A DNA stretch of 64,000 nucleotides, from NCBI GenBank assembly GCA_016283275.1, contig JAEEMP010000038.1, positions 1 through 64,000 of the forward strand, written 5' to 3'. Every line of letters starts with the position of its first letter. Position 1 is the stretch's first letter. Of the stretch, positions 1-64,000 are shown one piece after another. Both the position numbers and the translations under genes were made by a program. The notes under the pieces were generated by a model. The model did no database searches. It was given only the letters and a program-made list of their open reading frames with translations, and was not told the DNA's origin. The DNA is from Lachnospiraceae bacterium. GTDB taxonomy: Bacteria; Bacillota; Clostridia; Lachnospirales; Lachnospiraceae.

Positions 1-1
1 A

Positions 2-1546
2 AGCGCCGAGGCAGTAATGCCCGGGTTCATCAATTTAAATCTTAAGGGCGATTTTCTTGCAGACTACGTAAAAGGAATGTCAAAGGCCGATAAGTTCGGC
101 ATGGAAATGCCACAAAAACAGACGATAATCGTCGATTACGGCGGACCCAATATAGCAAAAGCCCTTCACGTAGGACATCTGCGTCCCGCGATAATAGGTG
201 AGAGCATAAAGCGGATACTTCGTTTTGTGGGCCATGATGTGATCGGTGACGTTCACATGGGCGACTGGGGTACTCCCATGGGTCTTGTTATGACCGAAAT
301 AGAAGAAAGAAATCCCAGTCTTGTATATTTTGATGAAAGCTACACGGGAGAATATCCCAAGGAAGCTCCGTTTACCGTAAGAGATCTTGAAGAGATATAT
401 CCAACGGCTTCCAAAAAGAGCAAAGAAGATCCCGCGTACAAAGCGCGCGCGCTTGAGCTTACTCTTAAGCTTCAGTCGGGCGTTCCCGGTATCCGTGCAC
501 TTTGGGATCATATCATAGACCTTTCAGTAAATGATATGAAGCAGATATACAAGCGTTTAAATGTGGATTTCGATCTCTGGAACGGTGAGAGCACGGTTCA
601 GTATCTGATACCGGATATGGTCAAAGATATGAAGGATGAAGGTTATGCCTATGAGAGCGACGGTGCCTTGGTGGTCGATGTCAAAGAAGACACAGACACG
701 AAGGAAGTGCCTCCGTGCATAATCCTTAAATCCGACGGAGCAAGCCTTTACAACACAACAGACCTTGCTACGATCAAAGAACGCGTCATGAAATATGATC
801 CGAACCAGATGATATATATTACCGATAAACGTCAGGATCTTTATTTCATGCAGGTGTTCCGCTGCGCCAAAAAGACAAAGCTTGTGGGTGACGACGTAAA
901 GTTAAGCCATATCGGCTTCGGCACAATGAACGGTAAGGACGGAAAACCTTTTAAGACACGTGACGGCGGTGTTATGCGTCTTGAAATGCTCATAGATGAC
1001 ATTCAGAACAAGATGTACGAAAAGATATCCGAGAACAAGGATATGGACGAAAAAGAAGCAAAGAAGACCGCAGAGATCGTAGGACTTTCCGCACTGTTAT
1101 ACGGTGACTTATCCAATCAGGCCGTTAAGGATTATATTTTTGATATGGACAGGTTTATTTCTTTTGAAGGAAATACAGGTCCTTATATCCTTTATACGAT
1201 AGTAAGGATAAAGTCGATCCTTGATAAATATAAGGCTATGGGTGGAAAGATTGAGTCATGCGATATCGGAAAGGCAAGAAACGCTTCCGAAAAAGACCTT
1301 ATGAAGGCGCTTACGGGCTTTTCCCAGATGATCGAGTCTGCTTCCGAAGAACTTGCACCCCACAGGATCTGCGCATATATTTACGACCTTGCGAATGCGC
1401 TTAATTCTTTCTATCATGAGACAAAGATATTGACCGAGGAAGATGAAAACGCAAAGAGCGAATATATAGCATTGATAGCGCTTACGCAGAAAGTGCTTGA
1501 AACCTGTATCGATCTTTTGGGTTTTGAGGCACCCGAGAGAATGTAG
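2..1546 (+). CDS. argS: Arginyl-tRNA synthetase, 5'-truncated by window edge
   Basis: Frame is open to the window start upstream of the listed Met at 17. Class I motif VDYGGPNIAKALHVGHLR and C-terminal anticodon-binding region present; N-terminal domain outside window. Confidence 0.93.
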   Translation, partial: SAEAVMPGFINLNLKGDFLADYVKGMSKADKFGMEMPQKQTIIVDYGGPNIAKALHVGHLRPAIIGESIKRILRFVGHDVIGDVHMGDWGTPMGLVMTEIEERNPSLVYFDESYTGEYPKEAPFTVRDLEEIYPTASKKSKEDPAYKARALELTLKLQSGVPGIRALWDHIIDLSVNDMKQIYKRLNVDFDLWNGESTVQYLIPDMVKDMKDEGYAYESDGALVVDVKEDTDTKEVPPCIILKSDGASLYNTTDLATIKERVMKYDPNQMIYITDKRQDLYFMQVFRCAKKTKLVGDDVKLSHIGFGTMNGKDGKPFKTRDGGVMRLEMLIDDIQNKMYEKISENKDMDEKEAKKTAEIVGLSALLYGDLSNQAVKDYIFDMDRFISFEGNTGPYILYTIVRIKSILDKYKAMGGKIESCDIGKARNASEKDLMKALTGFSQMIESASEELAPHRICAYIYDLANALNSFYHETKILTEEDENAKSEYIALIALTQKVLETCIDLLGFEAPERM

Positions 1547-1584
1547 AAAGCTAAAGACCGCACTTTGGAGGCATTAAGAACGAT

Positions 1585-2097
1585 ATGCGAATAGGACACG
1601 GGTACGATGTACATAAACTTGCCGAGGGCAGAAAATGCATTATCGGCGGGGTTGATATACCTTTTGAAAAGGGCCTTTTGGGCCATTCCGATGCGGACGT
1701 GCTTACGCACGCCGTTATGGACGCCCTTCTTGGGGCAGCGGCGCTTGGAGATATCGGGCTTCATTTTCCCGATACCGACGAAAAGTATAAAGATGCGGAC
1801 AGTTTAAAACTCCTTGAAGAAGTCGGGAACATAATAGAGAAAAAACTTTACGTTGTGGAAAACATAGATGCCACGATACTTGCCCAGGCGCCCAAGATGC
1901 GACCTTATATCGATGAGATGAGAGCCAATATAGCCAAGGCTTTAAAGATATCCGTTGAGCTTGTAAATGTTAAGGCCACGACCGAAGAAGGACTTGGTTT
2001 TACGGGCAGCGGTGAAGGTATTGCCGCGCATGCGGTATGCCTTCTTTCATCGCTTCGCGACTCGTCCGGCTGCGGCGGCTGCCCAAGGATGAATTAG
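1585..2097 (+). CDS. ispF: 2-C-methyl-D-erythritol 2,4-cyclodiphosphate synthase
   Basis: [50 protein letters not shown] are hallmark IspF motifs. Confidence 0.95.
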
Positions 2098-2194
2098 AAC
2101 AGATTTATGCTTAAAATATTGCAAAAATATCCTTGACATCGGGGCAAGTCTTTTATATACTAACATGGTCGGCGTTGAAGGCATTCGAAATTGA

Positions 2195-2267
2195 GGGGTC
2201 TTAGCTCAGCTGGGAGAGCATCTGCCTTACAAGCAGAGGGTCATAGGTTCGAGCCCTATAGGCCCCA
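2195..2267 (+). tRNA. tRNA-Val (TAC)
   Basis: Cloverleaf by eye: acceptor GGGGTCT/AGGCCCC, anticodon loop CTTACAA, TTCGAGC T-loop. Confidence 0.92.
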
Positions 2268-2281
2268 GTTAACACTAATAT

Positions 2282-2355
2282 GGCGAGATAGCTCAGTTGG
2301 CTAGAGCACGCGGTTCATACCCGCGGTGTCGAGGGTTCGAATCCCCCTCTCGCTA
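2282..2355 (+). tRNA. tRNA with CAT anticodon (elongator Met, or Ile2 if lysidine-modified)
   Basis: Acceptor GGCGAGA/TCTCGCT, anticodon loop TTCATAC, GGTTCGAATCC T-arm. Confidence 0.9.
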
Positions 2356-2363
2356 CTTAATAT

Positions 2364-2436
2364 CGGGGTGTGGCTCAGGTGGTAGAGCGCCACGTTAGGG
2401 ACGTGGAGGCCGCAAGTTCAAGTCTTGTCACTCCGA
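2364..2436 (+). tRNA. tRNA-Pro, anticodon reads AGG
   Basis: Acceptor CGGGGTG/CACTCCG (typical tRNA-Pro), D-stem GCTC/GAGC, anticodon stem CCACG/CGTGG with loop TTAGGGA, T-arm GCAAG/CTTGT, discriminator A. Confidence 0.87.
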
Positions 2437-2442
2437 CTCGGA

Positions 2443-2475
2443 AAAAGGACATTTCTAAAGAAATGTCCTTTTTTG
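2443..2475 (+). terminator. Intrinsic terminator after tRNA cluster
   Basis: AAAGGACATTTCT-AA-AGAAATGTCCTTTTTT hairpin with T-tract. Confidence 0.85.
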
Positions 2476-2734
2476 TTATCTTTTACATTCGCAGAACCGA
2501 TAAAAAAGCCGGGAGCAATCAAAAGATTACTCCCGGCCCGTGCTTTGTAACCGAACCTCCGCACAACGGGTTTCCGCAGGTTTTTTACAAGACATGCAAA
2601 TTCGTCTGATTATCCAAAACTTTGAACAATTATTAATATGAAACAACGAAAAACAAATAATTCTTTACTATGAACTTAAACTTTTCTGCAATAGAGATAG
2701 AATTATCCCGGTATTGTCTTGCACGGAAAACGTT

Positions 2735-3247
2735 TTAGATATCAATCTCAAACGTTACTGTTTGATTGTATTTGTCCAGCGCAAGCTGCATATCCATAAT
2801 CTCCTTCGAAACGCGCTCGTATTCACCTTTGACGATATCAAGATCATAGTTGATGTATCGATACTCGGGCACCGCGTTGCGTACTCCATAGTGGGGCTCT
2901 TCACGTTCCTTTGGCATATATTTTCGAAGCATATCAAGAAACTCCTTGCGCCTGTTTAACTGCGCCATCTTCACAAGGATGGTGTCGACGCTTAACCGAG
3001 AATCGCCAACCGTAACATTTGCAGTTGCGTTTGTGAGATTTATCGCGTGTTTGATGGCGGCAATTTTTATATCAATCTCCGCAATTGTCCGGTTCACAGT
3101 CGAAAAGTCATATTCGGGGATCACCGGCTCCTCGTTTACCGAAGCCACATATGTGCACGAAGAACGTTCCTTGTTTGTCCAGTAAGCCTTGTCTTCTTCA
3201 AGATTCTTTATCATTTTATTGGCTAATGCCGATGTCATTTGCTGCAT
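2735..3247 (-). CDS. Hypothetical helical protein, possibly DIP1984-like
   Basis: 170-aa ORF. Pattern ...IDIKIAAIKHAINLTNATANVTVGDSRLSVDTILVKMAQLNRRKEFLDML resembles the DIP1984 family (recollection, not searched). Overlaps the upstream XRE gene by 13 bp. Confidence 0.7.
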   Translation of the reverse strand: MQQMTSALANKMIKNLEEDKAYWTNKERSSCTYVASVNEEPVIPEYDFSTVNRTIAEIDIKIAAIKHAINLTNATANVTVGDSRLSVDTILVKMAQLNRRKEFLDMLRKYMPKEREEPHYGVRNAVPEYRYINYDLDIVKGEYERVSKEIMDMQLALDKYNQTVTFEIDI

Positions 3248-3618
3248 TCTTTTTTCCTCCTGTAATTGTTATCTTTGTTACGAGAAAAAGCATACGGCAT
3301 ATTATATCGGATGTCATTGAACCGTGAGTTTAAAAGGAAATAAAAAAGAACATCCCCGTCTATGACGAGGATGTCTTCCATTGATCTATTAAGAAGTTTG
3401 CTCAAGATTACAAGATTATCCAGACTCGGCAGAGATTTGCCGGAAATCCATTTATATACTGCCTGCGGGTTTTCAAAGCCCATAGCCGATTGGATATCTT
3501 TTACCGTGTAGCCGTTTTCATAAAGTAATCCTTTGATCCTATTACCGGTTTCTTTTTGCCGGATCGACAAATAAATTGGTTCCATATTTATCCCTCCATG
3601 TTGTATTATCCCGAACAC
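3235..3618 (-). CDS. XRE-family helix-turn-helix regulator
   Basis: GYTVKDIQSAMGFENPQAVYKWISGKSLPSLDNLVILSKLLNRSMEDIL is a typical HTH_3/Cro-CI domain; the start may be at about 3585 (MEPIYLS). Confidence 0.8.
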   Translation of the reverse strand: MFGIIQHGGINMEPIYLSIRQKETGNRIKGLLYENGYTVKDIQSAMGFENPQAVYKWISGKSLPSLDNLVILSKLLNRSMEDILVIDGDVLFYFLLNSRFNDIRYNMPYAFSRNKDNNYRRKKECSK

Positions 3619-3751
3619 ACATAAGGTAGTATTTTAATATATCATACAGATTATGTTTTGTCATTAAACCGGCAGTTTAAAATTCTAATGAAAAAACACA
3701 TATCAATCTTATGCAATATGTATGTATTCATAGGTTTTTATATTATCTGAA

Positions 3752-3779
3752 TTTACCCATGCCGGGAATCGTGTATAAT
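3752..3779 (+). promoter_or_regulatory. Putative sigma70-type promoter for 3826 gene
   Basis: TTTACC - 16 nt - TATAAT. Confidence 0.4.
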
Positions 3780-3825
3780 GTTATTGTATTTAAGGGATCA
3801 ATAAAGTTTATGGGGGTAATCGGCT

Positions 3826-4473
3826 GTGTCCGGAACAGCTCTTGATGTATTGGGGTATATTAATTACAGAAAGCGACTGACAAAGGATGGGTATAACGAA
3901 TCCACGCTTTCCAAAATAATCGATCACAGGGATGCGATCCTGTCAAAATATTCGGACTGCGATGACAGATCCGTTTATAGGACCGCAGGAATGTGCTATA
4001 CAAAAAACATGTTTTTCCCAATAGATTATGATGGCGTGGTGGTCGACTGTAACAGTGTATTTGCTGCAGCTTATAATATTTGTTATTCCAAAGGAGTCTG
4101 GAAAAAGAGAAACGAGAAGCATGCATTCTGGGTGCTTTTTACAAATGATCCGTACATTCCGGTCATGCCGATGGTATACATTCAGTCATATTCAACGTTT
4201 GAAAGGATATTCGGAAAAGAAAAGAATGAATTAAAACCGGTGATAGAAAGACTCTGCCGGAATCTTAAATATCCGATATGCACAACAGAGCATTTAAAGG
4301 AAATGATAGAGCATCAATATTCCGTGAACGGAAGCCTTAAAAAAGAATTTGTGTCAGAGCAATTGTATAATGTGGATAAGGAACTCGGTTTCTTTGATAT
4401 CAACACCATTTCTTGCGAACCGGGTGAAAAAACATTAAAGATATTGAAAGAACACGGATACGTTAACGACTGA
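3826..4473 (+). CDS. Hypothetical protein (GTG start)
   Basis: 215-aa ORF with a promoter-like sequence upstream; no family recognised. Confidence 0.65.
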   Translation: MSGTALDVLGYINYRKRLTKDGYNESTLSKIIDHRDAILSKYSDCDDRSVYRTAGMCYTKNMFFPIDYDGVVVDCNSVFAAAYNICYSKGVWKKRNEKHAFWVLFTNDPYIPVMPMVYIQSYSTFERIFGKEKNELKPVIERLCRNLKYPICTTEHLKEMIEHQYSVNGSLKKEFVSEQLYNVDKELGFFDINTISCEPGEKTLKILKEHGYVND

Positions 4474-4534
4474 CAATGTTTGATCGCCTGCATCGTCAGA
4501 AAGACAGATTTTAAACCTTAAAAGGAATGATTTC

Positions 4535-4573
4535 ATGGTTCGTAAGCTTGCAAAAGAGATAATCCCTTTTTAA
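4535..4573 (+). pseudogene. Short remnant of the 5776..6360 metallopeptidase gene
   Basis: ATG GTT CGT AAG CTT GCA AAA GAG ATA ATC CCT TTT TAA (MVRKLAKEIIPF*). A 29-nt exact match (4539-4567) to 6038-6066, read in the same frame. Confidence 0.6.
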
Positions 4574-4644
4574 TTATTCTGCGCTATAATATTTATAAAA
4601 CAATTATATCTTATATCCTATAAATGGATAAATACATATAAATT

Positions 4645-5757
4645 ATGAAAAAAACAACTATAGACTCTATTAAAAAAACAGTATTTCTTATATTTCGTTC
4701 TATTTTTAGATTGTTTTACAGAAGACATATATGGCTGATATGTGACCGAAAAAATGAAGCCGGCGATAACGGTGAAATATTTTTTGAATATCTGCAAAAC
4801 AAACCGATAAAAAGTTATTTCGCAATCAGTAAATCTTCTCCTGAATATGATCGGCTGAAACAAATAGGAAAAGTGATCGATTATGATTCCTTATTTCACA
4901 AATTTCTGTTAATTGTTTGTGATGCCCACATAAGCAGTCAGGATAATCATATGCGTAATCACATCGAAACTCCTCAGTTTTTTCTTCAGCACGGAGTTAT
5001 AAACAATGATCTTCATAATTATATCAACTCTTTCGCTCACGATAATTTATATATACATGCCTCAGCTGCACCTGAAGCAGAATCTCTGGAACATACTCCG
5101 TACAATATCAAAGAAGGGCATGTGCTTCTTACCGGAATGCCTCGTTATGATATATTGGAGAATGATCCGCAAAAGTTGATCTTATTTGCTTTTACATGGA
5201 GATCGTATTTAAATATTTCTGACTCAAAATCATTTTTTGAAAGTGATTATTTTTTTAACATAAAGAATATATTTACAGATAAAGATATCATTGAAACAGC
5301 AGAAGCAAAGGGGTATAAACTGTGTTATAAAGTGCATCCGGTATATAAAGATTTCTGTAAACGTCTGGATTTACCGAAATGTATAGAAGAATATACTGGT
5401 CCGTATAAAGATTTTTTCAAATACGGAAACTTACTTATTACCGATTATTCGTCTGTAGCATTTGATTTCGCCTATCTGCATAAACCGGTATTGTATTATC
5501 AATTTGATAAGGATGCTTTTTATCACAGTAATATAGTGGAAAAAGGTTATTTTGATGTTAATACGATGGGATTTGGTCCTGTAACAGAGACCTTTGAAAC
5601 TTTTAAGAAAGAATTCATCAATCTCATAAATAATGATTGTAAAATGGATCCTAAATATGTTGAGAGGGCAGACAATTTCTTTGCGTTTCGGGATAAAAAT
5701 AATTGTAAACGGGTATATGATGAAATCTATTCCATATTATATAAAACTGAAGTATAG
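4645..5757 (+). CDS. CDP-glycerol glycerophosphotransferase family protein
   Basis: QHGV, LLTGMPRYD, YKVHP, LLITDYSSVAFDFAYLHKPVLYYQFD motifs of the TagB/TagF family. Confidence 0.88.
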   Translation: MKKTTIDSIKKTVFLIFRSIFRLFYRRHIWLICDRKNEAGDNGEIFFEYLQNKPIKSYFAISKSSPEYDRLKQIGKVIDYDSLFHKFLLIVCDAHISSQDNHMRNHIETPQFFLQHGVINNDLHNYINSFAHDNLYIHASAAPEAESLEHTPYNIKEGHVLLTGMPRYDILENDPQKLILFAFTWRSYLNISDSKSFFESDYFFNIKNIFTDKDIIETAEAKGYKLCYKVHPVYKDFCKRLDLPKCIEEYTGPYKDFFKYGNLLITDYSSVAFDFAYLHKPVLYYQFDKDAFYHSNIVEKGYFDVNTMGFGPVTETFETFKKEFINLINNDCKMDPKYVERADNFFAFRDKNNCKRVYDEIYSILYKTEV

Positions 5758-5775
5758 CGTTCATGCTTCAGCTTT

Positions 5776-6360
5776 TTGTCACTAAAAGCCGGGGTTGTGA
5801 AATTGATTGATCTCATGGAATACACACTTATCCGCTCGGACAGGAAGAGCATAGCGATAGAACTTAAGAATTCGCAAGAGATTATAGTGCGTGCACCGAG
5901 GCGCATGCCGGATGCAAAGATAAGAGCTTTTCTGCGGGAAAAGACCGAATGGATTTTGGCCGCGCAGGAAAGATTGAGGATCCGTGAGGCTGAAAATGCG
6001 GGAAGGGAAGAATTATCCGAAAATGAGATAAAGAAGCTTCGTAAGCTTGCAAAAGAGATAATCCCTGTGCGGGTATCGCATTACGCAAATTTATTGAAAG
6101 TTACATATGGGCGTATCGCCATAAGGACCCAGAGATCAAGATGGGGCAGCTGCAGCTCAAAAGGTAATCTGAATTTTAACTGTCTTCTTATGAGGGCCCC
6201 GCTTGAGGTTATAGACAGTGTTGTGGTGCATGAACTTTGCCACCGCATAGAAATGAACCATTCAAAACGCTTTTACGACCTTGTCCACAGCGTATTTCCC
6301 GAATATGATAAGTGGCACGGCTGGCTTAAAAAGAACGGAAATTCACTTATGTATAAGTAA
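5776..6360 (+). CDS. YgjP/DUF45-type zinc metallopeptidase
   Basis: RWGSCSSKGNLNFNCLLMRAPLEVIDSVVVHELCHRIEMNHSKRFYDLV; HELCH...H zinc site. The start may instead be 5797 or 5815. Confidence 0.9.
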   Translation: MSLKAGVVKLIDLMEYTLIRSDRKSIAIELKNSQEIIVRAPRRMPDAKIRAFLREKTEWILAAQERLRIREAENAGREELSENEIKKLRKLAKEIIPVRVSHYANLLKVTYGRIAIRTQRSRWGSCSSKGNLNFNCLLMRAPLEVIDSVVVHELCHRIEMNHSKRFYDLVHSVFPEYDKWHGWLKKNGNSLMYK

Positions 6361-6369
6361 AAGGACTTA

Positions 6370-6402
6370 AAGCAACACAGATATATTGTGTTGCTTTTTT
6401 CT
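6370..6402 (+). terminator. Intrinsic terminator
   Basis: AAAGCAACACA-GATATAT-TGTGTTGCTTTTTT. Confidence 0.85.
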
Positions 6403-6463
6403 TTACACCAATCTTCAAAAACGCTAATATATTCTTAGATTCTAAGATTCTTGGGGGATCAAA

Positions 6464-7672
6464 GTGAGCAGGAAAAATCCCAAATGGATACGGACAAGAC
6501 ATAAAGTGGTAAGGAAGCTTCTTTGGCCTTACTTCTATTTGACTGCCCGCTTTAAGTATCATGCCAAGATAGTTAAGTATGACGGGCCGGATGAGCCGAT
6601 GGTCGTGCTTTTTAATCATGTCACATCATACGATCAGTTTTTTGTGAGTCTTTCATTTAAACAGCCGGTTTATTATGTGGCGATGGAAGACCTTTTTTCA
6701 AACGGTTTTCTTTCTAAATTGTTAAGCTATCTCGTAGCACCGATCCCGATAAAAAAACACTCTACGGATCTTCAGGCCCTTAAGACGATAATAAGTGTTG
6801 CAAAAGAAGGCGGGACAATTGCCATAGCTCCCGAGGGCAACAGAACCTACAGCGGCAGAACGGGACGCTTAAAATCCGGCACCATCAGCCTTATAAAGAA
6901 ACTCAATCTTCCGGTAGCATTATATAAGATAACCAACGGATACGGGGTAAAGCCCAGATGGAGCGACAGCATTCGCGACGGCCGTATGTATTGCGGAATA
7001 ACCCGTATCATAAGACCCGATGAATATAAAGATCTTTCAACGGATGAATTGTCCGAACTGGTCAAAAAAGTATTATATACCGATGAAGCCGTGGATACCG
7101 AGGCTTTTTCGGGCAAAGCAAAGGCCGAATACCTTGAAAGATGTATGTACGTCTGCCCGGATTGCGGATTATCGCGTTTTAAAAGCACCGGAGATACAGC
7201 CGAATGTCTGACCTGCTGTAAAAAGATAAAGTATTGCGATGACACTCATATCGAGGGTGTCGGTTTTGAATTTCCGTATAGATTCCTGGCAGACTGGTAT
7301 GATCATCAGGAAGCGTTTGTGAACGGACTGGATCCGGACAGTATGTGCGATAAGCCGGTTTACGAGGACCGTGTAAATGTATTCGATGTGATCCCAAAGA
7401 TAAAGAAAAGGCGCATATCAAAAGGAACTGCGCTGAAGCTGTATGGTGACAGAGTGGAGTTTGACTTAAACGGTCAAACAAAGATCTTATCGTTCGACAA
7501 GGTCATCGGTGCCGCATGCGTGGGTGATAACAGGCTTAATATGGAGCAGGACGGAAAACTGTTTCTGTTTAAAGGCGATAAACGGTTCAATCCGCTTAAA
7601 TATGTAAATTTCTACTATAGATACAATAATCTTCATAAAGGAGACGGAGATGGAAAATTTTTGGGACTTTAG
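6464..7672 (+). CDS. PlsC-type lysophospholipid acyltransferase with C-terminal extension
   Basis: NHVTSYDQFF (NHxxxxD), APEGNRTYSGRTGRLKSGTISL acyltransferase motifs; zinc-ribbon-like CPDCG...CLTCCKK. Confidence 0.85.
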   Translation: MSRKNPKWIRTRHKVVRKLLWPYFYLTARFKYHAKIVKYDGPDEPMVVLFNHVTSYDQFFVSLSFKQPVYYVAMEDLFSNGFLSKLLSYLVAPIPIKKHSTDLQALKTIISVAKEGGTIAIAPEGNRTYSGRTGRLKSGTISLIKKLNLPVALYKITNGYGVKPRWSDSIRDGRMYCGITRIIRPDEYKDLSTDELSELVKKVLYTDEAVDTEAFSGKAKAEYLERCMYVCPDCGLSRFKSTGDTAECLTCCKKIKYCDDTHIEGVGFEFPYRFLADWYDHQEAFVNGLDPDSMCDKPVYEDRVNVFDVIPKIKKRRISKGTALKLYGDRVEFDLNGQTKILSFDKVIGAACVGDNRLNMEQDGKLFLFKGDKRFNPLKYVNFYYRYNNLHKGDGDGKFLGL

Positions 7673-9032
7673 TGTATGGGGCGGTCTGGTACTTGTGGGC
7701 GCACTTTTAGGCAGTATGCTTATCGGAAATGTCATAAAAAAGCTGACTCCGGGTTTAAGATCGTCACTTATCCCGACTTCCGTTATCGGAGGCTTGCTCC
7801 TTCTGATTATTTCCGAAATATATCATGCCGTTACCGGAAGTGTTCTTTATAATACCGAGCTTTTTGGCGGTAACGGAGCGGCCCTTCTTGAGGGGATCAC
7901 ATATCACTGTCTGGCACTTGGTTTCATAGCTTCAACATTTAAGTCAAAAAGCGGAAAACTGAGCAAAAAGCGTACGACCGAGATATTTAATACGGGCGTG
8001 ACTACGGTGGCAACCTATTTGATACAGGCAATTTTCGGTTTTGGGATCACACTTGTAGCCGCAAAGATAATGGCAGATTTCTTTCCCGCAGCGGGTATCC
8101 TTCTTCCGTTCGGTTACGGTCAGGGTACCGGTCAGGCCATGAATTACGGTCAGATCTATGAGAATCAGTACGGATTTACAGGTGGGAAGAGTTTCGGGCT
8201 CACCATTGCCGCCCTTGGCTTTTTGTCTGCAAGCATAGGCGGAGTCATATATCTTAATGTCAAGAAAAGACGCGGAACACTTAAGATCGCAAGTGAAAAA
8301 AGAGATAATTACAAGGCTGAAGACATTCAATCGGAAAATGAGATCCCGATGCAGGAAAGCATAGATAAGATGACCATTCAGGTAGCGCTCGTGATCTTTG
8401 CTTATCTTATCGCTTATGGGATCATGTATGTGCTCGGGCTTTTACTTCCGGGCATGAAGGCGGTCGTATACGGATTCAATTTCCTGTTCGGTGTACTTGC
8501 TGCCGTTCTTGTGAAGTTCTGCATAAAGCATTTAAGAAGAAGCAATACGATGAAAAGGGACTATGTCAATAATTTCCTTATGACCCGTGTGAGCAACTTT
8601 TTCTTTGACCTTATGGTTGTTGCGGGCATAGCGGCCATAAGACTTGATATTCTTGAAAATTACTGGGGGCTCATTCTCATCCTTGCCGCAGTCGGAATGA
8701 TAATTACTTTCTTTTACGACAGGATGGTCGCAAAAACGCTGTTTAAGGACTACTATGAAGAGCAGTTCCTTATGATGTACGGTATGCTGACCGGTACGGC
8801 AAGTACGGGTATCATTCTTCTTCGTGAGATTGACGGAGAGTTTACCACCCCTGCAGCCGACAACATGGTATATCAGAACTTCCCCGCAATAGTATTCGGC
8901 TTCCCGATGATGCTGCTTGCGACAATGGCGCCGGTGAAGCCGCTGATCACATACGCTGTTTTTCTCGGATTTTTCATTCTGATGAATCTGATCCTTTTCA
9001 GAAGTCTTATATTTAAGCGCAGAAAAAACTAA
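7650..9032 (+). CDS. Sodium/glutamate symporter-like (GltS family) membrane protein
   Basis: Multi-TM protein with FGYGQGTGQAMNYG and GTASTGIILLREID repeat motifs typical of GltS-like proteins. Confidence 0.78.
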   Translation: MENFWDFSVWGGLVLVGALLGSMLIGNVIKKLTPGLRSSLIPTSVIGGLLLLIISEIYHAVTGSVLYNTELFGGNGAALLEGITYHCLALGFIASTFKSKSGKLSKKRTTEIFNTGVTTVATYLIQAIFGFGITLVAAKIMADFFPAAGILLPFGYGQGTGQAMNYGQIYENQYGFTGGKSFGLTIAALGFLSASIGGVIYLNVKKRRGTLKIASEKRDNYKAEDIQSENEIPMQESIDKMTIQVALVIFAYLIAYGIMYVLGLLLPGMKAVVYGFNFLFGVLAAVLVKFCIKHLRRSNTMKRDYVNNFLMTRVSNFFFDLMVVAGIAAIRLDILENYWGLILILAAVGMIITFFYDRMVAKTLFKDYYEEQFLMMYGMLTGTASTGIILLREIDGEFTTPAADNMVYQNFPAIVFGFPMMLLATMAPVKPLITYAVFLGFFILMNLILFRSLIFKRRKN

Positions 9033-9055
9033 AAATGAGCAAACGGTATAACCGG

Positions 9056-10699
9056 CTATTTAGCATATATTCCGGACAGTTCGACGCCGAACCGGTTGAT
9101 GGAAAAGAGCTTTTCGTGGTCATCTTTTTCAAGCCAGTCATAACTTCCGGAGGGATTGAATATAAGATAATCGGCATCTTCCGGAGAAGTAATGACCACC
9201 TTTTTATTGTCGAACATTCCGTCTTCGATACCGTGTACTTCAAACAGTACGCAGCCGACTTTAAGCGGACGCCCGCCGTCATAATAGATATCCGCAAACT
9301 CATTTATTGCGGGAATAACGGAGACCATCCAGTAATCACCTTCATAACCGTTAACATCTGTAATCTGTCGGCTTAAAGCATTGTAGTAAACGTATTCATA
9401 GGATCTGTTTAAGATCATTTCGCCTGCACAGATCAGGAAAGAGATTGCGGTAAATGCTGATACAAAAGCCAGTATTGCTTTGTCTTTCTTTGAATGGCCG
9501 TTTAAATATTTATTTATAAGCAAGTGCGGAAGATATAATGTTCCGGGAAGCATAAAGGCGTACAGGAAATAAAGATGCCGCCATGAATTGTACAGGATCA
9601 TGGAATGAGATTTCAATACAACAAAGCAAAACGGTGCACCAAAACCGATAAGCAGCATCAGGAAAAAGAGGTCGCTGTCTTCTTTTATCAGATTCTTACC
9701 TTTTTCTCGGATCGATCTTATCACAAAAGCAATAACGGATGAAATAAATAAAACCGTGATATATACCGGTATTGTTATGAGCATCCATATAGGCAGATAG
9801 GACATCGGCATACCGATCTCTGCGGGTCTGAACAATGTGCCCCTGAAACGCAGAGAACTGTCCCATTCTGCGTAATGTACGGCATTTTGGAAAAGATATT
9901 TAAAAAAGTCGGCTACACCCGCCCAACTTGCCGGGGTGAGCAGGATATAGAACAAAAGCGAAAGTATTGCGGCAAAAATGATATTTACAATGGCTTTCGG
10001 ATTTTTCTTTTCCTGTCTGGTCATTAAATATATGATGGTAAAAATGCCCGTAAGTCCCCATATGGCTACTCCGATGATCTTAACGTTCATCATGAAACCG
10101 GATGTCATACAAAAGAAGATTATGTCTGCCCGGGCATTCTTTCTTATAGCAAGTTTTTTGGCAGACCGAATGGCAAACAGCATACATGTCATTACAAGCC
10201 CCATGAAAACAATATCTTTGTCGTTAAAGTGTCCTTCTCCGAAAAAGCGCGGAGTAAAGAAGTAAAAAAGCATTCCCGCCACGGATATCGGATAAGATCC
10301 GTAAATTTCGTAAAGCAGGAAAAATACTACGATAACACTTAAGAAAAAAAGACAGAAGGTATAGCTGTGCCAGGCATATACCAATGCTGCTTTGTCGTCA
10401 TGAAACATTTTGTATAAAGGGATAAACGCATAATATGGTGCACACCCGTGATCTTTTTCAAAGTTTTCGCTGATCGGAATTATTCCGGACTCATCGGCCC
10501 AATTTCTCGGTGCACTGCCTTCGGGAAACAGTCTTTGGGCGTATTCGACCCAGTTAGACTCAAGGATGAATACCGCGTAAGGTTCATCCCATGACCGTCC
10601 GTATTCTTTGGTGTTTGAAATTCCGTATATGAACAGTATGATAAAAAGAAAAATAATTGCTATGCAAGCGACCTTGTTAACTTTAAATCCGGACGTCAT
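9056..10699 (-). CDS. PMT/GT39-like integral membrane glycosyltransferase
   Basis: Many TM helices; YGRSWDEPYAVF and FGEGHFNDKD luminal acidic motifs. Start at 10699 has AGGAG upstream (the listed ORF extends to 10738). Confidence 0.7.
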   Translation of the reverse strand: MTSGFKVNKVACIAIIFLFIILFIYGISNTKEYGRSWDEPYAVFILESNWVEYAQRLFPEGSAPRNWADESGIIPISENFEKDHGCAPYYAFIPLYKMFHDDKAALVYAWHSYTFCLFFLSVIVVFFLLYEIYGSYPISVAGMLFYFFTPRFFGEGHFNDKDIVFMGLVMTCMLFAIRSAKKLAIRKNARADIIFFCMTSGFMMNVKIIGVAIWGLTGIFTIIYLMTRQEKKNPKAIVNIIFAAILSLLFYILLTPASWAGVADFFKYLFQNAVHYAEWDSSLRFRGTLFRPAEIGMPMSYLPIWMLITIPVYITVLFISSVIAFVIRSIREKGKNLIKEDSDLFFLMLLIGFGAPFCFVVLKSHSMILYNSWRHLYFLYAFMLPGTLYLPHLLINKYLNGHSKKDKAILAFVSAFTAISFLICAGEMILNRSYEYVYYNALSRQITDVNGYEGDYWMVSVIPAINEFADIYYDGGRPLKVGCVLFEVHGIEDGMFDNKKVVITSPEDADYLIFNPSGSYDWLEKDDHEKLFSINRFGVELSGIYAK

Positions 10700-10816
10700 T
10701 TTATTCTCCTGGAAACTGTATTTGTGAGGTTTTGACAACTTTGCCTTCAGTATTATAATATTTGTTTTAAATGAGTGTCAATTCGTATGTTTGTGTATAA
10801 AAACGGGGGAAATTGA

Positions 10817-11743
10817 ATGGGAAGAATATTTTATTATGAGTGGGAAATTGCATTGATGGAGTGGCTCCAAAGCTTCGCTAATCCCGTTCTTGTTAAGATC
10901 GCATCGATAATAACGCTCTGCGGGGAGCAGATGGTACTTGTGGGAGTGTTCGGGTTCTTTTACTGGTGTTACGACAAAGAACTTGCGAAGAAGACGGCAG
11001 TCGGTCTTTTGGCGGCACTTGTATGGAATCCCGGGATAAAGAACATTTTTTTAAGGCGGAGGCCGTATTTTGACAACCCATCCATTGCCTGTTTAAAACC
11101 CGTTAATAGTGAAGGTGGTATAATGGATATCACTTCACAGGGGTATTCGTTCCCAAGCGGACATTCGACCAATTCTGTCACGGCTTTTACGGCACTTGGG
11201 ATCAATATCGGGAAGAAGTGGTCGGTGATCGTCGGGATCATTATCCCGCTTTTTGTGGGTATCTCAAGATTTTTCCTGGGTGTTCATTATCCGACCGATG
11301 TTTTCTTCGGCTGGATGCTCGGAGCATTTATCATATTCCTTGCGAACTTCCTTCAGGAGAAGATCGAAAACAAGGCGATATTGTACGGATTGTTTGCATT
11401 AACGGCCATACCGGGATTTTTCTTTTGCAAGAGCAATGATTATTACACCGGCGTGGGTCTTATGATCGGAGTATTCGGAGCGTTCTTATTCGAAGAAAGA
11501 TACGTGAATTTTGAAGGGACAAAAAACGTGATCCGCTGTATTTTGAGACTTGCCGGAGCTTTCATTATATATATGGGCTTAAATGAGCTTCTTAAGGTTC
11601 CTTTTCCGGACGAATTTTTAAAGTCGGCGACAACGGGGCAGTTTCTTGTAAGGACTCTAAGATACGCCGTGGTTTCTTTTACCGCTATAGGCGTATATCC
11701 GATGCTTTTTAAAGTTACGGCGAAGATAGGCAGAAAGGCATAG
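10817..11743 (+). CDS. PAP2-family phosphatase
   Basis: KNIFLRRRPY...YSFPSGHSTNS...SRFFLGVHYPTDVFFGW matches the three PAP2 motifs. Confidence 0.92.
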   Translation: MGRIFYYEWEIALMEWLQSFANPVLVKIASIITLCGEQMVLVGVFGFFYWCYDKELAKKTAVGLLAALVWNPGIKNIFLRRRPYFDNPSIACLKPVNSEGGIMDITSQGYSFPSGHSTNSVTAFTALGINIGKKWSVIVGIIIPLFVGISRFFLGVHYPTDVFFGWMLGAFIIFLANFLQEKIENKAILYGLFALTAIPGFFFCKSNDYYTGVGLMIGVFGAFLFEERYVNFEGTKNVIRCILRLAGAFIIYMGLNELLKVPFPDEFLKSATTGQFLVRTLRYAVVSFTAIGVYPMLFKVTAKIGRKA

Positions 11744-11745
11744 AT

Positions 11746-11931
11746 ATGGCAACAAAATTCGGAGATTGCGACAGCTGTTCAAACTACATATACGATGAGG
11801 AATATGACGCATACGAGTGTATGGTCAATATGGACGAGGATGATTACGGGCGCCTTATGGCGGACTCAAGATTTCAGTGTCCTTACTATTCCGAAGACAA
11901 CGAGTATGCGATTGTGAGGAAGCAAAACTGA
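11746..11931 (+). CDS. Small Cys/acidic-rich protein (DUF6472-like)
   Basis: 61 aa: GDCDSCSNYIYDEEYDAYECMVNMDEDDYGRL...FQCPYY; translationally coupled to the next gene. Confidence 0.75.
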   Translation: MATKFGDCDSCSNYIYDEEYDAYECMVNMDEDDYGRLMADSRFQCPYYSEDNEYAIVRKQN

Positions 11932-13217
11932 TGGTAAGGCAAAATTTTGTGCTTAAAGGGGATATCTGTTACAGTCCTTCTTTAAAGGAAATTAAGTGCG
12001 TTAAAAACGGTTACCTGGTCTGTAAGGACGGTATATGCGAGGGAGTTTATGAAAAACTTCTTCCCGAATACATAGAATTTCCGCTTATAGACTGTTCAGG
12101 TATGCTTGTGGTGCCGGGTATGGTCGATCTTCACATCCATGCGCCTCAGTTTACTTTCCGCGGAATGGGAATGGATCTTGAACTTCTTGACTGGCTTAAG
12201 ACCTACACTTTCCCCGAGGAGACCAAATACGCCGATGTGGATTATTCGCGTATGGCATACAGGGAGTTTGCGCATACGATGAAGAACAGCGCGACCACCA
12301 GAGCGGTCGTATTTGCGACTGTACACAGGGCAGCGACCGTGATGCTTATGGACCTTCTTGAAGAGACAGGGCTTATCACTTATGTCGGAAAGGTCAACAT
12401 GGACAGCGACGCCCCGGACGATCTCAGAGAAGAAAGTGCCGAGATTTCCGCTTTTGATACCGTAGGCTGGCTTGAAGACATCGAAGGCCGCTATGAGCGC
12501 ACAAAGCCCATAATCACGCCGAGATTTCTTCCGAGCTGTTCGGAAAAACTTTTAAATGAATTAAAAGAGATCCGCGAAAAATACGATCTTCCCGTACAGT
12601 CGCATCTTTCGGAGAATCCCGATGAAGTGGCTCTTGTAAAAAAACTCTTTCCGAAAGCCGCTTTTTACGGCGACGGATATGACAGATACGGACTCTTCGG
12701 TAAAGAAGCAAAGACAGTAATGGCACACTGTGTCTACTGTACTGACGATGAGGTTGAAAGGATATACAATAACGGTGTATTTGTGGCCCACTGTCCCACA
12801 TCGAACATGAATCTTTCTTCGGGAATCGCCCCGATAAGAAGATTCCTTGAAAAAGGTATCAGGGTAGGTCTCGGTACCGATGTCGGTGCAGGCGAATGCG
12901 AGTCGGTGTTCAGGGCGATAGGGGATACTGTCCAGGTATCGAAACTTTATTGGAGATTGGCATCCAAAGACAGTGCACCGCTTTCTTTTGCCGAAGCCTT
13001 TTATCTTGCGACCGCAGGCGGCGGAGAATTTTTCGGAAAGGTCGGAAAGTTCGAAAAGGGTTTTGAATTCGATGCGGTCGTGGTCGACGATTACGAGCTT
13101 TCGGGCTTAAACGAGATACCGATAATAAGCAGGCTTGAACGAGCCATTTACCTTGAGGCCGACAATAAATACATTTACAAGAAATATGTCGGCGGAAACG
13201 AGATAGATCTTGACTAA
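11931..13217 (+). CDS. guaD: Guanine deaminase-like amidohydrolase
   Basis: GMVDLHIHAPQFTFRGMGMDLELLDWLKTYTFPEE, VGKVNMDSDAP, HLSE, MAHCVYC, GLGTDVGAG. Start overlaps the upstream stop (tgATGg). Confidence 0.88.
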   Translation: MVRQNFVLKGDICYSPSLKEIKCVKNGYLVCKDGICEGVYEKLLPEYIEFPLIDCSGMLVVPGMVDLHIHAPQFTFRGMGMDLELLDWLKTYTFPEETKYADVDYSRMAYREFAHTMKNSATTRAVVFATVHRAATVMLMDLLEETGLITYVGKVNMDSDAPDDLREESAEISAFDTVGWLEDIEGRYERTKPIITPRFLPSCSEKLLNELKEIREKYDLPVQSHLSENPDEVALVKKLFPKAAFYGDGYDRYGLFGKEAKTVMAHCVYCTDDEVERIYNNGVFVAHCPTSNMNLSSGIAPIRRFLEKGIRVGLGTDVGAGECESVFRAIGDTVQVSKLYWRLASKDSAPLSFAEAFYLATAGGGEFFGKVGKFEKGFEFDAVVVDDYELSGLNEIPIISRLERAIYLEADNKYIYKKYVGGNEIDLD

Positions 13218-14421
13218 AGAAAATGTGATCAAAAACAACGCTGAAAAAGCCTGCCCCGTATCCGATAAATGCGGGGCATGTCGTTATACCGAAATATCCT
13301 ATGAAGAGCAGCTTAAGAGCAAACAGCGTATGTCGGAGCGGCTCTTTTCAAAGTTTTGCAAGGTCGAACCCATCATCGGCATGGATGATCCTTTTCATTA
13401 CAGAAATAAGGTCCACCACGTTTTTTCACGCGACAAGGCGGGTAATGTCATTACAGGGTCTTACGAGGAAAAGTCGCATCGTCTTGTGGAGATCCCGACA
13501 TGTCTTATCGAGGATGAATCAAGCCAGAAGATAATAAAAACCGTGGCAAAGCTTTGCAAGTCTTTTAAGATCCTTATTTACAATGAAAAAAGCGGTTACG
13601 GGCTTCTTCGTCATGTCCTTGTACGCCGCGGTTTTACAACCGGTGAAGTCATGGTCGTTTTGGTGCTCACAAGCCCGATACTTCCCGGAAAGAACAACTT
13701 CGTAAAAGCTTTGTTAAAAGAACACCCCGAGATCACGACGATCGTCATAAACGTAAACGATAAGGATACGACAATGGTACTCGGACCGGTCAACAAACCG
13801 ATCTACGGGCCCGGATTTATAAAGGATAAGCTTTTAAACTGTACATTCAGGATATCGCCTTCTTCGTTTTATCAGATCAACCCCGTACAGACGGAAAAGT
13901 TATATAAGACCGCACTGGAATTTGCGGATCTTACCGGAACGGAGACGGTCATCGATGCATATTGCGGCATCGGTACTATAGGATTAAGCGCCGCTTATAA
14001 GTGCGAAAACGTGATCGGTGTTGAATTAAACGGCGATGCGGTCGGGGATGCGATAATAAATGCCAAAGAAAACAGGATAAGCAATGCCCGTTTCTTTAAG
14101 GGCGATGCCGGTGAATTTATGGATAAAATGGCATCGGACGGCGCAAGCGCGGACGTGGTCTTTATGGATCCGCCCAGGTCGGGAAGCACGGAAAAGTTTA
14201 TGGACAGCGTTTTAAGGCTTAAGCCTTCGCGCGTTGTATATGTATCGTGCGATCCCGATACTCTTAAGCGTGATCTTGAATACTTTACGAAAAAAGGTAT
14301 GCATGTAAAGCGCATCCGCCCGGTCGATATGTTCCCAATGACGGAAAAATGCGAGACAGTGGCCTTGGTGGTCCCTGTTTTGGAGAAAAGGAGAGTTTGC
14401 AATGGAGAAACCTTCATTTAA
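13210..14421 (+). CDS. rlmD: 23S rRNA (uracil-5-)-methyltransferase RumA/TrmA family
   Basis: CPVSDKCGACRY FeS motif, VIDAYCGIGTIGLSAA SAM site, VFMDPPRSG, VYVSCDPDTLKRDL. Confidence 0.9.
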   Translation: MTKENVIKNNAEKACPVSDKCGACRYTEISYEEQLKSKQRMSERLFSKFCKVEPIIGMDDPFHYRNKVHHVFSRDKAGNVITGSYEEKSHRLVEIPTCLIEDESSQKIIKTVAKLCKSFKILIYNEKSGYGLLRHVLVRRGFTTGEVMVVLVLTSPILPGKNNFVKALLKEHPEITTIVINVNDKDTTMVLGPVNKPIYGPGFIKDKLLNCTFRISPSSFYQINPVQTEKLYKTALEFADLTGTETVIDAYCGIGTIGLSAAYKCENVIGVELNGDAVGDAIINAKENRISNARFFKGDAGEFMDKMASDGASADVVFMDPPRSGSTEKFMDSVLRLKPSRVVYVSCDPDTLKRDLEYFTKKGMHVKRIRPVDMFPMTEKCETVALVVPVLEKRRVCNGETFI

Positions 14422-16246
14422 AGAACGTTTCAGATATTGGTTCGATAATCGTATGGCTAAGGGAAGCCTTGCGCTCATAAGACTTCTTGCGATCGCCACT
14501 ATAGCGGTAATATTGCTGATAGCGATACTCATTATGGCCTTTGGATTTAATGAAGACGGTGATGCGGCATCTTCTTTGTGGGACAGTTTTGCCACGGTCA
14601 TAAACGCGTGGATGCCGTACTATGAAGACGGAAACGCGGGATATCTTGTGTTGATGTCGATAGGTGCCGTTTTCGGCATACTCTTTACCAGTGTTTTGAT
14701 CGGTATCTTCTCGACCGCGATCGAAGACAAGATCGACAGTCTTAAAAAAGGTAATTCCAGGGTCCTCGAAAGCGATCATTATGTAATACTCGGCCAGAAG
14801 AACGGCGATCATACTCTTTTGCGCCAGCTCGTCATGGCTGCGGGGGACAGACCGCGCTGCATAGTCATAGCCTCAGACATTGCCAAAGATGAGATGGAAG
14901 AGGATATAAAGGGTAATCTTGAGCTACCTAAGAAAGTTAAGATCATATGCAGATCTCTTGATATCAATAACCCGACGGAACTTGAGAAGTGTTCGATAGC
15001 CACATGTAAGTCCGTGATAATAAGTCCTATGGACGATCTCTCCACCACGAAAGCTTTACTTGCAGTGACAGGGATCATTCGAAATAATCCCGACTCCGGG
15101 GCACGAGTCGCTGCCATCGTATCGGATGAAAGATACAGACTGCCGCAAAATATTGCGGATCGCCTTAATGTCAGTCTTTTCAGGACCAGGGAGATACTTG
15201 CAAGGATAATAGCGCATTCCTGTACTCAGGTATGCCTTTCACAGGTCTTTGAACAGATATTTAATTTTGAAGGCTCCGAAATGTATATAGTGGATCTTCC
15301 GGGTATTGAAGGAAAGACGTTCCTTGAACTTTCCTCCTGCGTGGATAACGGGGCTTTGCTCGGAATATACAACAGATCGGAAGGCATTGTGCTGTCACCC
15401 GATCCAAAGTATATTGTCGCAAACGGAGATAAGGTCATAGTATTTGCCGAAAATGAAGAGAGCGTTAAGACAGTTGACCCTGTCGATATAAGTAAGGTAA
15501 CATCAGATTCTTTCCGAAGCATTTCGCCCAAAAACGAGGGGAAAACCGTTATAATAGGAAGCAATGAAGTTATCGATCTCATCATTAACGAACTGCCCGA
15601 TAACACCGAAGAGATCGTTCTTTCAAATATCTCCGAAGCGGAAGCGGAGAATGTAAAGCATCGCGTTATGAGCGAAAAACGTGCAAAGATCACGTATTCG
15701 GATCTTGATGCGTGGGATGAAGATGCACTTTTAAAACTTGTAAAGGAAGCATCTCATGCAGTCATTTTAAACGATCACTGTGCGGATATTGATGAATCCG
15801 ATATGCGCTGTATCATGCTGGTGCTTAAACTCAGAGACCTCCGCGAACGTTATTCCTTAAAATATAATATTACCGCAGAGATCAATGATGAAAGAAACAT
15901 GAACCTTATTTCGTTCGGAAGCGATTCAACCGATTATATAGTCACATCCAATATGATCTCACTGTTTCTGGCGCAGCTTGCCGAAAATCCGAAGCTATAT
16001 CACATATTCAAAGAGATACTGTCAAACGAAGGAAATGAGATATACTTAAAGACTGCCGAAGAAATGCAATGCGCGGGAGAATATAACTGTGCCGAACTGA
16101 GGGCGATATGTCTTTACCACGGTTATGTATTCTTGGGTATCAACAAGATCCGCGGTACGGAATCTTTAAATTTCTTTAATCCGCGCCTTGAAGAAACGGT
16201 AAATCTTGACCCCGCGGACAGACTTATAGTGATGGGTGACAATTGA
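14402..16246 (+). CDS. CASTOR/POLLUX-like ion channel subunit with NAD-binding (RCK-like) domains
   Basis: N-terminal TM helices, DSFATVINAWMPYYEDG pore-like segment, FSTAIEDKIDSLKKGNSRVLESDHYVILGQ. Confidence 0.78.
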   Translation: MEKPSFKERFRYWFDNRMAKGSLALIRLLAIATIAVILLIAILIMAFGFNEDGDAASSLWDSFATVINAWMPYYEDGNAGYLVLMSIGAVFGILFTSVLIGIFSTAIEDKIDSLKKGNSRVLESDHYVILGQKNGDHTLLRQLVMAAGDRPRCIVIASDIAKDEMEEDIKGNLELPKKVKIICRSLDINNPTELEKCSIATCKSVIISPMDDLSTTKALLAVTGIIRNNPDSGARVAAIVSDERYRLPQNIADRLNVSLFRTREILARIIAHSCTQVCLSQVFEQIFNFEGSEMYIVDLPGIEGKTFLELSSCVDNGALLGIYNRSEGIVLSPDPKYIVANGDKVIVFAENEESVKTVDPVDISKVTSDSFRSISPKNEGKTVIIGSNEVIDLIINELPDNTEEIVLSNISEAEAENVKHRVMSEKRAKITYSDLDAWDEDALLKLVKEASHAVILNDHCADIDESDMRCIMLVLKLRDLRERYSLKYNITAEINDERNMNLISFGSDSTDYIVTSNMISLFLAQLAENPKLYHIFKEILSNEGNEIYLKTAEEMQCAGEYNCAELRAICLYHGYVFLGINKIRGTESLNFFNPRLEETVNLDPADRLIVMGDN

Positions 16247-16392
16247 TCTGTCGGGATGGAAATCGTTGTTCTGACTGTTTTTGTTAACCCCTTGTTATTA
16301 TCATGTTGATATAATTTTAGTTGTTTTAGTAATATTTTCTGTTATTTTTCTAACATTTTTGTTAGATTATGGTTTTTTTTCGAAGTTTATAT

Positions 16393-16398
16393 TATAAT
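16393..16398 (+). promoter_or_regulatory. -10 element (TATAAT) upstream of 16491 gene
   Basis: TATATTATAATCAG; AGGAGG RBS at 16477-16482 ahead of ATG 16491. Confidence 0.5.
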
Positions 16399-16490
16399 CA
16401 GTTTACAATAACAAATAGAAGTTGAAGTTTGTATGTAGGGGAATAACGAATTTATCAATAATTCGGCTTATCTTATAGGAGGTTTGGAAT

Positions 16491-16916
16491 ATGAAGACAT
16501 TTGAAGCACCTCAGTTAATGGAACTTGGTGTTGAATTTACTGCAGAAGGAGCTTTTGGCGAAAGCGGAAGCAATACTTACAATCCGCCCAGTGCTTGGCT
16601 TAATGATGATAATAACAATGGTGGTTCGCATACCGATGTAAGAGTACACTTTCAGAATCCTTTAAATCAATCATGTGAGAAATACAGAATTTATATTGAC
16701 TCCAGTATTGCGATCAAAGAGTTCCAGAGTTCTGAATTCTCGATCACAAAGGAATCTGATACATCATGGTATATTGATGTAAATCGTCATCTTAATGCAA
16801 ATGAATGGACAGATTTTATGTTCCAGGTTGCTGTTGAGGGCGGTTCTATTCGCGAGTCGGGTACAAGCGGCACTATGACAGAACTTAGTATAAGATCTGT
16901 TCAGCCCATTTATTAA
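16491..16916 (+). CDS. Leader-bearing RiPP-like precursor/exported protein with C-terminal beta-sandwich-like domain
   Basis: N-terminus MKTFEAPQLMELGVEFTAEG fits a lasso-type leader pattern (YxxPxLxxxG). About 120 aa of non-leader follow; next to an ABC exporter and PqqD-HPrK gene. Confidence 0.7.
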   Translation: MKTFEAPQLMELGVEFTAEGAFGESGSNTYNPPSAWLNDDNNNGGSHTDVRVHFQNPLNQSCEKYRIYIDSSIAIKEFQSSEFSITKESDTSWYIDVNRHLNANEWTDFMFQVAVEGGSIRESGTSGTMTELSIRSVQPIY

Positions 16917-16944
16917 TTATCGGTTTTTCTGGAAAATTTTATTT

Positions 16945-16975
16945 GGAACACCACCTGTGTGGTGTTCCTTTTTTT
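16945..16975 (+). terminator. Intrinsic terminator/attenuator between precursor-like gene and ABC exporter
   Basis: GGAACACCAC-CTGT-GTGGTGTTCC-TTTTTTT, perfect 10-bp stem. Confidence 0.92.
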
Positions 16976-16980
16976 GAAAA

Positions 16981-18759
16981 ATGGGAAAATTAAAATATTA
17001 TTTCAACAAGATAAAAGAAGGAAAACTTAAGAATAAGATCTCAATACTTAAATGGATATACGGTTATGCTGTAAAGCATATACCTGCCATCATTATTTAT
17101 ACTTTGCTGGGAATGACCGGTATTGTACTGGGGCTATTTACGAGTCTTAATTCCCGTGACCTTGTCGATATCATTACAGGACACAGGACGGGAGAACTTC
17201 TTAGGACTTTTATAATAATGATAGTATTGACCGTTGTTAATACTGTTGTTTCGCAGACATCCAATTTTCTTTCTACCAAGATCAGCCTTAAAGTAAATAA
17301 TGAGGTAAAGGCGCAGATTTTTGAAGGTATATTAAAGACCGACTGGCAGGCTTTATCAAAATATCATTCGGGTGATCTGGTCATGAGATGCGGAAGTGAT
17401 GCCGCGAATATTTCTTCGGGTATACTTACTCTTATGCCCAATCTTGTGATCTATATTTTCAGGTTCGCCTCCGCACTTTATATGGTATGCAGATATGACT
17501 GGACATTTGCGATATTTGCCCTTGCCAGTATTCCGGTTACCCTGATCAGTTCGCGTTATTCCATGAGAATGATGCGCAAAAGCGGTATGGGTACGATGAC
17601 GGCTGCCGCAAGCATGAACAGTTTTAATCAGGAAACTTTTTCAAATATACAGACCATCAAAGCTTTCGATATGCTTACATATCATATGGACAGGCTCAGG
17701 GAGATCCAAAAAGCTTATTCGGCTGCCACTCTTAAATATCAGAGGATTTCGATCGTAAATACATTTATCATGACATTTGTATCCATGCTGGTTTCCTATT
17801 CGGCTCAGGCATGGGGCATATATAAGGTGTGGAGCGGAGCCATAACTTACGGTACCATGACCATGTTTATAGGTCTGTCAAGTTCACTTACCGGAGCGGT
17901 TTCCAATCTTATAAGTTTTGTGCCGAGTTCGCTCAGTCTGTTTAACTCTGCGGAGCGTGTGAAGAATATTATGGATCTTCCGAGAGATGATTATTCAAAT
18001 TCCGAAGAAGTCGAGAGATTCAGGATAGAGCAATCCGGAAAGGGCATCGGTGTTAACGTTAGCGGAGCATCATTTGCTTATGACGGCGGCGAAAATGTAT
18101 TCTCGGGAGCGGATTTTGAAGCCAATCCTCACGAGACGGTGGCTTTTGTGGGGCCTTCGGGTGAAGGAAAGACTACCATGTTAAGGCTTTTGCTTGCGAT
18201 CATAAGGCCCGTGGAAGGACAGATACGAATAAACGGTGAGACTGAAGGTTCAAAAGAAAAAGATGAATACTTAAATGTTTCTGCCGCTTCAAGATGCCTT
18301 TTCGCATATGTACCGCAGGGTAATACCATGTTTTCGGGATCTATAGCTCAGAACATGAGAAATGTCAAGAAAGATGCTACGGACGAGGAGATCATCAAAG
18401 CGCTTAAGATGGCATGTGCATGGGATTTTGTCAATAAACTCCCGGATGGAATAGACAGTGAGATAGGAGAGCACGGAGGCGGATTTTCCGAAGGACAGGC
18501 TCAGAGACTGTCGATCGCCAGGGCTATTTTAAGACGTTCGCCGATCCTTCTTTTGGATGAGGCAACATCTGCACTTGATATATGGACGGAAAAGGAAGTA
18601 CTTAAAAATATCATGGCGGATGAATATCCCAGAACGACCATTATTACTACACACAGGCCGTCCGTATTAAGGCAGTGCGACAGAGTGTATGCGATACGCG
18701 GAGGCTCCTGCGTACGGCTTTCCGATGAAGAGATCAGCGAGATGGAGAATATGGGCTGA
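16981..18759 (+). CDS. ABC exporter (TMD-NBD fusion, no C39 peptidase)
   Basis: Walker A GPSGEGKTTM, YVPQGNTMFSGSIAQNMR Q-loop, signature FSEGQAQRLSIARA, Walker B ILLLDEATSALD. Confidence 0.93.
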   Translation: MGKLKYYFNKIKEGKLKNKISILKWIYGYAVKHIPAIIIYTLLGMTGIVLGLFTSLNSRDLVDIITGHRTGELLRTFIIMIVLTVVNTVVSQTSNFLSTKISLKVNNEVKAQIFEGILKTDWQALSKYHSGDLVMRCGSDAANISSGILTLMPNLVIYIFRFASALYMVCRYDWTFAIFALASIPVTLISSRYSMRMMRKSGMGTMTAAASMNSFNQETFSNIQTIKAFDMLTYHMDRLREIQKAYSAATLKYQRISIVNTFIMTFVSMLVSYSAQAWGIYKVWSGAITYGTMTMFIGLSSSLTGAVSNLISFVPSSLSLFNSAERVKNIMDLPRDDYSNSEEVERFRIEQSGKGIGVNVSGASFAYDGGENVFSGADFEANPHETVAFVGPSGEGKTTMLRLLLAIIRPVEGQIRINGETEGSKEKDEYLNVSAASRCLFAYVPQGNTMFSGSIAQNMRNVKKDATDEEIIKALKMACAWDFVNKLPDGIDSEIGEHGGGFSEGQAQRLSIARAILRRSPILLLDEATSALDIWTEKEVLKNIMADEYPRTTIITTHRPSVLRQCDRVYAIRGGSCVRLSDEEISEMENMG

Positions 18760-18770
18760 TAATAATTGTT

Positions 18771-19928
18771 TTATCGGATCGTTTTATCGATCTCCGCTTT
18801 GATGCATGCAGCCGCATCATCAGTCATATTGCAGTTATAATTCCATATCGGAATGGCGGAAGAAAGGCCTTTTGTAAAATTAAGGACATCTTCTGCCATT
18901 TTTTGTGTCCACATCGGAGATATGATCCTGTTTAATGATGCAAGTGCTTTGGCTTCGGGCTTCATGTGGCTTATGCTGTTCTTCGGATCCTGTCTTAACA
19001 GCACTATACCGATAATATCGTAGGTTTTTTTATCATAGATCCCGGAAGTTCCGCACCAGGGCATTCCGTATACATGATATGAACCGTTTTCGTTCCTGCC
19101 CAAAAGGTTCAGGTCGCCGTTTATCTGTTTTGTGCCATAAAGTCTGGTCCATATTGCTGCGTGTGTGCTTTTGCCTATACCCGAGCCTGCGGAGAACATA
19201 AGAGCTTTATTATCATATTCGACCGACACGGAATGAAGAGCATATAATCCATGTAAGCCCGCAAAATATAAGAACGCATGACGGATCGCCCAGAATACTT
19301 CGTCCTTGGCATTCTCGGGATCATTCACATATATTGAGACATCGGTTCCGTCAAAAGATATCTGTACTTCTTCGACATATTTCCAAAGAGGGAAGGTTAT
19401 TATATATTTATCATCAGTCTTTATGACTGTCACTTCTTTATCCCGCATTATCAACTCACCGTTTTCATGAAATACGGGTGCTATATGATACACATATATA
19501 TTCTGGATCCTGTCTTCTGAGCATGAGAAGGAATCATCCTCAAAATCTTTGAAACTGTCATCAAATAATCCGGATTTTCCGTATAGATTTAGACATAGCC
19601 CGGCGATATTGAGCTTTAAATGCTTTTTTAAATCAAATTTCTGATAAAAATCTCTGTCGATTACCATTCCCGAATAACAGAGAGTATCCATATAGCTTTG
19701 AATGGAACGCCTGGCATTAGGGCGCTCGTCTTCGGGTATTTCAAAGTATTCATAGCATTTATTGAAGATGTCTTCTATTGCGATGTCATCGGAAAGAAGA
19801 TTCCATATGAACACGCCGGTTTCATTTAAAAATGTACTTTTCTTTCTGTCGGCGGCGCATTGACCATGCGCAAGAAGACACGGAAGATTATTGATATATT
19901 CAAGAGAAAAATCATTATTTCTTATCAT
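18771..19928 (-). CDS. PqqD-like domain fused to HPr-kinase-like domain
   Basis: N-terminal STFLNETGVFIWNLLSDDIAIEDIF (PqqD-like) then LHSVSVEYDNKALMFSAGSGIGKSTHAAIWTR Walker A and NGDLNLL. Probable start 19928 (GGAGA RBS); the listed ORF runs to 19949. Confidence 0.82.
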   Translation of the reverse strand: MIRNNDFSLEYINNLPCLLAHGQCAADRKKSTFLNETGVFIWNLLSDDIAIEDIFNKCYEYFEIPEDERPNARRSIQSYMDTLCYSGMVIDRDFYQKFDLKKHLKLNIAGLCLNLYGKSGLFDDSFKDFEDDSFSCSEDRIQNIYVYHIAPVFHENGELIMRDKEVTVIKTDDKYIITFPLWKYVEEVQISFDGTDVSIYVNDPENAKDEVFWAIRHAFLYFAGLHGLYALHSVSVEYDNKALMFSAGSGIGKSTHAAIWTRLYGTKQINGDLNLLGRNENGSYHVYGMPWCGTSGIYDKKTYDIIGIVLLRQDPKNSISHMKPEAKALASLNRIISPMWTQKMAEDVLNFTKGLSSAIPIWNYNCNMTDDAAACIKAEIDKTIR

Positions 19929-20134
19929 AGTTGTCTCCATTATGAGCATTTGCTTATAACATCTTTAGTAATACATTAACAACTTATTATAGCATAAATA
20001 ATTATAAATAATGTGATCTAAACAGTATTTTTGATTCCATATAACAGAAATGCTGTCACGTTTATTGACGGGATAATATGGCCTGAAGTATATTCATATG
20101 AGAAAAGGGGTATATCATATGAGAGGAATTTGCA

Positions 20135-21034
20135 ATGGGAATTATAAAGAGAACGATCCGATTCTTTGAAAGAATATGGTATTTAATATCACGATTATTT
20201 TCGAAGGGAAATAATAAGATCTTTGGAAGCTTTCCGTTGATGTATAAATCAAAAATAGTGTTTAAAGGGGAAAATAATATTTTATATTGTGAACCCAATG
20301 TATATCTGAAATCATGCTCGTTTCATTTTGAAGGCAGTAATTCGGTCATATATCTGGGAAGCAATGTTTTTCCATATTGTATGGAGGTTTATATTTATAA
20401 CAATTCCGCATTTAATATGGGAGAAGATAATTATATTAATTTCATACAAAATAAGCGGCTGTCGGTAGGTGTTGCGGAAGGAAAGAATATTTATGTGGGC
20501 GATAACTGCATTATTTCGTACGGAACATATATTAAAACTTCGGATGCTCATCTTATCTATGACTGCAGTACTATGAACAGGGTTAATCACTCAAAAAGTG
20601 TTTATATAGGTGATCATGTCTGGCTGGGACAGGATTGTTCTTTGCTTAAAGGCACAAAAATAGATTCGGGGAGTATTTTAGGTTCCGGAAGCGTAATTTC
20701 GGGTAAACATGTAAAACATAATGAAATATGGGCAGGGGATCCGGCAAAAATGATAAAAAACAACGTTTTCTGGGATGGGAAATATGTTAACGAATGGATG
20801 CCCCAAATAACAGAGGCTAACAATAATTATGCCGATCATGTTAAAAGAAGATCAAACAGTGACATGGGAAATATAACTGCAGACAGGTGGATATATGAGT
20901 ATGATCACGAAAGTTATAAGGATTTTGACATGATTGACAATATGCTGTGCGAGGCAGACGGAAGTACAGAAAGAATTGAAATTTTAAAGAAAATAAATTC
21001 CGATAAAGAAAAAAACAGATTTGTGAGTCAATAG
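20135..21034 (+). CDS. Left-handed beta-helix (hexapeptide) acyltransferase
   Basis: YIGDHVWLGQDCSLLKGTKIDSGSILGSGSVISGKHVKHNEIWAGDPAKMIKNN. Confidence 0.87.
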   Translation: MGIIKRTIRFFERIWYLISRLFSKGNNKIFGSFPLMYKSKIVFKGENNILYCEPNVYLKSCSFHFEGSNSVIYLGSNVFPYCMEVYIYNNSAFNMGEDNYINFIQNKRLSVGVAEGKNIYVGDNCIISYGTYIKTSDAHLIYDCSTMNRVNHSKSVYIGDHVWLGQDCSLLKGTKIDSGSILGSGSVISGKHVKHNEIWAGDPAKMIKNNVFWDGKYVNEWMPQITEANNNYADHVKRRSNSDMGNITADRWIYEYDHESYKDFDMIDNMLCEADGSTERIEILKKINSDKEKNRFVSQ

Positions 21035-21141
21035 GGAATAACCGATTATTTATGCATATTTTATATAATGTTAATTGATTTACGCTATCCTCGCTCATAT
21101 CATATAGTGTAGATTTATATGCTTGCTATGAGGAGGACATT

Positions 21142-22338
21142 ATGCAGTACAGAAAGGATAAACATGGCGAAGATCTGTCGGTATTGGGCTTTGGCTGTAT
21201 GCGCTTTACCAAAAAGGGAAATGCCATTGATATCGACAAAGCGGAAAAGGAGATAATGGCCGCGTACAATTCGGGTGTCAATTATTTCGATACGGCCTAT
21301 GTATATTCGGGCAGCGAAGTTGCTTTGGGTGAGATACTTTCAAGGAATGGGATCAGAGAAAAGGTCAAGATCGCAACAAAGCTTCCGCAGTATCTTATAA
21401 GCAACCGCGCAGCTGTCGACCGCTATTTTAACGAAGAACTTTCACGGCTTAAGACGGATTATATAGACTATTATCTTATGCATCATGTAACTGATGTCTA
21501 TATGTGGGAAAAACTTAAAGCCGTCGGCATAATCGAATGGATCGAGTCAAAGAAAGCTTTAGGAGCGATAAAAAACATAGGTTTTTCCTATCACGGCAAT
21601 ACCGAAAATTTCCTTAAGATATTAAATGACTATGACTGGGATTTTTGCCAGATCCAATACAATTACATCGATGATGTCTCCCAGGCGGGAGTAGATGGAC
21701 TTAAGGCGGCTTATTCAAAAGGGATCCCGGTCGTGATAATGGAGCCCTTAAGAGGCGGAAAGCTTGTGGATCTTCTTCCTCAGGATGCAAAAAAAACGAT
21801 AGCCGAAAACGAAAGAGGCTGGACTCCGGCTCAGTGGGGTTTAAGATGGCTTTATAACCAGCCCGAAGTTACGGTTGTGCTTTCGGGAATGAATTCGATC
21901 CCGATGGTCGAAGAAAACTGTAAGACCGCATCGGAAGCGCTTCCCGGTCATCTTACAGAAGACGATTTTAGACTTATAGAAAAGGTCAAGGAACAGATCA
22001 AGGCAAAAGAAAAAGTCGGCTGTACGGGATGCCGTTATTGTATGCCGTGTCCTAAAGGGGTTGATATCCCGGGTACTTTCAGATGTTATAACACCATGTA
22101 TTCGGAGTCAAAAAGCGAAGGAAGATTTCAGTTTGCCCAGACTGTAGGTCTTACAAGGGAACCGGCTTTTGCAACGCAGTGTATAGAATGCGGAAAATGT
22201 GAGAAGCATTGTCCGCAGAATATTGAGATAAGGGCAAAGCTTAAAGAGGCCGATAAGGCATTGAGACCTCTTCCCTATAAGATCGGCATTAATGTGGTAA
22301 GAAAGTTCATGTTCAGAAAAGTAAAAACAAAAAAATAA
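21142..22338 (+). CDS. Aldo/keto reductase with C-terminal 4Fe-4S domain
   Basis: FDTAYVYSGSE, IGFSYHG, CTGCRYCMPCPKGVDIP, CIECGKCEKHCPQNIEI. Confidence 0.92.
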   Translation: MQYRKDKHGEDLSVLGFGCMRFTKKGNAIDIDKAEKEIMAAYNSGVNYFDTAYVYSGSEVALGEILSRNGIREKVKIATKLPQYLISNRAAVDRYFNEELSRLKTDYIDYYLMHHVTDVYMWEKLKAVGIIEWIESKKALGAIKNIGFSYHGNTENFLKILNDYDWDFCQIQYNYIDDVSQAGVDGLKAAYSKGIPVVIMEPLRGGKLVDLLPQDAKKTIAENERGWTPAQWGLRWLYNQPEVTVVLSGMNSIPMVEENCKTASEALPGHLTEDDFRLIEKVKEQIKAKEKVGCTGCRYCMPCPKGVDIPGTFRCYNTMYSESKSEGRFQFAQTVGLTREPAFATQCIECGKCEKHCPQNIEIRAKLKEADKALRPLPYKIGINVVRKFMFRKVKTKK

Positions 22339-22390
22339 ACCCGGTCGGATAATTCTTTATTAATTCCCACATGTTATATTAAAGGGTGGA

Positions 22391-23815
22391 ATGGAAAATA
22401 GGGCTTATAAGGAGAACAGTACAGTGGAAGAGAATAAAGAAGAAACCTCAAAAAGAGGTATAAGGCTTAAATCGCTTGTATATGTATTACTTGCGGTCAC
22501 GGTTATTTTTTCGTGCTTAAACATTTACGGCATGAGTAATGTAAATAAAAAGTATAATGCCGTTACAACTTCGGTCAAAGATTACAGCCGTGTTCGTGAC
22601 AGTGTCGATAATCTTCAGGCCGGATCGGATTATCTTACCGAGCAGGTAAGACAATATGTTATTACCGGAAATACGATTTACAGGGATAACTACTTTTATG
22701 AAGTGGAAGTCACACAGAGAAGAGATATAGCTGTCGAATCGATAATCAGCGAAGTACAGATCGGGGACGCTACGGTAGAAAACGTCAGACAGGCGCTTAT
22801 AAGTTCGATAGAACTTATGGACGCTGAGTACTATGCGATGAGGATCATTGCATATCTTAACAATGAAGACGAGAGTAATCTTCCCGATGAAGTCAGAGAT
22901 GTCACACTCAAACCCGAAGATCTTTCGAAAAGCGAATCGGAACTTAAAGATTATGCTTATAATCTTGTGTTCGGAAATGAATACGCCGAATCGAAAGCCG
23001 ATATAAACGAAAAACTCGGTAACGCCATTTCGGAAGTTAAAAAGCAGATTTCCTCGGATCTTGATAACAGTACGGACAATCTTAAGCAGACCCTTGCGGT
23101 TCAGGTCATACTGACGATCATCATCATGGTTTTGGTGGTCGTGTCGGTTGTTATCCTTATCATACTGGTCATTTGGCCGCTTTCGACATACGACGAGAAT
23201 ATAAGAAAGGGAGAGCCGCTTAAAGTATCGGGATCTCAAGAATTTAAGAGACTTGCTAGCACATATAATGATATGCTCGCTCAGAGTACAGTGCGTAAAA
23301 ACCGCTTAAAGTATAAGGCCGAGCACGATGAACTTACCAGGCTTTTAAACAGAGCCGCATTCGATAAGCTTTGTGAAAGCCTTACCGATACAGGTGAAGA
23401 TATAGCACTGCTTATGATCGATCTCGATCAGTTTAAGCATATCAACGACAGTTACGGCCACATAAAGGGCGACAATGCATTAAAGATAGTGGCGGATGCG
23501 TTGATCAATACTTTCAGAAACGATGATTATTGCATAAGGTACGGCGGAGATGAATTCGTGGTGATCATGTCCGATATCACCGAACAATCCGCATATACGA
23601 TAAGTTCCAAGATAAGACAGATCAATCTTGCACTCAAGAAAGCAAGCGAGGAATATATCGCATTGACAGTGAGCGTGGGCGTTGCATTCTCGGATAACGG
23701 TTACACGCCGGAACTTCTGGAGAAGGCCGATAAAGCACTTTATCATTCGAAAGAAAACGGAAGAAACGGATATACATTCTACAGTGATACGGAAATGCGT
23801 TTTCACGCAGGCTGA
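22391..23815 (+). CDS. Membrane-anchored GGDEF diguanylate cyclase
   Basis: Two TM segments flanking a sensor region; DHDELTRLLNRAAFD-type start and YGGDEFVVIM active site. Confidence 0.92.
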   Translation: MENRAYKENSTVEENKEETSKRGIRLKSLVYVLLAVTVIFSCLNIYGMSNVNKKYNAVTTSVKDYSRVRDSVDNLQAGSDYLTEQVRQYVITGNTIYRDNYFYEVEVTQRRDIAVESIISEVQIGDATVENVRQALISSIELMDAEYYAMRIIAYLNNEDESNLPDEVRDVTLKPEDLSKSESELKDYAYNLVFGNEYAESKADINEKLGNAISEVKKQISSDLDNSTDNLKQTLAVQVILTIIIMVLVVVSVVILIILVIWPLSTYDENIRKGEPLKVSGSQEFKRLASTYNDMLAQSTVRKNRLKYKAEHDELTRLLNRAAFDKLCESLTDTGEDIALLMIDLDQFKHINDSYGHIKGDNALKIVADALINTFRNDDYCIRYGGDEFVVIMSDITEQSAYTISSKIRQINLALKKASEEYIALTVSVGVAFSDNGYTPELLEKADKALYHSKENGRNGYTFYSDTEMRFHAG

Positions 23816-23830
23816 TAAGAATAACTTCTT

Positions 23831-23855
23831 AAGGCAGAGGTTTTACCTCTGCCTT
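23831..23855 (+). terminator. Hairpin/terminator
   Basis: AAGGCAGAGG-TTTTA-CCTCTGCCTTT. Confidence 0.6.
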
Positions 23856-23873
23856 TACTAATGAGAGGGAAAT

Positions 23874-25061
23874 ATGGATACGATCAAAGAAAAAGAAAGC
23901 AATGTGACTGAATCGGTCAGCGGATCCAAAATCCCGCGCGGAGAAACAGGGCGCGATACAATAATAGTAAGGACAAGCATAATAGGTATTCTTGCAAACG
24001 TATTTCTTGCAGCATTTAAAGCCGCGGTCGGAATGTTGACCCATTCGATCGCCATTGTGCTCGATGCCGTCAACAATTTAACGGATGCTATCTCATCGGT
24101 CATAACAATAATAGGTACCAAATTTGCATCCAAAAATCCTGACAAAAAGCATCCGTTCGGATACGGAAGAATAGAATATCTGAGTGCGATGATCATCGCG
24201 GTGCTCGTATTATATGCGGGAGTAACATCATTAACCGAATCGGTCAAGAAGGTATTTAACCCCGATATACCCGATTACAGTGTTGTGTCGTTGATCATTG
24301 TCGCAGTTGCGGTCATAGTTAAGATCGTACTTGGGAAGTATGTTAAAGTCACGGGTGAAAAGGTCAACTCCGATTCTTTGATAAATTCCGGAAAAGATGC
24401 AATGCTCGACTCGGTCATTTCGGCATCAACACTTGTGGCTGCGGGAATTTTCATATGGAAGGGCTTTAAGCTCGAAGCTTATCTCGGTGCAGTTATAGCA
24501 TTGGTGATCATCAAATCGGGTTTCGACATGTTAAAAGAGACCCTTTCGAAGGTACTTGGTGAAAGTGCGGATCCGGATCTTGTAAGGTCTATCAAGAAAA
24601 CGGTCCTTTCTTTTGACGATGTTTCCGGTGTTTACGATCTTGTACTTAACAATTACGGTCCGGACGCATTTAACGGATCCGTTCATATCGAGATCCCGGA
24701 CACGTATTCGGTCAATAAACTTGATGAACTTGTAAGAGCGATAACCGAAAAAGTTTATGAAGTGCATGGGGTCTACCTCACGGCGATCGGATTTTATACG
24801 GTAAATACACAGAAAAACATATCGGCAGATATAAGAGACAGGATTTACGGATATGTCATGTCCTGTGAGTATGTGACCGGAATGCACGGCTTCTATGTAA
24901 ACCCGAATGAAGATAAAAAGGTAATAAGATTTGATGTTGTGGTAAGCTTTGATGCAGGCGACAGGGAAGAAGTATACAACAAGATCAACAAAAAGGTTCA
25001 TGAGATGTATCCCGATTACACGCTTATGATAGCTCTCGACACGGATTTTTCGGAAAAGTAA
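23874..25061 (+). CDS. Cation diffusion facilitator transporter
   Basis: SIAIVLDAVNNLTDAISSVITIIG, DKKHPFGYGRIEYLSAMII typical CDF motifs. Confidence 0.92.
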   Translation: MDTIKEKESNVTESVSGSKIPRGETGRDTIIVRTSIIGILANVFLAAFKAAVGMLTHSIAIVLDAVNNLTDAISSVITIIGTKFASKNPDKKHPFGYGRIEYLSAMIIAVLVLYAGVTSLTESVKKVFNPDIPDYSVVSLIIVAVAVIVKIVLGKYVKVTGEKVNSDSLINSGKDAMLDSVISASTLVAAGIFIWKGFKLEAYLGAVIALVIIKSGFDMLKETLSKVLGESADPDLVRSIKKTVLSFDDVSGVYDLVLNNYGPDAFNGSVHIEIPDTYSVNKLDELVRAITEKVYEVHGVYLTAIGFYTVNTQKNISADIRDRIYGYVMSCEYVTGMHGFYVNPNEDKKVIRFDVVVSFDAGDREEVYNKINKKVHEMYPDYTLMIALDTDFSEK

Positions 25062-25098
25062 ATTGTTAAAAAACAATCATATAAATTATTAAAAAATT

Positions 25099-25118
25099 CC
25101 CCGCTTTTGCGGGGTTTT
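25099..25118 (+). terminator. Intrinsic terminator
   Basis: CCCCGC-TTTT-GCGGGG-TTTT. Confidence 0.85.
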
Positions 25119-25157
25119 ATGTTATAATCTGACTATATATCGAATTGGAGAAAAATT

Positions 25158-26294
25158 ATGGGAGAATTGGACAAAGTCAAATTAAAGGAATATCTCGACG
25201 GGATCGTGGCAAAAGGCGTACCGTCAGTGGACTTAATAGTATACAAAGACCACAAGGAGGTCTTTCGATACTTAACCGGCACGGTAGACAAAGAGCATAA
25301 GACAGCGGTATCAAAGGATCAGTTATATCTCATGTTTTCAATGACCAAGGTTCAGACGATGACTGCCGTGCTAAAGCTCATCGAAGAAGGAAAACTTTCA
25401 CTTGAAGATGAGGTGGGAAAATATCTTCCGGCTTACAAAAATCTATCCGTTGAAACGGATGGGAAGATCGAGCCGCTTAAAGAACCTTTAAAACTTTGGC
25501 AGCTTGTATCGATGCAATCGGGGCTTGATTACGATCTGAGCCGCCCGGGCATAGTGAGAGTGCTTAAAGAAAAGGGGATGAAGGCAAGTACTAAAGAGAT
25601 TGTGGATTCTTTTGCCGAAAGCCCTCTTAAATTTGAGCCGGGTACACATTTTCTGTACAGTTTAAGCCATGATGTTGCCGCAGCTATAGTGGAAGTAGTA
25701 AGCGGTATGAGATTTTCCGAATATCTTGATAGGACGATATGGAAACCGCTTGACTTTAAGCACACATTCTTTGCAAAACCCGACAATTCGGGATTGGAGG
25801 GGCTCGCTCAGCAATATATCTGTGATGATAACGGACGTATTGTTCTTATGGAGCAGACCTGTAATTACCAGCTTTCGGACAATTATGAAAGCGGAGGTGC
25901 GGGACTTATAAGCTGTACCGAGGATTATGCAAAACTTGCGGATACACTCGCCTGCGGCGGTATATCAAAAGAAGGGGTCAGGATACTTAAACCCGAAACG
26001 GTCGAACTTATCAAGAATAATCTTTTATGCGAAGCGTCTTTGAATGATATAGCAACATCTATGGGACGAGTCGGATACGGATACGGAATAGGGATGCAGG
26101 TTCTTTTACATCCGGAAAAGATCGGCTCAACTTCACCCAAAGGAGTTTTCGGATGGGACGGGGCTGCGGGAAGCTGTGTTACCATGGACAGCGCATCGAA
26201 GACAAGCCTTGTATATGTGCAGCATGTAAGAAATCACGGTGAATCATATGCCATGATCCACCCGACATTAAGGGATATGGTCTTTGGAAAATAA
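25158..26294 (+). CDS. Serine beta-lactamase-like (class C/DD-peptidase fold) hydrolase
   Basis: MFSMTKVQT (SxxK), YSLSHDV (YxL/N-like). Confidence 0.88.
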   Translation: MGELDKVKLKEYLDGIVAKGVPSVDLIVYKDHKEVFRYLTGTVDKEHKTAVSKDQLYLMFSMTKVQTMTAVLKLIEEGKLSLEDEVGKYLPAYKNLSVETDGKIEPLKEPLKLWQLVSMQSGLDYDLSRPGIVRVLKEKGMKASTKEIVDSFAESPLKFEPGTHFLYSLSHDVAAAIVEVVSGMRFSEYLDRTIWKPLDFKHTFFAKPDNSGLEGLAQQYICDDNGRIVLMEQTCNYQLSDNYESGGAGLISCTEDYAKLADTLACGGISKEGVRILKPETVELIKNNLLCEASLNDIATSMGRVGYGYGIGMQVLLHPEKIGSTSPKGVFGWDGAAGSCVTMDSASKTSLVYVQHVRNHGESYAMIHPTLRDMVFGK

Positions 26295-26467
26295 TTTTCG
26301 GAAAAATCAAAATTTTGTGAAAAAAGTTTTTGGGTTTATTTTTCATTAATAATTGCGGGGTATAATATTTTCCGTACGTAAAACAAACGAGGAAACATAT
26401 AATTTATCTATCGGTGGGGGAGCGTAGCAGTTACTGCGCCGTGCACAATATCAAAGGAGAAGATATT

Positions 26468-27952
26468 ATGAGAGAAAAGCATTTATTGAGGACCAACAAA
26501 CTGATTCTGATCATTCACATTATTATCACATTCTTTGCCGTAATGGGTATTATGAGCCAGTTTACGGCAGTTGATGACGATATGAATCTTACGCCCGCTA
26601 AAATAATGATGCCTGCGATCGTGGCCATCATCGTTTTGATCGGTGCGATCGTGATGTACGTTAAGCACAAAGGAGACATTATCTTTACAAGATATATAAT
26701 GTGCGGTTATTCGGTTTTGTATTTCTTTATGCTGGTCATGGGAGCTTCAGGAAGACCGTTCCCTTATATGATCCCTTATCTTGTATTTATGATCTTTGCA
26801 CTTGATGATCTGGGTGTAAGGATAGGTTGTATAGTATTTGTTGTTACAAATATCATCAGGATCATCCAGACTTTTGCAACTGCGGCTGTTCCCACCGATA
26901 TTCTTGAAGAGGTAATGATCGAAGCCATTATCACGATAGTAATGACGATCGTTGCTTTGAAGGGCGTTAAGCTTCTTAAACAGTTCTTTGATGAATCACT
27001 TGCAGAAGTTTCCGCAGTTTCCGAACATAATGAAGCGGTTACAAAACAGATCATCGAAGTTGTACGTTCCGTAGAAGAAAACAGTGCCGAAGTCGAAGAG
27101 AACTTACAGGATATCAAGGAGATCACGGATCTTGTAAGCGAATCCATGAATAATATTTCCGTCGGTGTTAACAGCAATGCCGAAGCATTTGTAAGCCAGA
27201 CCCAGCAGACGAAAGAGATCCAGGAGATCATGGATGAAACCCATGAGAGAACTGAAGCGATACTTACCATCACCGAGGACGCAAAGAACGCGCTCGATAC
27301 CGGTACAAGTATCATGAATTCGCTTTTCGATCAGGTTAATCATACCATCAAAAATACAGGCGATATGGAAGAAGCTTCCAAGAGGCTTCTTGAGAACTCC
27401 AACGAGATGCGTGGTATTACCAGCATAATCCTTGGTATTTCGACTCAGACAAACCTTCTTGCACTTAATGCTTCTATCGAGGCAGCCCGCGCCGGTGAGG
27501 CAGGACGCGGATTCGCAGTTGTTGCCGAAGAGATCAGAAAGCTTGCCGAGCAGACAAAAGAAGAGACAGAGCATATCAGTACTCTTATCGATGAGCTTTC
27601 CGAGAATGCTCAGCTTATGACCGACAAGGTTTCAGTTACGGTTGAAAACTCCAATAAAGAGAATGAAGCAGCCAAAGAAGCATCCGCTAAGTTTGCTGAT
27701 ATTACCGAAAAGGTTAACGAACTTACCGGCCACGTACGTGATGTGGATAACAAGATGAAGAATCTTCTTTCCGCAAACAATGCGATCGTCGACAGTGTTT
27801 CAACTCTTTCCGCCACGAGCGAGGAGATCAGCGCAAGTGCTCAGGAAGCTTACAGTACGACAGAAAGAAATGTTAAGGCTGTTGATACTTTCTCATCTCT
27901 TATCAAGGGTATATTCGATCAGATGGAAAAACTTCAGGAGTATACAAACTAA
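26468..27952 (+). CDS. Methyl-accepting chemotaxis protein
   Basis: N-terminal TM bundle; signalling hairpin [35 protein letters not shown]. Confidence 0.95.
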
Positions 27953-27973
27953 AACGGTTCAGGATAATGATCA

Positions 27974-28006
27974 AGGCATGTTCCCGAAAGGGGACATGCC
28001 TTTTTT
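27974..28006 (+). terminator. Intrinsic terminator
   Basis: GGCATGTTCCC-GAAA-GGGGACATGCC-TTTTTT. Confidence 0.85.
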
Positions 28007-28087
28007 GATCTCGCATCCGCTTTTATTGAAATAATCTTCCGATTATTGTATAAAATAGTAAGTGTGCCTGCACATAAGGAGGAGAAA

Positions 28088-29692
28088 GTGGAAAGACCTA
28101 TACTCAAAAATAAGATATATCTGTATCTGACGGAATTCTTTGCCGGAATGTCGGTAATGGCGGTAGAACTTGGGGCGAGCAGACTGCTTGCGCCGTATTT
28201 CAGTTCTTCGCAGATCGTGTGGACCATAATCATAGGCACGATAATGATAGCCATGGCACTGGGCAATTTATACGGAGGTAAAAAGGCGGATAAGGATCCA
28301 AATCCCGACAAGCTTTACGGTCGTATCATAATAGCGGCGATCTGGATAGCAATGATCCCTGTTGTGGGCAAGTACATCATCATACTTATCTCGGGACTTT
28401 TAGTGCTTGCCGTTAATAACAATTTCCTGATAATAGCAGGCTTTGTGTCCTGTATGGTCATATTTGTGTTTCCCCTGTTTTTGCTCGGTACGGTCACACC
28501 GTCTCTTGTAAAGATAACGGTGGACAGCCTTGATGATTCGGGAAGTGTTGTGGGTAAACTTAATGCATCCAACACGATAGGCAGTATCATAGGTACTTTT
28601 GTTCCTACATTCATAAGCATCCCGGCAGTCGGTACTTCTATCACGTTTTTGATCTTTGCGGGGATATTGCTTATTCTTGCGATCATATATTTTGTTACGT
28701 CCAAAATAAATTTTAAAGAGGCCAAAAAGGTTCCGGTATCTGTAATATTGTTCCTTGTATGTTGTCTTTTTGGCCACAATTCAAGCTTTGCGTTCTGGCA
28801 AAACGACTTAACATACGAGGGTGAGTCCGTATATAACTACTTACAGGTTTATGAGGATTCAAGAGAGGTGGTCCTTTCCACCAATGTTCTTTTCGGTGTT
28901 CAGTCCGTGTATATGAAAGAAAAAGGACTGACCGGCATGTATTACGACTACGCCATGGCTGCACCCTATATGGCGGGTATCAATGAAAAGGACACGATAG
29001 ATATCTTGATACTGGGTAACGGCACGGGCACATACGCAACCCAGTGCAAGAGATATTTTGATCATGTAAACATCGAGGGTGTCGAGATCGACGGAAAGAT
29101 CACCGACCTTGCCGTAAAATACTTTGATCTTCCCGCGGACGTTCCCGTTACGGAATATGACGGAAGAGCATATTTGAATGCGACAGACAAGACTTACGAC
29201 GTTATCATGGTGGACGCATATCAGGATATAACGATACCTTTTCAGATGTCTTCGGTCGAGTTCTTTACCCTTGTAAAAGAACACTTAAACGAAAACGGCG
29301 TAATGGTCGTAAATATGAATATGCGTGGCAGTTCTGAAGGTAATATAAATCAATATCTTGCCGACACGATATCGCATGTTTTTGATGAAATATATACCGT
29401 AGACGTAACCTGGTCCACGAACAGGGAACTGTTTGCGTCGAATGATCCGGATATGCTTTTAAGGTTCGATGAAAATGTTATAATTGAAGACGATGAGGAA
29501 CTTATCGCATCGATGAACCGTATCAGAGCCGGTCTTGAGAAGTATATCCCGGGCGATTACCTTATGACCGATGATAAGGCTCCCGTAGAACTTTTGGGGA
29601 TGAGAGTGATCGACGAGATAATAAGCGATGAGGTGACTTATTACAGGAAGGTATTTAAAGAGCAGGGTCTTGAGGGACTGCTCGGAAACTAA
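28088..29692 (+). CDS. Membrane-fused spermidine synthase-like protein
   Basis: N-terminal TM segments, then ILGNGTGTYATQCKRYF and DVIMVDAYQD methyltransferase-fold motifs. GTG start at 28088 with GGAGGAGA RBS. Confidence 0.83.
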   Translation: MERPILKNKIYLYLTEFFAGMSVMAVELGASRLLAPYFSSSQIVWTIIIGTIMIAMALGNLYGGKKADKDPNPDKLYGRIIIAAIWIAMIPVVGKYIIILISGLLVLAVNNNFLIIAGFVSCMVIFVFPLFLLGTVTPSLVKITVDSLDDSGSVVGKLNASNTIGSIIGTFVPTFISIPAVGTSITFLIFAGILLILAIIYFVTSKINFKEAKKVPVSVILFLVCCLFGHNSSFAFWQNDLTYEGESVYNYLQVYEDSREVVLSTNVLFGVQSVYMKEKGLTGMYYDYAMAAPYMAGINEKDTIDILILGNGTGTYATQCKRYFDHVNIEGVEIDGKITDLAVKYFDLPADVPVTEYDGRAYLNATDKTYDVIMVDAYQDITIPFQMSSVEFFTLVKEHLNENGVMVVNMNMRGSSEGNINQYLADTISHVFDEIYTVDVTWSTNRELFASNDPDMLLRFDENVIIEDDEELIASMNRIRAGLEKYIPGDYLMTDDKAPVELLGMRVIDEIISDEVTYYRKVFKEQGLEGLLGN

Positions 29693-29703
29693 AGGAGGAT
29701 AGG

Positions 29704-30108
29704 ATGTTTAAAAACAAGGCAAATGATTCTGTGGTATTTTTTGTGGGTCTTTTGATGGCGATAGTCGGAGGCTACTTCTTTATGCACAATGTGCAGGTGG
29801 ACACCTCTGTGCTGTTCCGCTTTTCACTTTTCGGAAGACGTATGGACGGACTTATTTTTGTGCCGCTTATCGCAAGCGTTATTTTTCTTTTCTATAAATA
29901 CAACACGGCATCAAAGGTATGCTGCCTTGTAAGTCTGTTGCTCATATTTGCCAATGTGATTGCCAACTTAAGGATGTACTGGCTTTCCACGACGCTTTTT
30001 TCAACGATAGTGATCTTCGTTCTTTTCTTCGGAGGTCTCGGGCTCGTAATGAGAAGTGTTTTTGTAAATCCGGAAGGAAAGCACGGGAAAAATTATAAAG
30101 AACAATAA
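29704..30108 (+). CDS. Small multi-TM membrane protein
   Basis: 134 aa, about 4 hydrophobic segments; close spacing to upstream gene. Confidence 0.7.
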   Translation: MFKNKANDSVVFFVGLLMAIVGGYFFMHNVQVDTSVLFRFSLFGRRMDGLIFVPLIASVIFLFYKYNTASKVCCLVSLLLIFANVIANLRMYWLSTTLFSTIVIFVLFFGGLGLVMRSVFVNPEGKHGKNYKEQ

Positions 30109-30124
30109 AACGGAGGGTTATAAG

Positions 30125-30904
30125 ATGGCAAATTTTAACATAAGAATGTATTCGGATACGCTTAAAAGAACGATCTCTTTTCTCATGTATATTCCAAACG
30201 ACAAGCGTCCGCCCATGCCGGGCACACCGGTCAAAGAAGAAAAGCCGATAAAGACAATGTTTTTGTTGCACGGTTATACGGGAGATGCGTTTAACTGGAT
30301 ACCGGAGTGGGTACTTGAGGAGCATGATATCGCACTTGTGATCCCTAACGGCGAGAACGGCTTCTGGCTTGACGGTTTATCGACAGGGCATATGTATGAT
30401 ACCTTTGTGGCGATCGAACTTATGGATTACGTAAGAAAAACATTTAATTTGGCGCTCACGGCCGAAGATACTTCCGTTATGGGCTTTTCTATGGGTGGTT
30501 TCGGAGCGCTTCATTTCGGCCTTGCCCATCCGGACAGATTCAGTAAGGTATTTGCACTTTCAAGCGCCAATATAGTCAAAGGACTTCAGGGGATGACGGA
30601 AGAGACCGAAAATCCCGTTGCCAATTATGCATATTATCATGAGTGTTTCGGAGATCTGAACACTGTTCTCGAACGTGACACCAATCCCGAAGTGCTTGTA
30701 AAGAAGTTAAAAGAAGCAGGCACAAAACTTCCCGATATCTACATGGCATGCGGTACCGAGGATTCGCTTATCCATGCAAGCCGTGAGTTTCATGAGTTCC
30801 TCGATAAGGAAAATGTAAAGCATGTTTATCTTGAGGGCCCCGGCATTCATGATATGAACTTCTGGGAAGAGTATGCCAAGAAATTTATCGATATGGCTTT
30901 CTGA
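30125..30904 (+). CDS. Esterase D-type alpha/beta hydrolase
   Basis: TMFLLHGYTGD, MGFSMGGFGALHFGLAHPDRF (GxSxG). Confidence 0.9.
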   Translation: MANFNIRMYSDTLKRTISFLMYIPNDKRPPMPGTPVKEEKPIKTMFLLHGYTGDAFNWIPEWVLEEHDIALVIPNGENGFWLDGLSTGHMYDTFVAIELMDYVRKTFNLALTAEDTSVMGFSMGGFGALHFGLAHPDRFSKVFALSSANIVKGLQGMTEETENPVANYAYYHECFGDLNTVLERDTNPEVLVKKLKEAGTKLPDIYMACGTEDSLIHASREFHEFLDKENVKHVYLEGPGIHDMNFWEEYAKKFIDMAF

Positions 30905-30955
30905 TCATTAAAAAACAGAAAAATTTGCATTTCATCCTTTGGAATTTGCAACTCA

Positions 30956-30984
30956 CCCGGGCAGGTATTGCCCGGGCTTTTTTT
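30956..30984 (+). terminator. Intrinsic terminator
   Basis: CCCGGGCA-GGTAT-TGCCCGGG-CTTTTTTT. Confidence 0.88.
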
Positions 30985-31062
30985 ATGTTTTATGGTGAGA
31001 TCACAGAAGAGGAACAAAACAAAAAAACGCTGGATCGATTTTAAGATAAAGGAGATAAAAAA

Positions 31063-31977
31063 GTGAAAGCCATTGAAGTAAACAACTTACACAAAAAGTA
31101 CAAAGAGACGACCGCACTTAACGGAATATCGTTTGAGGTCGATGAAGGAGAATGCTTCGCGTACCTGGGCGAGAACGGAGCGGGAAAGTCCACAACGATC
31201 AACATCTTAAGCACGATACTTGAAAAGACCGCAGGAGATGTAGAAGTATTGGGAGCTAAGCTGGGTGTCGATGATGCAAAGATAAGAGAGAATATCGGGA
31301 TCGTTTTTCAGAATTCGGTTCTTGATGCAAAGCTTACGGTAAAAGAAAACTTATACACAAGAGGTTCATATTACGGATACACAAAGTCGGAAATAACCAA
31401 AAGACTTTCGGAGTTGGGCGGAGCACTCGGGCTTGACGAGATCATGAACAGAAGATACGAAAAGCTGTCGGGCGGACAGAGGCGAAGAGTCGACATAGTA
31501 AGGGCGCTGATAAATAAGCCCAGGCTTCTTTTTCTGGATGAGCCCACAACGGGACTCGATCCGATGTCCAGAAAGCTTGTATGGGACTATATAGATTATC
31601 TCAGAAAAGAAGCGGGCCTTACGATCTTTTTAACGACTCATTATATGGAGGAGACAAGAGACGCAGACAATGTAATAATCATAGATCACGGCAAACTGAT
31701 AGCAAAAGGAACTCCGAACGAGCTTAAGAGTAAGTATACAAGCAACAGGCTGGTCTGGTACACCGGGGATGTTCAGGAATCCAGGACTTTATTAAGACTT
31801 AACGGATTCTCCGAAAAGGTTGATTACGAAAAAGATCATTACAATGTATCTTTTGCGGGAGACATAACCGAGTTCTTATATAAGAACCGTGAAAGGATCA
31901 CAAATTTCGAGATAATAAAAGGCACAATGGACGACGTATTTTTAAATCTTACGGGAAAGGAACTTAATTATGAATAA
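31063..31977 (+). CDS. ABC transporter ATP-binding protein
   Basis: GENGAGKSTTINIL, LSGGQRRRVDIVRAL, LLFLDEPTTGLD; GTG start with RBS. Confidence 0.95.
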   Translation: MKAIEVNNLHKKYKETTALNGISFEVDEGECFAYLGENGAGKSTTINILSTILEKTAGDVEVLGAKLGVDDAKIRENIGIVFQNSVLDAKLTVKENLYTRGSYYGYTKSEITKRLSELGGALGLDEIMNRRYEKLSGGQRRRVDIVRALINKPRLLFLDEPTTGLDPMSRKLVWDYIDYLRKEAGLTIFLTTHYMEETRDADNVIIIDHGKLIAKGTPNELKSKYTSNRLVWYTGDVQESRTLLRLNGFSEKVDYEKDHYNVSFAGDITEFLYKNRERITNFEIIKGTMDDVFLNLTGKELNYE

Positions 31978-32881
31978 ATTTATGGGATTTACAAGAAGAA
32001 ACATTTTAATATATTTCAAAGACAAAAGTTCGATCATCTTTTCAATGATCACACCTATCATAGTTTTTCTGCTTTATGTTCTTTTCCTTAAAGGAACATT
32101 CGTAAACGGTTTAAACAACGCGGCAGCACCGATAAAGGATTTTATAAAGGCCGGCGATATCGACAGCCTCGCAAACGGTTTTCTGCTTGCGGGCATCCTC
32201 GGATCATCGCTTATAACGGTTCCTTATAACTGCCTTATAACGATAGTAAACGACAGGGAGCGTAAGGTCGATTACGATATACTGTCCACACCCTTAAGCC
32301 GTGTCGAGATCATTTTAAGCTACTTTGCGGGAGCCGCAGCGTGCGCATTTATCATGAGCACGGTCATCTTAACGGTGGGTCTTACTGCTTTATCACTTAG
32401 CGGGGAGATGTATTTAACGGGAAAGGTCATTGCAATGCTCTATCTTACAGCACTTTTGGGATCACTTTCCTCAACGGCGATCTTTATGATAGTGGTAATG
32501 TTCTTTAAGACAAACGCAAGTGTCGGTGCTTTCATGGGCATAATCTCGGCGGCAGCAGGCTTTATTATCGGAGCATTCATTCCGCTTTCGGATTTTTCGA
32601 AGGGTGTTCAAAACTTCTGTTTTCTTTTCCCTGCGACCGCAGTTACGATACTTTTGAGAAGAAATATTTTATCGGGCGTTCTTTCAAACATCGACAATTC
32701 GCTTAACGGACTTGACGGCGGATTGTTTAAACAGACAGTGGAAGATGCATTTGACTTCAAATTTAAATTTATGGGAAATCTTTTGTCTGAAGCAGGGACA
32801 TGTTATTATATATTGGGTGTGACGCTTCTTGCGGTTATCGCGATAGGCGTGATTTATCCCAAAGTATACAAAAGAAAGTAA
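31970..32881 (+). CDS. ABC-2 type permease
   Basis: Six-TM-like hydrophobic pattern; overlaps the ATPase gene. Confidence 0.88.
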   Translation: MNKFMGFTRRNILIYFKDKSSIIFSMITPIIVFLLYVLFLKGTFVNGLNNAAAPIKDFIKAGDIDSLANGFLLAGILGSSLITVPYNCLITIVNDRERKVDYDILSTPLSRVEIILSYFAGAAACAFIMSTVILTVGLTALSLSGEMYLTGKVIAMLYLTALLGSLSSTAIFMIVVMFFKTNASVGAFMGIISAAAGFIIGAFIPLSDFSKGVQNFCFLFPATAVTILLRRNILSGVLSNIDNSLNGLDGGLFKQTVEDAFDFKFKFMGNLLSEAGTCYYILGVTLLAVIAIGVIYPKVYKRK

Positions 32882-32890
32882 AGGACAAAG

Positions 32891-33325
32891 ATGAAAGTTA
32901 CCGTCAATAAGATTCCGGAAGGTTCACAGGAGAATGCCGTTATAAATGCGGTCAATATCGATGACAATATAAGTGCGGCGGTCTCACTTCTTGAAAACGG
33001 TGAAAGAACGCTTGTGGGATACAGAGACGGAGATAAGTTCCTTATAAAAGAACCTGCTGTCTATTATGCAGAAGCGGTTGATGAAAAATGCTTTGTATAC
33101 ACAAAAGACAGCTGCTACGAACTCAAACAGAAACTTTATGAACTTGAGGCTATACTTGATTTCAGGTTTGTAAGGGTTTCAAAGTCAATGGTACTCAACA
33201 TCAAAAAGATCAAAAGTGTTAAGACCGCGGAGAATGCGCGCATGAATGCGGCTCTTCTTAACGGGGAACAGGTTGTGATATCAAGATCGTATGTAAAAGA
33301 TCTTAAAAAGAGGCTCGGATTATGA
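32891..33325 (+). CDS. LytTR DNA-binding domain regulator
   Basis: KCFVYTKDSCYELKQKLYELEAIL..FRFVRVSKSMVLNIKKIKSV....MNAALLNGEQVVISRSYVKDLKKRLG. Confidence 0.9.
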   Translation: MKVTVNKIPEGSQENAVINAVNIDDNISAAVSLLENGERTLVGYRDGDKFLIKEPAVYYAEAVDEKCFVYTKDSCYELKQKLYELEAILDFRFVRVSKSMVLNIKKIKSVKTAENARMNAALLNGEQVVISRSYVKDLKKRLGL

Positions 33326-33753
33326 AAAGTACAGTAAAGGTTTTGATCGAACAAAGCAGTCTTATCGCTTTTTTAATACTGGTAGGAATAAGTATCGAGG
33401 AATTCATCGAATTTTTAAACGGTGAGCCTTTTTATCTGGATTGGTTCATACCGATCTCGATCGTGATCGTAAGCGTTCTTTCAAGTCTTCCGTCACTTTT
33501 GATCCTGAAAGAGAGGGAAACGGACGGATCCAATTCCAAATGGTTCCTGATACTTCATTTTCTTTTGGTATATGCCATTGTAATGGGGGCCGGGTACTTC
33601 TTTAAATGGTATACGACTTTTCAATACTTTGTATATACGAGTTTGATCTATGTATGTATATATTTTGCTGTCTGGTTCGTAACGCTTCTTTTTTACAGGC
33701 ACGATGAAAAGATGATAAATACGGCATTGGAAAGTTTTCGTGACGATGAATGA
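33322..33753 (+). CDS. DUF3021-type four-TM membrane protein
   Basis: Overlaps the LytTR stop; small 4-TM protein in the usual LytTR-DUF3021 pairing. Confidence 0.78.
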   Translation: MKSTVKVLIEQSSLIAFLILVGISIEEFIEFLNGEPFYLDWFIPISIVIVSVLSSLPSLLILKERETDGSNSKWFLILHFLLVYAIVMGAGYFFKWYTTFQYFVYTSLIYVCIYFAVWFVTLLFYRHDEKMINTALESFRDDE

Positions 33754-33823
33754 AAATAACTGATTGCACTTGAAGCCTATGGCATGATATAGTTTTTCAT
33801 GTGGGGTCATAAGGAGCTTTTAA

Positions 33824-36205
33824 ATGACGTACGATGAAATTATCTTTAACAGGTTCGCAGGACCTGCGATCATTCTTCAATATGACGGTGAAACCGTTAA
33901 AAATCTTAAAGTCAATGATAAATATCTTCCCGAACTGGGTATGAATATTGCCGAAGAGGACTACTTAAATGCGGATCCGCTTGACGCTTTTGGCGATGCC
34001 GATAAGGCGGTGTATTTAAGTGCGCTTCACAGATGTGTGCTGACCGGAAAAGATACGACCTGTGAAACATGGCGAAAGCTTATGTCCAATTGCTGCGGAG
34101 CGGATATGATATATATCAAAAGCCGTTTTGTTTTTGTGGAAAGCAGTAACGGATTGGCTGTCGTATATGAGACGATAAGAAACATCACTCCCGAGCAGCG
34201 CACTCTTGAGGCTCTGACCGACAGTGAGAGAAGATATAAGCTTGCGAGCGAACAGATCAATATATACAACTGGGAATATACTATCGCCACCAAGGAGATG
34301 CGCCCCTGCTACAGGTGCATGCGCGATCTGGGTCTTCCCGCACTCGTAAGAAATTATCCCGAGCCTGCGATCGAGATGGGGATCTTTCCTCCCGACTATG
34401 CGGATATGTATCGTGAGATGATGCGTAAGGTCGATGCAGGTATCCCGGAGATCGAGGCTGACATTCCGCTTACCGTGGGCCGTGTTCCGTTCAGAGTAAA
34501 GTACACGACAGAGTTTGATGAAAACGGAAAGCCGGTAAAGGCGTTCGGTTCCGCTACTCTTATTTCCGAGACCGAGCTTAAGCAGATAAAGCTTGACAAT
34601 AATATCATAGAAACGCTCGCGGAAGAATATACCTGTATTTATCTTGCGGATCTGTACAAGAAAGATCTTAAGGTCATTAAGCAGGATGATCTTTTTGATA
34701 TTGAAAGATCGGGAAAGACTTATATCGATATAGCCGATCTTATAGTACCCAAACTTGTGGTATACAGCGGTTCGTATGCAGAGAAGCTTCTGGATATCGA
34801 TCATGTTCAGAAAGTTCTCTTTACCGATTGCGACAGAAGAGAGTTTAATTATAAGGATGACAGTATCGACCGCTGGATAAGAGTCAATTTCCAGGTGGTA
34901 GAGCGTGTGGACAACGATGTATCGATGCTTCTTATCACATGTTCGATAATTGACGACTTAAGAGCCAAAAAGATGGATGCCGACCGCCTTATAGCGGTAC
35001 AGAAGCAGGAACTTGAAGCCCGTCAGGAGATGCTTATAAAAGCCGTTGACGAAGCCAACCGCGCCAATTCCGCAAAGACGGCGTTCTTTTCCAATATGTC
35101 CCATGACATACGTACTCCGATGAGTGCCATCACCGGATTTTCAAAGCTTGCACTTGAGGAGATCGATGATAAAGAGCATGTAAAGGATTATGTCGAGAAG
35201 ATAATATCCGCCAGCGACCATCTTTTGAGCCTTATCAACGATATCCTCGATATGAGCCGTATCGAAAGCGGAAAGATGGATATCACTCCGGTTCCTTCAA
35301 ATCTTAAAAAACTTTGCCGTGACTGTGCGGAAATGATAAAGGATAGCGTTATCGACAAGGGTCTTGAATTTGAAGTCGATATAGACGGAGTCGGTGACGA
35401 TAACGTATACTGCGACAAGTTAAGGTTCAGGCAGATAGTTTTAAATCTTCTTTCGAATGCATACAAGTTTACTCCTAAGGGCGGAAAGGTTTCTTTTACC
35501 GCAAAGAAGATATCGGACAAAGACAAGCCTTTGTATGAGATAAAGGTTAAAGACACCGGTATAGGCATGTCTAACGAGTTTAAGGAAAAGATCTGGGAAG
35601 CATTTTCGAGAGAAGAAAACGATGCTGTTCGCGAGACCCAGGGAACGGGGCTTGGAATGCTGATCGTAAAGAATATCGTAAACTTAATGCAGGGAACGAT
35701 AAGTCTTGAGACCGAGCTTGGTAAAGGAAGTGAGTTTACCGTTGTGCTTCCTTTGGAATTATGTAAAGAGGACGGCGTATCGGTCGAGAAAACAATAGGG
35801 AAGTCGGCTGCTCTTGATAAGAGATATGACGGAAAGACGATCCTTTTGGTCGACGATACAAATGTAAACCGTACTCTTGCGACTCTTGTGCTTAAAAAGT
35901 TCGGTTTTACCGTAAAAGAAACCTCGAGCGGTATTGATGCCGTTGAGATCATAAAGAATTCAAAGCCCGGAGATATCGACCTCGTTCTTATGGATATTGA
36001 GATGCCTGTAATGAACGGTCTTGAAGCCACGCGCAAGATAAGAGCGCTTGAAGATCCGGTTATTTCAAAGATACCGATAGTGGCTATGACGGCCAATGCT
36101 TTCGAATCCGATATTCAGGCCACAAAAGAAGCCGGCATGAATGCTCACGTCACGAAGCCGTTTGTAAAAGATGATCTGATTAGTAAGATAGATGCAAACC
36201 TGTAA
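33824..36205 (+). CDS. Hybrid sensor histidine kinase/response regulator
   Basis: FFSNMSHDIRTPMSAITGFSKLA H-box, GTGLGMLIVKNIV G-box, receiver ILLVDDTNVNR...LVLMDIEMPVMNGLEATRKIR...KPF. Confidence 0.95.
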   Translation: MTYDEIIFNRFAGPAIILQYDGETVKNLKVNDKYLPELGMNIAEEDYLNADPLDAFGDADKAVYLSALHRCVLTGKDTTCETWRKLMSNCCGADMIYIKSRFVFVESSNGLAVVYETIRNITPEQRTLEALTDSERRYKLASEQINIYNWEYTIATKEMRPCYRCMRDLGLPALVRNYPEPAIEMGIFPPDYADMYREMMRKVDAGIPEIEADIPLTVGRVPFRVKYTTEFDENGKPVKAFGSATLISETELKQIKLDNNIIETLAEEYTCIYLADLYKKDLKVIKQDDLFDIERSGKTYIDIADLIVPKLVVYSGSYAEKLLDIDHVQKVLFTDCDRREFNYKDDSIDRWIRVNFQVVERVDNDVSMLLITCSIIDDLRAKKMDADRLIAVQKQELEARQEMLIKAVDEANRANSAKTAFFSNMSHDIRTPMSAITGFSKLALEEIDDKEHVKDYVEKIISASDHLLSLINDILDMSRIESGKMDITPVPSNLKKLCRDCAEMIKDSVIDKGLEFEVDIDGVGDDNVYCDKLRFRQIVLNLLSNAYKFTPKGGKVSFTAKKISDKDKPLYEIKVKDTGIGMSNEFKEKIWEAFSREENDAVRETQGTGLGMLIVKNIVNLMQGTISLETELGKGSEFTVVLPLELCKEDGVSVEKTIGKSAALDKRYDGKTILLVDDTNVNRTLATLVLKKFGFTVKETSSGIDAVEIIKNSKPGDIDLVLMDIEMPVMNGLEATRKIRALEDPVISKIPIVAMTANAFESDIQATKEAGMNAHVTKPFVKDDLISKIDANL

Positions 36206-36223
36206 AGGTTTGCATCTTTTTTT
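36191..36223 (+). terminator. Intrinsic terminator overlapping end of kinase CDS
   Basis: GATGCAAACCT-GTAA-AGGTTTGCATC-TTTTTTT; the last codons lie in the stem. Confidence 0.88.
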
Positions 36224-36249
36224 GTGAAAGCAGGGTATAGGATCGGCCG

Positions 36250-37263
36250 TTAACGGAATATAACGGGGCAATCGATGTCATGCAGAAAATCGGTGTCGGA
36301 ATCTTCGGCGGAGTTAACGCTTAAGGTACCGTTGTCGTCAGTTTCGATATAAAGCATGATCTCAAACGGCATTCCCGCATGGCCCACACGTTCGGATAAT
36401 ACACGGATGGAATTTTCGGATTCGACATTTACTCCGTAAGCCCCGACATATATTTCGACGGGTTCGCCTTCGGTTTTCCTGTAAAGTTGTGCATATCCGT
36501 TGTCACAGAAAGTAAATTCAAGATGCACAGGCTTGCCGTTTTTGTCGGTCACGTCGGAAAAATACATTCCGTTTCCCGCATATTCGGGGATAATGTCACT
36601 GTTATATATACCGTCAGAATAAATGTATTCTTTTAAAGTGTCATGATCGCTGTGAATACCGAAACGGGTAAGATCGGTTTCGCCTTCAAAAACTTTTTCG
36701 CCATCGATCGCGATCGTAAGGACCGTGTCGGGAAAGTTAAAGAAATCCGACAGTGTTATTTCGGTGATGCCGGGTTCGTCCCAGTATTCTCCGAAATTTG
36801 AAAAACTTGAAAATCTTAAGGTCTTTCCTTTGATCGTAAAACCGTGTTCGGGCTGATCATTAAGCTCTGAAGGATTGTCCGGTATAAATTCACCTGCCCA
36901 GTACGCATTGGCGTCCGACATATATTCCATGTAAAGAGTATCGTTCATATGATAGAAGGTAAACCATTCGCATAAACCGTCTGCGTCTTCGCATTTAAAA
37001 TCAATGCAAAGCTGATCGTATACAGGGTTTATGTAATAAGAACCGGGACCGTCCAGAATGATTATATCGTCTTCCCCCGGATCGGGTTCGGGAACTTGGG
37101 CCGGATCCGTAACGGGAATATCGGGTTTTACGGTTTCGATACTCTCGGGTACCTTTACGCATCCCGTCAAAGAACACATAAGGCTTAAAAGCCCGATGAA
37201 CATCAGCGTTTTTTTCATGATAAAATTCTCCTTTGACCTTAAAACTATATGATATTCTATCAC
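36250..37263 (-). CDS. Putative lipoprotein of unknown function
   Basis: Lipobox LMCSLTGC; acidic/Pro linker; start probably the Met of MKKTLMFIGLLS (37218). Confidence 0.75.
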   Translation of the reverse strand: MIEYHIVLRSKENFIMKKTLMFIGLLSLMCSLTGCVKVPESIETVKPDIPVTDPAQVPEPDPGEDDIIILDGPGSYYINPVYDQLCIDFKCEDADGLCEWFTFYHMNDTLYMEYMSDANAYWAGEFIPDNPSELNDQPEHGFTIKGKTLRFSSFSNFGEYWDEPGITEITLSDFFNFPDTVLTIAIDGEKVFEGETDLTRFGIHSDHDTLKEYIYSDGIYNSDIIPEYAGNGMYFSDVTDKNGKPVHLEFTFCDNGYAQLYRKTEGEPVEIYVGAYGVNVESENSIRVLSERVGHAGMPFEIMLYIETDDNGTLSVNSAEDSDTDFLHDIDCPVIFR

Positions 37264-37377
37264 AAACCCATGAGTATTTGACTGCTTTTTATTAATATTT
37301 GCGAAATTGTGCGAATATTCTTTTCTTTCGATGCAATTTGTGGTAAAATTGTAACATCAAAACAGGAGGGATAAGGA

Positions 37378-38016
37378 ATGCAGGATTACAAGAAAATTGA
37401 CTACTATAAAAATAAGGATGTTGTGCTCCGTTATATACCGGGGCATTTTGTAACCCCGAATTCACATGTTAATTACTATATGGACTTAACGGATATGAAG
37501 TCCAGACAGCGTGAGGCGAGAGCTACCGGCGAAGAACTTGCCGAAATGTATATCTCGACAGAGATCGTGGATACGGTTCTTTGTCTTGATAATATGGAAG
37601 TTGTGGGTGCATATCTTGCCAACAAGCTTACAAAAGCCGGCATAGTATCCATGAATTCGCATAAAACGATATATATAGCATCCGCCGAGCAGGATGCATA
37701 CGGACAGATAGTGTTCCGTGAAAACACCAAGCATATGGTCAAAGGGAAGAGGGTTCTGATCCTTCTTGCCACAGCGACTACAGGTACATCTTTGATGGGT
37801 GCGATCAAGTCGGTTGATTATTACGGCGGTACCGTTATGGGTATTTCCTCGATATTCTCTGCAGCCACAAAGGTAATGGGAATCCCGATCAACTCACTTT
37901 ATTCCACCAACGATCTTCCCGATTACAGAAGCTACAATCCTGCGGATTGCCCTATGTGTAAGGAGCGTATGCCGATCGATGCGCTCTGTAACGGCTTCGG
38001 TTATTCCATAGTATAA
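37378..38016 (+). CDS. Orotate phosphoribosyltransferase-like protein
   Basis: VLILLATATTGTSLMGAIKSVDYYGGTVMGI (PRPP-like loop) and CPMCKERMPIDAL tail. Confidence 0.7.
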   Translation: MQDYKKIDYYKNKDVVLRYIPGHFVTPNSHVNYYMDLTDMKSRQREARATGEELAEMYISTEIVDTVLCLDNMEVVGAYLANKLTKAGIVSMNSHKTIYIASAEQDAYGQIVFRENTKHMVKGKRVLILLATATTGTSLMGAIKSVDYYGGTVMGISSIFSAATKVMGIPINSLYSTNDLPDYRSYNPADCPMCKERMPIDALCNGFGYSIV

Positions 38017-38141
38017 ATTTTATCAAAAACACCGATTTTTCCAAAGAATTTTATGTAAATCTATTGATTTGCATAAGATTCTTTGTTATGATTTTTAAAT
38101 CCGAGTGATAAAAAATGCAATAAATTTCTTTAGGGGAAAAA

Positions 38142-39545
38142 ATGGGAAAATCGAATAGGCACGCCAATACGAACCTGTTGTACATGGTTTTTGATGTGCT
38201 TTACGGTCTTTTGGCTTATGTCATATCTGCTTTGATATACAACGGCGGACGTGGGCTGTTTAATCCGTATCAGCTCACGCTTTGTGCGTGTTTTATCATT
38301 GTCTATATAGCTGCAAATCAGAATAAGAACATCTACTCTACAACTCTGTTCTTTTATACCGACAGGATCATAAGGTTTATTACGCGTTCTTTTATCTTTA
38401 CGGCTGTACTTATGTGCGTCGTTGCTTTTTATGTGGGAAGCGCTTCCAATGTGGTACCCGTCAGATTCATTATCATTTTCCTGATTTCGGATTATATATT
38501 GATGCTGCTCAGCGCCTTCATAACAAGGAGAATTTCCAGAGAAGTCGGCCTTTTTGCAAGAAATTCCGTATTTGTGGGCAGTGAACAGCGCTATGAACGG
38601 GTCAAGCATTTTCTTTCGCGTAACAACATGAGCATAGTTTTAAAAGGCTATGTAATGGAAGGCGAAGAACCTGAAAATGCCGACGATAAGACGGAATATC
38701 TCGGAAAAATGTCGGATCTTGAGCAGATTGTTCATGATCACGCCATAGACCAGGTATTCTTTATGCAGCACAGGGAGCATCCGATAGATTTTACCGATGC
38801 CATAGGTCTCTGTATGACACTTGGAGTAACGGTAAGAATGCTCCATCATCCATACAAAATGGGTAATGTTCAGAATTTCGTATGCAGTATCGGTACTTAT
38901 CCGATGATCACATATCACAGAGTGGTCCTTGATGTTTATTCACGTGCGTTAAAACGATTCTTTGACATAGTAATGAGCATTATCGGGATCATCCTTTCAT
39001 CCCCTATCATGCTTATCACTGCGATCGCGATAAAACTTGAATCAAAGGGTCCGGTCATATTTAAACAGAAGCGTGTGGGAAGATACGGAAGAATGTTCTA
39101 TATGTTTAAGTTTAGGAGCATGGTCAGCAACGCAGAACAGTTAAAGGCCGATCTTCAGTCCAAGAATCAGGTACAGGACGGCCTTATGTTCAAGATAAAG
39201 GACGATCCCCGTATTACAAAAGTAGGCAAGTTTATCAGAAAGACTTCGATAGATGAACTTCCGCAGTTCTTCAATGTTCTTATCGGACAGATGAGCCTTG
39301 TGGGCACAAGACCGCCGACACTTGACGAAGTTACAAGATATCAGACCAAACACTGGAGACGTCTTTCGATCCGTCCCGGCATTACGGGAATGTGGCAGGT
39401 GAGCGGGCGAAGTACCATCACGGATTTTGACCGGGTAGTTGCGCTTGATACCGAATATATTGATAATTGGTCATTGTGGCTTGATATAAAGATATTGTTC
39501 AAGACGGTATTTCAGGTTTTTGCAAAGGAGAAGGGGGCTTTTTGA
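38142..39545 (+). CDS. Exopolysaccharide polyprenyl-phosphate sugar phosphotransferase
   Basis: N-terminal TMs; KRFFDIVMSIIGIILSSPIMLITAIAIKLESKGPVIFKQKRVGRYGRMFYMFKFRSM ... LPQFFNVLIGQMSLVGTRPP ... KPGITGMWQVSGRS-like end. Confidence 0.95.
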   Translation: MGKSNRHANTNLLYMVFDVLYGLLAYVISALIYNGGRGLFNPYQLTLCACFIIVYIAANQNKNIYSTTLFFYTDRIIRFITRSFIFTAVLMCVVAFYVGSASNVVPVRFIIIFLISDYILMLLSAFITRRISREVGLFARNSVFVGSEQRYERVKHFLSRNNMSIVLKGYVMEGEEPENADDKTEYLGKMSDLEQIVHDHAIDQVFFMQHREHPIDFTDAIGLCMTLGVTVRMLHHPYKMGNVQNFVCSIGTYPMITYHRVVLDVYSRALKRFFDIVMSIIGIILSSPIMLITAIAIKLESKGPVIFKQKRVGRYGRMFYMFKFRSMVSNAEQLKADLQSKNQVQDGLMFKIKDDPRITKVGKFIRKTSIDELPQFFNVLIGQMSLVGTRPPTLDEVTRYQTKHWRRLSIRPGITGMWQVSGRSTITDFDRVVALDTEYIDNWSLWLDIKILFKTVFQVFAKEKGAF

Positions 39546-39705
39546 TTTTTTTAATTTGTTGTTAATAATTCCTAATTTCTAACAATATTGTTACAATTTC
39601 TTGTTAAGTTTTCGACCTATGTGTACGATATATAGTGTGTAGAGGGAATACAGGGGAATGCGATAAATCTCTAAGACGTATCGAGAAGAACGGGAGTACA
39701 CTTAG

Positions 39706-39912
39706 ATGAAGAAGACGAAAAGCAAATTATTTGTATGGCTCTACATGTGTGTGCTATGTTGCTTTATAGCAGTTGGTGTGGCATTATGTATTGCAATGTC
39801 CGGTGCTGGTCCGGCGGATTTATCTACACAGAAGGCGGATGTACAGCAGGTTTTCGAAATTACGACAGTGGAGGATGCGCCCGTTCCCATGACGGACAGC
39901 GTATCGAAGTAA
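39706..39912 (+). CDS. Small single-TM peptide
   Basis: 68 aa with one hydrophobic helix and an acidic/Val-rich tail; own terminator at 39937-39967. Confidence 0.6.
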   Translation: MKKTKSKLFVWLYMCVLCCFIAVGVALCIAMSGAGPADLSTQKADVQQVFEITTVEDAPVPMTDSVSK

Positions 39913-39936
39913 TTATCGATTGCACACAGATGAAAT

Positions 39937-39967
39937 TAAAAAGGGTGCTTAAAGCGCCCTTTTTTTC
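39937..39967 (+). terminator. Intrinsic terminator
   Basis: AAAAAGGGTGCTT-AA-AGCGCCCTTTTTTT. Confidence 0.85.
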
Positions 39968-40045
39968 ATGCGATCATATTTTTGCAATTATCTGAATATT
40001 TTTATATAATATTGATATCTAAATTTTTCGGATTCAGGTATTTGT

Positions 40046-41212
40046 ATGCAAAAAACTATGAAAGAAAAACAAGGTAAACGCATAAAAGAAATATTCATTT
40101 ATTGCGATTACGTATACGGCGGAGGCTGCGAACGCGTTTTAAACGAGGTTGTCAGTTATCTTGCAGATTTTGAAAAAGTTATCGTATGGGGAGAAAAATG
40201 TACACTTAAAGTCTTTTACGAACATTATCCTCACTCTGTAAAATATCTTAACGTTGATCCGTTATTTCATTTATCCGAAAAGCATCCGTTTTTACGAAAG
40301 ATAAGTTCCGTTGTTAAAAAAGGGATAAAAAGCGCTCTTTTGGTATGGTCATGGATAGCTTGTCCCGATGTTTTTGTTGCCTTCAGAGAGGGATCCGTGA
40401 CACGATATGTATCGCATATTCGTTCAAAGGCGAAATACGCCTGGATCCATTACGATCTAGGTTATTATCATTGGACTGAAATGATATTTAAATCGACGGA
40501 GAAAGAACTCGCCTGCTTAAAAAAATACGATAAAGTGATCTGCGTTTCCGAAACCGTAAAGGATTCGGTGATCAGGACCATAGGGGATTCAAAGAATCTT
40601 TGTGTCAGATATAATCCGATAAATGTAAAGAGCATTATTGAGCAGTCCCATAAAGAGTGCGACTATGCTTTTGCCAAGGACAGGCCCTCCATTGTTACCG
40701 TCGGAAGGCTGGCTCCCGACAAAAATCTGGGCATATTGATCGATGTATGTCATGAACTTGAAAAAGACTACCGTTTTGAAATGATCATAGTAGGAGACGG
40801 AGGACACAAAGAAAAGCTGCTTAAGCAAATAAAAGATCTTGATGTAAAGTGTGTAAAATTGCCGGGTTATAAAGATAATCCATATCCGTATATACTTAAC
40901 TCGGTTTTTTATTTAAGCACGTCGAACAGTGAGAGCTACGGCCTTGCCATTCAGGAGGCGCTTATTCTCGGAAAGCCCGTCGTTGCCGTAAATTGTGCGG
41001 TATTAAAAGAAGTATTTGATAATAGATTCGGAATTGTTGCGGATAATTCCAAAGAATCGATCAAAGCCGCAATAATTACCATGCTGACGGATAAGGATAA
41101 ACGATCGGAATATTGCCGGAATATTGAAAATTACTACAAAAAAGATGATATGTATGAGAGCAGATTGGAAGATATTAAAAGTCTGTTGATCGATGATCCG
41201 AAAAGTGTTTAA
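40046..41212 (+). CDS. GT4-family glycosyltransferase
   Basis: IVTVGRLAPDKNLGILIDVC...GDGGHKEKL...SNSESYGLAIQEALILGKPVVAVNC. Confidence 0.92.
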   Translation: MQKTMKEKQGKRIKEIFIYCDYVYGGGCERVLNEVVSYLADFEKVIVWGEKCTLKVFYEHYPHSVKYLNVDPLFHLSEKHPFLRKISSVVKKGIKSALLVWSWIACPDVFVAFREGSVTRYVSHIRSKAKYAWIHYDLGYYHWTEMIFKSTEKELACLKKYDKVICVSETVKDSVIRTIGDSKNLCVRYNPINVKSIIEQSHKECDYAFAKDRPSIVTVGRLAPDKNLGILIDVCHELEKDYRFEMIIVGDGGHKEKLLKQIKDLDVKCVKLPGYKDNPYPYILNSVFYLSTSNSESYGLAIQEALILGKPVVAVNCAVLKEVFDNRFGIVADNSKESIKAAIITMLTDKDKRSEYCRNIENYYKKDDMYESRLEDIKSLLIDDPKSV

Positions 41213-41300
41213 AATGCTGTGTTTTTTTGACACATATTTATCAATATGATAGAATTAAATATTGATTTATACACAAAAATCAAGGACAGGAAAAAGGGAA

Positions 41301-42476
41301 ATGGAGCGCATACAACATGTTTTTATAGTGGGGTCCAAAGGTATACCCGCAGCTTACGGAGGATATGAATCATTTGTGGACAGGCTTACGCTTTTTCAAA
41401 AGTCGGATGCCATAAAATATCACGTGGCCTGTGCGGTTGATTCAGTGCCTGAGGAAAAGACTTTTGAGTACAACGGTGCAAGATGCTTTAATGTTCTTCG
41501 CAAAAATATCGGCCCCGCGAAAGCAATTTTTTACGATGTTGATGCGATCAGGGAATGTATCGCATACATAAAAGCCAATAAAATAAAGGCGCCTATTGTA
41601 TATATACTTGCCTGTCGTATAGGACCGTTTATGCGCGGCATGGTTAAAAAGATCCATAAACTCGGTGGCAGGGTATATATAAATCCGGACGGCCATGAAT
41701 GGAAAAGAGCAAAGTGGGCAAAACCGGTCAGAAGATACTGGAAGGCTTCCGAAAAGATGATGGTAAAGCATGCTGATCTTATTATCTGCGACAGCATCAA
41801 TATCGAGAGATACATCAGGGAAGAATATCCTTCATACGATCCCAATACCACATTTATAGCATACGGTGCCGAGACATCTAAGTCGACGCTTTCCGATGAT
41901 GATGAGAAACTATTGAAATGGTATGAGGAAAAAGGGGTCAGGCCGCATGAATATTATCTTGTGGTAGGCAGATTCGTACCCGAGAATAATTACGAGACAA
42001 TGGTAAAAGAGTATATGAGATCGGATTCAAAGAAGGATTTTGTACTCGTGACCAATGTTGAAAAGAACAAATTTTATGAGGCGCTTCTTGAGAGCACTCA
42101 TTTTGACCAAGATAAACGTATCAAGTTTGTCGGAACGGTGTATGATACGGAACTTCTTAAAAAGATAAGGGAAAATGCTTACGGGTATTTTCACGGACAC
42201 GAAGTCGGAGGTACAAACCCGTCGCTTTTGGAAGCGCTCGGAAGCACGAAATTGAACCTTCTTTTAAATGTGGGGTTCAACAGGGAAGTTGGCGAAGAAG
42301 CTGCCCTTTATTGGGACAAGGAACAGGGTTCTCTTTCATCTCTTATCCATAAAGCCGATTCGCTTGAGGCCGGCGAGATAGAGGCGCTCGGCTTAAAGGC
42401 AAAGTCAAGGATAGAAACCGCCTACAGCTGGGATCACATTGTTGACAGATACGAAGAGGTATTTTTAAAACAATGA
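41301..42476 (+). CDS. DUF1972/rhamnosyltransferase-like GT4 glycosyltransferase
   Basis: HVFIVGSKGIPAAYGGYESFVDRL...INPDGHEWKRAKW...YFHGHEVGGTNPSLLEALG. Confidence 0.9.
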   Translation: MERIQHVFIVGSKGIPAAYGGYESFVDRLTLFQKSDAIKYHVACAVDSVPEEKTFEYNGARCFNVLRKNIGPAKAIFYDVDAIRECIAYIKANKIKAPIVYILACRIGPFMRGMVKKIHKLGGRVYINPDGHEWKRAKWAKPVRRYWKASEKMMVKHADLIICDSINIERYIREEYPSYDPNTTFIAYGAETSKSTLSDDDEKLLKWYEEKGVRPHEYYLVVGRFVPENNYETMVKEYMRSDSKKDFVLVTNVEKNKFYEALLESTHFDQDKRIKFVGTVYDTELLKKIRENAYGYFHGHEVGGTNPSLLEALGSTKLNLLLNVGFNREVGEEAALYWDKEQGSLSSLIHKADSLEAGEIEALGLKAKSRIETAYSWDHIVDRYEEVFLKQ

Positions 42477-43705
42477 AAATTTTAATGGCAAATAAGTTTT
42501 TTTATATAAAGGGCGGAAGTGAGACTTATTATTTTGCATTAAAACGTCTGCTTGAGTCGAAAGGACACGAGGTTATCGATTTTTCCATGAAAGATGATAA
42601 AAATCTTGAGTCCGATTATTCCGATTATTTTGTGGAAGGCGTTGACTATAACGGGAAAATGAGTAAGTCGGCCCAACTTAAGGCTGCCCGCAATATCATT
42701 TATTCAAAAGAGGCCAAAAAGAAATTCGAAAGGCTTGTAAAGGATACAAGTCCGGATCTGGTGCATCTTAATATATTTCAGCATCAGTTGTCGCCTTCCA
42801 TACTTGATATATGTAAGAAATACGATCTTCCGACAGTTTATACCGCTCATGACCTTAAGATGCTGTGTCTTAATTATGTGATGATGACACACGGCGAGAT
42901 ATGCGAGAAGTGTAAAGGCGGAAAGTATATAAACTGCTTAAAGAATAAATGTGTAAAAGATTCTTCGGCGAAGAGTCTTATTAATGTTATCGAAGGCTAT
43001 TTTCATAAATGGCGGAAAAGCTATGATGCCATAGACGAGATAATAACTCCGAGTAATTTTTACAGAGATAAATTTATCAATTTTGGCGTAAACCCCGAAA
43101 GAGTTACGCATATTCCCAATTTTCTCGATAAAGAAAAGCCTTCGGTCAACAAGACAGATGACAGTGAGAAGTATTTCCTTTACTTTGGAAGATTGTCACG
43201 TGAAAAAGGAATAATGACGCTTGTAAAGGCTGTAAAGGATACGGACAGATCGTTATATATAGTCGGTTCGGGACCCTGCAGGGAAGAGATAGAGGATTTT
43301 ATAAAGGCTGATAAGGTCGATAACGTTAAACTCCTGGGCTTTAAGAGCGGGCAGGAGCTTACGGATATAGTGGGCAATGCCAAAGCGGTGATCCTTCCGT
43401 CGGAATGGTATGAAAACGGTCCGTATTCAGCCATAGAATCTCTTCAGCTTTCCAGGCCCATAATAGGTTCGGATATAGGAGGGATACCGGAACTTATAGA
43501 CGGAAACGGTTATTCTTTTGCCAAAGGGAATATAGATGAACTTAAGGATATATTGTTAAATTTCCCGGAGCCGGGAAGTGAAGAATATGCAATGCTTTGC
43601 AAAAGATCCGAAGAAATGTTTAACGAGCGTTACACTTCCGGATATCATTACGAAAAATTAATGAACATATATGACAAGGCTCTAAAAGCACATTGTTCAA
43701 AATAA
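42473..43705 (+). CDS. GT4-family glycosyltransferase
   Basis: MANKFFYIKGGSETYYF, YTAHDLKMLCLN, YFGRLSREKGIMTLVKAV, PSEWYENGPYSAIESLQLSRPIIGSDIGGIPELI. Confidence 0.93.
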   Translation: MKILMANKFFYIKGGSETYYFALKRLLESKGHEVIDFSMKDDKNLESDYSDYFVEGVDYNGKMSKSAQLKAARNIIYSKEAKKKFERLVKDTSPDLVHLNIFQHQLSPSILDICKKYDLPTVYTAHDLKMLCLNYVMMTHGEICEKCKGGKYINCLKNKCVKDSSAKSLINVIEGYFHKWRKSYDAIDEIITPSNFYRDKFINFGVNPERVTHIPNFLDKEKPSVNKTDDSEKYFLYFGRLSREKGIMTLVKAVKDTDRSLYIVGSGPCREEIEDFIKADKVDNVKLLGFKSGQELTDIVGNAKAVILPSEWYENGPYSAIESLQLSRPIIGSDIGGIPELIDGNGYSFAKGNIDELKDILLNFPEPGSEEYAMLCKRSEEMFNERYTSGYHYEKLMNIYDKALKAHCSK

Positions 43706-43740
43706 TAGAGAATGATCGCATATAACGATCGGAGACCTAA

Positions 43741-45573
43741 ATGAAAAAAAAGATTTTTACTATCACATCTTTCATATTGATATCGACATTACTGTGCGCA
43801 TGCGGTGATACAAAGGATTATTCCGCATGGATGCCGAAAGACGGCTATAAGCCGGTCTCGCATAATGATCAGGATACAGAAGGCAATTCTTTCATTACGA
43901 CCGCCGCCGGGTCGTTTTCCGCGAATGATCTTACGAAGGCTTTTTTGGACGAAGATGACTCTCTGGCGGATAAACTGTGGCAGACCCAGATCACCAACGA
44001 GATATATTCGGTTACTCAAAAAGAACTGAAAAGGAATTCAATGGTATATTACGTTTCATCAAGTGAGGGCGATGATGAAAATCTTGGCTTGTCACCGGAA
44101 GCGCCGAAAAGAACATTGACCGGATTTTCGGGCGTTTCAAATGTTACGATACTCTTAAAATGCGGTGATTCTTTTGAAATGGACCAGTCTTTTTCGGCGG
44201 GGAACAAGTGTGTTTACGCAACTTACGGAAGCGGTCCGAGGCCTGTGCTTGATTATTATAAGCCATTAGACGTGAAATTTACCGAAGAAGCCGAATATGC
44301 CCATGTTTGGAAGGCAGATCTCTCGAAGATATTCAAGGTCCGACATTCATCTGACGATGAGGAACAGAGTGTTCGGTTTTCGGATTGCAACATAGGGCAG
44401 CTTCTTATAGACGGTAAGGTTAACTGGAACAGACTGCTTCTAAATATAATCGGGAACGAAGCGCCGGATTACGCAAAGTATCTTGAAGAGGATGCATGTG
44501 AAAGTTGGGCTGTGGACTGGATGTCTTCAACGCTGTACCTTTATTCCAAAACGGATCCGAATAAGAAGAATATCAAATACGCAGATTTTACAAATGCTGT
44601 ATTTATGAGCGGGATCAAGAATACTGTTTTAAAAGGATGGGAAATAAAAGGTGCCGGTACGAGCGGCTGTACGATAGAAAACTGTACGGAGGTCACTATT
44701 GCTTCCTGCTATTTTCATGATATCGGAGGTACTCTGGCGGGCAGTCCGACCTCCAGGACCGGAAATGCCATTCAGGTTGTAGGCCAGGCAAAAGATGTTA
44801 TGGTCGAATACAATTTTGTGTCATGGATATTTAACGGTTGTTTTGTGGATCAGGTAGTTTCAACTTCGGAAGAAGACAGCAATCTTACAGTCAGGAACAA
44901 TATCGGAACGCGCTCCTATGTAGGCATTGATACGATAGGAGATGCTCTTGCCGAAAAAGGACATGTAAATATTGTCTATTCGGGTAATATTTTGAGTAAT
45001 ATGTGTGATATTACCGATCCCGATGAAAAACTTTATGCCGATGAGTTGGGCGGATTGTTACGTAACACTGTTCCCGAACCGGTTGAAGAGCCTGTGAAGG
45101 ATACAAAAAAGCCTAAGGACTCCAAAGATCCAAAGAATCCGGAAGACCTGTCGGTTTCCGGGACAGAAGAAAACGGGACAAGTGATAAACCGGATGTATA
45201 CTTATCATACAGAGGATCCGGCAATTACACAGGCATATCATGTATATGTAATTATTCGTCCAAGAATCCGGAAGGACTCGTAATGAATAATAATGTATGC
45301 TGGAATACGAGCCGATTATTAATCCTGTACACGAAGTCCGGTCCCAAGGCATATTTTAATGATAATCTTCTTTATTCGGAAGATGCACCGGGAGATGCGT
45401 GCATGTATCTGGTCGTTGATAAGGATATGAATATTGATTATTCAAATAAAAATCCTTTCCCCGGGAACAAAAATTATCTGGGTTATGATACAAGCGGAAA
45501 CGATATCGAGCCAAATGATGCGGTTGATATCCTGAAAAGTACGATCGGAGGCATTTCCGGATATGACAAATGA
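43741..45573 (+). CDS. Right-handed parallel beta-helix lipoprotein
   Basis: Lipobox LISTLLCAC; YYVSSSEGDDENLGLSPEAPKRTL...; repeated NxxxIxxNxxxxx helical coils; K/P/D-rich insertion. Confidence 0.8.
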   Translation: MKKKIFTITSFILISTLLCACGDTKDYSAWMPKDGYKPVSHNDQDTEGNSFITTAAGSFSANDLTKAFLDEDDSLADKLWQTQITNEIYSVTQKELKRNSMVYYVSSSEGDDENLGLSPEAPKRTLTGFSGVSNVTILLKCGDSFEMDQSFSAGNKCVYATYGSGPRPVLDYYKPLDVKFTEEAEYAHVWKADLSKIFKVRHSSDDEEQSVRFSDCNIGQLLIDGKVNWNRLLLNIIGNEAPDYAKYLEEDACESWAVDWMSSTLYLYSKTDPNKKNIKYADFTNAVFMSGIKNTVLKGWEIKGAGTSGCTIENCTEVTIASCYFHDIGGTLAGSPTSRTGNAIQVVGQAKDVMVEYNFVSWIFNGCFVDQVVSTSEEDSNLTVRNNIGTRSYVGIDTIGDALAEKGHVNIVYSGNILSNMCDITDPDEKLYADELGGLLRNTVPEPVEEPVKDTKKPKDSKDPKNPEDLSVSGTEENGTSDKPDVYLSYRGSGNYTGISCICNYSSKNPEGLVMNNNVCWNTSRLLILYTKSGPKAYFNDNLLYSEDAPGDACMYLVVDKDMNIDYSNKNPFPGNKNYLGYDTSGNDIEPNDAVDILKSTIGGISGYDK

Positions 45574-46105
45574 CGGTGTTAACAAAAAACCGAATATCGT
45601 ATTGTTTGCCTCTGTTACATCGCTTTTGCTTCTTTTGCTGCTTGTTGGGATATTCTTTTTTCACAGAGCCGATAAAACGGGAACATATGCAGCAAAGGCG
45701 CATGAGACTTATGATGTATCGGGTATATCCGCCTCAAACATTCCGGATGATCTTTCCGCTATGGTCTTAAACAGCATGGATCCGTGGGAATCAGGGGATT
45801 TTGATGAATATACGGGAGAAAAGATAGATCACAGAAGGCGGCTGAGACTTAAAGAATACATAGTGGCAAGGAATGAAAAGTATATAGTAAAGCTTTCTGA
45901 AGGTTTTACATTTTCTGTATTTGAATATGATCCATCGGGTGCTTTTTTGAAATCGGATGATTATATCAATGGTGAGATCATTGCCTTAAGTCCTCAAACA
46001 GCTACATTCTGCGTGAGCATTAGAAGAGATGAGGACGAAAAAAAACTTTCGCCAGGACAATGGGGCAGATTTATACGTGAGTTGGATATAATGTTGTTGT
46101 ATTGA
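45563..46105 (+). CDS. Single-TM anchored protein of unknown function
   Basis: 180 aa with one N-terminal TM; overlaps the preceding gene by 11 bp. Confidence 0.7.
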   Translation: MTNDGVNKKPNIVLFASVTSLLLLLLLVGIFFFHRADKTGTYAAKAHETYDVSGISASNIPDDLSAMVLNSMDPWESGDFDEYTGEKIDHRRRLRLKEYIVARNEKYIVKLSEGFTFSVFEYDPSGAFLKSDDYINGEIIALSPQTATFCVSIRRDEDEKKLSPGQWGRFIRELDIMLLY

Positions 46106-46117
46106 TCGGAGAAAGAT

Positions 46118-47431
46118 TTGAAGGTAGCAGTAAATAAAAAGCATTTAATATTTTCAATTGCATACTTTTTTACGATGTTAACGCTTCTTCTTAACCAGAT
46201 AGAGGCGCTGCCGTTTGCTATCGTATTTCGAAAGACGAAATATGCCTACGTTGCGCTTGTACTTGTGCTTTGGATGACCGGCAACAGGATAAGACGCGGA
46301 TCTTGGCTTGCGATATGTAGCTGGAGTTTGTTTTTTATACATGCCGTGTTCTTTGGATATGTATTTAATACTACAGAGGGTGCGCATATAGCGGCAGAGA
46401 ATATTTCGGTTAATGTTACGCAGATGATATGGTATCTTTTGATGGTTCTTGCCACATACCTTTATGTGTCGCAAAACGGAATTTTTAAACTGTTTATTAC
46501 ACTCAGTTTTTATGTGACCGGGCTCCAACTGTTAATAGCTGCTGCATTACATCGACAGGATTTTGTGAATCCTGTCTGGGGACTTATCCAATCCTTTACG
46601 GCTGATATAAGATATAAAACGCAATTTGGATTTATCCATGCAGGATATCTTTCAAATGCAACATATCTTGTTGTCGTTCTTTCGTTGTTCTTTTTCGAAT
46701 TGTACAGACATGATCCGGATAAGCGTATCAGAAGTATCATGTGGATAAGTCTTATATTTTTAGATGTTCTGGCACTTGAGATGCTGATGTGTGCTGCCGA
46801 AAGGGCGGGTATCATATCAACAGTCATTCTTTTGTTCATATATTTTATATTTGTGTTTTTAAGAATAAGACTGGAAGCAAGAACAACCATTTTATTGATA
46901 ATGGCCGGCGTATTTTTCGTTTTTGTCATGGCTTCGGCGGGAGTGTTTACCCATATATGGGATAAGTCTAACAGAGCGCTGAATATTACGGTCAATTATC
47001 CTATTTTTTTGAAACTTGGTAATATCTGGACGGGGATGGGCTTTGTGGACAGTTCAGGTTTTCACGAAGATATTCTTGCTTTTGGTGACAGAACAAGCTC
47101 ATTGGATATGTATTATGTATATATCTTCTTTACCACAGGTATAATAGGTTGTATTTTAATAGGTTTAGGGCTTATGACCATACTCGTAAAACTGTTTTCG
47201 TTAAAGAAAACGGACCTTAATATAACTGCTATTGCATTATATGTCTCATGGCTTTTCTTTGCTTTTTGGCAATGTAATATGGTGACTTACAGATATCCGT
47301 CGCCGACTATTTTATATACAATTCTTTTGTGTGCCGTAAGCAGAGGATTCTGCAAGGATGAGAATACTTTGGGAATGGTAAAAGAGAAGGTTAAAACAGA
47401 TTATCCTGTTGAAGATATTTTGGTAGTATAA
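46118..47431 (+). CDS. O-antigen/EPS polymerase-like (Wzy-type) membrane protein
   Basis: About 10-12 TM segments with a long loop before the last TMs, within an EPS cluster. Confidence 0.72.
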   Translation: MKVAVNKKHLIFSIAYFFTMLTLLLNQIEALPFAIVFRKTKYAYVALVLVLWMTGNRIRRGSWLAICSWSLFFIHAVFFGYVFNTTEGAHIAAENISVNVTQMIWYLLMVLATYLYVSQNGIFKLFITLSFYVTGLQLLIAAALHRQDFVNPVWGLIQSFTADIRYKTQFGFIHAGYLSNATYLVVVLSLFFFELYRHDPDKRIRSIMWISLIFLDVLALEMLMCAAERAGIISTVILLFIYFIFVFLRIRLEARTTILLIMAGVFFVFVMASAGVFTHIWDKSNRALNITVNYPIFLKLGNIWTGMGFVDSSGFHEDILAFGDRTSSLDMYYVYIFFTTGIIGCILIGLGLMTILVKLFSLKKTDLNITAIALYVSWLFFAFWQCNMVTYRYPSPTILYTILLCAVSRGFCKDENTLGMVKEKVKTDYPVEDILVV

Positions 47432-47449
47432 TTATTTTTTAAGGGTGAG

Positions 47450-48553
47450 ATGAAAAACGCAGTTTTACAGATAATGAATTATGCCGCGGTTTATCGTGGT
47501 AATTTTATGGAATCATTGACGGCTTTGGACGAAAGGCTTAAAGAGAAAGATACTGTTACAATATATCTTTTTTGTAAAGACGCCGAGAAGGCCGCAAAGA
47601 TATGGATCGATGATATGGTCAGTGCAGGGGATATTGTACGGTTTTTGAGCGACGATCATAAAGCTGATGTGAGACTCATTAAAGACCTGATAAGGGAGTA
47701 CAATGTAAAACTGATACATACGCATTTTTTGACAATGCCGCAGTTTTTGTCGATATACTGCGCCAACAGACGATCAAATCTGCCGATAGTTATGCATATG
47801 CATAATCATTCTAAAAAAGCCGGTAACATAATTAAGAGAAAAATTTCTCATTTCATTTACCGGAAATGTTATATGGTTGCCTGCAGCAAGTCTGTGTATG
47901 ACAGTCTTATAAGGGATTACCCGAAGAATAAGAAATGCTATATTGACAACGGGGTCTATTTTGAAAGACTTGAAAAATTTGAAACATTGGATAAAAGGGA
48001 TTTCGGGGTGTCAGAGGATGAAAAACTTCTGCTTATCTTTGGCTTTGATTTTTACAGAAAAGGAGTAGATCTTGCCATAAAGGCTGTTTCCGATCTTCGA
48101 AAAGCAGGTTTAAAGTATTCTTTACTTGTATCACTTTCTACCAATTTCGAAGAAGCGGAGTCCAATGTAAAGAAAATATTGGGAGAAGTACCTGATTGGA
48201 TAAAGCTTATAAAAGCACGGAGTGATGTTGCATCGTTTTACAATGCGGTCGATATGTTTTTATCACCTTCGAGGGAGGAAGGTCTTCCGTATTCGGTCAT
48301 TGAAGCAGAGTATTCAAGGTGTAATGTTGTTCTGAGCAATATTTCCGCGCAGATACATCTTAAACTTAAGTATGGGGTCTGGTTTAAAAAGGATGATCCG
48401 GAAGATTTAAAAAACGCTATACTTAAGGCTGAGAAGTTAAGAGAAGAAAAACTTAATAATATGGATAGTGTAAAAGAATTTATGAGGGAGAATTATTCTC
48501 TTTCAAAATGGGTGGATGAAGTTGTTGAGTTATACGGAAGTATTTTATCATAA
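47450..48553 (+). CDS. GT4-family glycosyltransferase
   Basis: LIHTHFLTMPQFLSIYCA, IVMHMHNHSKKAG, LLIFGFDFYRKGVDLAIKAV, FLSPSREEGLPYSVIEAEYS. Confidence 0.9.
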   Translation: MKNAVLQIMNYAAVYRGNFMESLTALDERLKEKDTVTIYLFCKDAEKAAKIWIDDMVSAGDIVRFLSDDHKADVRLIKDLIREYNVKLIHTHFLTMPQFLSIYCANRRSNLPIVMHMHNHSKKAGNIIKRKISHFIYRKCYMVACSKSVYDSLIRDYPKNKKCYIDNGVYFERLEKFETLDKRDFGVSEDEKLLLIFGFDFYRKGVDLAIKAVSDLRKAGLKYSLLVSLSTNFEEAESNVKKILGEVPDWIKLIKARSDVASFYNAVDMFLSPSREEGLPYSVIEAEYSRCNVVLSNISAQIHLKLKYGVWFKKDDPEDLKNAILKAEKLREEKLNNMDSVKEFMRENYSLSKWVDEVVELYGSILS

Positions 48554-48589
48554 ATGTAAAGGAATAATTGAATTATCCTAGGAGGAGCC

Positions 48590-49918
48590 ATGGTTAAAGA
48601 AAAGAATGATTATATTTTGATAGACTTTACGGGGTTGATCAAAGCTATGTTTAATAGCTTGTGGTTTTTGATCGCAGTTGGAGTTTTGGGTGCTGTGCTG
48701 ACTTATGCCGTAGGCTATATATACACGAGTAATATCCAGTATACGCCCATGTACTCGTCTACCGTAAAATTATATTCAACTTCTGCGTATTCAAGTGCAT
48801 CAAGAACGGCATCAACTCAGATGAATGATTATTATGAAATAATGAGGACAAGAAGAGTGGCTAATCAGGTCATTTCCGATTTTAACCTCAATATGACATA
48901 CAGGGAATTTACCGGCCAGATAAGCAGATCGATGGTAACGGATACCAATATGATGTATATTACCGTAATGTTTCCAAATGCGGAGGTAGGCAAAGAAATT
49001 CTGGATGACCTGATAACAGTAACATCTGCTTATGCCCTTGAGATAATGGGAACGATTCCGGTAGAAGTATACGATGAAGCACAGGTTGCCGAAAGACCGT
49101 CAAATGTACCCGTATTGCCCACCAAAAAACTTCTTGTATTTGGTTTCGCAGGCAGTTTTCTTCTGGCATTCCTCATAGTTTTATTTTTGTTTTTATCCGA
49201 CAATAAGGTCAGAACCTCCGAAGATGTTAAAGCAGAATCCAAACTCGATGTTCTGTCTGCGGTTCTGGATAAGAAAAACAAGAAAAGTCCCGGGATAAAT
49301 AAAGCATCCATGCAGAGTCTGTACGGAGAACTTCGAATGATCAAGCCGGATGCGAAAACCATATGCTTCTACACATTCTCTGATGAAAATAAGGGAAGCG
49401 TTATCAAAGATTATCTGTCATTCCTTACGGAAGCAGGCAAGAAAGCCGTATACCTTGATACGGAGATCACCAATCCAAAGTGGGGCATAGAAGTATCGGA
49501 GGAAAGTAAAAACTCACTTAACGACTATCTTGAAGGCAAGGTTAATGATATTGCCAAGATAACTTCCAAAGATGATGGCGGAAATTATATTAAGCCGGTT
49601 CAGGCAAACAATACTATTGAACTGCTTACCGGCAATTCATTTGATACCCTTATCGATAAACTGAGGTCCGAGTATGATGTAATTCTCGTAGATACTGCCC
49701 CTTTTGCATATTCCGCTGAAGCCAAAGTAATAAGAGGAAAGTTTGATGTAACCATAGTCGTTGCTCAACTGGGCAAGACAAAACGTGAAGATTGTGCTTC
49801 TCTTTCAAACAGTTTTAAAGAGAACGAGCTTGACGGCGTTATCGTTACAAATGTAAAAGGAAATATAAAGAAGAAGGCATTTAAGCGTGAATACGGTCGT
49901 TTCATGGGGTTATATTAA
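48590..49918 (+). CDS. Fused Wzz-like chain-length regulator and degenerate BY-kinase-like domain
   Basis: Two TMs flanking an extracellular domain (YTSNIQYTPMYSSTVKLY); C-terminal YDVILVDTAPF retained but no GxxxxGKS/T Walker A. Confidence 0.82.
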   Translation: MVKEKNDYILIDFTGLIKAMFNSLWFLIAVGVLGAVLTYAVGYIYTSNIQYTPMYSSTVKLYSTSAYSSASRTASTQMNDYYEIMRTRRVANQVISDFNLNMTYREFTGQISRSMVTDTNMMYITVMFPNAEVGKEILDDLITVTSAYALEIMGTIPVEVYDEAQVAERPSNVPVLPTKKLLVFGFAGSFLLAFLIVLFLFLSDNKVRTSEDVKAESKLDVLSAVLDKKNKKSPGINKASMQSLYGELRMIKPDAKTICFYTFSDENKGSVIKDYLSFLTEAGKKAVYLDTEITNPKWGIEVSEESKNSLNDYLEGKVNDIAKITSKDDGGNYIKPVQANNTIELLTGNSFDTLIDKLRSEYDVILVDTAPFAYSAEAKVIRGKFDVTIVVAQLGKTKREDCASLSNSFKENELDGVIVTNVKGNIKKKAFKREYGRFMGLY

Positions 49919-50685
49919 TGGAAGAATCAAGAAAGATTCCCAAAATAATACATTATTGCTGGTTTGGCAGGGGAGAGAAGCCTGGTAATATTAAGGCTTT
50001 TATCGCAGGCTGGAAGAATTTACTTGATGATTATGAATTTATCGAGTGGAATGAAGACAATTTTAAGATAGAAGAGGCTCCGATCTATGTACAGGAGGCA
50101 TACAGTGTCAGAAAATTCGCATTTGTAAGCGACTATGCAAGAATAAAAGGACTGTATGAAAAAGGCGGAGTATATCTTGATACGGACATTGAGATAGTAA
50201 GGCGGTTTGATGAACTTTTGCCCGGCAGGGATCTGGTTCTCGGATTTGAAAGCGACAGATCGCTTGAAACTGCATTTATGGCAGCTACACCGGAAAATGA
50301 ACTGATCGGTGGATTTCTTAAGACATATGAGAACAGAAAGTTTATAAACGAAGACGGCTCATACGATATGTCGGTGATCAATGAACATTTCAGTTCTTTT
50401 ATGAGTCAGAATACCGATATAGATCTTGATGATGAGAGGTTAAGAGAATTTGAAGAGGGAAAAATAGTTGTATATCCAAGAGACTATTTTGCTGCGTTTG
50501 ATATAAGTAACTGGCATATAAAACCCACTGAAAATACTTATACCATTCATCATATGAATGCCAGCTGGAGCTCAAAGAAAAAGAAACTTTATTTTTCGAC
50601 CATAAAGGCTCTGCAGCGGATTCTTGGAATAAAGGGTTACGATAAGCTTAAAGGGGCTTATGACAAATTAAAGAAAAAAGGCTAA
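49918..50685 (+). CDS. GT32-like capsular glycosyltransferase
   Basis: IPKIIHYCWFGRGEKPGNIKAFIAGWKNLLDDYEFIEWNEDNF...KGGVYLDTDIEIV (DxD). Confidence 0.92.
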   Translation: MEESRKIPKIIHYCWFGRGEKPGNIKAFIAGWKNLLDDYEFIEWNEDNFKIEEAPIYVQEAYSVRKFAFVSDYARIKGLYEKGGVYLDTDIEIVRRFDELLPGRDLVLGFESDRSLETAFMAATPENELIGGFLKTYENRKFINEDGSYDMSVINEHFSSFMSQNTDIDLDDERLREFEEGKIVVYPRDYFAAFDISNWHIKPTENTYTIHHMNASWSSKKKKLYFSTIKALQRILGIKGYDKLKGAYDKLKKKG

Positions 50686-50694
50686 ACTGATTAT

Positions 50695-52917
50695 TTGATT
50701 ATGGGGAAAGATCAGATGGATGAAATCACAAGTCAGGTATTGACAGCGGTAAAGGCTGCAATTGCAAAAGAGAAGGCGGTATTTGAGGGCGATGTTGACT
50801 GGTATAAGTTAAGAGATTATCTGAAATTCGGCATACTCGACGGTATGTCATTTTCAGCTGTTTTGCCGAAGACTTTTAAAGATGATACAGAAGCCTCATT
50901 TTTGAACAACTGGAAACAATATTCTTTCCAGAGAGCAGTCAAGCAGATGGCGTCTGTGGGTTCTCTTTATAATGTACTAAAAAAGGGTGAAGAAGCAGGT
51001 GCAAAACCTGTAATATTTAAAGGAATAGTGCTGGCCTCTTTGTATCCGGAACCTTTTATGAGGTTTTCATCGGATGCCGATATATATGTGACACCTTCTG
51101 ACAGAAAAATAATGGAAGGTGTTTTTGATGAACTTGGATATAAGCTTATACCTGAAGTTTCCAAGGAACACGTTCCGCATTATGTGGGAACGGGTAATAA
51201 TGCCGCATTCCATATAGATCTTCATGACTGCCTCTGGGAGGACTATGAGGGAAAGCAGGCAAAACTTTTGGATTCCCTTAAATTGACCGATCCCGATACT
51301 TTTATTGAAGTTGAAGCCTGTGGGATAAAAGTCAGAACGCTTGGCATTACCGAACATCTGATTTTTCAGGTATTTCATGTAGTTAAGCATTTTGCGACCG
51401 AAGGGCTTCCTTTACGTTTTGTTACCGATCTTGCGCTTTATTCAAGGAAGTATGCTGACGAGATTGACTGGAAACGCTTTTGGAGCACTATGATGCTTTT
51501 GAAGTACGACGTGTTCTATAAATCGATCATGGAAGGGGCCAAAATATATCTTGGGATCGATGCTGATATTAAAGCACCCGAGAATATGAAACCCGGAAAT
51601 GTTGAGCTGCTTTTTGAAGAAATAGTGGCTTACGGACACAGAAAAAGCGATAACATTGAACATTATTTCGCGATCGGCTTTATATCCGGTTATTTTATGC
51701 GAAACAATACAAAGCAAAAAGGTCGTCTTTCTCAATTTCGTGCCAGATATTTTCCTTCAAGATCTGAACTTAAGGAAAAGTACGGATATGCCAAAAAGCA
51801 TGGCATATTACTCCCGATCGCATGGATACACAGATTGTTTGGCGCTTTAAGATTTTCTTTGATAAGTCGCAATAAAGGTATAGCGACAAAAGAAGTGCTT
51901 GAAAAGGCCAATGAAAGAGTAGGATTAATGAGCAAATACGGTCTGCTGGAAGAAAAGGGAGAAGAGAAGGCTTTTAACCCCGAAGACGTTTTGGTAAGTG
52001 TTGTAATCCCCACTTATGCAACTTCCGATTCGCTTAAAAGAGCGCTCGATTCCATACTCAGCCAGACACATACAAAACTCGATATTATCGTTGTGGACGA
52101 TAATCCTGCGGATTCCGATTACAGAAAAAAAGCCGAATCGGTGATGGATGCATATAAATATAATGATAATATCCGTTATATTAAAAATCCTCAAAATCTG
52201 GGCGGTTCCGGAGCACGAAATGTCGGTATTGAGGCGGCTAAAGGTGATTATATAGCTTTCCTCGACGATGATGATTATTATTATCCCACAAAAATAGAAA
52301 AGCAGCTCAATGTTTTTCTTAATACCGGGTTTTCGGAACTTGCACTTGTTTATTGTGATGTAGCTTATGAAGATAATTATGGCCGCATTACTTATATCGA
52401 GAGAAAGAGAATAAGAGGCAATTCGCTGTATAAGGCTTTAAAAGACGGCTGTATTGCCGCAACATCTCAGTGGCTTGTAAAAAAGAAAGCATTGCTCAGC
52501 GTGGGCTGTTTTACGATATTGCCGTGCAAACAGGATTCAACTGTTTTATTAAAACTATTGCGCGCAGGTTACGAAGTTGATTATGTGCCTGAGATATTAA
52601 GTATCTATCATGATGGTGTGGGAGAAGTCAGGATAAGTTTGGGATCCCGAAAAGTCGAAGGAGAGCTTACTTATGCCAACGCGTGTCGTGAATGTTACGG
52701 TGAGTTTACCAAACACCAAAGAAAACAGGTAGAATTCGGTATCGCCAAAAGGCTTTATGAAATATGGGCATATAAAGCGAACGGTGAAGGTGAATGTAAG
52801 AAATATTTATCGGTGATGAGAAAATCCGCACCGTTTAGAACATTTAAATTTCTTATAAGAACAAGACTGAGGTTGATTAAGAGGAAAGTGATCAAATGGT
52901 CAAAACAGCACTTATAA
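50695..52917 (+). CDS. Fusion of NTP_transf_5-like nucleotidyltransferase and GT2 glycosyltransferase
   Basis: N-terminal PVIFKGIVLASLYPEPFMRFSSDADIYV; C-terminal VSVVIPTYATSDSLKRALDSILSQTHTKLDIIVVDD...IAFLDDDD. Confidence 0.85.
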   Translation: MIMGKDQMDEITSQVLTAVKAAIAKEKAVFEGDVDWYKLRDYLKFGILDGMSFSAVLPKTFKDDTEASFLNNWKQYSFQRAVKQMASVGSLYNVLKKGEEAGAKPVIFKGIVLASLYPEPFMRFSSDADIYVTPSDRKIMEGVFDELGYKLIPEVSKEHVPHYVGTGNNAAFHIDLHDCLWEDYEGKQAKLLDSLKLTDPDTFIEVEACGIKVRTLGITEHLIFQVFHVVKHFATEGLPLRFVTDLALYSRKYADEIDWKRFWSTMMLLKYDVFYKSIMEGAKIYLGIDADIKAPENMKPGNVELLFEEIVAYGHRKSDNIEHYFAIGFISGYFMRNNTKQKGRLSQFRARYFPSRSELKEKYGYAKKHGILLPIAWIHRLFGALRFSLISRNKGIATKEVLEKANERVGLMSKYGLLEEKGEEKAFNPEDVLVSVVIPTYATSDSLKRALDSILSQTHTKLDIIVVDDNPADSDYRKKAESVMDAYKYNDNIRYIKNPQNLGGSGARNVGIEAAKGDYIAFLDDDDYYYPTKIEKQLNVFLNTGFSELALVYCDVAYEDNYGRITYIERKRIRGNSLYKALKDGCIAATSQWLVKKKALLSVGCFTILPCKQDSTVLLKLLRAGYEVDYVPEILSIYHDGVGEVRISLGSRKVEGELTYANACRECYGEFTKHQRKQVEFGIAKRLYEIWAYKANGEGECKKYLSVMRKSAPFRTFKFLIRTRLRLIKRKVIKWSKQHL

Positions 52918-53942
52918 CTATCTGGATGGGCGGAAACTTTCCCGAATGGTTTCCTTTGTGGGTAAGATCTGCTTCTTTAAATCCTGAATTTGATTATTAT
53001 GTCGTAACAGACAGAGAATGGACATGGGATATTTCCAATATTCATTATATTTCGATGAATTTAAAAGAGGCAGAGTCTGTTTTTGAAAAAGTTATCGGTA
53101 TGAAGATCTGTTTGAAGACACCGTATAAACTTTGTGATTATAAACCCGTCTGGTGGGCAGTAATAGGCGAAGCCATTAATGATTATGATTACTGGGGACA
53201 TATAGATACCGATGTAATATACGGCAATTTAAGCAAGTTTTTAACCGAGGATTTGCTGAGCGATCATACAAAGATATTCGAACAGGGAAATCTTACAATT
53301 TACAAAAATACCGAAGAAATAAGGAATATCTATAAAAAGAGTGCCCTTAAGGATAATATGGCTTATTCTTACAAAAAGGCATTTCGTACAAATTGGGCCT
53401 GTTATTTTGATGAATATATGGGTATGAATCTCTTGGGAGATAAGTATTTTAAGGTGTTAAGAGACCAGCTTACCGAGAATTATATTCAGGATTTCTCGTG
53501 GCAGCATTTAAATTTTACATCTTATATTACCAAAGAGGATTTCATTTTCAAATGGGATAACGGCCATCTGTTCAGGTATATCGTGGATGGGGAAGGCAGG
53601 CTGAAAACGGATGAGACCGGTAAGCTTATCGTGAAAGAGTTTTTACTCTGCCATATACAGAAGCGCCGGATGGAAATAGTTTCGGAGCTTAAAGATGATT
53701 TTGCGGATATTACAAATATAAGCGGATTCTGGATAATTCCGAATAAGTTTACCGTAAAAGAACCCGAGGGCGCTTTATATACCGAAAAAGACAAGGTCGA
53801 ATATGAGGAGCTTATCAGGGTAAAAGATAAGCAGCGTCAGATCGACAATATGAAGCGAAACGGGATATTCTCATATATTCCCCACAGGTTAAGGACTAAA
53901 AAGATAGTTGGTTATATAAGAAAAGAAAAAGGCTTTTTCTAG
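52896..53942 (+). CDS. Glycosyltransferase, DUF6625-like
   Basis: TALITIWMGGNFPEWFPLWVRSASLNPEFDYYVVTD...YDYWGHIDTDVIYGNL; overlaps upstream gene. Confidence 0.8.
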   Translation: MVKTALITIWMGGNFPEWFPLWVRSASLNPEFDYYVVTDREWTWDISNIHYISMNLKEAESVFEKVIGMKICLKTPYKLCDYKPVWWAVIGEAINDYDYWGHIDTDVIYGNLSKFLTEDLLSDHTKIFEQGNLTIYKNTEEIRNIYKKSALKDNMAYSYKKAFRTNWACYFDEYMGMNLLGDKYFKVLRDQLTENYIQDFSWQHLNFTSYITKEDFIFKWDNGHLFRYIVDGEGRLKTDETGKLIVKEFLLCHIQKRRMEIVSELKDDFADITNISGFWIIPNKFTVKEPEGALYTEKDKVEYEELIRVKDKQRQIDNMKRNGIFSYIPHRLRTKKIVGYIRKEKGFF

Positions 53943-53960
53943 AAGTTGGGGAGGGTAGAT

Positions 53961-54959
53961 ATGGATGATATTAAGAATGCGATCATAAGTGTTATAGTAC
54001 CGGTATACAATACCGAAAAGCATTTAAATAATTGCCTGGAAAGCATTATCGGTCAGACTTATAAAAACCTTGAGATAATCATTGTGGATGACGGTTCGAC
54101 CGACGGATCGCTCGATCTCTTAAAAGAGTGGGAAAAAAAGGATGAACGTATAAAGCTATTTCATAAGGAGAATGGGGGAGCTGCTTCCGCCAGAAATATC
54201 GCGCTTGAACATGCAACAGGTGAATATATTTCGTTTGTGGATTCGGATGATATCATTACGGAAAATATGTTTGAGTACATGCTGGAAACACTTGAAAAGT
54301 ATGATGCTGACATCTGTCAGTGCGGTATGGAAGAAATCCGTGAAAGCGGGTCCAAAATGGTATTATCGGGCAATGAAGAGTTTGTGGCCACGGATAAAAG
54401 GTTCTGGGAACTGGTAAGTAACGGAGATATGCCTTCTGTTTGTATATGGACTAAGTTATATAAAAGCGCATTATGGGAAAAGATCCGCTTTCCCGAAGGG
54501 CATGTTTTTGAGGATGAAGCCATTATCCTTCAAATGTTAAAGAATAAACCGAGGATCGTTATCGTTCCGATGCCGTTTTATAATTATCTGCGTATGAATT
54601 CCACAGTCATGCGTAATCTTAAAAGTGAAGACGAATTGTATAAGAGCAGTGTACTTTTCGAAAGAATGGATTATCTCTTCGAGCAAAAATACGCAAAATG
54701 TGTCCGTAGATCTTTTGCATACGGAATAAGGTTATTGTGCAAGTGTTATAAAGATAAAGCATTCATGAGAAGTGCATCCGGTTCGGATGATTTTTATAAA
54801 CTTAAAGCTGCCTGGGTCAGCAAAGCCAAAGAAGCATCCAAACTTGTGGACGATCCCCAATTTAAATTTATGATGTTTTTGTTAAGGGTTAATTGGCCTT
54901 TGTATGTATTTATTCAGCAAATATTCAGTCCTATACACGACAGAAAGGCCGGAAAATAA
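53961..54959 (+). CDS. GT2-family glycosyltransferase
   Basis: ISVIVPVYNTEKHLNNCLESIIGQTYKNLEIIIVDDGSTDGS...ISFVDSDD; start at 53961 with GGGAGGG RBS. Confidence 0.95.
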   Translation: MDDIKNAIISVIVPVYNTEKHLNNCLESIIGQTYKNLEIIIVDDGSTDGSLDLLKEWEKKDERIKLFHKENGGAASARNIALEHATGEYISFVDSDDIITENMFEYMLETLEKYDADICQCGMEEIRESGSKMVLSGNEEFVATDKRFWELVSNGDMPSVCIWTKLYKSALWEKIRFPEGHVFEDEAIILQMLKNKPRIVIVPMPFYNYLRMNSTVMRNLKSEDELYKSSVLFERMDYLFEQKYAKCVRRSFAYGIRLLCKCYKDKAFMRSASGSDDFYKLKAAWVSKAKEASKLVDDPQFKFMMFLLRVNWPLYVFIQQIFSPIHDRKAGK

Positions 54960-54987
54960 CAAATAACAGGGATGAAGAGGTAATCAG

Positions 54988-56115
54988 GTGTCTGAGAAGA
55001 ATAGTATGTGGGCTCATTATATTGTCGATCTTAAAAAATTTAAGGCAAACTGTGATGAAGTAACAGTTCATTTTAACAATGAATGGAATAATAACGTAAT
55101 ATACGGATACTCCGTAAAGACGAACAGAGACAGTAAATTGTTAAAGTATGCTGTCGAAAAACTGGGCTGGTATGCCGAGATGGTAAGTCCCGATGAATAT
55201 GATTATTGTAAATCGGAAAATATCTCTGCGGGCAGAATGATCTTGAACGGTCCGTGTAAAGAATCAATGATATCGGAAGGCAATTATCGGGTAAAATATA
55301 TTAATCTTGATAATTTAGATGAAGTTTCAGTTTTCTGCAGCAAAGAAAAGGCAGATTTAAATGTCGGTTTAAGAATTAATTTTGATCTGGAAAAATTATG
55401 TCCGGGCGAGACTACTGCGGGCGATGAAGTGAGCAGGTTCGGTATAGATGCAGAGAGTGAGGATATAAAAAAAGCTGCCAAAATGCTTAAAGATGCAGGG
55501 TATGATAAGTTTGGCTTACATCTTCACACAAGCACCAAGACCAGAAGCTTAAAAGTTTTTGAATCGCTGGCAAAAGAGGCGTTAAAGCTTAAAGAAGAAC
55601 TGAATATCGATTTTTCTTTTATAGATATGGGAGGAGGTTTCTTTGGTGGACAGGTGGTAAGCGGAAAGCCTTCAATGCGAGATTATGCTGATACGATCTG
55701 CACTGTGTTAAGAAACGGATTTGATCCTGCCAAAACTACGCTAATTTTGGAGCCCGGTGCTTCGGTATTGGCTACCTGTGTATCGTATAAAGCCCAAGTA
55801 ATAAATGTAAGGAAGATAAGAGGGATAAATGTTGCCACTATCAACGGCACTTTGCTTCATTTAAACCCTTTTATGTCAAAAAGAAATCAGCCTTATGTGA
55901 TCTGTTCGGATGTCGGTTCACGAAAAAATGCAGAAAAGCAGATCATCTGCGGAGCAACGTGTATGGAAAATGACAGACTGGCTGTTGCCATAGATTCTCC
56001 GGAACTTGAAAAAGGCGATGAGCTCCTTTTTGGTAATGTCGGAGCTTATACAATGACATTTAATGCATATTTTATTCTTGATCCTCCAAAGACCGTTTAT
56101 ATAGGAGACGAATAA
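54988..56115 (+). CDS. Fold-type III PLP decarboxylase (DAP/ornithine decarboxylase family)
   Basis: VIYGYSVKTN (PLP Lys), FGLHLHTSTKT, FIDMGGGFFGG, LEPGASVLA, CGATCMENDRLA, GNVGAYTMTFNAYF; GTG start. Confidence 0.87.
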   Translation: MSEKNSMWAHYIVDLKKFKANCDEVTVHFNNEWNNNVIYGYSVKTNRDSKLLKYAVEKLGWYAEMVSPDEYDYCKSENISAGRMILNGPCKESMISEGNYRVKYINLDNLDEVSVFCSKEKADLNVGLRINFDLEKLCPGETTAGDEVSRFGIDAESEDIKKAAKMLKDAGYDKFGLHLHTSTKTRSLKVFESLAKEALKLKEELNIDFSFIDMGGGFFGGQVVSGKPSMRDYADTICTVLRNGFDPAKTTLILEPGASVLATCVSYKAQVINVRKIRGINVATINGTLLHLNPFMSKRNQPYVICSDVGSRKNAEKQIICGATCMENDRLAVAIDSPELEKGDELLFGNVGAYTMTFNAYFILDPPKTVYIGDE

Positions 56116-56124
56116 GGCAAAATC

Positions 56125-56583
56125 ATGGTATCTATTATCAGTTTTATCAAGCATAATGACAATAAAATGATGACTGTCCAAGCATGGGCATATGCTGCCT
56201 GGTACAGGTTTTTGATAAGATTCAGGTCCCGTAAACATCTTGAGAAACATTGGGGTGTTTTAGGCGAGGAAACCGGTCAGACTCTTACGCTTGAACAGTA
56301 CAAATATGCACGGCTTGTGTCACGACAGGTTAACCGTATCGCCAATCATACACCGTGGGAAAGTAAGTGTCTGGTTCGTGCACTTGCTGCCCGACGCTTT
56401 TTGTGTAAGAAAAAAATATCCAATACTCTTTATCTGGGTGTGGGGAAAGATGAGACAGGAAAGATGGTGGCCCATGCATGGATCCGTGCGGGCTCTGCGT
56501 ACGTAACAGGCGGAGACGGCTCTGAGTATGCGACCGTAGCAATGTTTAAGAACGAATTTAAGGATGAAAGTCAAAGCGATTAA
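56125..56583 (+). CDS. Lasso-peptide B2-type transglutaminase-like leader peptidase
   Basis: WESKCLVRALAARRFLCKKKISNTLYLGVGKDETGKMVAHAWIRAGSAYVTGG: Cys and His motifs of B2 (PF13471-type). Confidence 0.88.
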   Translation: MVSIISFIKHNDNKMMTVQAWAYAAWYRFLIRFRSRKHLEKHWGVLGEETGQTLTLEQYKYARLVSRQVNRIANHTPWESKCLVRALAARRFLCKKKISNTLYLGVGKDETGKMVAHAWIRAGSAYVTGGDGSEYATVAMFKNEFKDESQSD

Positions 56584-56640
56584 ATGAATATCTTACAGTT
56601 TTGATAGAATCTGTTGCTATTTTATAGGACTCAAGTAATA

Positions 56641-56655
56641 TGTTTATTGTAAACA
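56641..56655 (+). promoter_or_regulatory. Palindromic operator candidate upstream of precursor A1
   Basis: TGTTTA-TTG-TAAACA, overlapping a second repeat TTATTGT-AA-ACAATAA; just downstream of a TAATAT -10-like hexamer. Confidence 0.4.
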
Positions 56656-56712
56656 ATAATTAAGTCTTAAATGAAAGAGACAAATATGACAACAGAAAAA
56701 GGAGAATTAAAA

Positions 56713-56916
56713 ATGAAGAAGTTTAACAATGCTGAAGTCGTAGAACTTAGTCTTGACAAGACAGAAAATGGTCTTTGGGATAGCGATATCGAGACAAATG
56801 TATGCGGTGGAGGTTGGAATCCCTTTTATTTATTCACAGAGAATGATAGTAAAAAGCCTGAACAGCCTACAGATCAGAAGCCTGTAACACCTGCTGATGA
56901 GACTTCACTTTCATAA
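56713..56916 (+). CDS. Putative lasso-type RiPP precursor A1
   Basis: MKKFNNAEVVELSLDKTENGLWDSDIETNVCGGGWNPFYLFTENDSKK...ADETSLS. Strong RBS GGAG at 56701; leader shared with 62052..61858 and 16491 genes. Confidence 0.8.
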   Translation: MKKFNNAEVVELSLDKTENGLWDSDIETNVCGGGWNPFYLFTENDSKKPEQPTDQKPVTPADETSLS

Positions 56917-56931
56917 TAATGAATAGTAACG

Positions 56932-56970
56932 TCGGCCAGATCATATTTGATTTGGCCGATTTTTTTTTTT
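56932..56970 (+). terminator. Intrinsic terminator/attenuator downstream of precursor A1
   Basis: TCGGCCAGATCA-TATT-TGATTTGGCCGA followed by 11 T. Confidence 0.92.
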
Positions 56971-56999
56971 GTAGTAATATGTATATGAGAGGTGACAAA

Positions 57000-58925
57000 A
57001 TGAGCGGGATATACGGTTATTTTTCGACATTATCTGAAAATAATACAGATATCAATAAAATCTATGCGTGGAATAAGGCATATGGGATAAAAAACGAAAC
57101 GGTAAAAGAAAAAAACTATGGAATGGGTTGCTGTCTCGATTTATTGAGTAATAAATCCACACCCGACAGATGTGTAATATGTAACGATACATATTCTTCT
57201 GTTTTTGATGCCTTGATATATAACCGTAATGAACTTATAAAAAAATATGATCTGCAGGAATCCTTATCTGACGAGGATATTATTTTTTTTATAGTGACCC
57301 GAAGCGGATTGGAAGATTTGAAATATATAAACGGAGATTTTTGCGGAGCCGTATATAATGTTAAAAAAAATGAATTGATCCTTTTCAGGGATCATATGGG
57401 TGTGAGACCGCTCTTTTATTACTATGACGGATTACGCGTTCTTTTTTCAACGGACATACGCGGCATAATATCACAAAGTTCTTTGAATCTGGAACTTGAT
57501 GAAAAGTCTTTGTTTATTGATTGTAAAGGGTATTCAAAGATAACCAGAGAGCGGACGGAATTTAAAAACATTCATATGGTTAGGTCATCCAATTATATTG
57601 TTTTCAAATTGACTTTGGATAAGATAACCATGTCATCATATCCTTATTGGAAATTTGCAACCCGTAAAGTAAGGTTTTCATCGGAAGAGAAATACTATAA
57701 TGAACTTCGAAGGCTTATAGAGGATTCTGTAAAAAGGCGACTGGATGTTCTTGACGACCCGGTTGGAAGTGAATTGTCCGGAGGACTTGATTCAAGCGTA
57801 ATCAGCATTCTTATAAACAGATTCGGACGTAAATGTTTTTATTTTTCGTGGTCGAAATCTCCGGAAGAAAAGCCGTTTGTAGATAATGATGAGAGATATA
57901 AGATTAAAGATATCTGTGACCGTGAAGGAATATCTTGTATGTATACAAGGCTTGGAGAAGGACTGGACGATGAGAGTATCATTGCCGAAAAAACCAGAGC
58001 CATAGGAATCGGGACAGAAGAAAGTGCTGAAGGATTATTCATGAAATATGCTTTACCTTCGTATATAAATACAACACTTATCAGTATCACGGCTCAGGCA
58101 TTAAGAAGAAAGGGCTCGAGAGTTGTTTTTTCGGGGCATGGAGGCGATGAAGGCGTAAGCCATCGTTCAAGACCGTATGAAATGCTCAATTATCATGAAT
58201 ATTATCGGTATTTCAGATATATGTTCTCGTTGACACACGGAAAGAAACACAGAATTATAAGAACGATAAAAAATTGCAGAAGCGAAATAAAAGAAGCAAG
58301 AGTAAAATTAAGGGAAGCCGCCGTCTTTAAAGAGTCGGAATATGAAATATTAAACAGAGATTTTACGGAGCGGATGAAAAACGAGCACTTCTTATCACAC
58401 ATGTTTACATACTCTCCGAAAGAGTATATTGAAAACGGTGGGAGCGAGAACAGACTGTATAACACGGCAATTCAGGGTGCTTATTCGGATGTAAGGTATA
58501 TTTTTCCTTATCTCGACTACAGAGTTGTGGATTACGCTTTATCGATCCCACGTTATCTGTATTTAAAAGGCTGGATGAACAGATATACTTTCAGATCCGC
58601 ATTTAAGGATATCCTTCCTGAATCCGTGTATCGTGAAAAATCAAAGAAAGATTTAAGTTGGATCAATTCACAAGGCGGTGAGGAACCTGACTTTTCGGCA
58701 TTAAGTGAATATTATCGTCAGAGAAAGGCTGATATCGTTAAAGGTCTGTCACGTGATTATTGGGATAAATATCTTGATTTTGAAAGGATAGATAAATGGG
58801 TAAAAAGAACATATACATCCCAACAGGAAATTGATATTGACAGTGAGATTGCGGATTTTTTAGGTCATTGTGTGCTTATAGAAAATATGGTAAGAAAATC
58901 ACAAGCTGTATCTTCAAATGTGTAG
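57000..58925 (+). CDS. Asparagine synthetase-like lasso cyclase (C1)
   Basis: MSGIYGYFS N-terminus (Cys2 replaced by Ser), SELSGGLDSSVISIL PP-loop, VVFSGHGGDEG. RBS GAGGTG before ATG 57000; the listed 56919 start lies upstream of the terminator. Confidence 0.87.
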   Translation: MSGIYGYFSTLSENNTDINKIYAWNKAYGIKNETVKEKNYGMGCCLDLLSNKSTPDRCVICNDTYSSVFDALIYNRNELIKKYDLQESLSDEDIIFFIVTRSGLEDLKYINGDFCGAVYNVKKNELILFRDHMGVRPLFYYYDGLRVLFSTDIRGIISQSSLNLELDEKSLFIDCKGYSKITRERTEFKNIHMVRSSNYIVFKLTLDKITMSSYPYWKFATRKVRFSSEEKYYNELRRLIEDSVKRRLDVLDDPVGSELSGGLDSSVISILINRFGRKCFYFSWSKSPEEKPFVDNDERYKIKDICDREGISCMYTRLGEGLDDESIIAEKTRAIGIGTEESAEGLFMKYALPSYINTTLISITAQALRRKGSRVVFSGHGGDEGVSHRSRPYEMLNYHEYYRYFRYMFSLTHGKKHRIIRTIKNCRSEIKEARVKLREAAVFKESEYEILNRDFTERMKNEHFLSHMFTYSPKEYIENGGSENRLYNTAIQGAYSDVRYIFPYLDYRVVDYALSIPRYLYLKGWMNRYTFRSAFKDILPESVYREKSKKDLSWINSQGGEEPDFSALSEYYRQRKADIVKGLSRDYWDKYLDFERIDKWVKRTYTSQQEIDIDSEIADFLGHCVLIENMVRKSQAVSSNV

Positions 58926-58971
58926 CAAGATTTGATATACGAAAACAGCAAATTGAAAATGGAGCATAATA

Positions 58972-59853
58972 ATGTATCAGTATCGTGCGTATGGTATAGG
59001 AATACATTCCGATTTTAAACTTTATAATTTTGATGAGACAAAGACAGATGCGGATGTATATATCCGCAAGATCCACTCGGGACTTGACAGAGCGGAATGT
59101 GCGCAAAAGAAAAAGTGGATAGAATATAATGACGATAATGCGTGGGTTATGAGTACTTTCGCCCAGTTTTTTATCAGGGAAGGAAAATATATTGATGTCT
59201 TTGTGGAAAAAGAGGCCACTTACATTGAAATTGCTGCTTTTATATGTGGCTGGTGCATGGCTTTTTTATTTACACAAAGGGGTTATTCCGCTATTCACTG
59301 TGCCGCTCTTGAGTTTGGCGATGGCTGTGTTCTTGTTTCGGGCACAAGCGGTGCGGGCAAAACGACGACATCTCTGGAGCTCATTAAGCGTGGGCACAGG
59401 TTTTTGGCAGATGATATAGCCATGATCCGCCCTGAAGATGATTTTCTGGTCCGGCCGGCTTTCCCTATGCAGAAAATATGCCGGGATGTTGCAGAAGCGA
59501 CACAGAATAAAGACTTACTTTATATAGATGCCGATAAGGATAAATTTGCAAAAATGAATTATGAAGACTTTTGTGACATACCTAAACCGCTAAAGGGAAT
59601 GGTAATGTTAAATAAGAGTTATGACGGCGATCTGGAGGTCACGGAGTACAAAGGGTTTGATAAATATTTAAAAGTATTCAGTTCGCTGTTTATTGGGAAA
59701 TTGTTTATAGATAACGGTGTAGATAAAAATGAACAGTACCGGATGTTAAAGCTGGCTGAGAAGATTCCTTATCTTTCGATAACCAGGCCGCTTAACAGTG
59801 ATACGCTTAATGAAGTTTGTGATGCCATAGAAGATTTTTACGGTCGGGAGTAG
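58972..59853 (+). CDS. HPr-kinase/phosphorylase-like peptide kinase
   Basis: GYSAIHCAALEFGDGCVLVSGTSGAGKTTTSLELIKRGHRFLADDIAMI. Confidence 0.87.
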   Translation: MYQYRAYGIGIHSDFKLYNFDETKTDADVYIRKIHSGLDRAECAQKKKWIEYNDDNAWVMSTFAQFFIREGKYIDVFVEKEATYIEIAAFICGWCMAFLFTQRGYSAIHCAALEFGDGCVLVSGTSGAGKTTTSLELIKRGHRFLADDIAMIRPEDDFLVRPAFPMQKICRDVAEATQNKDLLYIDADKDKFAKMNYEDFCDIPKPLKGMVMLNKSYDGDLEVTEYKGFDKYLKVFSSLFIGKLFIDNGVDKNEQYRMLKLAEKIPYLSITRPLNSDTLNEVCDAIEDFYGRE

Positions 59854-59858
59854 GAAAA

Positions 59859-61778
59859 ATGTCTGCAATATGGGGAATAATCGGACGAAACGGTAATAAT
59901 GTCGAATCTCTTTTTAAGGATATGACCGATATTACTAAAAAATACAGGATCGACAGAACGGATTGCTTAAGCATCGGTAATGCATATTTTGCGTGTGGTC
60001 ATGCTCACATTACAAAAGAGGCCTTTCGTGATGTTTCTCCGGTTTATGATAAAAAGCGCGAAATATTGTTTACTGCGGATGCATTTCTCACAAACAGAGA
60101 TGAATTGACGGCAGAATTGTCACAAGCCGGTTCGACCTCTGATCCTGAAGAAGCGGGAGATGCATTTCTCTGTTATACAGCGTTTTTAACTTTTGGCCGT
60201 GATTTTGTAAAACATATCAAGGGCTCGTTTTCAGTTGCAGTGTATGATATCAATGCAAATAAACTGTCACTGTATGCGGATCCTATGGCAAGACGCTATC
60301 TTGCTTATCATATAGGGGATGGATCGGTATGCTTTTCCACAACATATGATCCCATTAAGAAATGCATGGGCAAGGTAGAATTAAATGAACAAGGTATAGT
60401 TGAATATTATACAAGTATTACGCCCAGGACATTCAGATCCCCCGATCTGACCGTATATAAAGACATATATCATGTTAATTGCGCACAGGTAGTGGACATT
60501 GATATAGCCTCGGGAAAGAAAATTCAAAAAACATATTACGAGGTGGGAAAAGGCTGTAAAACATTTAAGAACATCAGTGATGAAGAATGCAAAAAAATGT
60601 TTGTGGATACATATCGCAAATGTGTAAAGAGTATGTTAAGGTCTTCGGGTGAAACTGCTGTTTTATTGAGCGGGGGTCTGGATTCATCTTCGGTTGCGGC
60701 ACTTGCGGCTGAAGAACTTGCAAAAGAAGGCAAAGATCTTTACAGTTATACAATGCTTCCGGCATCCGGATACAAATATACCAACAGCCGGACGATTTCC
60801 GAAAACGAAAAGCCTCACGTTGAAGCTCAAAAAGAAATCCATCCGAATATAATTACCAATTATGTTACCGGTGACGACGGTTGTATCTTTACAAGACTTG
60901 ATGAATATACGGATCTTTTTGAATGCCCTGTAAAGGTTAGTAATATCGATAATATAATAAGAATGGTCAAGGAAGCCGATAAAGCAAATTGCAAACTGAT
61001 CATGGGCGGGGCAAACGGTAATGCCTCTGTTTCTTACGGCAGCATAATGTTATTGCTGTCGCATCATATTTTAAGATTCAGGTTTGTTAAAGCATATAAG
61101 GCACTTACCGAGTTTTGCCGGGCCAGACATATTCCCCGCAGATATATGGTAAAGTATTATCTTGAAAATGCAGTGAGATATTTTACTTCATATTTCAATT
61201 TCGGCTTATACGGATTGGTAAAAAAGGAGTATAGAAAAAAATATAATTTATTAAAACGCGAGAGAAAAGAGCTTCATGCGTACGGATCGGACATTTTCTC
61301 GACCAAACGCCAGCGGAGGGCATTCATTTATAATCGATATTTCTTTCAGCATATCGGATTTTATGATACTTATGTAAGCCTGCTGTATGGAGTATATACG
61401 GTCGATCCGACAGAAATGTTAGATATGATAGAGTTTTGTCTGAGGATTCCGATCGAATATCAGGTAAAGGGTGATATTGAAAGACGAACCATAAGAGAAT
61501 ATATGAAAGAATACTTACCGGAATGCGTATATTCAAATCGCGTAGGGCGCGGTATTCAGTGTGCGGATATAGATTACAGAGTTAATCGTGACTGGGAAGA
61601 TGTAAAAGAAGGGATCAGGAATGATCTGAGCAATCCTTTGCTTAAACATTATCTGGATAATGAAGAAATACGATCGTTGCTGAAACTTACAGAGGAAAGT
61701 AAAGATCCCATTTCCAGGATGGATGTTTTAAGATTATATGCGGTCTCTTCTTTGGGTTCATTTTTGAATAAACAATAA
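59859..61778 (+). CDS. Asparagine synthetase-like lasso cyclase (C2)
   Basis: MSAIWGIIGRNGN N-terminus lacking Cys2, VLLSGGLDSSSVAALAAEEL PP-loop, KLIMGGANGNASVSYG. Confidence 0.85.
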   Translation: MSAIWGIIGRNGNNVESLFKDMTDITKKYRIDRTDCLSIGNAYFACGHAHITKEAFRDVSPVYDKKREILFTADAFLTNRDELTAELSQAGSTSDPEEAGDAFLCYTAFLTFGRDFVKHIKGSFSVAVYDINANKLSLYADPMARRYLAYHIGDGSVCFSTTYDPIKKCMGKVELNEQGIVEYYTSITPRTFRSPDLTVYKDIYHVNCAQVVDIDIASGKKIQKTYYEVGKGCKTFKNISDEECKKMFVDTYRKCVKSMLRSSGETAVLLSGGLDSSSVAALAAEELAKEGKDLYSYTMLPASGYKYTNSRTISENEKPHVEAQKEIHPNIITNYVTGDDGCIFTRLDEYTDLFECPVKVSNIDNIIRMVKEADKANCKLIMGGANGNASVSYGSIMLLLSHHILRFRFVKAYKALTEFCRARHIPRRYMVKYYLENAVRYFTSYFNFGLYGLVKKEYRKKYNLLKRERKELHAYGSDIFSTKRQRRAFIYNRYFFQHIGFYDTYVSLLYGVYTVDPTEMLDMIEFCLRIPIEYQVKGDIERRTIREYMKEYLPECVYSNRVGRGIQCADIDYRVNRDWEDVKEGIRNDLSNPLLKHYLDNEEIRSLLKLTEESKDPISRMDVLRLYAVSSLGSFLNKQ

Positions 61779-61801
61779 AAACGATCATTTTTGAGATAAT
61801 A

Positions 61802-61836
61802 AAAAAACCTTATGGAATAGTTTCCATAAGGTTTTT
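61802..61836. terminator. Bidirectional intrinsic terminator between C2 and precursor A2
   Basis: AAAAACCTTATGGAA-TAGT-TTCCATAAGGTTTTT. Confidence 0.9.
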
Positions 61837-61857
61837 GCTTTTGTTTCGGTTTTAAAC

Positions 61858-62052
61858 TCAACCAGGCATGTTAATGTGCATTCCTTCTTCGTCTCCGCTG
61901 GGATAAGGAATACCATCTTGGATGGTGCTCTTATCGATTATTCTTGCATCCTTGTCTGCCCACTGAGCATCAAGACCTGTAGGATTGGGATCAGCCTGTG
62001 CGGTAGCCTTAAGACTAAGCTCGATAACTTCTGCATTGACAAACTTCTTCAT
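61858..62052 (-). CDS. Putative lasso-type RiPP precursor A2
   Basis: MKKFVNAEVIELSLKATAQADPNPTGLDAQWADKDARIIDKSTIQDGIPYPSGDEEGMHINMPG. AGGAGG RBS on minus strand before ATG 62052; leader nearly identical to A1. Confidence 0.8.
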   Translation of the reverse strand: MKKFVNAEVIELSLKATAQADPNPTGLDAQWADKDARIIDKSTIQDGIPYPSGDEEGMHINMPG

Positions 62053-62242
62053 TTTAAATTCCTCCTTATAATGTACCTTTATAGTAATTGTTATTATTTT
62101 TGTCACATCTGACAGTTGTAATATTATCGTATGTCAACCAAAGAGTAAAGGATTGTAACAAAATTGATAGAAATTGCTTGATATCCATAAGATCAACATT
62201 TCATGCGTACAATAAAGTATTTTAAGTTTACAGAAAATAGTA

Positions 62243-62248
62243 TATAAT
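62243..62248 (+). promoter_or_regulatory. -10 element candidate upstream of the PqqD gene
   Basis: TATAAT within AGTATATAATATCTG. Confidence 0.35.
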
Positions 62249-62313
62249 ATCTGTGTATGTGTCAAACAGTTTGGGGTACTTTACAAGACACAAAAACAGG
62301 AGGGTAATTTTTT

Positions 62314-62580
62314 ATGGATCGTTCAACAGTGGTAAGGCTTACAAAACAGTTAAATGTTACTGACCTTTCGGGTGAAAAGGTTATGGTTGACTTTGAATCC
62401 GGTAAATACTTTTTAATCAAAGGTGTCGGTAATGACATATGGGAGCTTATACAGAATGAGATCACGGTAGGCGAGATCATAGATAAGCTTATGTCGGAAT
62501 ATGAGGTTGAAGAGGCTGTCTGTGAAAAGTCCGTTTATGACTTTTTGGATCGCCTTAAAGAGTTGGGGTTCATCGGATAA
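62314..62580 (+). CDS. PqqD-like RiPP recognition element (B1-type) protein
   Basis: VMVDFESGKYFLIKGVGNDIWELIQNEITVGEIIDKLMSEYEVEEAVCEKSVYDFLDRLKELGFI is a classic PqqD/RRE pattern. Confidence 0.9.
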   Translation: MDRSTVVRLTKQLNVTDLSGEKVMVDFESGKYFLIKGVGNDIWELIQNEITVGEIIDKLMSEYEVEEAVCEKSVYDFLDRLKELGFIG

Positions 62581-64000
62581 ATGGGAAAACTAAAATCATT
62601 ATGGGATGACAGGAACAATCAGTATAAATATTTTAAATGGCTGATGTACTATTCAAAGCCTTATTTTTGGCGCATCGTACTTATGATGAGTTTCTCAATG
62701 ATAGGTACGGTGTTTTCACTTTGGATGGTAACCATATCCAAAAACATCATCGATCGAGCAACGGAATCGAACGGTACGGTGGGTGTCTTTGATAAGGGCG
62801 GATTTGGATATCTTATAATCCTGTATGTCAGCCTTATGCTTATCATGCAGGTTGTTAATATAGTTGCTTCCCTGTTAAGCCAGATAATTGTTGAGAAATT
62901 TTCATTCGGTATACGTAAACAGGTATATGAGAAGATCATCAATTCCACTTGGCTTGATATCACAAAGTATCACACCGGGGATCTGATGACCAGACTTACC
63001 AGTGATGCGGGAGCCATTGCCGACGGTATTGTAGGAACCATTCCGGGGATCATTCAGTTGATGATAGAACTTGTTATGGTCTTTTTTACTTTGTTTTATT
63101 ATTCTCCGATGCTTGCAATACTTGCATTGTGTATCGCTCCTGTAGCCGGGATCACATCCTGGTTTCTGGGACGTAAGATGAAGCGCCTTCAGGTTAAGGT
63201 TCAGGAATCCGAAGCCGCATATCGTTCTTTTATACAGGAAAGTCTTGCAAATGTTTTAATTGTTAAGTCTTTTGCCAATGAAGGTTATTCGGCTGACAGA
63301 CTTACAAAGCTCAGAGAGAACAGATTTTATTGGATATTTAAAAGAGCAAAACTGTCGCTTGCCAGCGGAACGGTTCTGGGTCTTGGTTTTCAGATCGGTT
63401 ATATTTCCGCATTTGCTTACGGAGCATATCAGATTTCCAGAAAACTTATTACTTACGGTACAATGTCGGTATTCTTAACATTGGTAAACCGTGTGCAGTC
63501 GCCTATAATAGGTCTTGCAAAGCAGATCCCGCACATAGCTTCCATACTTGCGTCCGCAGGACGTGTCATGGAACTTCAGTCTATTCCTTTGGAAGAAAAA
63601 CTGCCTGAAAATATCAATTCCGATGAAATAGGTATCAAGATCGACAATCTTACTTTCGGTTATACCGACGAGACGGTCTTCGAAGATGTATCGCTTGATA
63701 TCAAACCCGGCGAATTTGTGGCAATAATAGGTGAGTCCGGTATAGGAAAGACCACTTTGGTGCGTATCATAATGTCATTTATGAACGGACTTAAGGGAAA
63801 TGTAGCGTTTTATAACGGAAACGGAGATGTAGAGCGTGCAAATGCTTCCACAAGAGAATTTATAGCATATGTGCCGCAGGGTAATACGCTGTTTTCCGGT
63901 ACCCTTCGAGAGAATATTAGAATGGGTAATCTTAATGCGACCGAAGAAGAGATGTGGGATGCATTAAAACTTGCCGCAGGCTATGATTTTGTAAAAGATC
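62581..64000 (+). CDS. ABC exporter (TMD-NBD), 3'-truncated by window edge
   Basis: Translated by eye: ATG immediately after the PqqD stop; MGKLKSLWDDRNNQYKYFKW..., IGESGIGKTTLVRI Walker A, YVPQGNTLFSGTLRENIRMG. Related to the 16981 exporter; not in the ORF track because truncated. Confidence 0.93.
   Translation, partial: MGKLKSLWDDRNNQYKYFKWLMYYSKPYFWRIVLMMSFSMIGTVFSLWMVTISKNIIDRATESNGTVGVFDKGGFGYLIILYVSLMLIMQVVNIVASLLSQIIVEKFSFGIRKQVYEKIINSTWLDITKYHTGDLMTRLTSDAGAIADGIVGTIPGIIQLMIELVMVFFTLFYYSPMLAILALCIAPVAGITSWFLGRKMKRLQVKVQESEAAYRSFIQESLANVLIVKSFANEGYSADRLTKLRENRFYWIFKRAKLSLASGTVLGLGFQIGYISAFAYGAYQISRKLITYGTMSVFLTLVNRVQSPIIGLAKQIPHIASILASAGRVMELQSIPLEEKLPENINSDEIGIKIDNLTFGYTDETVFEDVSLDIKPGEFVAIIGESGIGKTTLVRIIMSFMNGLKGNVAFYNGNGDVERANASTREFIAYVPQGNTLFSGTLRENIRMGNLNATEEEMWDALKLAAGYDFVKD

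Follow-up and report, generated by a model that had tools for sequence, protein, structure and literature searches.

The window, by which we mean the whole 64,000-base stretch of DNA analysed here, is the first part (positions 1-64000) of contig C58, which has 90,784 bases and belongs to a Lachnospiraceae genome of 2.46 Mb in 130 contigs, 86% complete. Its downstream end carries, in this order, genes for a B2 protein, a precursor A1, a cyclase C1, an HPrK-like kinase, a second cyclase C2, a second precursor A2 on the minus strand, a B1 protein and an ABC exporter (Table 1). The original prediction had placed these eight genes here, and open reading frames together with profile matches confirmed every one of them. 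The cluster sits within an island of glycosyltransferase and flippase genes.

Table 1. Features of the two-cyclase locus and its surroundings, numbered along contig C58.
Feature	Position	Strand	Remarks
NTP_transf_5 + glycosyltransferase 2 fusion	50695..52917	+	PF14907 117.9 bits, PF00535; three genes from B2
B2, transglutaminase-like leader peptidase	56125..56583	+	NF033537, PF13471; 152 aa; Cys82 and His117 present
A1 precursor, 67 aa	56713..56916	+	Shine-Dalgarno; G1, E8 and Thr17 conserved in relatives
Terminator-like hairpin, A1/C1 gap	56931..56960	+	13 pairs, then 10 T; 1 found vs 0.3 expected
C1 cyclase, Glu8-associated clade	57000..58925	+	best NCBIfam model is lasso cyclase; own clade
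HPrK-like kinase, C2-side group (K2)	58972..59853	+	PF07475 (Hpr_kinase_C) above cut-off
C2 cyclase, canonical Firmicutes (paeninodin-like) clade, Asp9-associated	59859..61778	+	best NCBIfam model is lasso cyclase
Two-way terminator-like hairpin, C2/A2 gap	61803..61836	-	15 pairs; sites on both strands
A2 precursor, 64 aa	61858..62052	-	Shine-Dalgarno; D9 in 11/12 C2-side candidates
B1, PqqD-like leader-binding protein (RRE)	62314..62580	+	NF033536, PF05402
ABC exporter	62581..64000	+	PF00664 and PF00005; extends 299 b past window end (L007:7581-9299)
C1-side type kinase	76017..76958	-	12 kb past window end; followed directly by response regulator and histidine kinase

The C1 reading frame most likely starts at the ATG at 57000 rather than at 56919. 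The hairpin between C2 and A2, read from 61836 to 61803, contributes three terminator-like sites against 0.3-0.4 expected, and the hairpins located 3' of A1 and A2 may keep the precursor transcripts in excess over those of the enzymes. The ABC exporter shares 55-70% identity with the ABC genes of related loci. The fusion of NTP_transf_5 and glycosyltransferase 2 domains is a possible tailoring gene whose membership in the cluster is uncertain; stand-alone PF14907 genes adjoin B2 at two related loci (L041 and L100). A PLP-dependent decarboxylase gene (54988-56115) ends 9 bp upstream of B2, and we rejected it as a cluster member, having found no homologue near any C1-related locus.

The B2 protein matches the lasso_biosyn_B2 model NF033537 with 81.9 bits (cut-off 33) and PF13471 with 74.3 bits (cut-off 26). 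B1 matches lasso_PqqD_Bac (NF033536) with 81.8 bits, a margin of 1.8 bits over the cut-off of 80, and PF05402 with 68.8 bits. Both cyclases exceed the cut-offs for Asn_synthase (PF00733) and GATase_7. The original prediction had named a lasso-type cluster defined by B1, B2 and C, and had proposed profiles for PF13471, PF00733 and PqqD as the check on it; on these profiles B2, the cyclases and B1 all lie above cut-off, so that the assignment stands. Among NCBIfam models, the lasso cyclase NF033535 ranks first for both C1 (151.6 bits) and C2 (151.3 bits), each far below the curated cut-off of 525, and the ordinary asparagine synthase TIGR01536 follows with 146.6 and 85.1 bits, respectively. That cut-off is an unfair bar here because a Priestia protein annotated as a lasso cyclase also misses it (388.8 bits); the canonical cyclases of Butyrivibrio fibrisolvens and of locus L041 score 187-191 bits. 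The lasso cyclase model is the best profile match for every C1 protein tested. A PDB search with a C1 profile matched asparagine synthetases and the beta-lactam synthetase, with no lasso cyclase among the matches.

The two cyclases had been taken for duplicates, which their sequences contradict. C1 and C2 are only about 24% identical and fall into two separate clades of 36 and 19 rows, respectively, with an SH-aLRT support of 100 each, in a quick tree that has several long branches and leaves the order of the deepest splits unsettled. The tree and the low identity rule out a recent duplication of cyclase and precursor, and by the same sequence comparison C1 and C2 are members of two old clades. 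The C2 clade takes in Priestia and Paenibacillus cyclases that adjoin paeninodin-type precursors, and a branch with a support of 99 splits the lasso-type rows from the AsnB-type rows. A family-wide search retrieved C1 orthologues at 41-44% identity. Scanning genome contigs gave about 40 loci of the C1 clade, nearly all from Lachnospiraceae or other Clostridia of herbivore guts; more than 30 Clostridia genomes, most of them of herbivore-gut origin, carry the C1 family. The active-site signature also differs between the clades, being GH[GA]GDE in 38 of 39 C1 proteins (GHGGDEG in the window) and GxxGNx[ST][VI]S in all 19 C2 proteins. The glutaminase Cys2 is absent from both: position 2 is Ser in 36 of the 39 C1 proteins, the other three having truncated or misassigned starts, and Ser or Ala in the C2 proteins. 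C1 and C2 of the window both have Ser2 and an intact ATP-binding SGGLDS motif.

Given a cluster inside a glycosyltransferase and flippase island, and cyclase scores under the curated lasso cyclase cut-off, the AsnB-like proteins might be read as ordinary amide or polysaccharide amidotransferases of that island, the small reading frames being chance occurrences. We find this scarcely credible: neither clade retains the glutaminase Cys, a separate Cys2-bearing AsnB-type synthetase is encoded elsewhere in the genome (L008:5821-7692), the precursors are kept in dozens of genomes, and B1 and B2 score above lasso-specific cut-offs. The locus is a genuine two-precursor, two-cyclase lasso-type cluster.

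For A1 we propose the leader MKKFNNAEVVELSLDKTEN and a core of 48 aa starting at 56770 and ending with Ser; for A2 we propose the leader MKKFVNAEVIELSLKATAQ and a core of 45 aa starting at 61995 and ending with MPG. Both cores combine a small first residue with Asp or Glu at positions 7-9, namely Gly1 and Glu8 in A1 and Ala1 and Asp9 in A2, and both combinations are kept in relatives. A1 would accordingly form a Gly1-Glu8 ring and A2 an Ala1-Asp9 ring. Lasso leaders usually carry Thr at -2. Because the invariant Thr17 lies at -3 of the proposed core, the cut is possibly one residue earlier, which would give rings of 9 and 10 residues. The similarity of leaders within loci is weakly above chance (p = 0.048). 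Cores of 45-48 aa had originally been regarded as unusual for lasso peptides, a view that no longer holds, as a rumen lasso survey describes cores of up to 44 aa, together with Thr at -3 and Asp acceptors only (PMC7533575), and core lengths among the relatives analysed here reach about 70 aa.

The precursor search used the leader pattern and a Shine-Dalgarno sequence only and required no ring acid. Near cyclases of the C1 clade, 34 of 37 candidates have Glu8 and none has Asp9, whereas of the 12 candidates near C2-type cyclases 11 carry Asp9 and none carries Glu8, a contrast that amounts to one evolutionary split, the C1 loci sharing one ancestor. The C1-side exceptions are a peptide of another type adjoining a radical SAM gene (L062), an apparently spurious reading frame (L074) and a candidate encoded on the other strand of an incomplete contig (L078). 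The single C2-side exception is a spurious reading frame within a cyclase gene. Because the contrast between the C1 and C2 sides counts as one event, the weight of the evidence lies in the conservation of Gly1 and Glu8 amid a variable core. Across 29 C1 loci chosen as a strict, non-redundant set, Gly1, Glu8 and the leader Thr17 are each found in 29/29 and the C-terminal Ser in 27/29, the remaining core positions being variable. Locus G646, fetched later and held out, also fits the Gly1/Glu8 pattern. The two products originally proposed, A1 with C1 and A2 with C2, are thus retained, with pairing by position in the cluster replaced by pairing through the ring residue (C1 with Glu8, C2 with Asp9).

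The gene content, the separation of the clades, the conservation of G1/E8 and D9 and the co-occurrence with B2 are observed; how the rings are closed and threaded, where the leader is cut, which cyclase takes which precursor and whether the products are phosphorylated are inferred. We consider it probable that the cluster directs the synthesis of two lasso-type peptides with a common B1, B2 and ABC exporter and a dedicated cyclase for each precursor. B1 would bind the alike leaders of A1 and A2, and B2 would remove them. C1 and C2, as ATP-dependent macrolactam synthetases, would then join Gly1 to Glu8 of A1 (GLWDSDIE...) and Ala1 to Asp9 of A2 (ADPNPTGLD...), respectively, and the single ABC exporter would secrete both peptides. 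It might instead be supposed that both cyclases act in turn or together on each precursor, or that one is active and the other a relic or helper, as they lie in one cluster with B1 and B2 in common and the two precursors have similar leaders. This is very unlikely, since SGGLDS is kept in both proteins and C1 and C2 each occur alone at other loci with their own precursor type.

A further alternative concerns the fold of the A1 product, in which C1 would close the Gly1-Glu8 ring without threading, yielding a branched-cyclic macrolactam with a long tail and leaving A2/C2 as the only true lasso pair. The C1 clade stands on a long branch and has the active-site loop GHGGDE in place of GxxGN, the C1-side cores have long tails with abundant Pro, Thr, Ser and Asp, and no feature of the sequence speaks for threading or against it. 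We nevertheless judge this alternative unlikely, as the leader family is shared, co-occurrence points to the same dependence on B1 and B2, the lasso cyclase is the best profile match throughout the C1 proteins tested, and microcin J25 has just such an eight-residue Gly1-Glu8 ring. Lasso-type products from both pairs remain our preferred reading.

The original prediction of an HPrK-like kinase in the cluster was borne out by PF07475 and by the presence of the His, the Walker A Lys and the Asp-Asp pair, but its association had to be revised. In kinase trees the HPrK-like kinases form a C1-side and a C2-side group, and the window kinase clusters with the C2-side kinases of loci L041 and L057; a kinase of the C1-side, C-terminal-Ser type lies outside the window, on the same contig (C58:76017-76958), and likewise has the His, Lys and Asp-Asp residues. 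The paeninodin kinase targets the C-terminal Ser of its precursor (PMC9266682). A1 ends with Ser and A2 does not. Because it is of the C1-side type and A1 ends with Ser, the distant kinase is expected to act on A1, and the C-terminal Ser of A1 is likely its target. For the in-cluster kinase, A2 is the likelier substrate; after the kinase trees, we regard its candidacy as the kinase for the A1 C-terminal Ser as less likely. The window kinase and the A1 tail are mismatched by clade, which counts against the two-peptide explanation.

Both cyclase types occur within about 10 kb of each other in nine independent loci. At other loci C1 was found without C2, and C2 without C1; the former consist of precursor and cyclase, in many cases with a kinase. 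The C1 clade travels with its own Glu8-bearing, Ser-ending precursor, in some cases beside a canonical Asp9 cluster and in others as a bare precursor-cyclase satellite that would draw on B1 and B2 from elsewhere in the genome. For 12 of the 13 genomes whose C1 locus showed no nearby B2, B2 was present elsewhere in the genome, although in at least one of these 12 (Butyrivibrio VCD2006) B2 and C1 share a contig and are about 12 kb apart; the background rate in a sample of the family is 9/298. In the genus richest in C1 loci, B2 was found in 9/9 genomes with C1 vs 15/70 others (Fisher p = 6e-6). One nearly closed genome has a satellite A+C1 pair that is flanked by housekeeping genes; a complete canonical cluster, with the only strong B2 hit of that genome, lies about 0.88 Mb away. 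The distribution supports, short of proof, a supply of B1 and B2 in trans to the satellite loci. We lean, if only slightly, towards a hub-and-spokes arrangement, in which Gly1-Glu8 satellite modules, each a two- or three-gene unit of the distinct cyclase clade and a Ser-ending precursor, would depend in trans on the B1, B2 and exporter of a canonical Asp9 cluster, so that one leader peptidase would serve several cyclases and products per cell.

Descriptions of lasso pathways usually feature a single cyclase for each cluster. In the window, one set of leader-processing proteins apparently feeds two cyclases that differ in clade and in the associated ring residue, Glu8 for one and Asp9 for the other. 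This offers a natural test of the cyclase features that set ring size and acceptor, a matter of practical interest in lasso engineering. Mining rules that need 'Gx7D' or a B2 inside the cluster would miss the C1 family. The Hungate1000 survey used as criteria Gly-x7-Asp and PF13471 in the cluster (PMC13289728), by which Glu8 precursors and satellite loci would be excluded. Two Butyrivibrio isolates included in the rumen survey (PMC7533575), MC2021 (L072) and VCD2006 (L071), have C1 loci with Glu8 precursors that are missing from its Table 3. The C1 enzymes form a distinct family, apparently overlooked by the published rumen surveys. An incomplete literature search found no paper on two cyclases sharing one B1/B2 set, and an earlier description elsewhere is possible.

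Microcin J25, a proteobacterial peptide made with a fused B protein and a single cyclase, has an eight-residue Gly1-Glu8 ring of the type that we propose for A1, on an unrelated core. The pseudomycoidin cluster encodes a kinase, PsmK, and a nucleotidyltransferase, PsmN (PMC9266682); the NTP_transf_5 genes beside B2 in relatives and the NTP_transf_5-GT2 fusion upstream in the window are a putative parallel, although in the window the domain is fused and lies three genes from B2, and any action on these peptides would be conjectural. The lasso clusters reported from Butyrivibrio and other Lachnospiraceae (PMC7533575; PMC13289728) share the leaders (MKxW...T at -3) and use an Asp8/9 acceptor, and the B. 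fibrisolvens plasmid pNP243 has the same order B2-kinase-C2-A2(minus); unlike the window, these reports describe only Asp acceptors and one kind of cyclase. The paeninodin-type clusters of Firmicutes comprise the same genes (A, separate B1 and B2, C, HPrK-like kinase and ABC exporter), with C2 in one clade with the Priestia and Paenibacillus cyclases and with a C-terminal Ser in paeninodin like that of A1 (PMC9266682). The window cluster differs from them in its second, unrelated cyclase and second precursor, in leaders with Thr at -3, in cores about twice as long and in kinase clades that are split between its two sides.

C1 cyclases, the clade that goes with Glu8 precursors, occupy three separate loci in a single Butyrivibrio genome (L064, L067 and L069), with an individual Glu8 precursor at each locus and one strong match to the leader peptidase B2 in that genome. 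At L055, three different Glu8 precursors surround one C1 cyclase, two located upstream and the third downstream on the opposite strand. The Bacteroidales cyclase can be weakly placed by its sequence as sister to the C1 clade, and no B2 relative was detected within the L088 stretch holding it.

Features at the related loci and in contig C58
Feature	Coordinates	Strand	Description
C1 cyclase with Glu8 precursors	L055:3396-6357
Bacteroidales cyclase	L088:8707-13607		GHGGDEG motif; flanked by HPrK-like and NTP_transf_5 genes
690-aa protein	L041:5420-7492		N-terminal part HPrK-like; C-terminal part NTP_transf_5
C1-side type HPrK-like kinase, then response regulator, then histidine kinase	G000:C58:74509-76958 (L130)	all minus	Past the window end
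141-aa peptide	within window 16491-19949		Leader spacing matches lasso-cluster precursors (MKTFEAPQLMELGVEFTAEG)
Precursor	L062:12068-12265		Leader of lasso precursors; core begins GGFYW
Precursor	L100:1720-1932		Leader of lasso precursors; core begins GGFYW

Judged from its domain composition, the 690-aa protein looks like a phosphorylation step and a subsequent modification joined in one chain. Response regulator and histidine kinase genes, found behind the kinase beyond the window, also occur at L147 and L148, where the ABC gene precedes them.

The window also contains a third RiPP-like locus, in which the gene of the 141-aa peptide is followed by a terminator. Its ABC exporter shares 33% identity with that of the lasso cluster, and its PqqD protein, encoded on the minus strand, has an HPrK-like C-terminal part. 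Both the cyclase and B2 are absent from this locus.

The two GGFYW-core precursors lack a ring acid and possess a C-terminal Ser. The one at L062 adjoins a radical SAM protein, and that at L100 has one HPrK-like kinase on either side. Perhaps these precursors represent a different modification class drawing on a common leader family.
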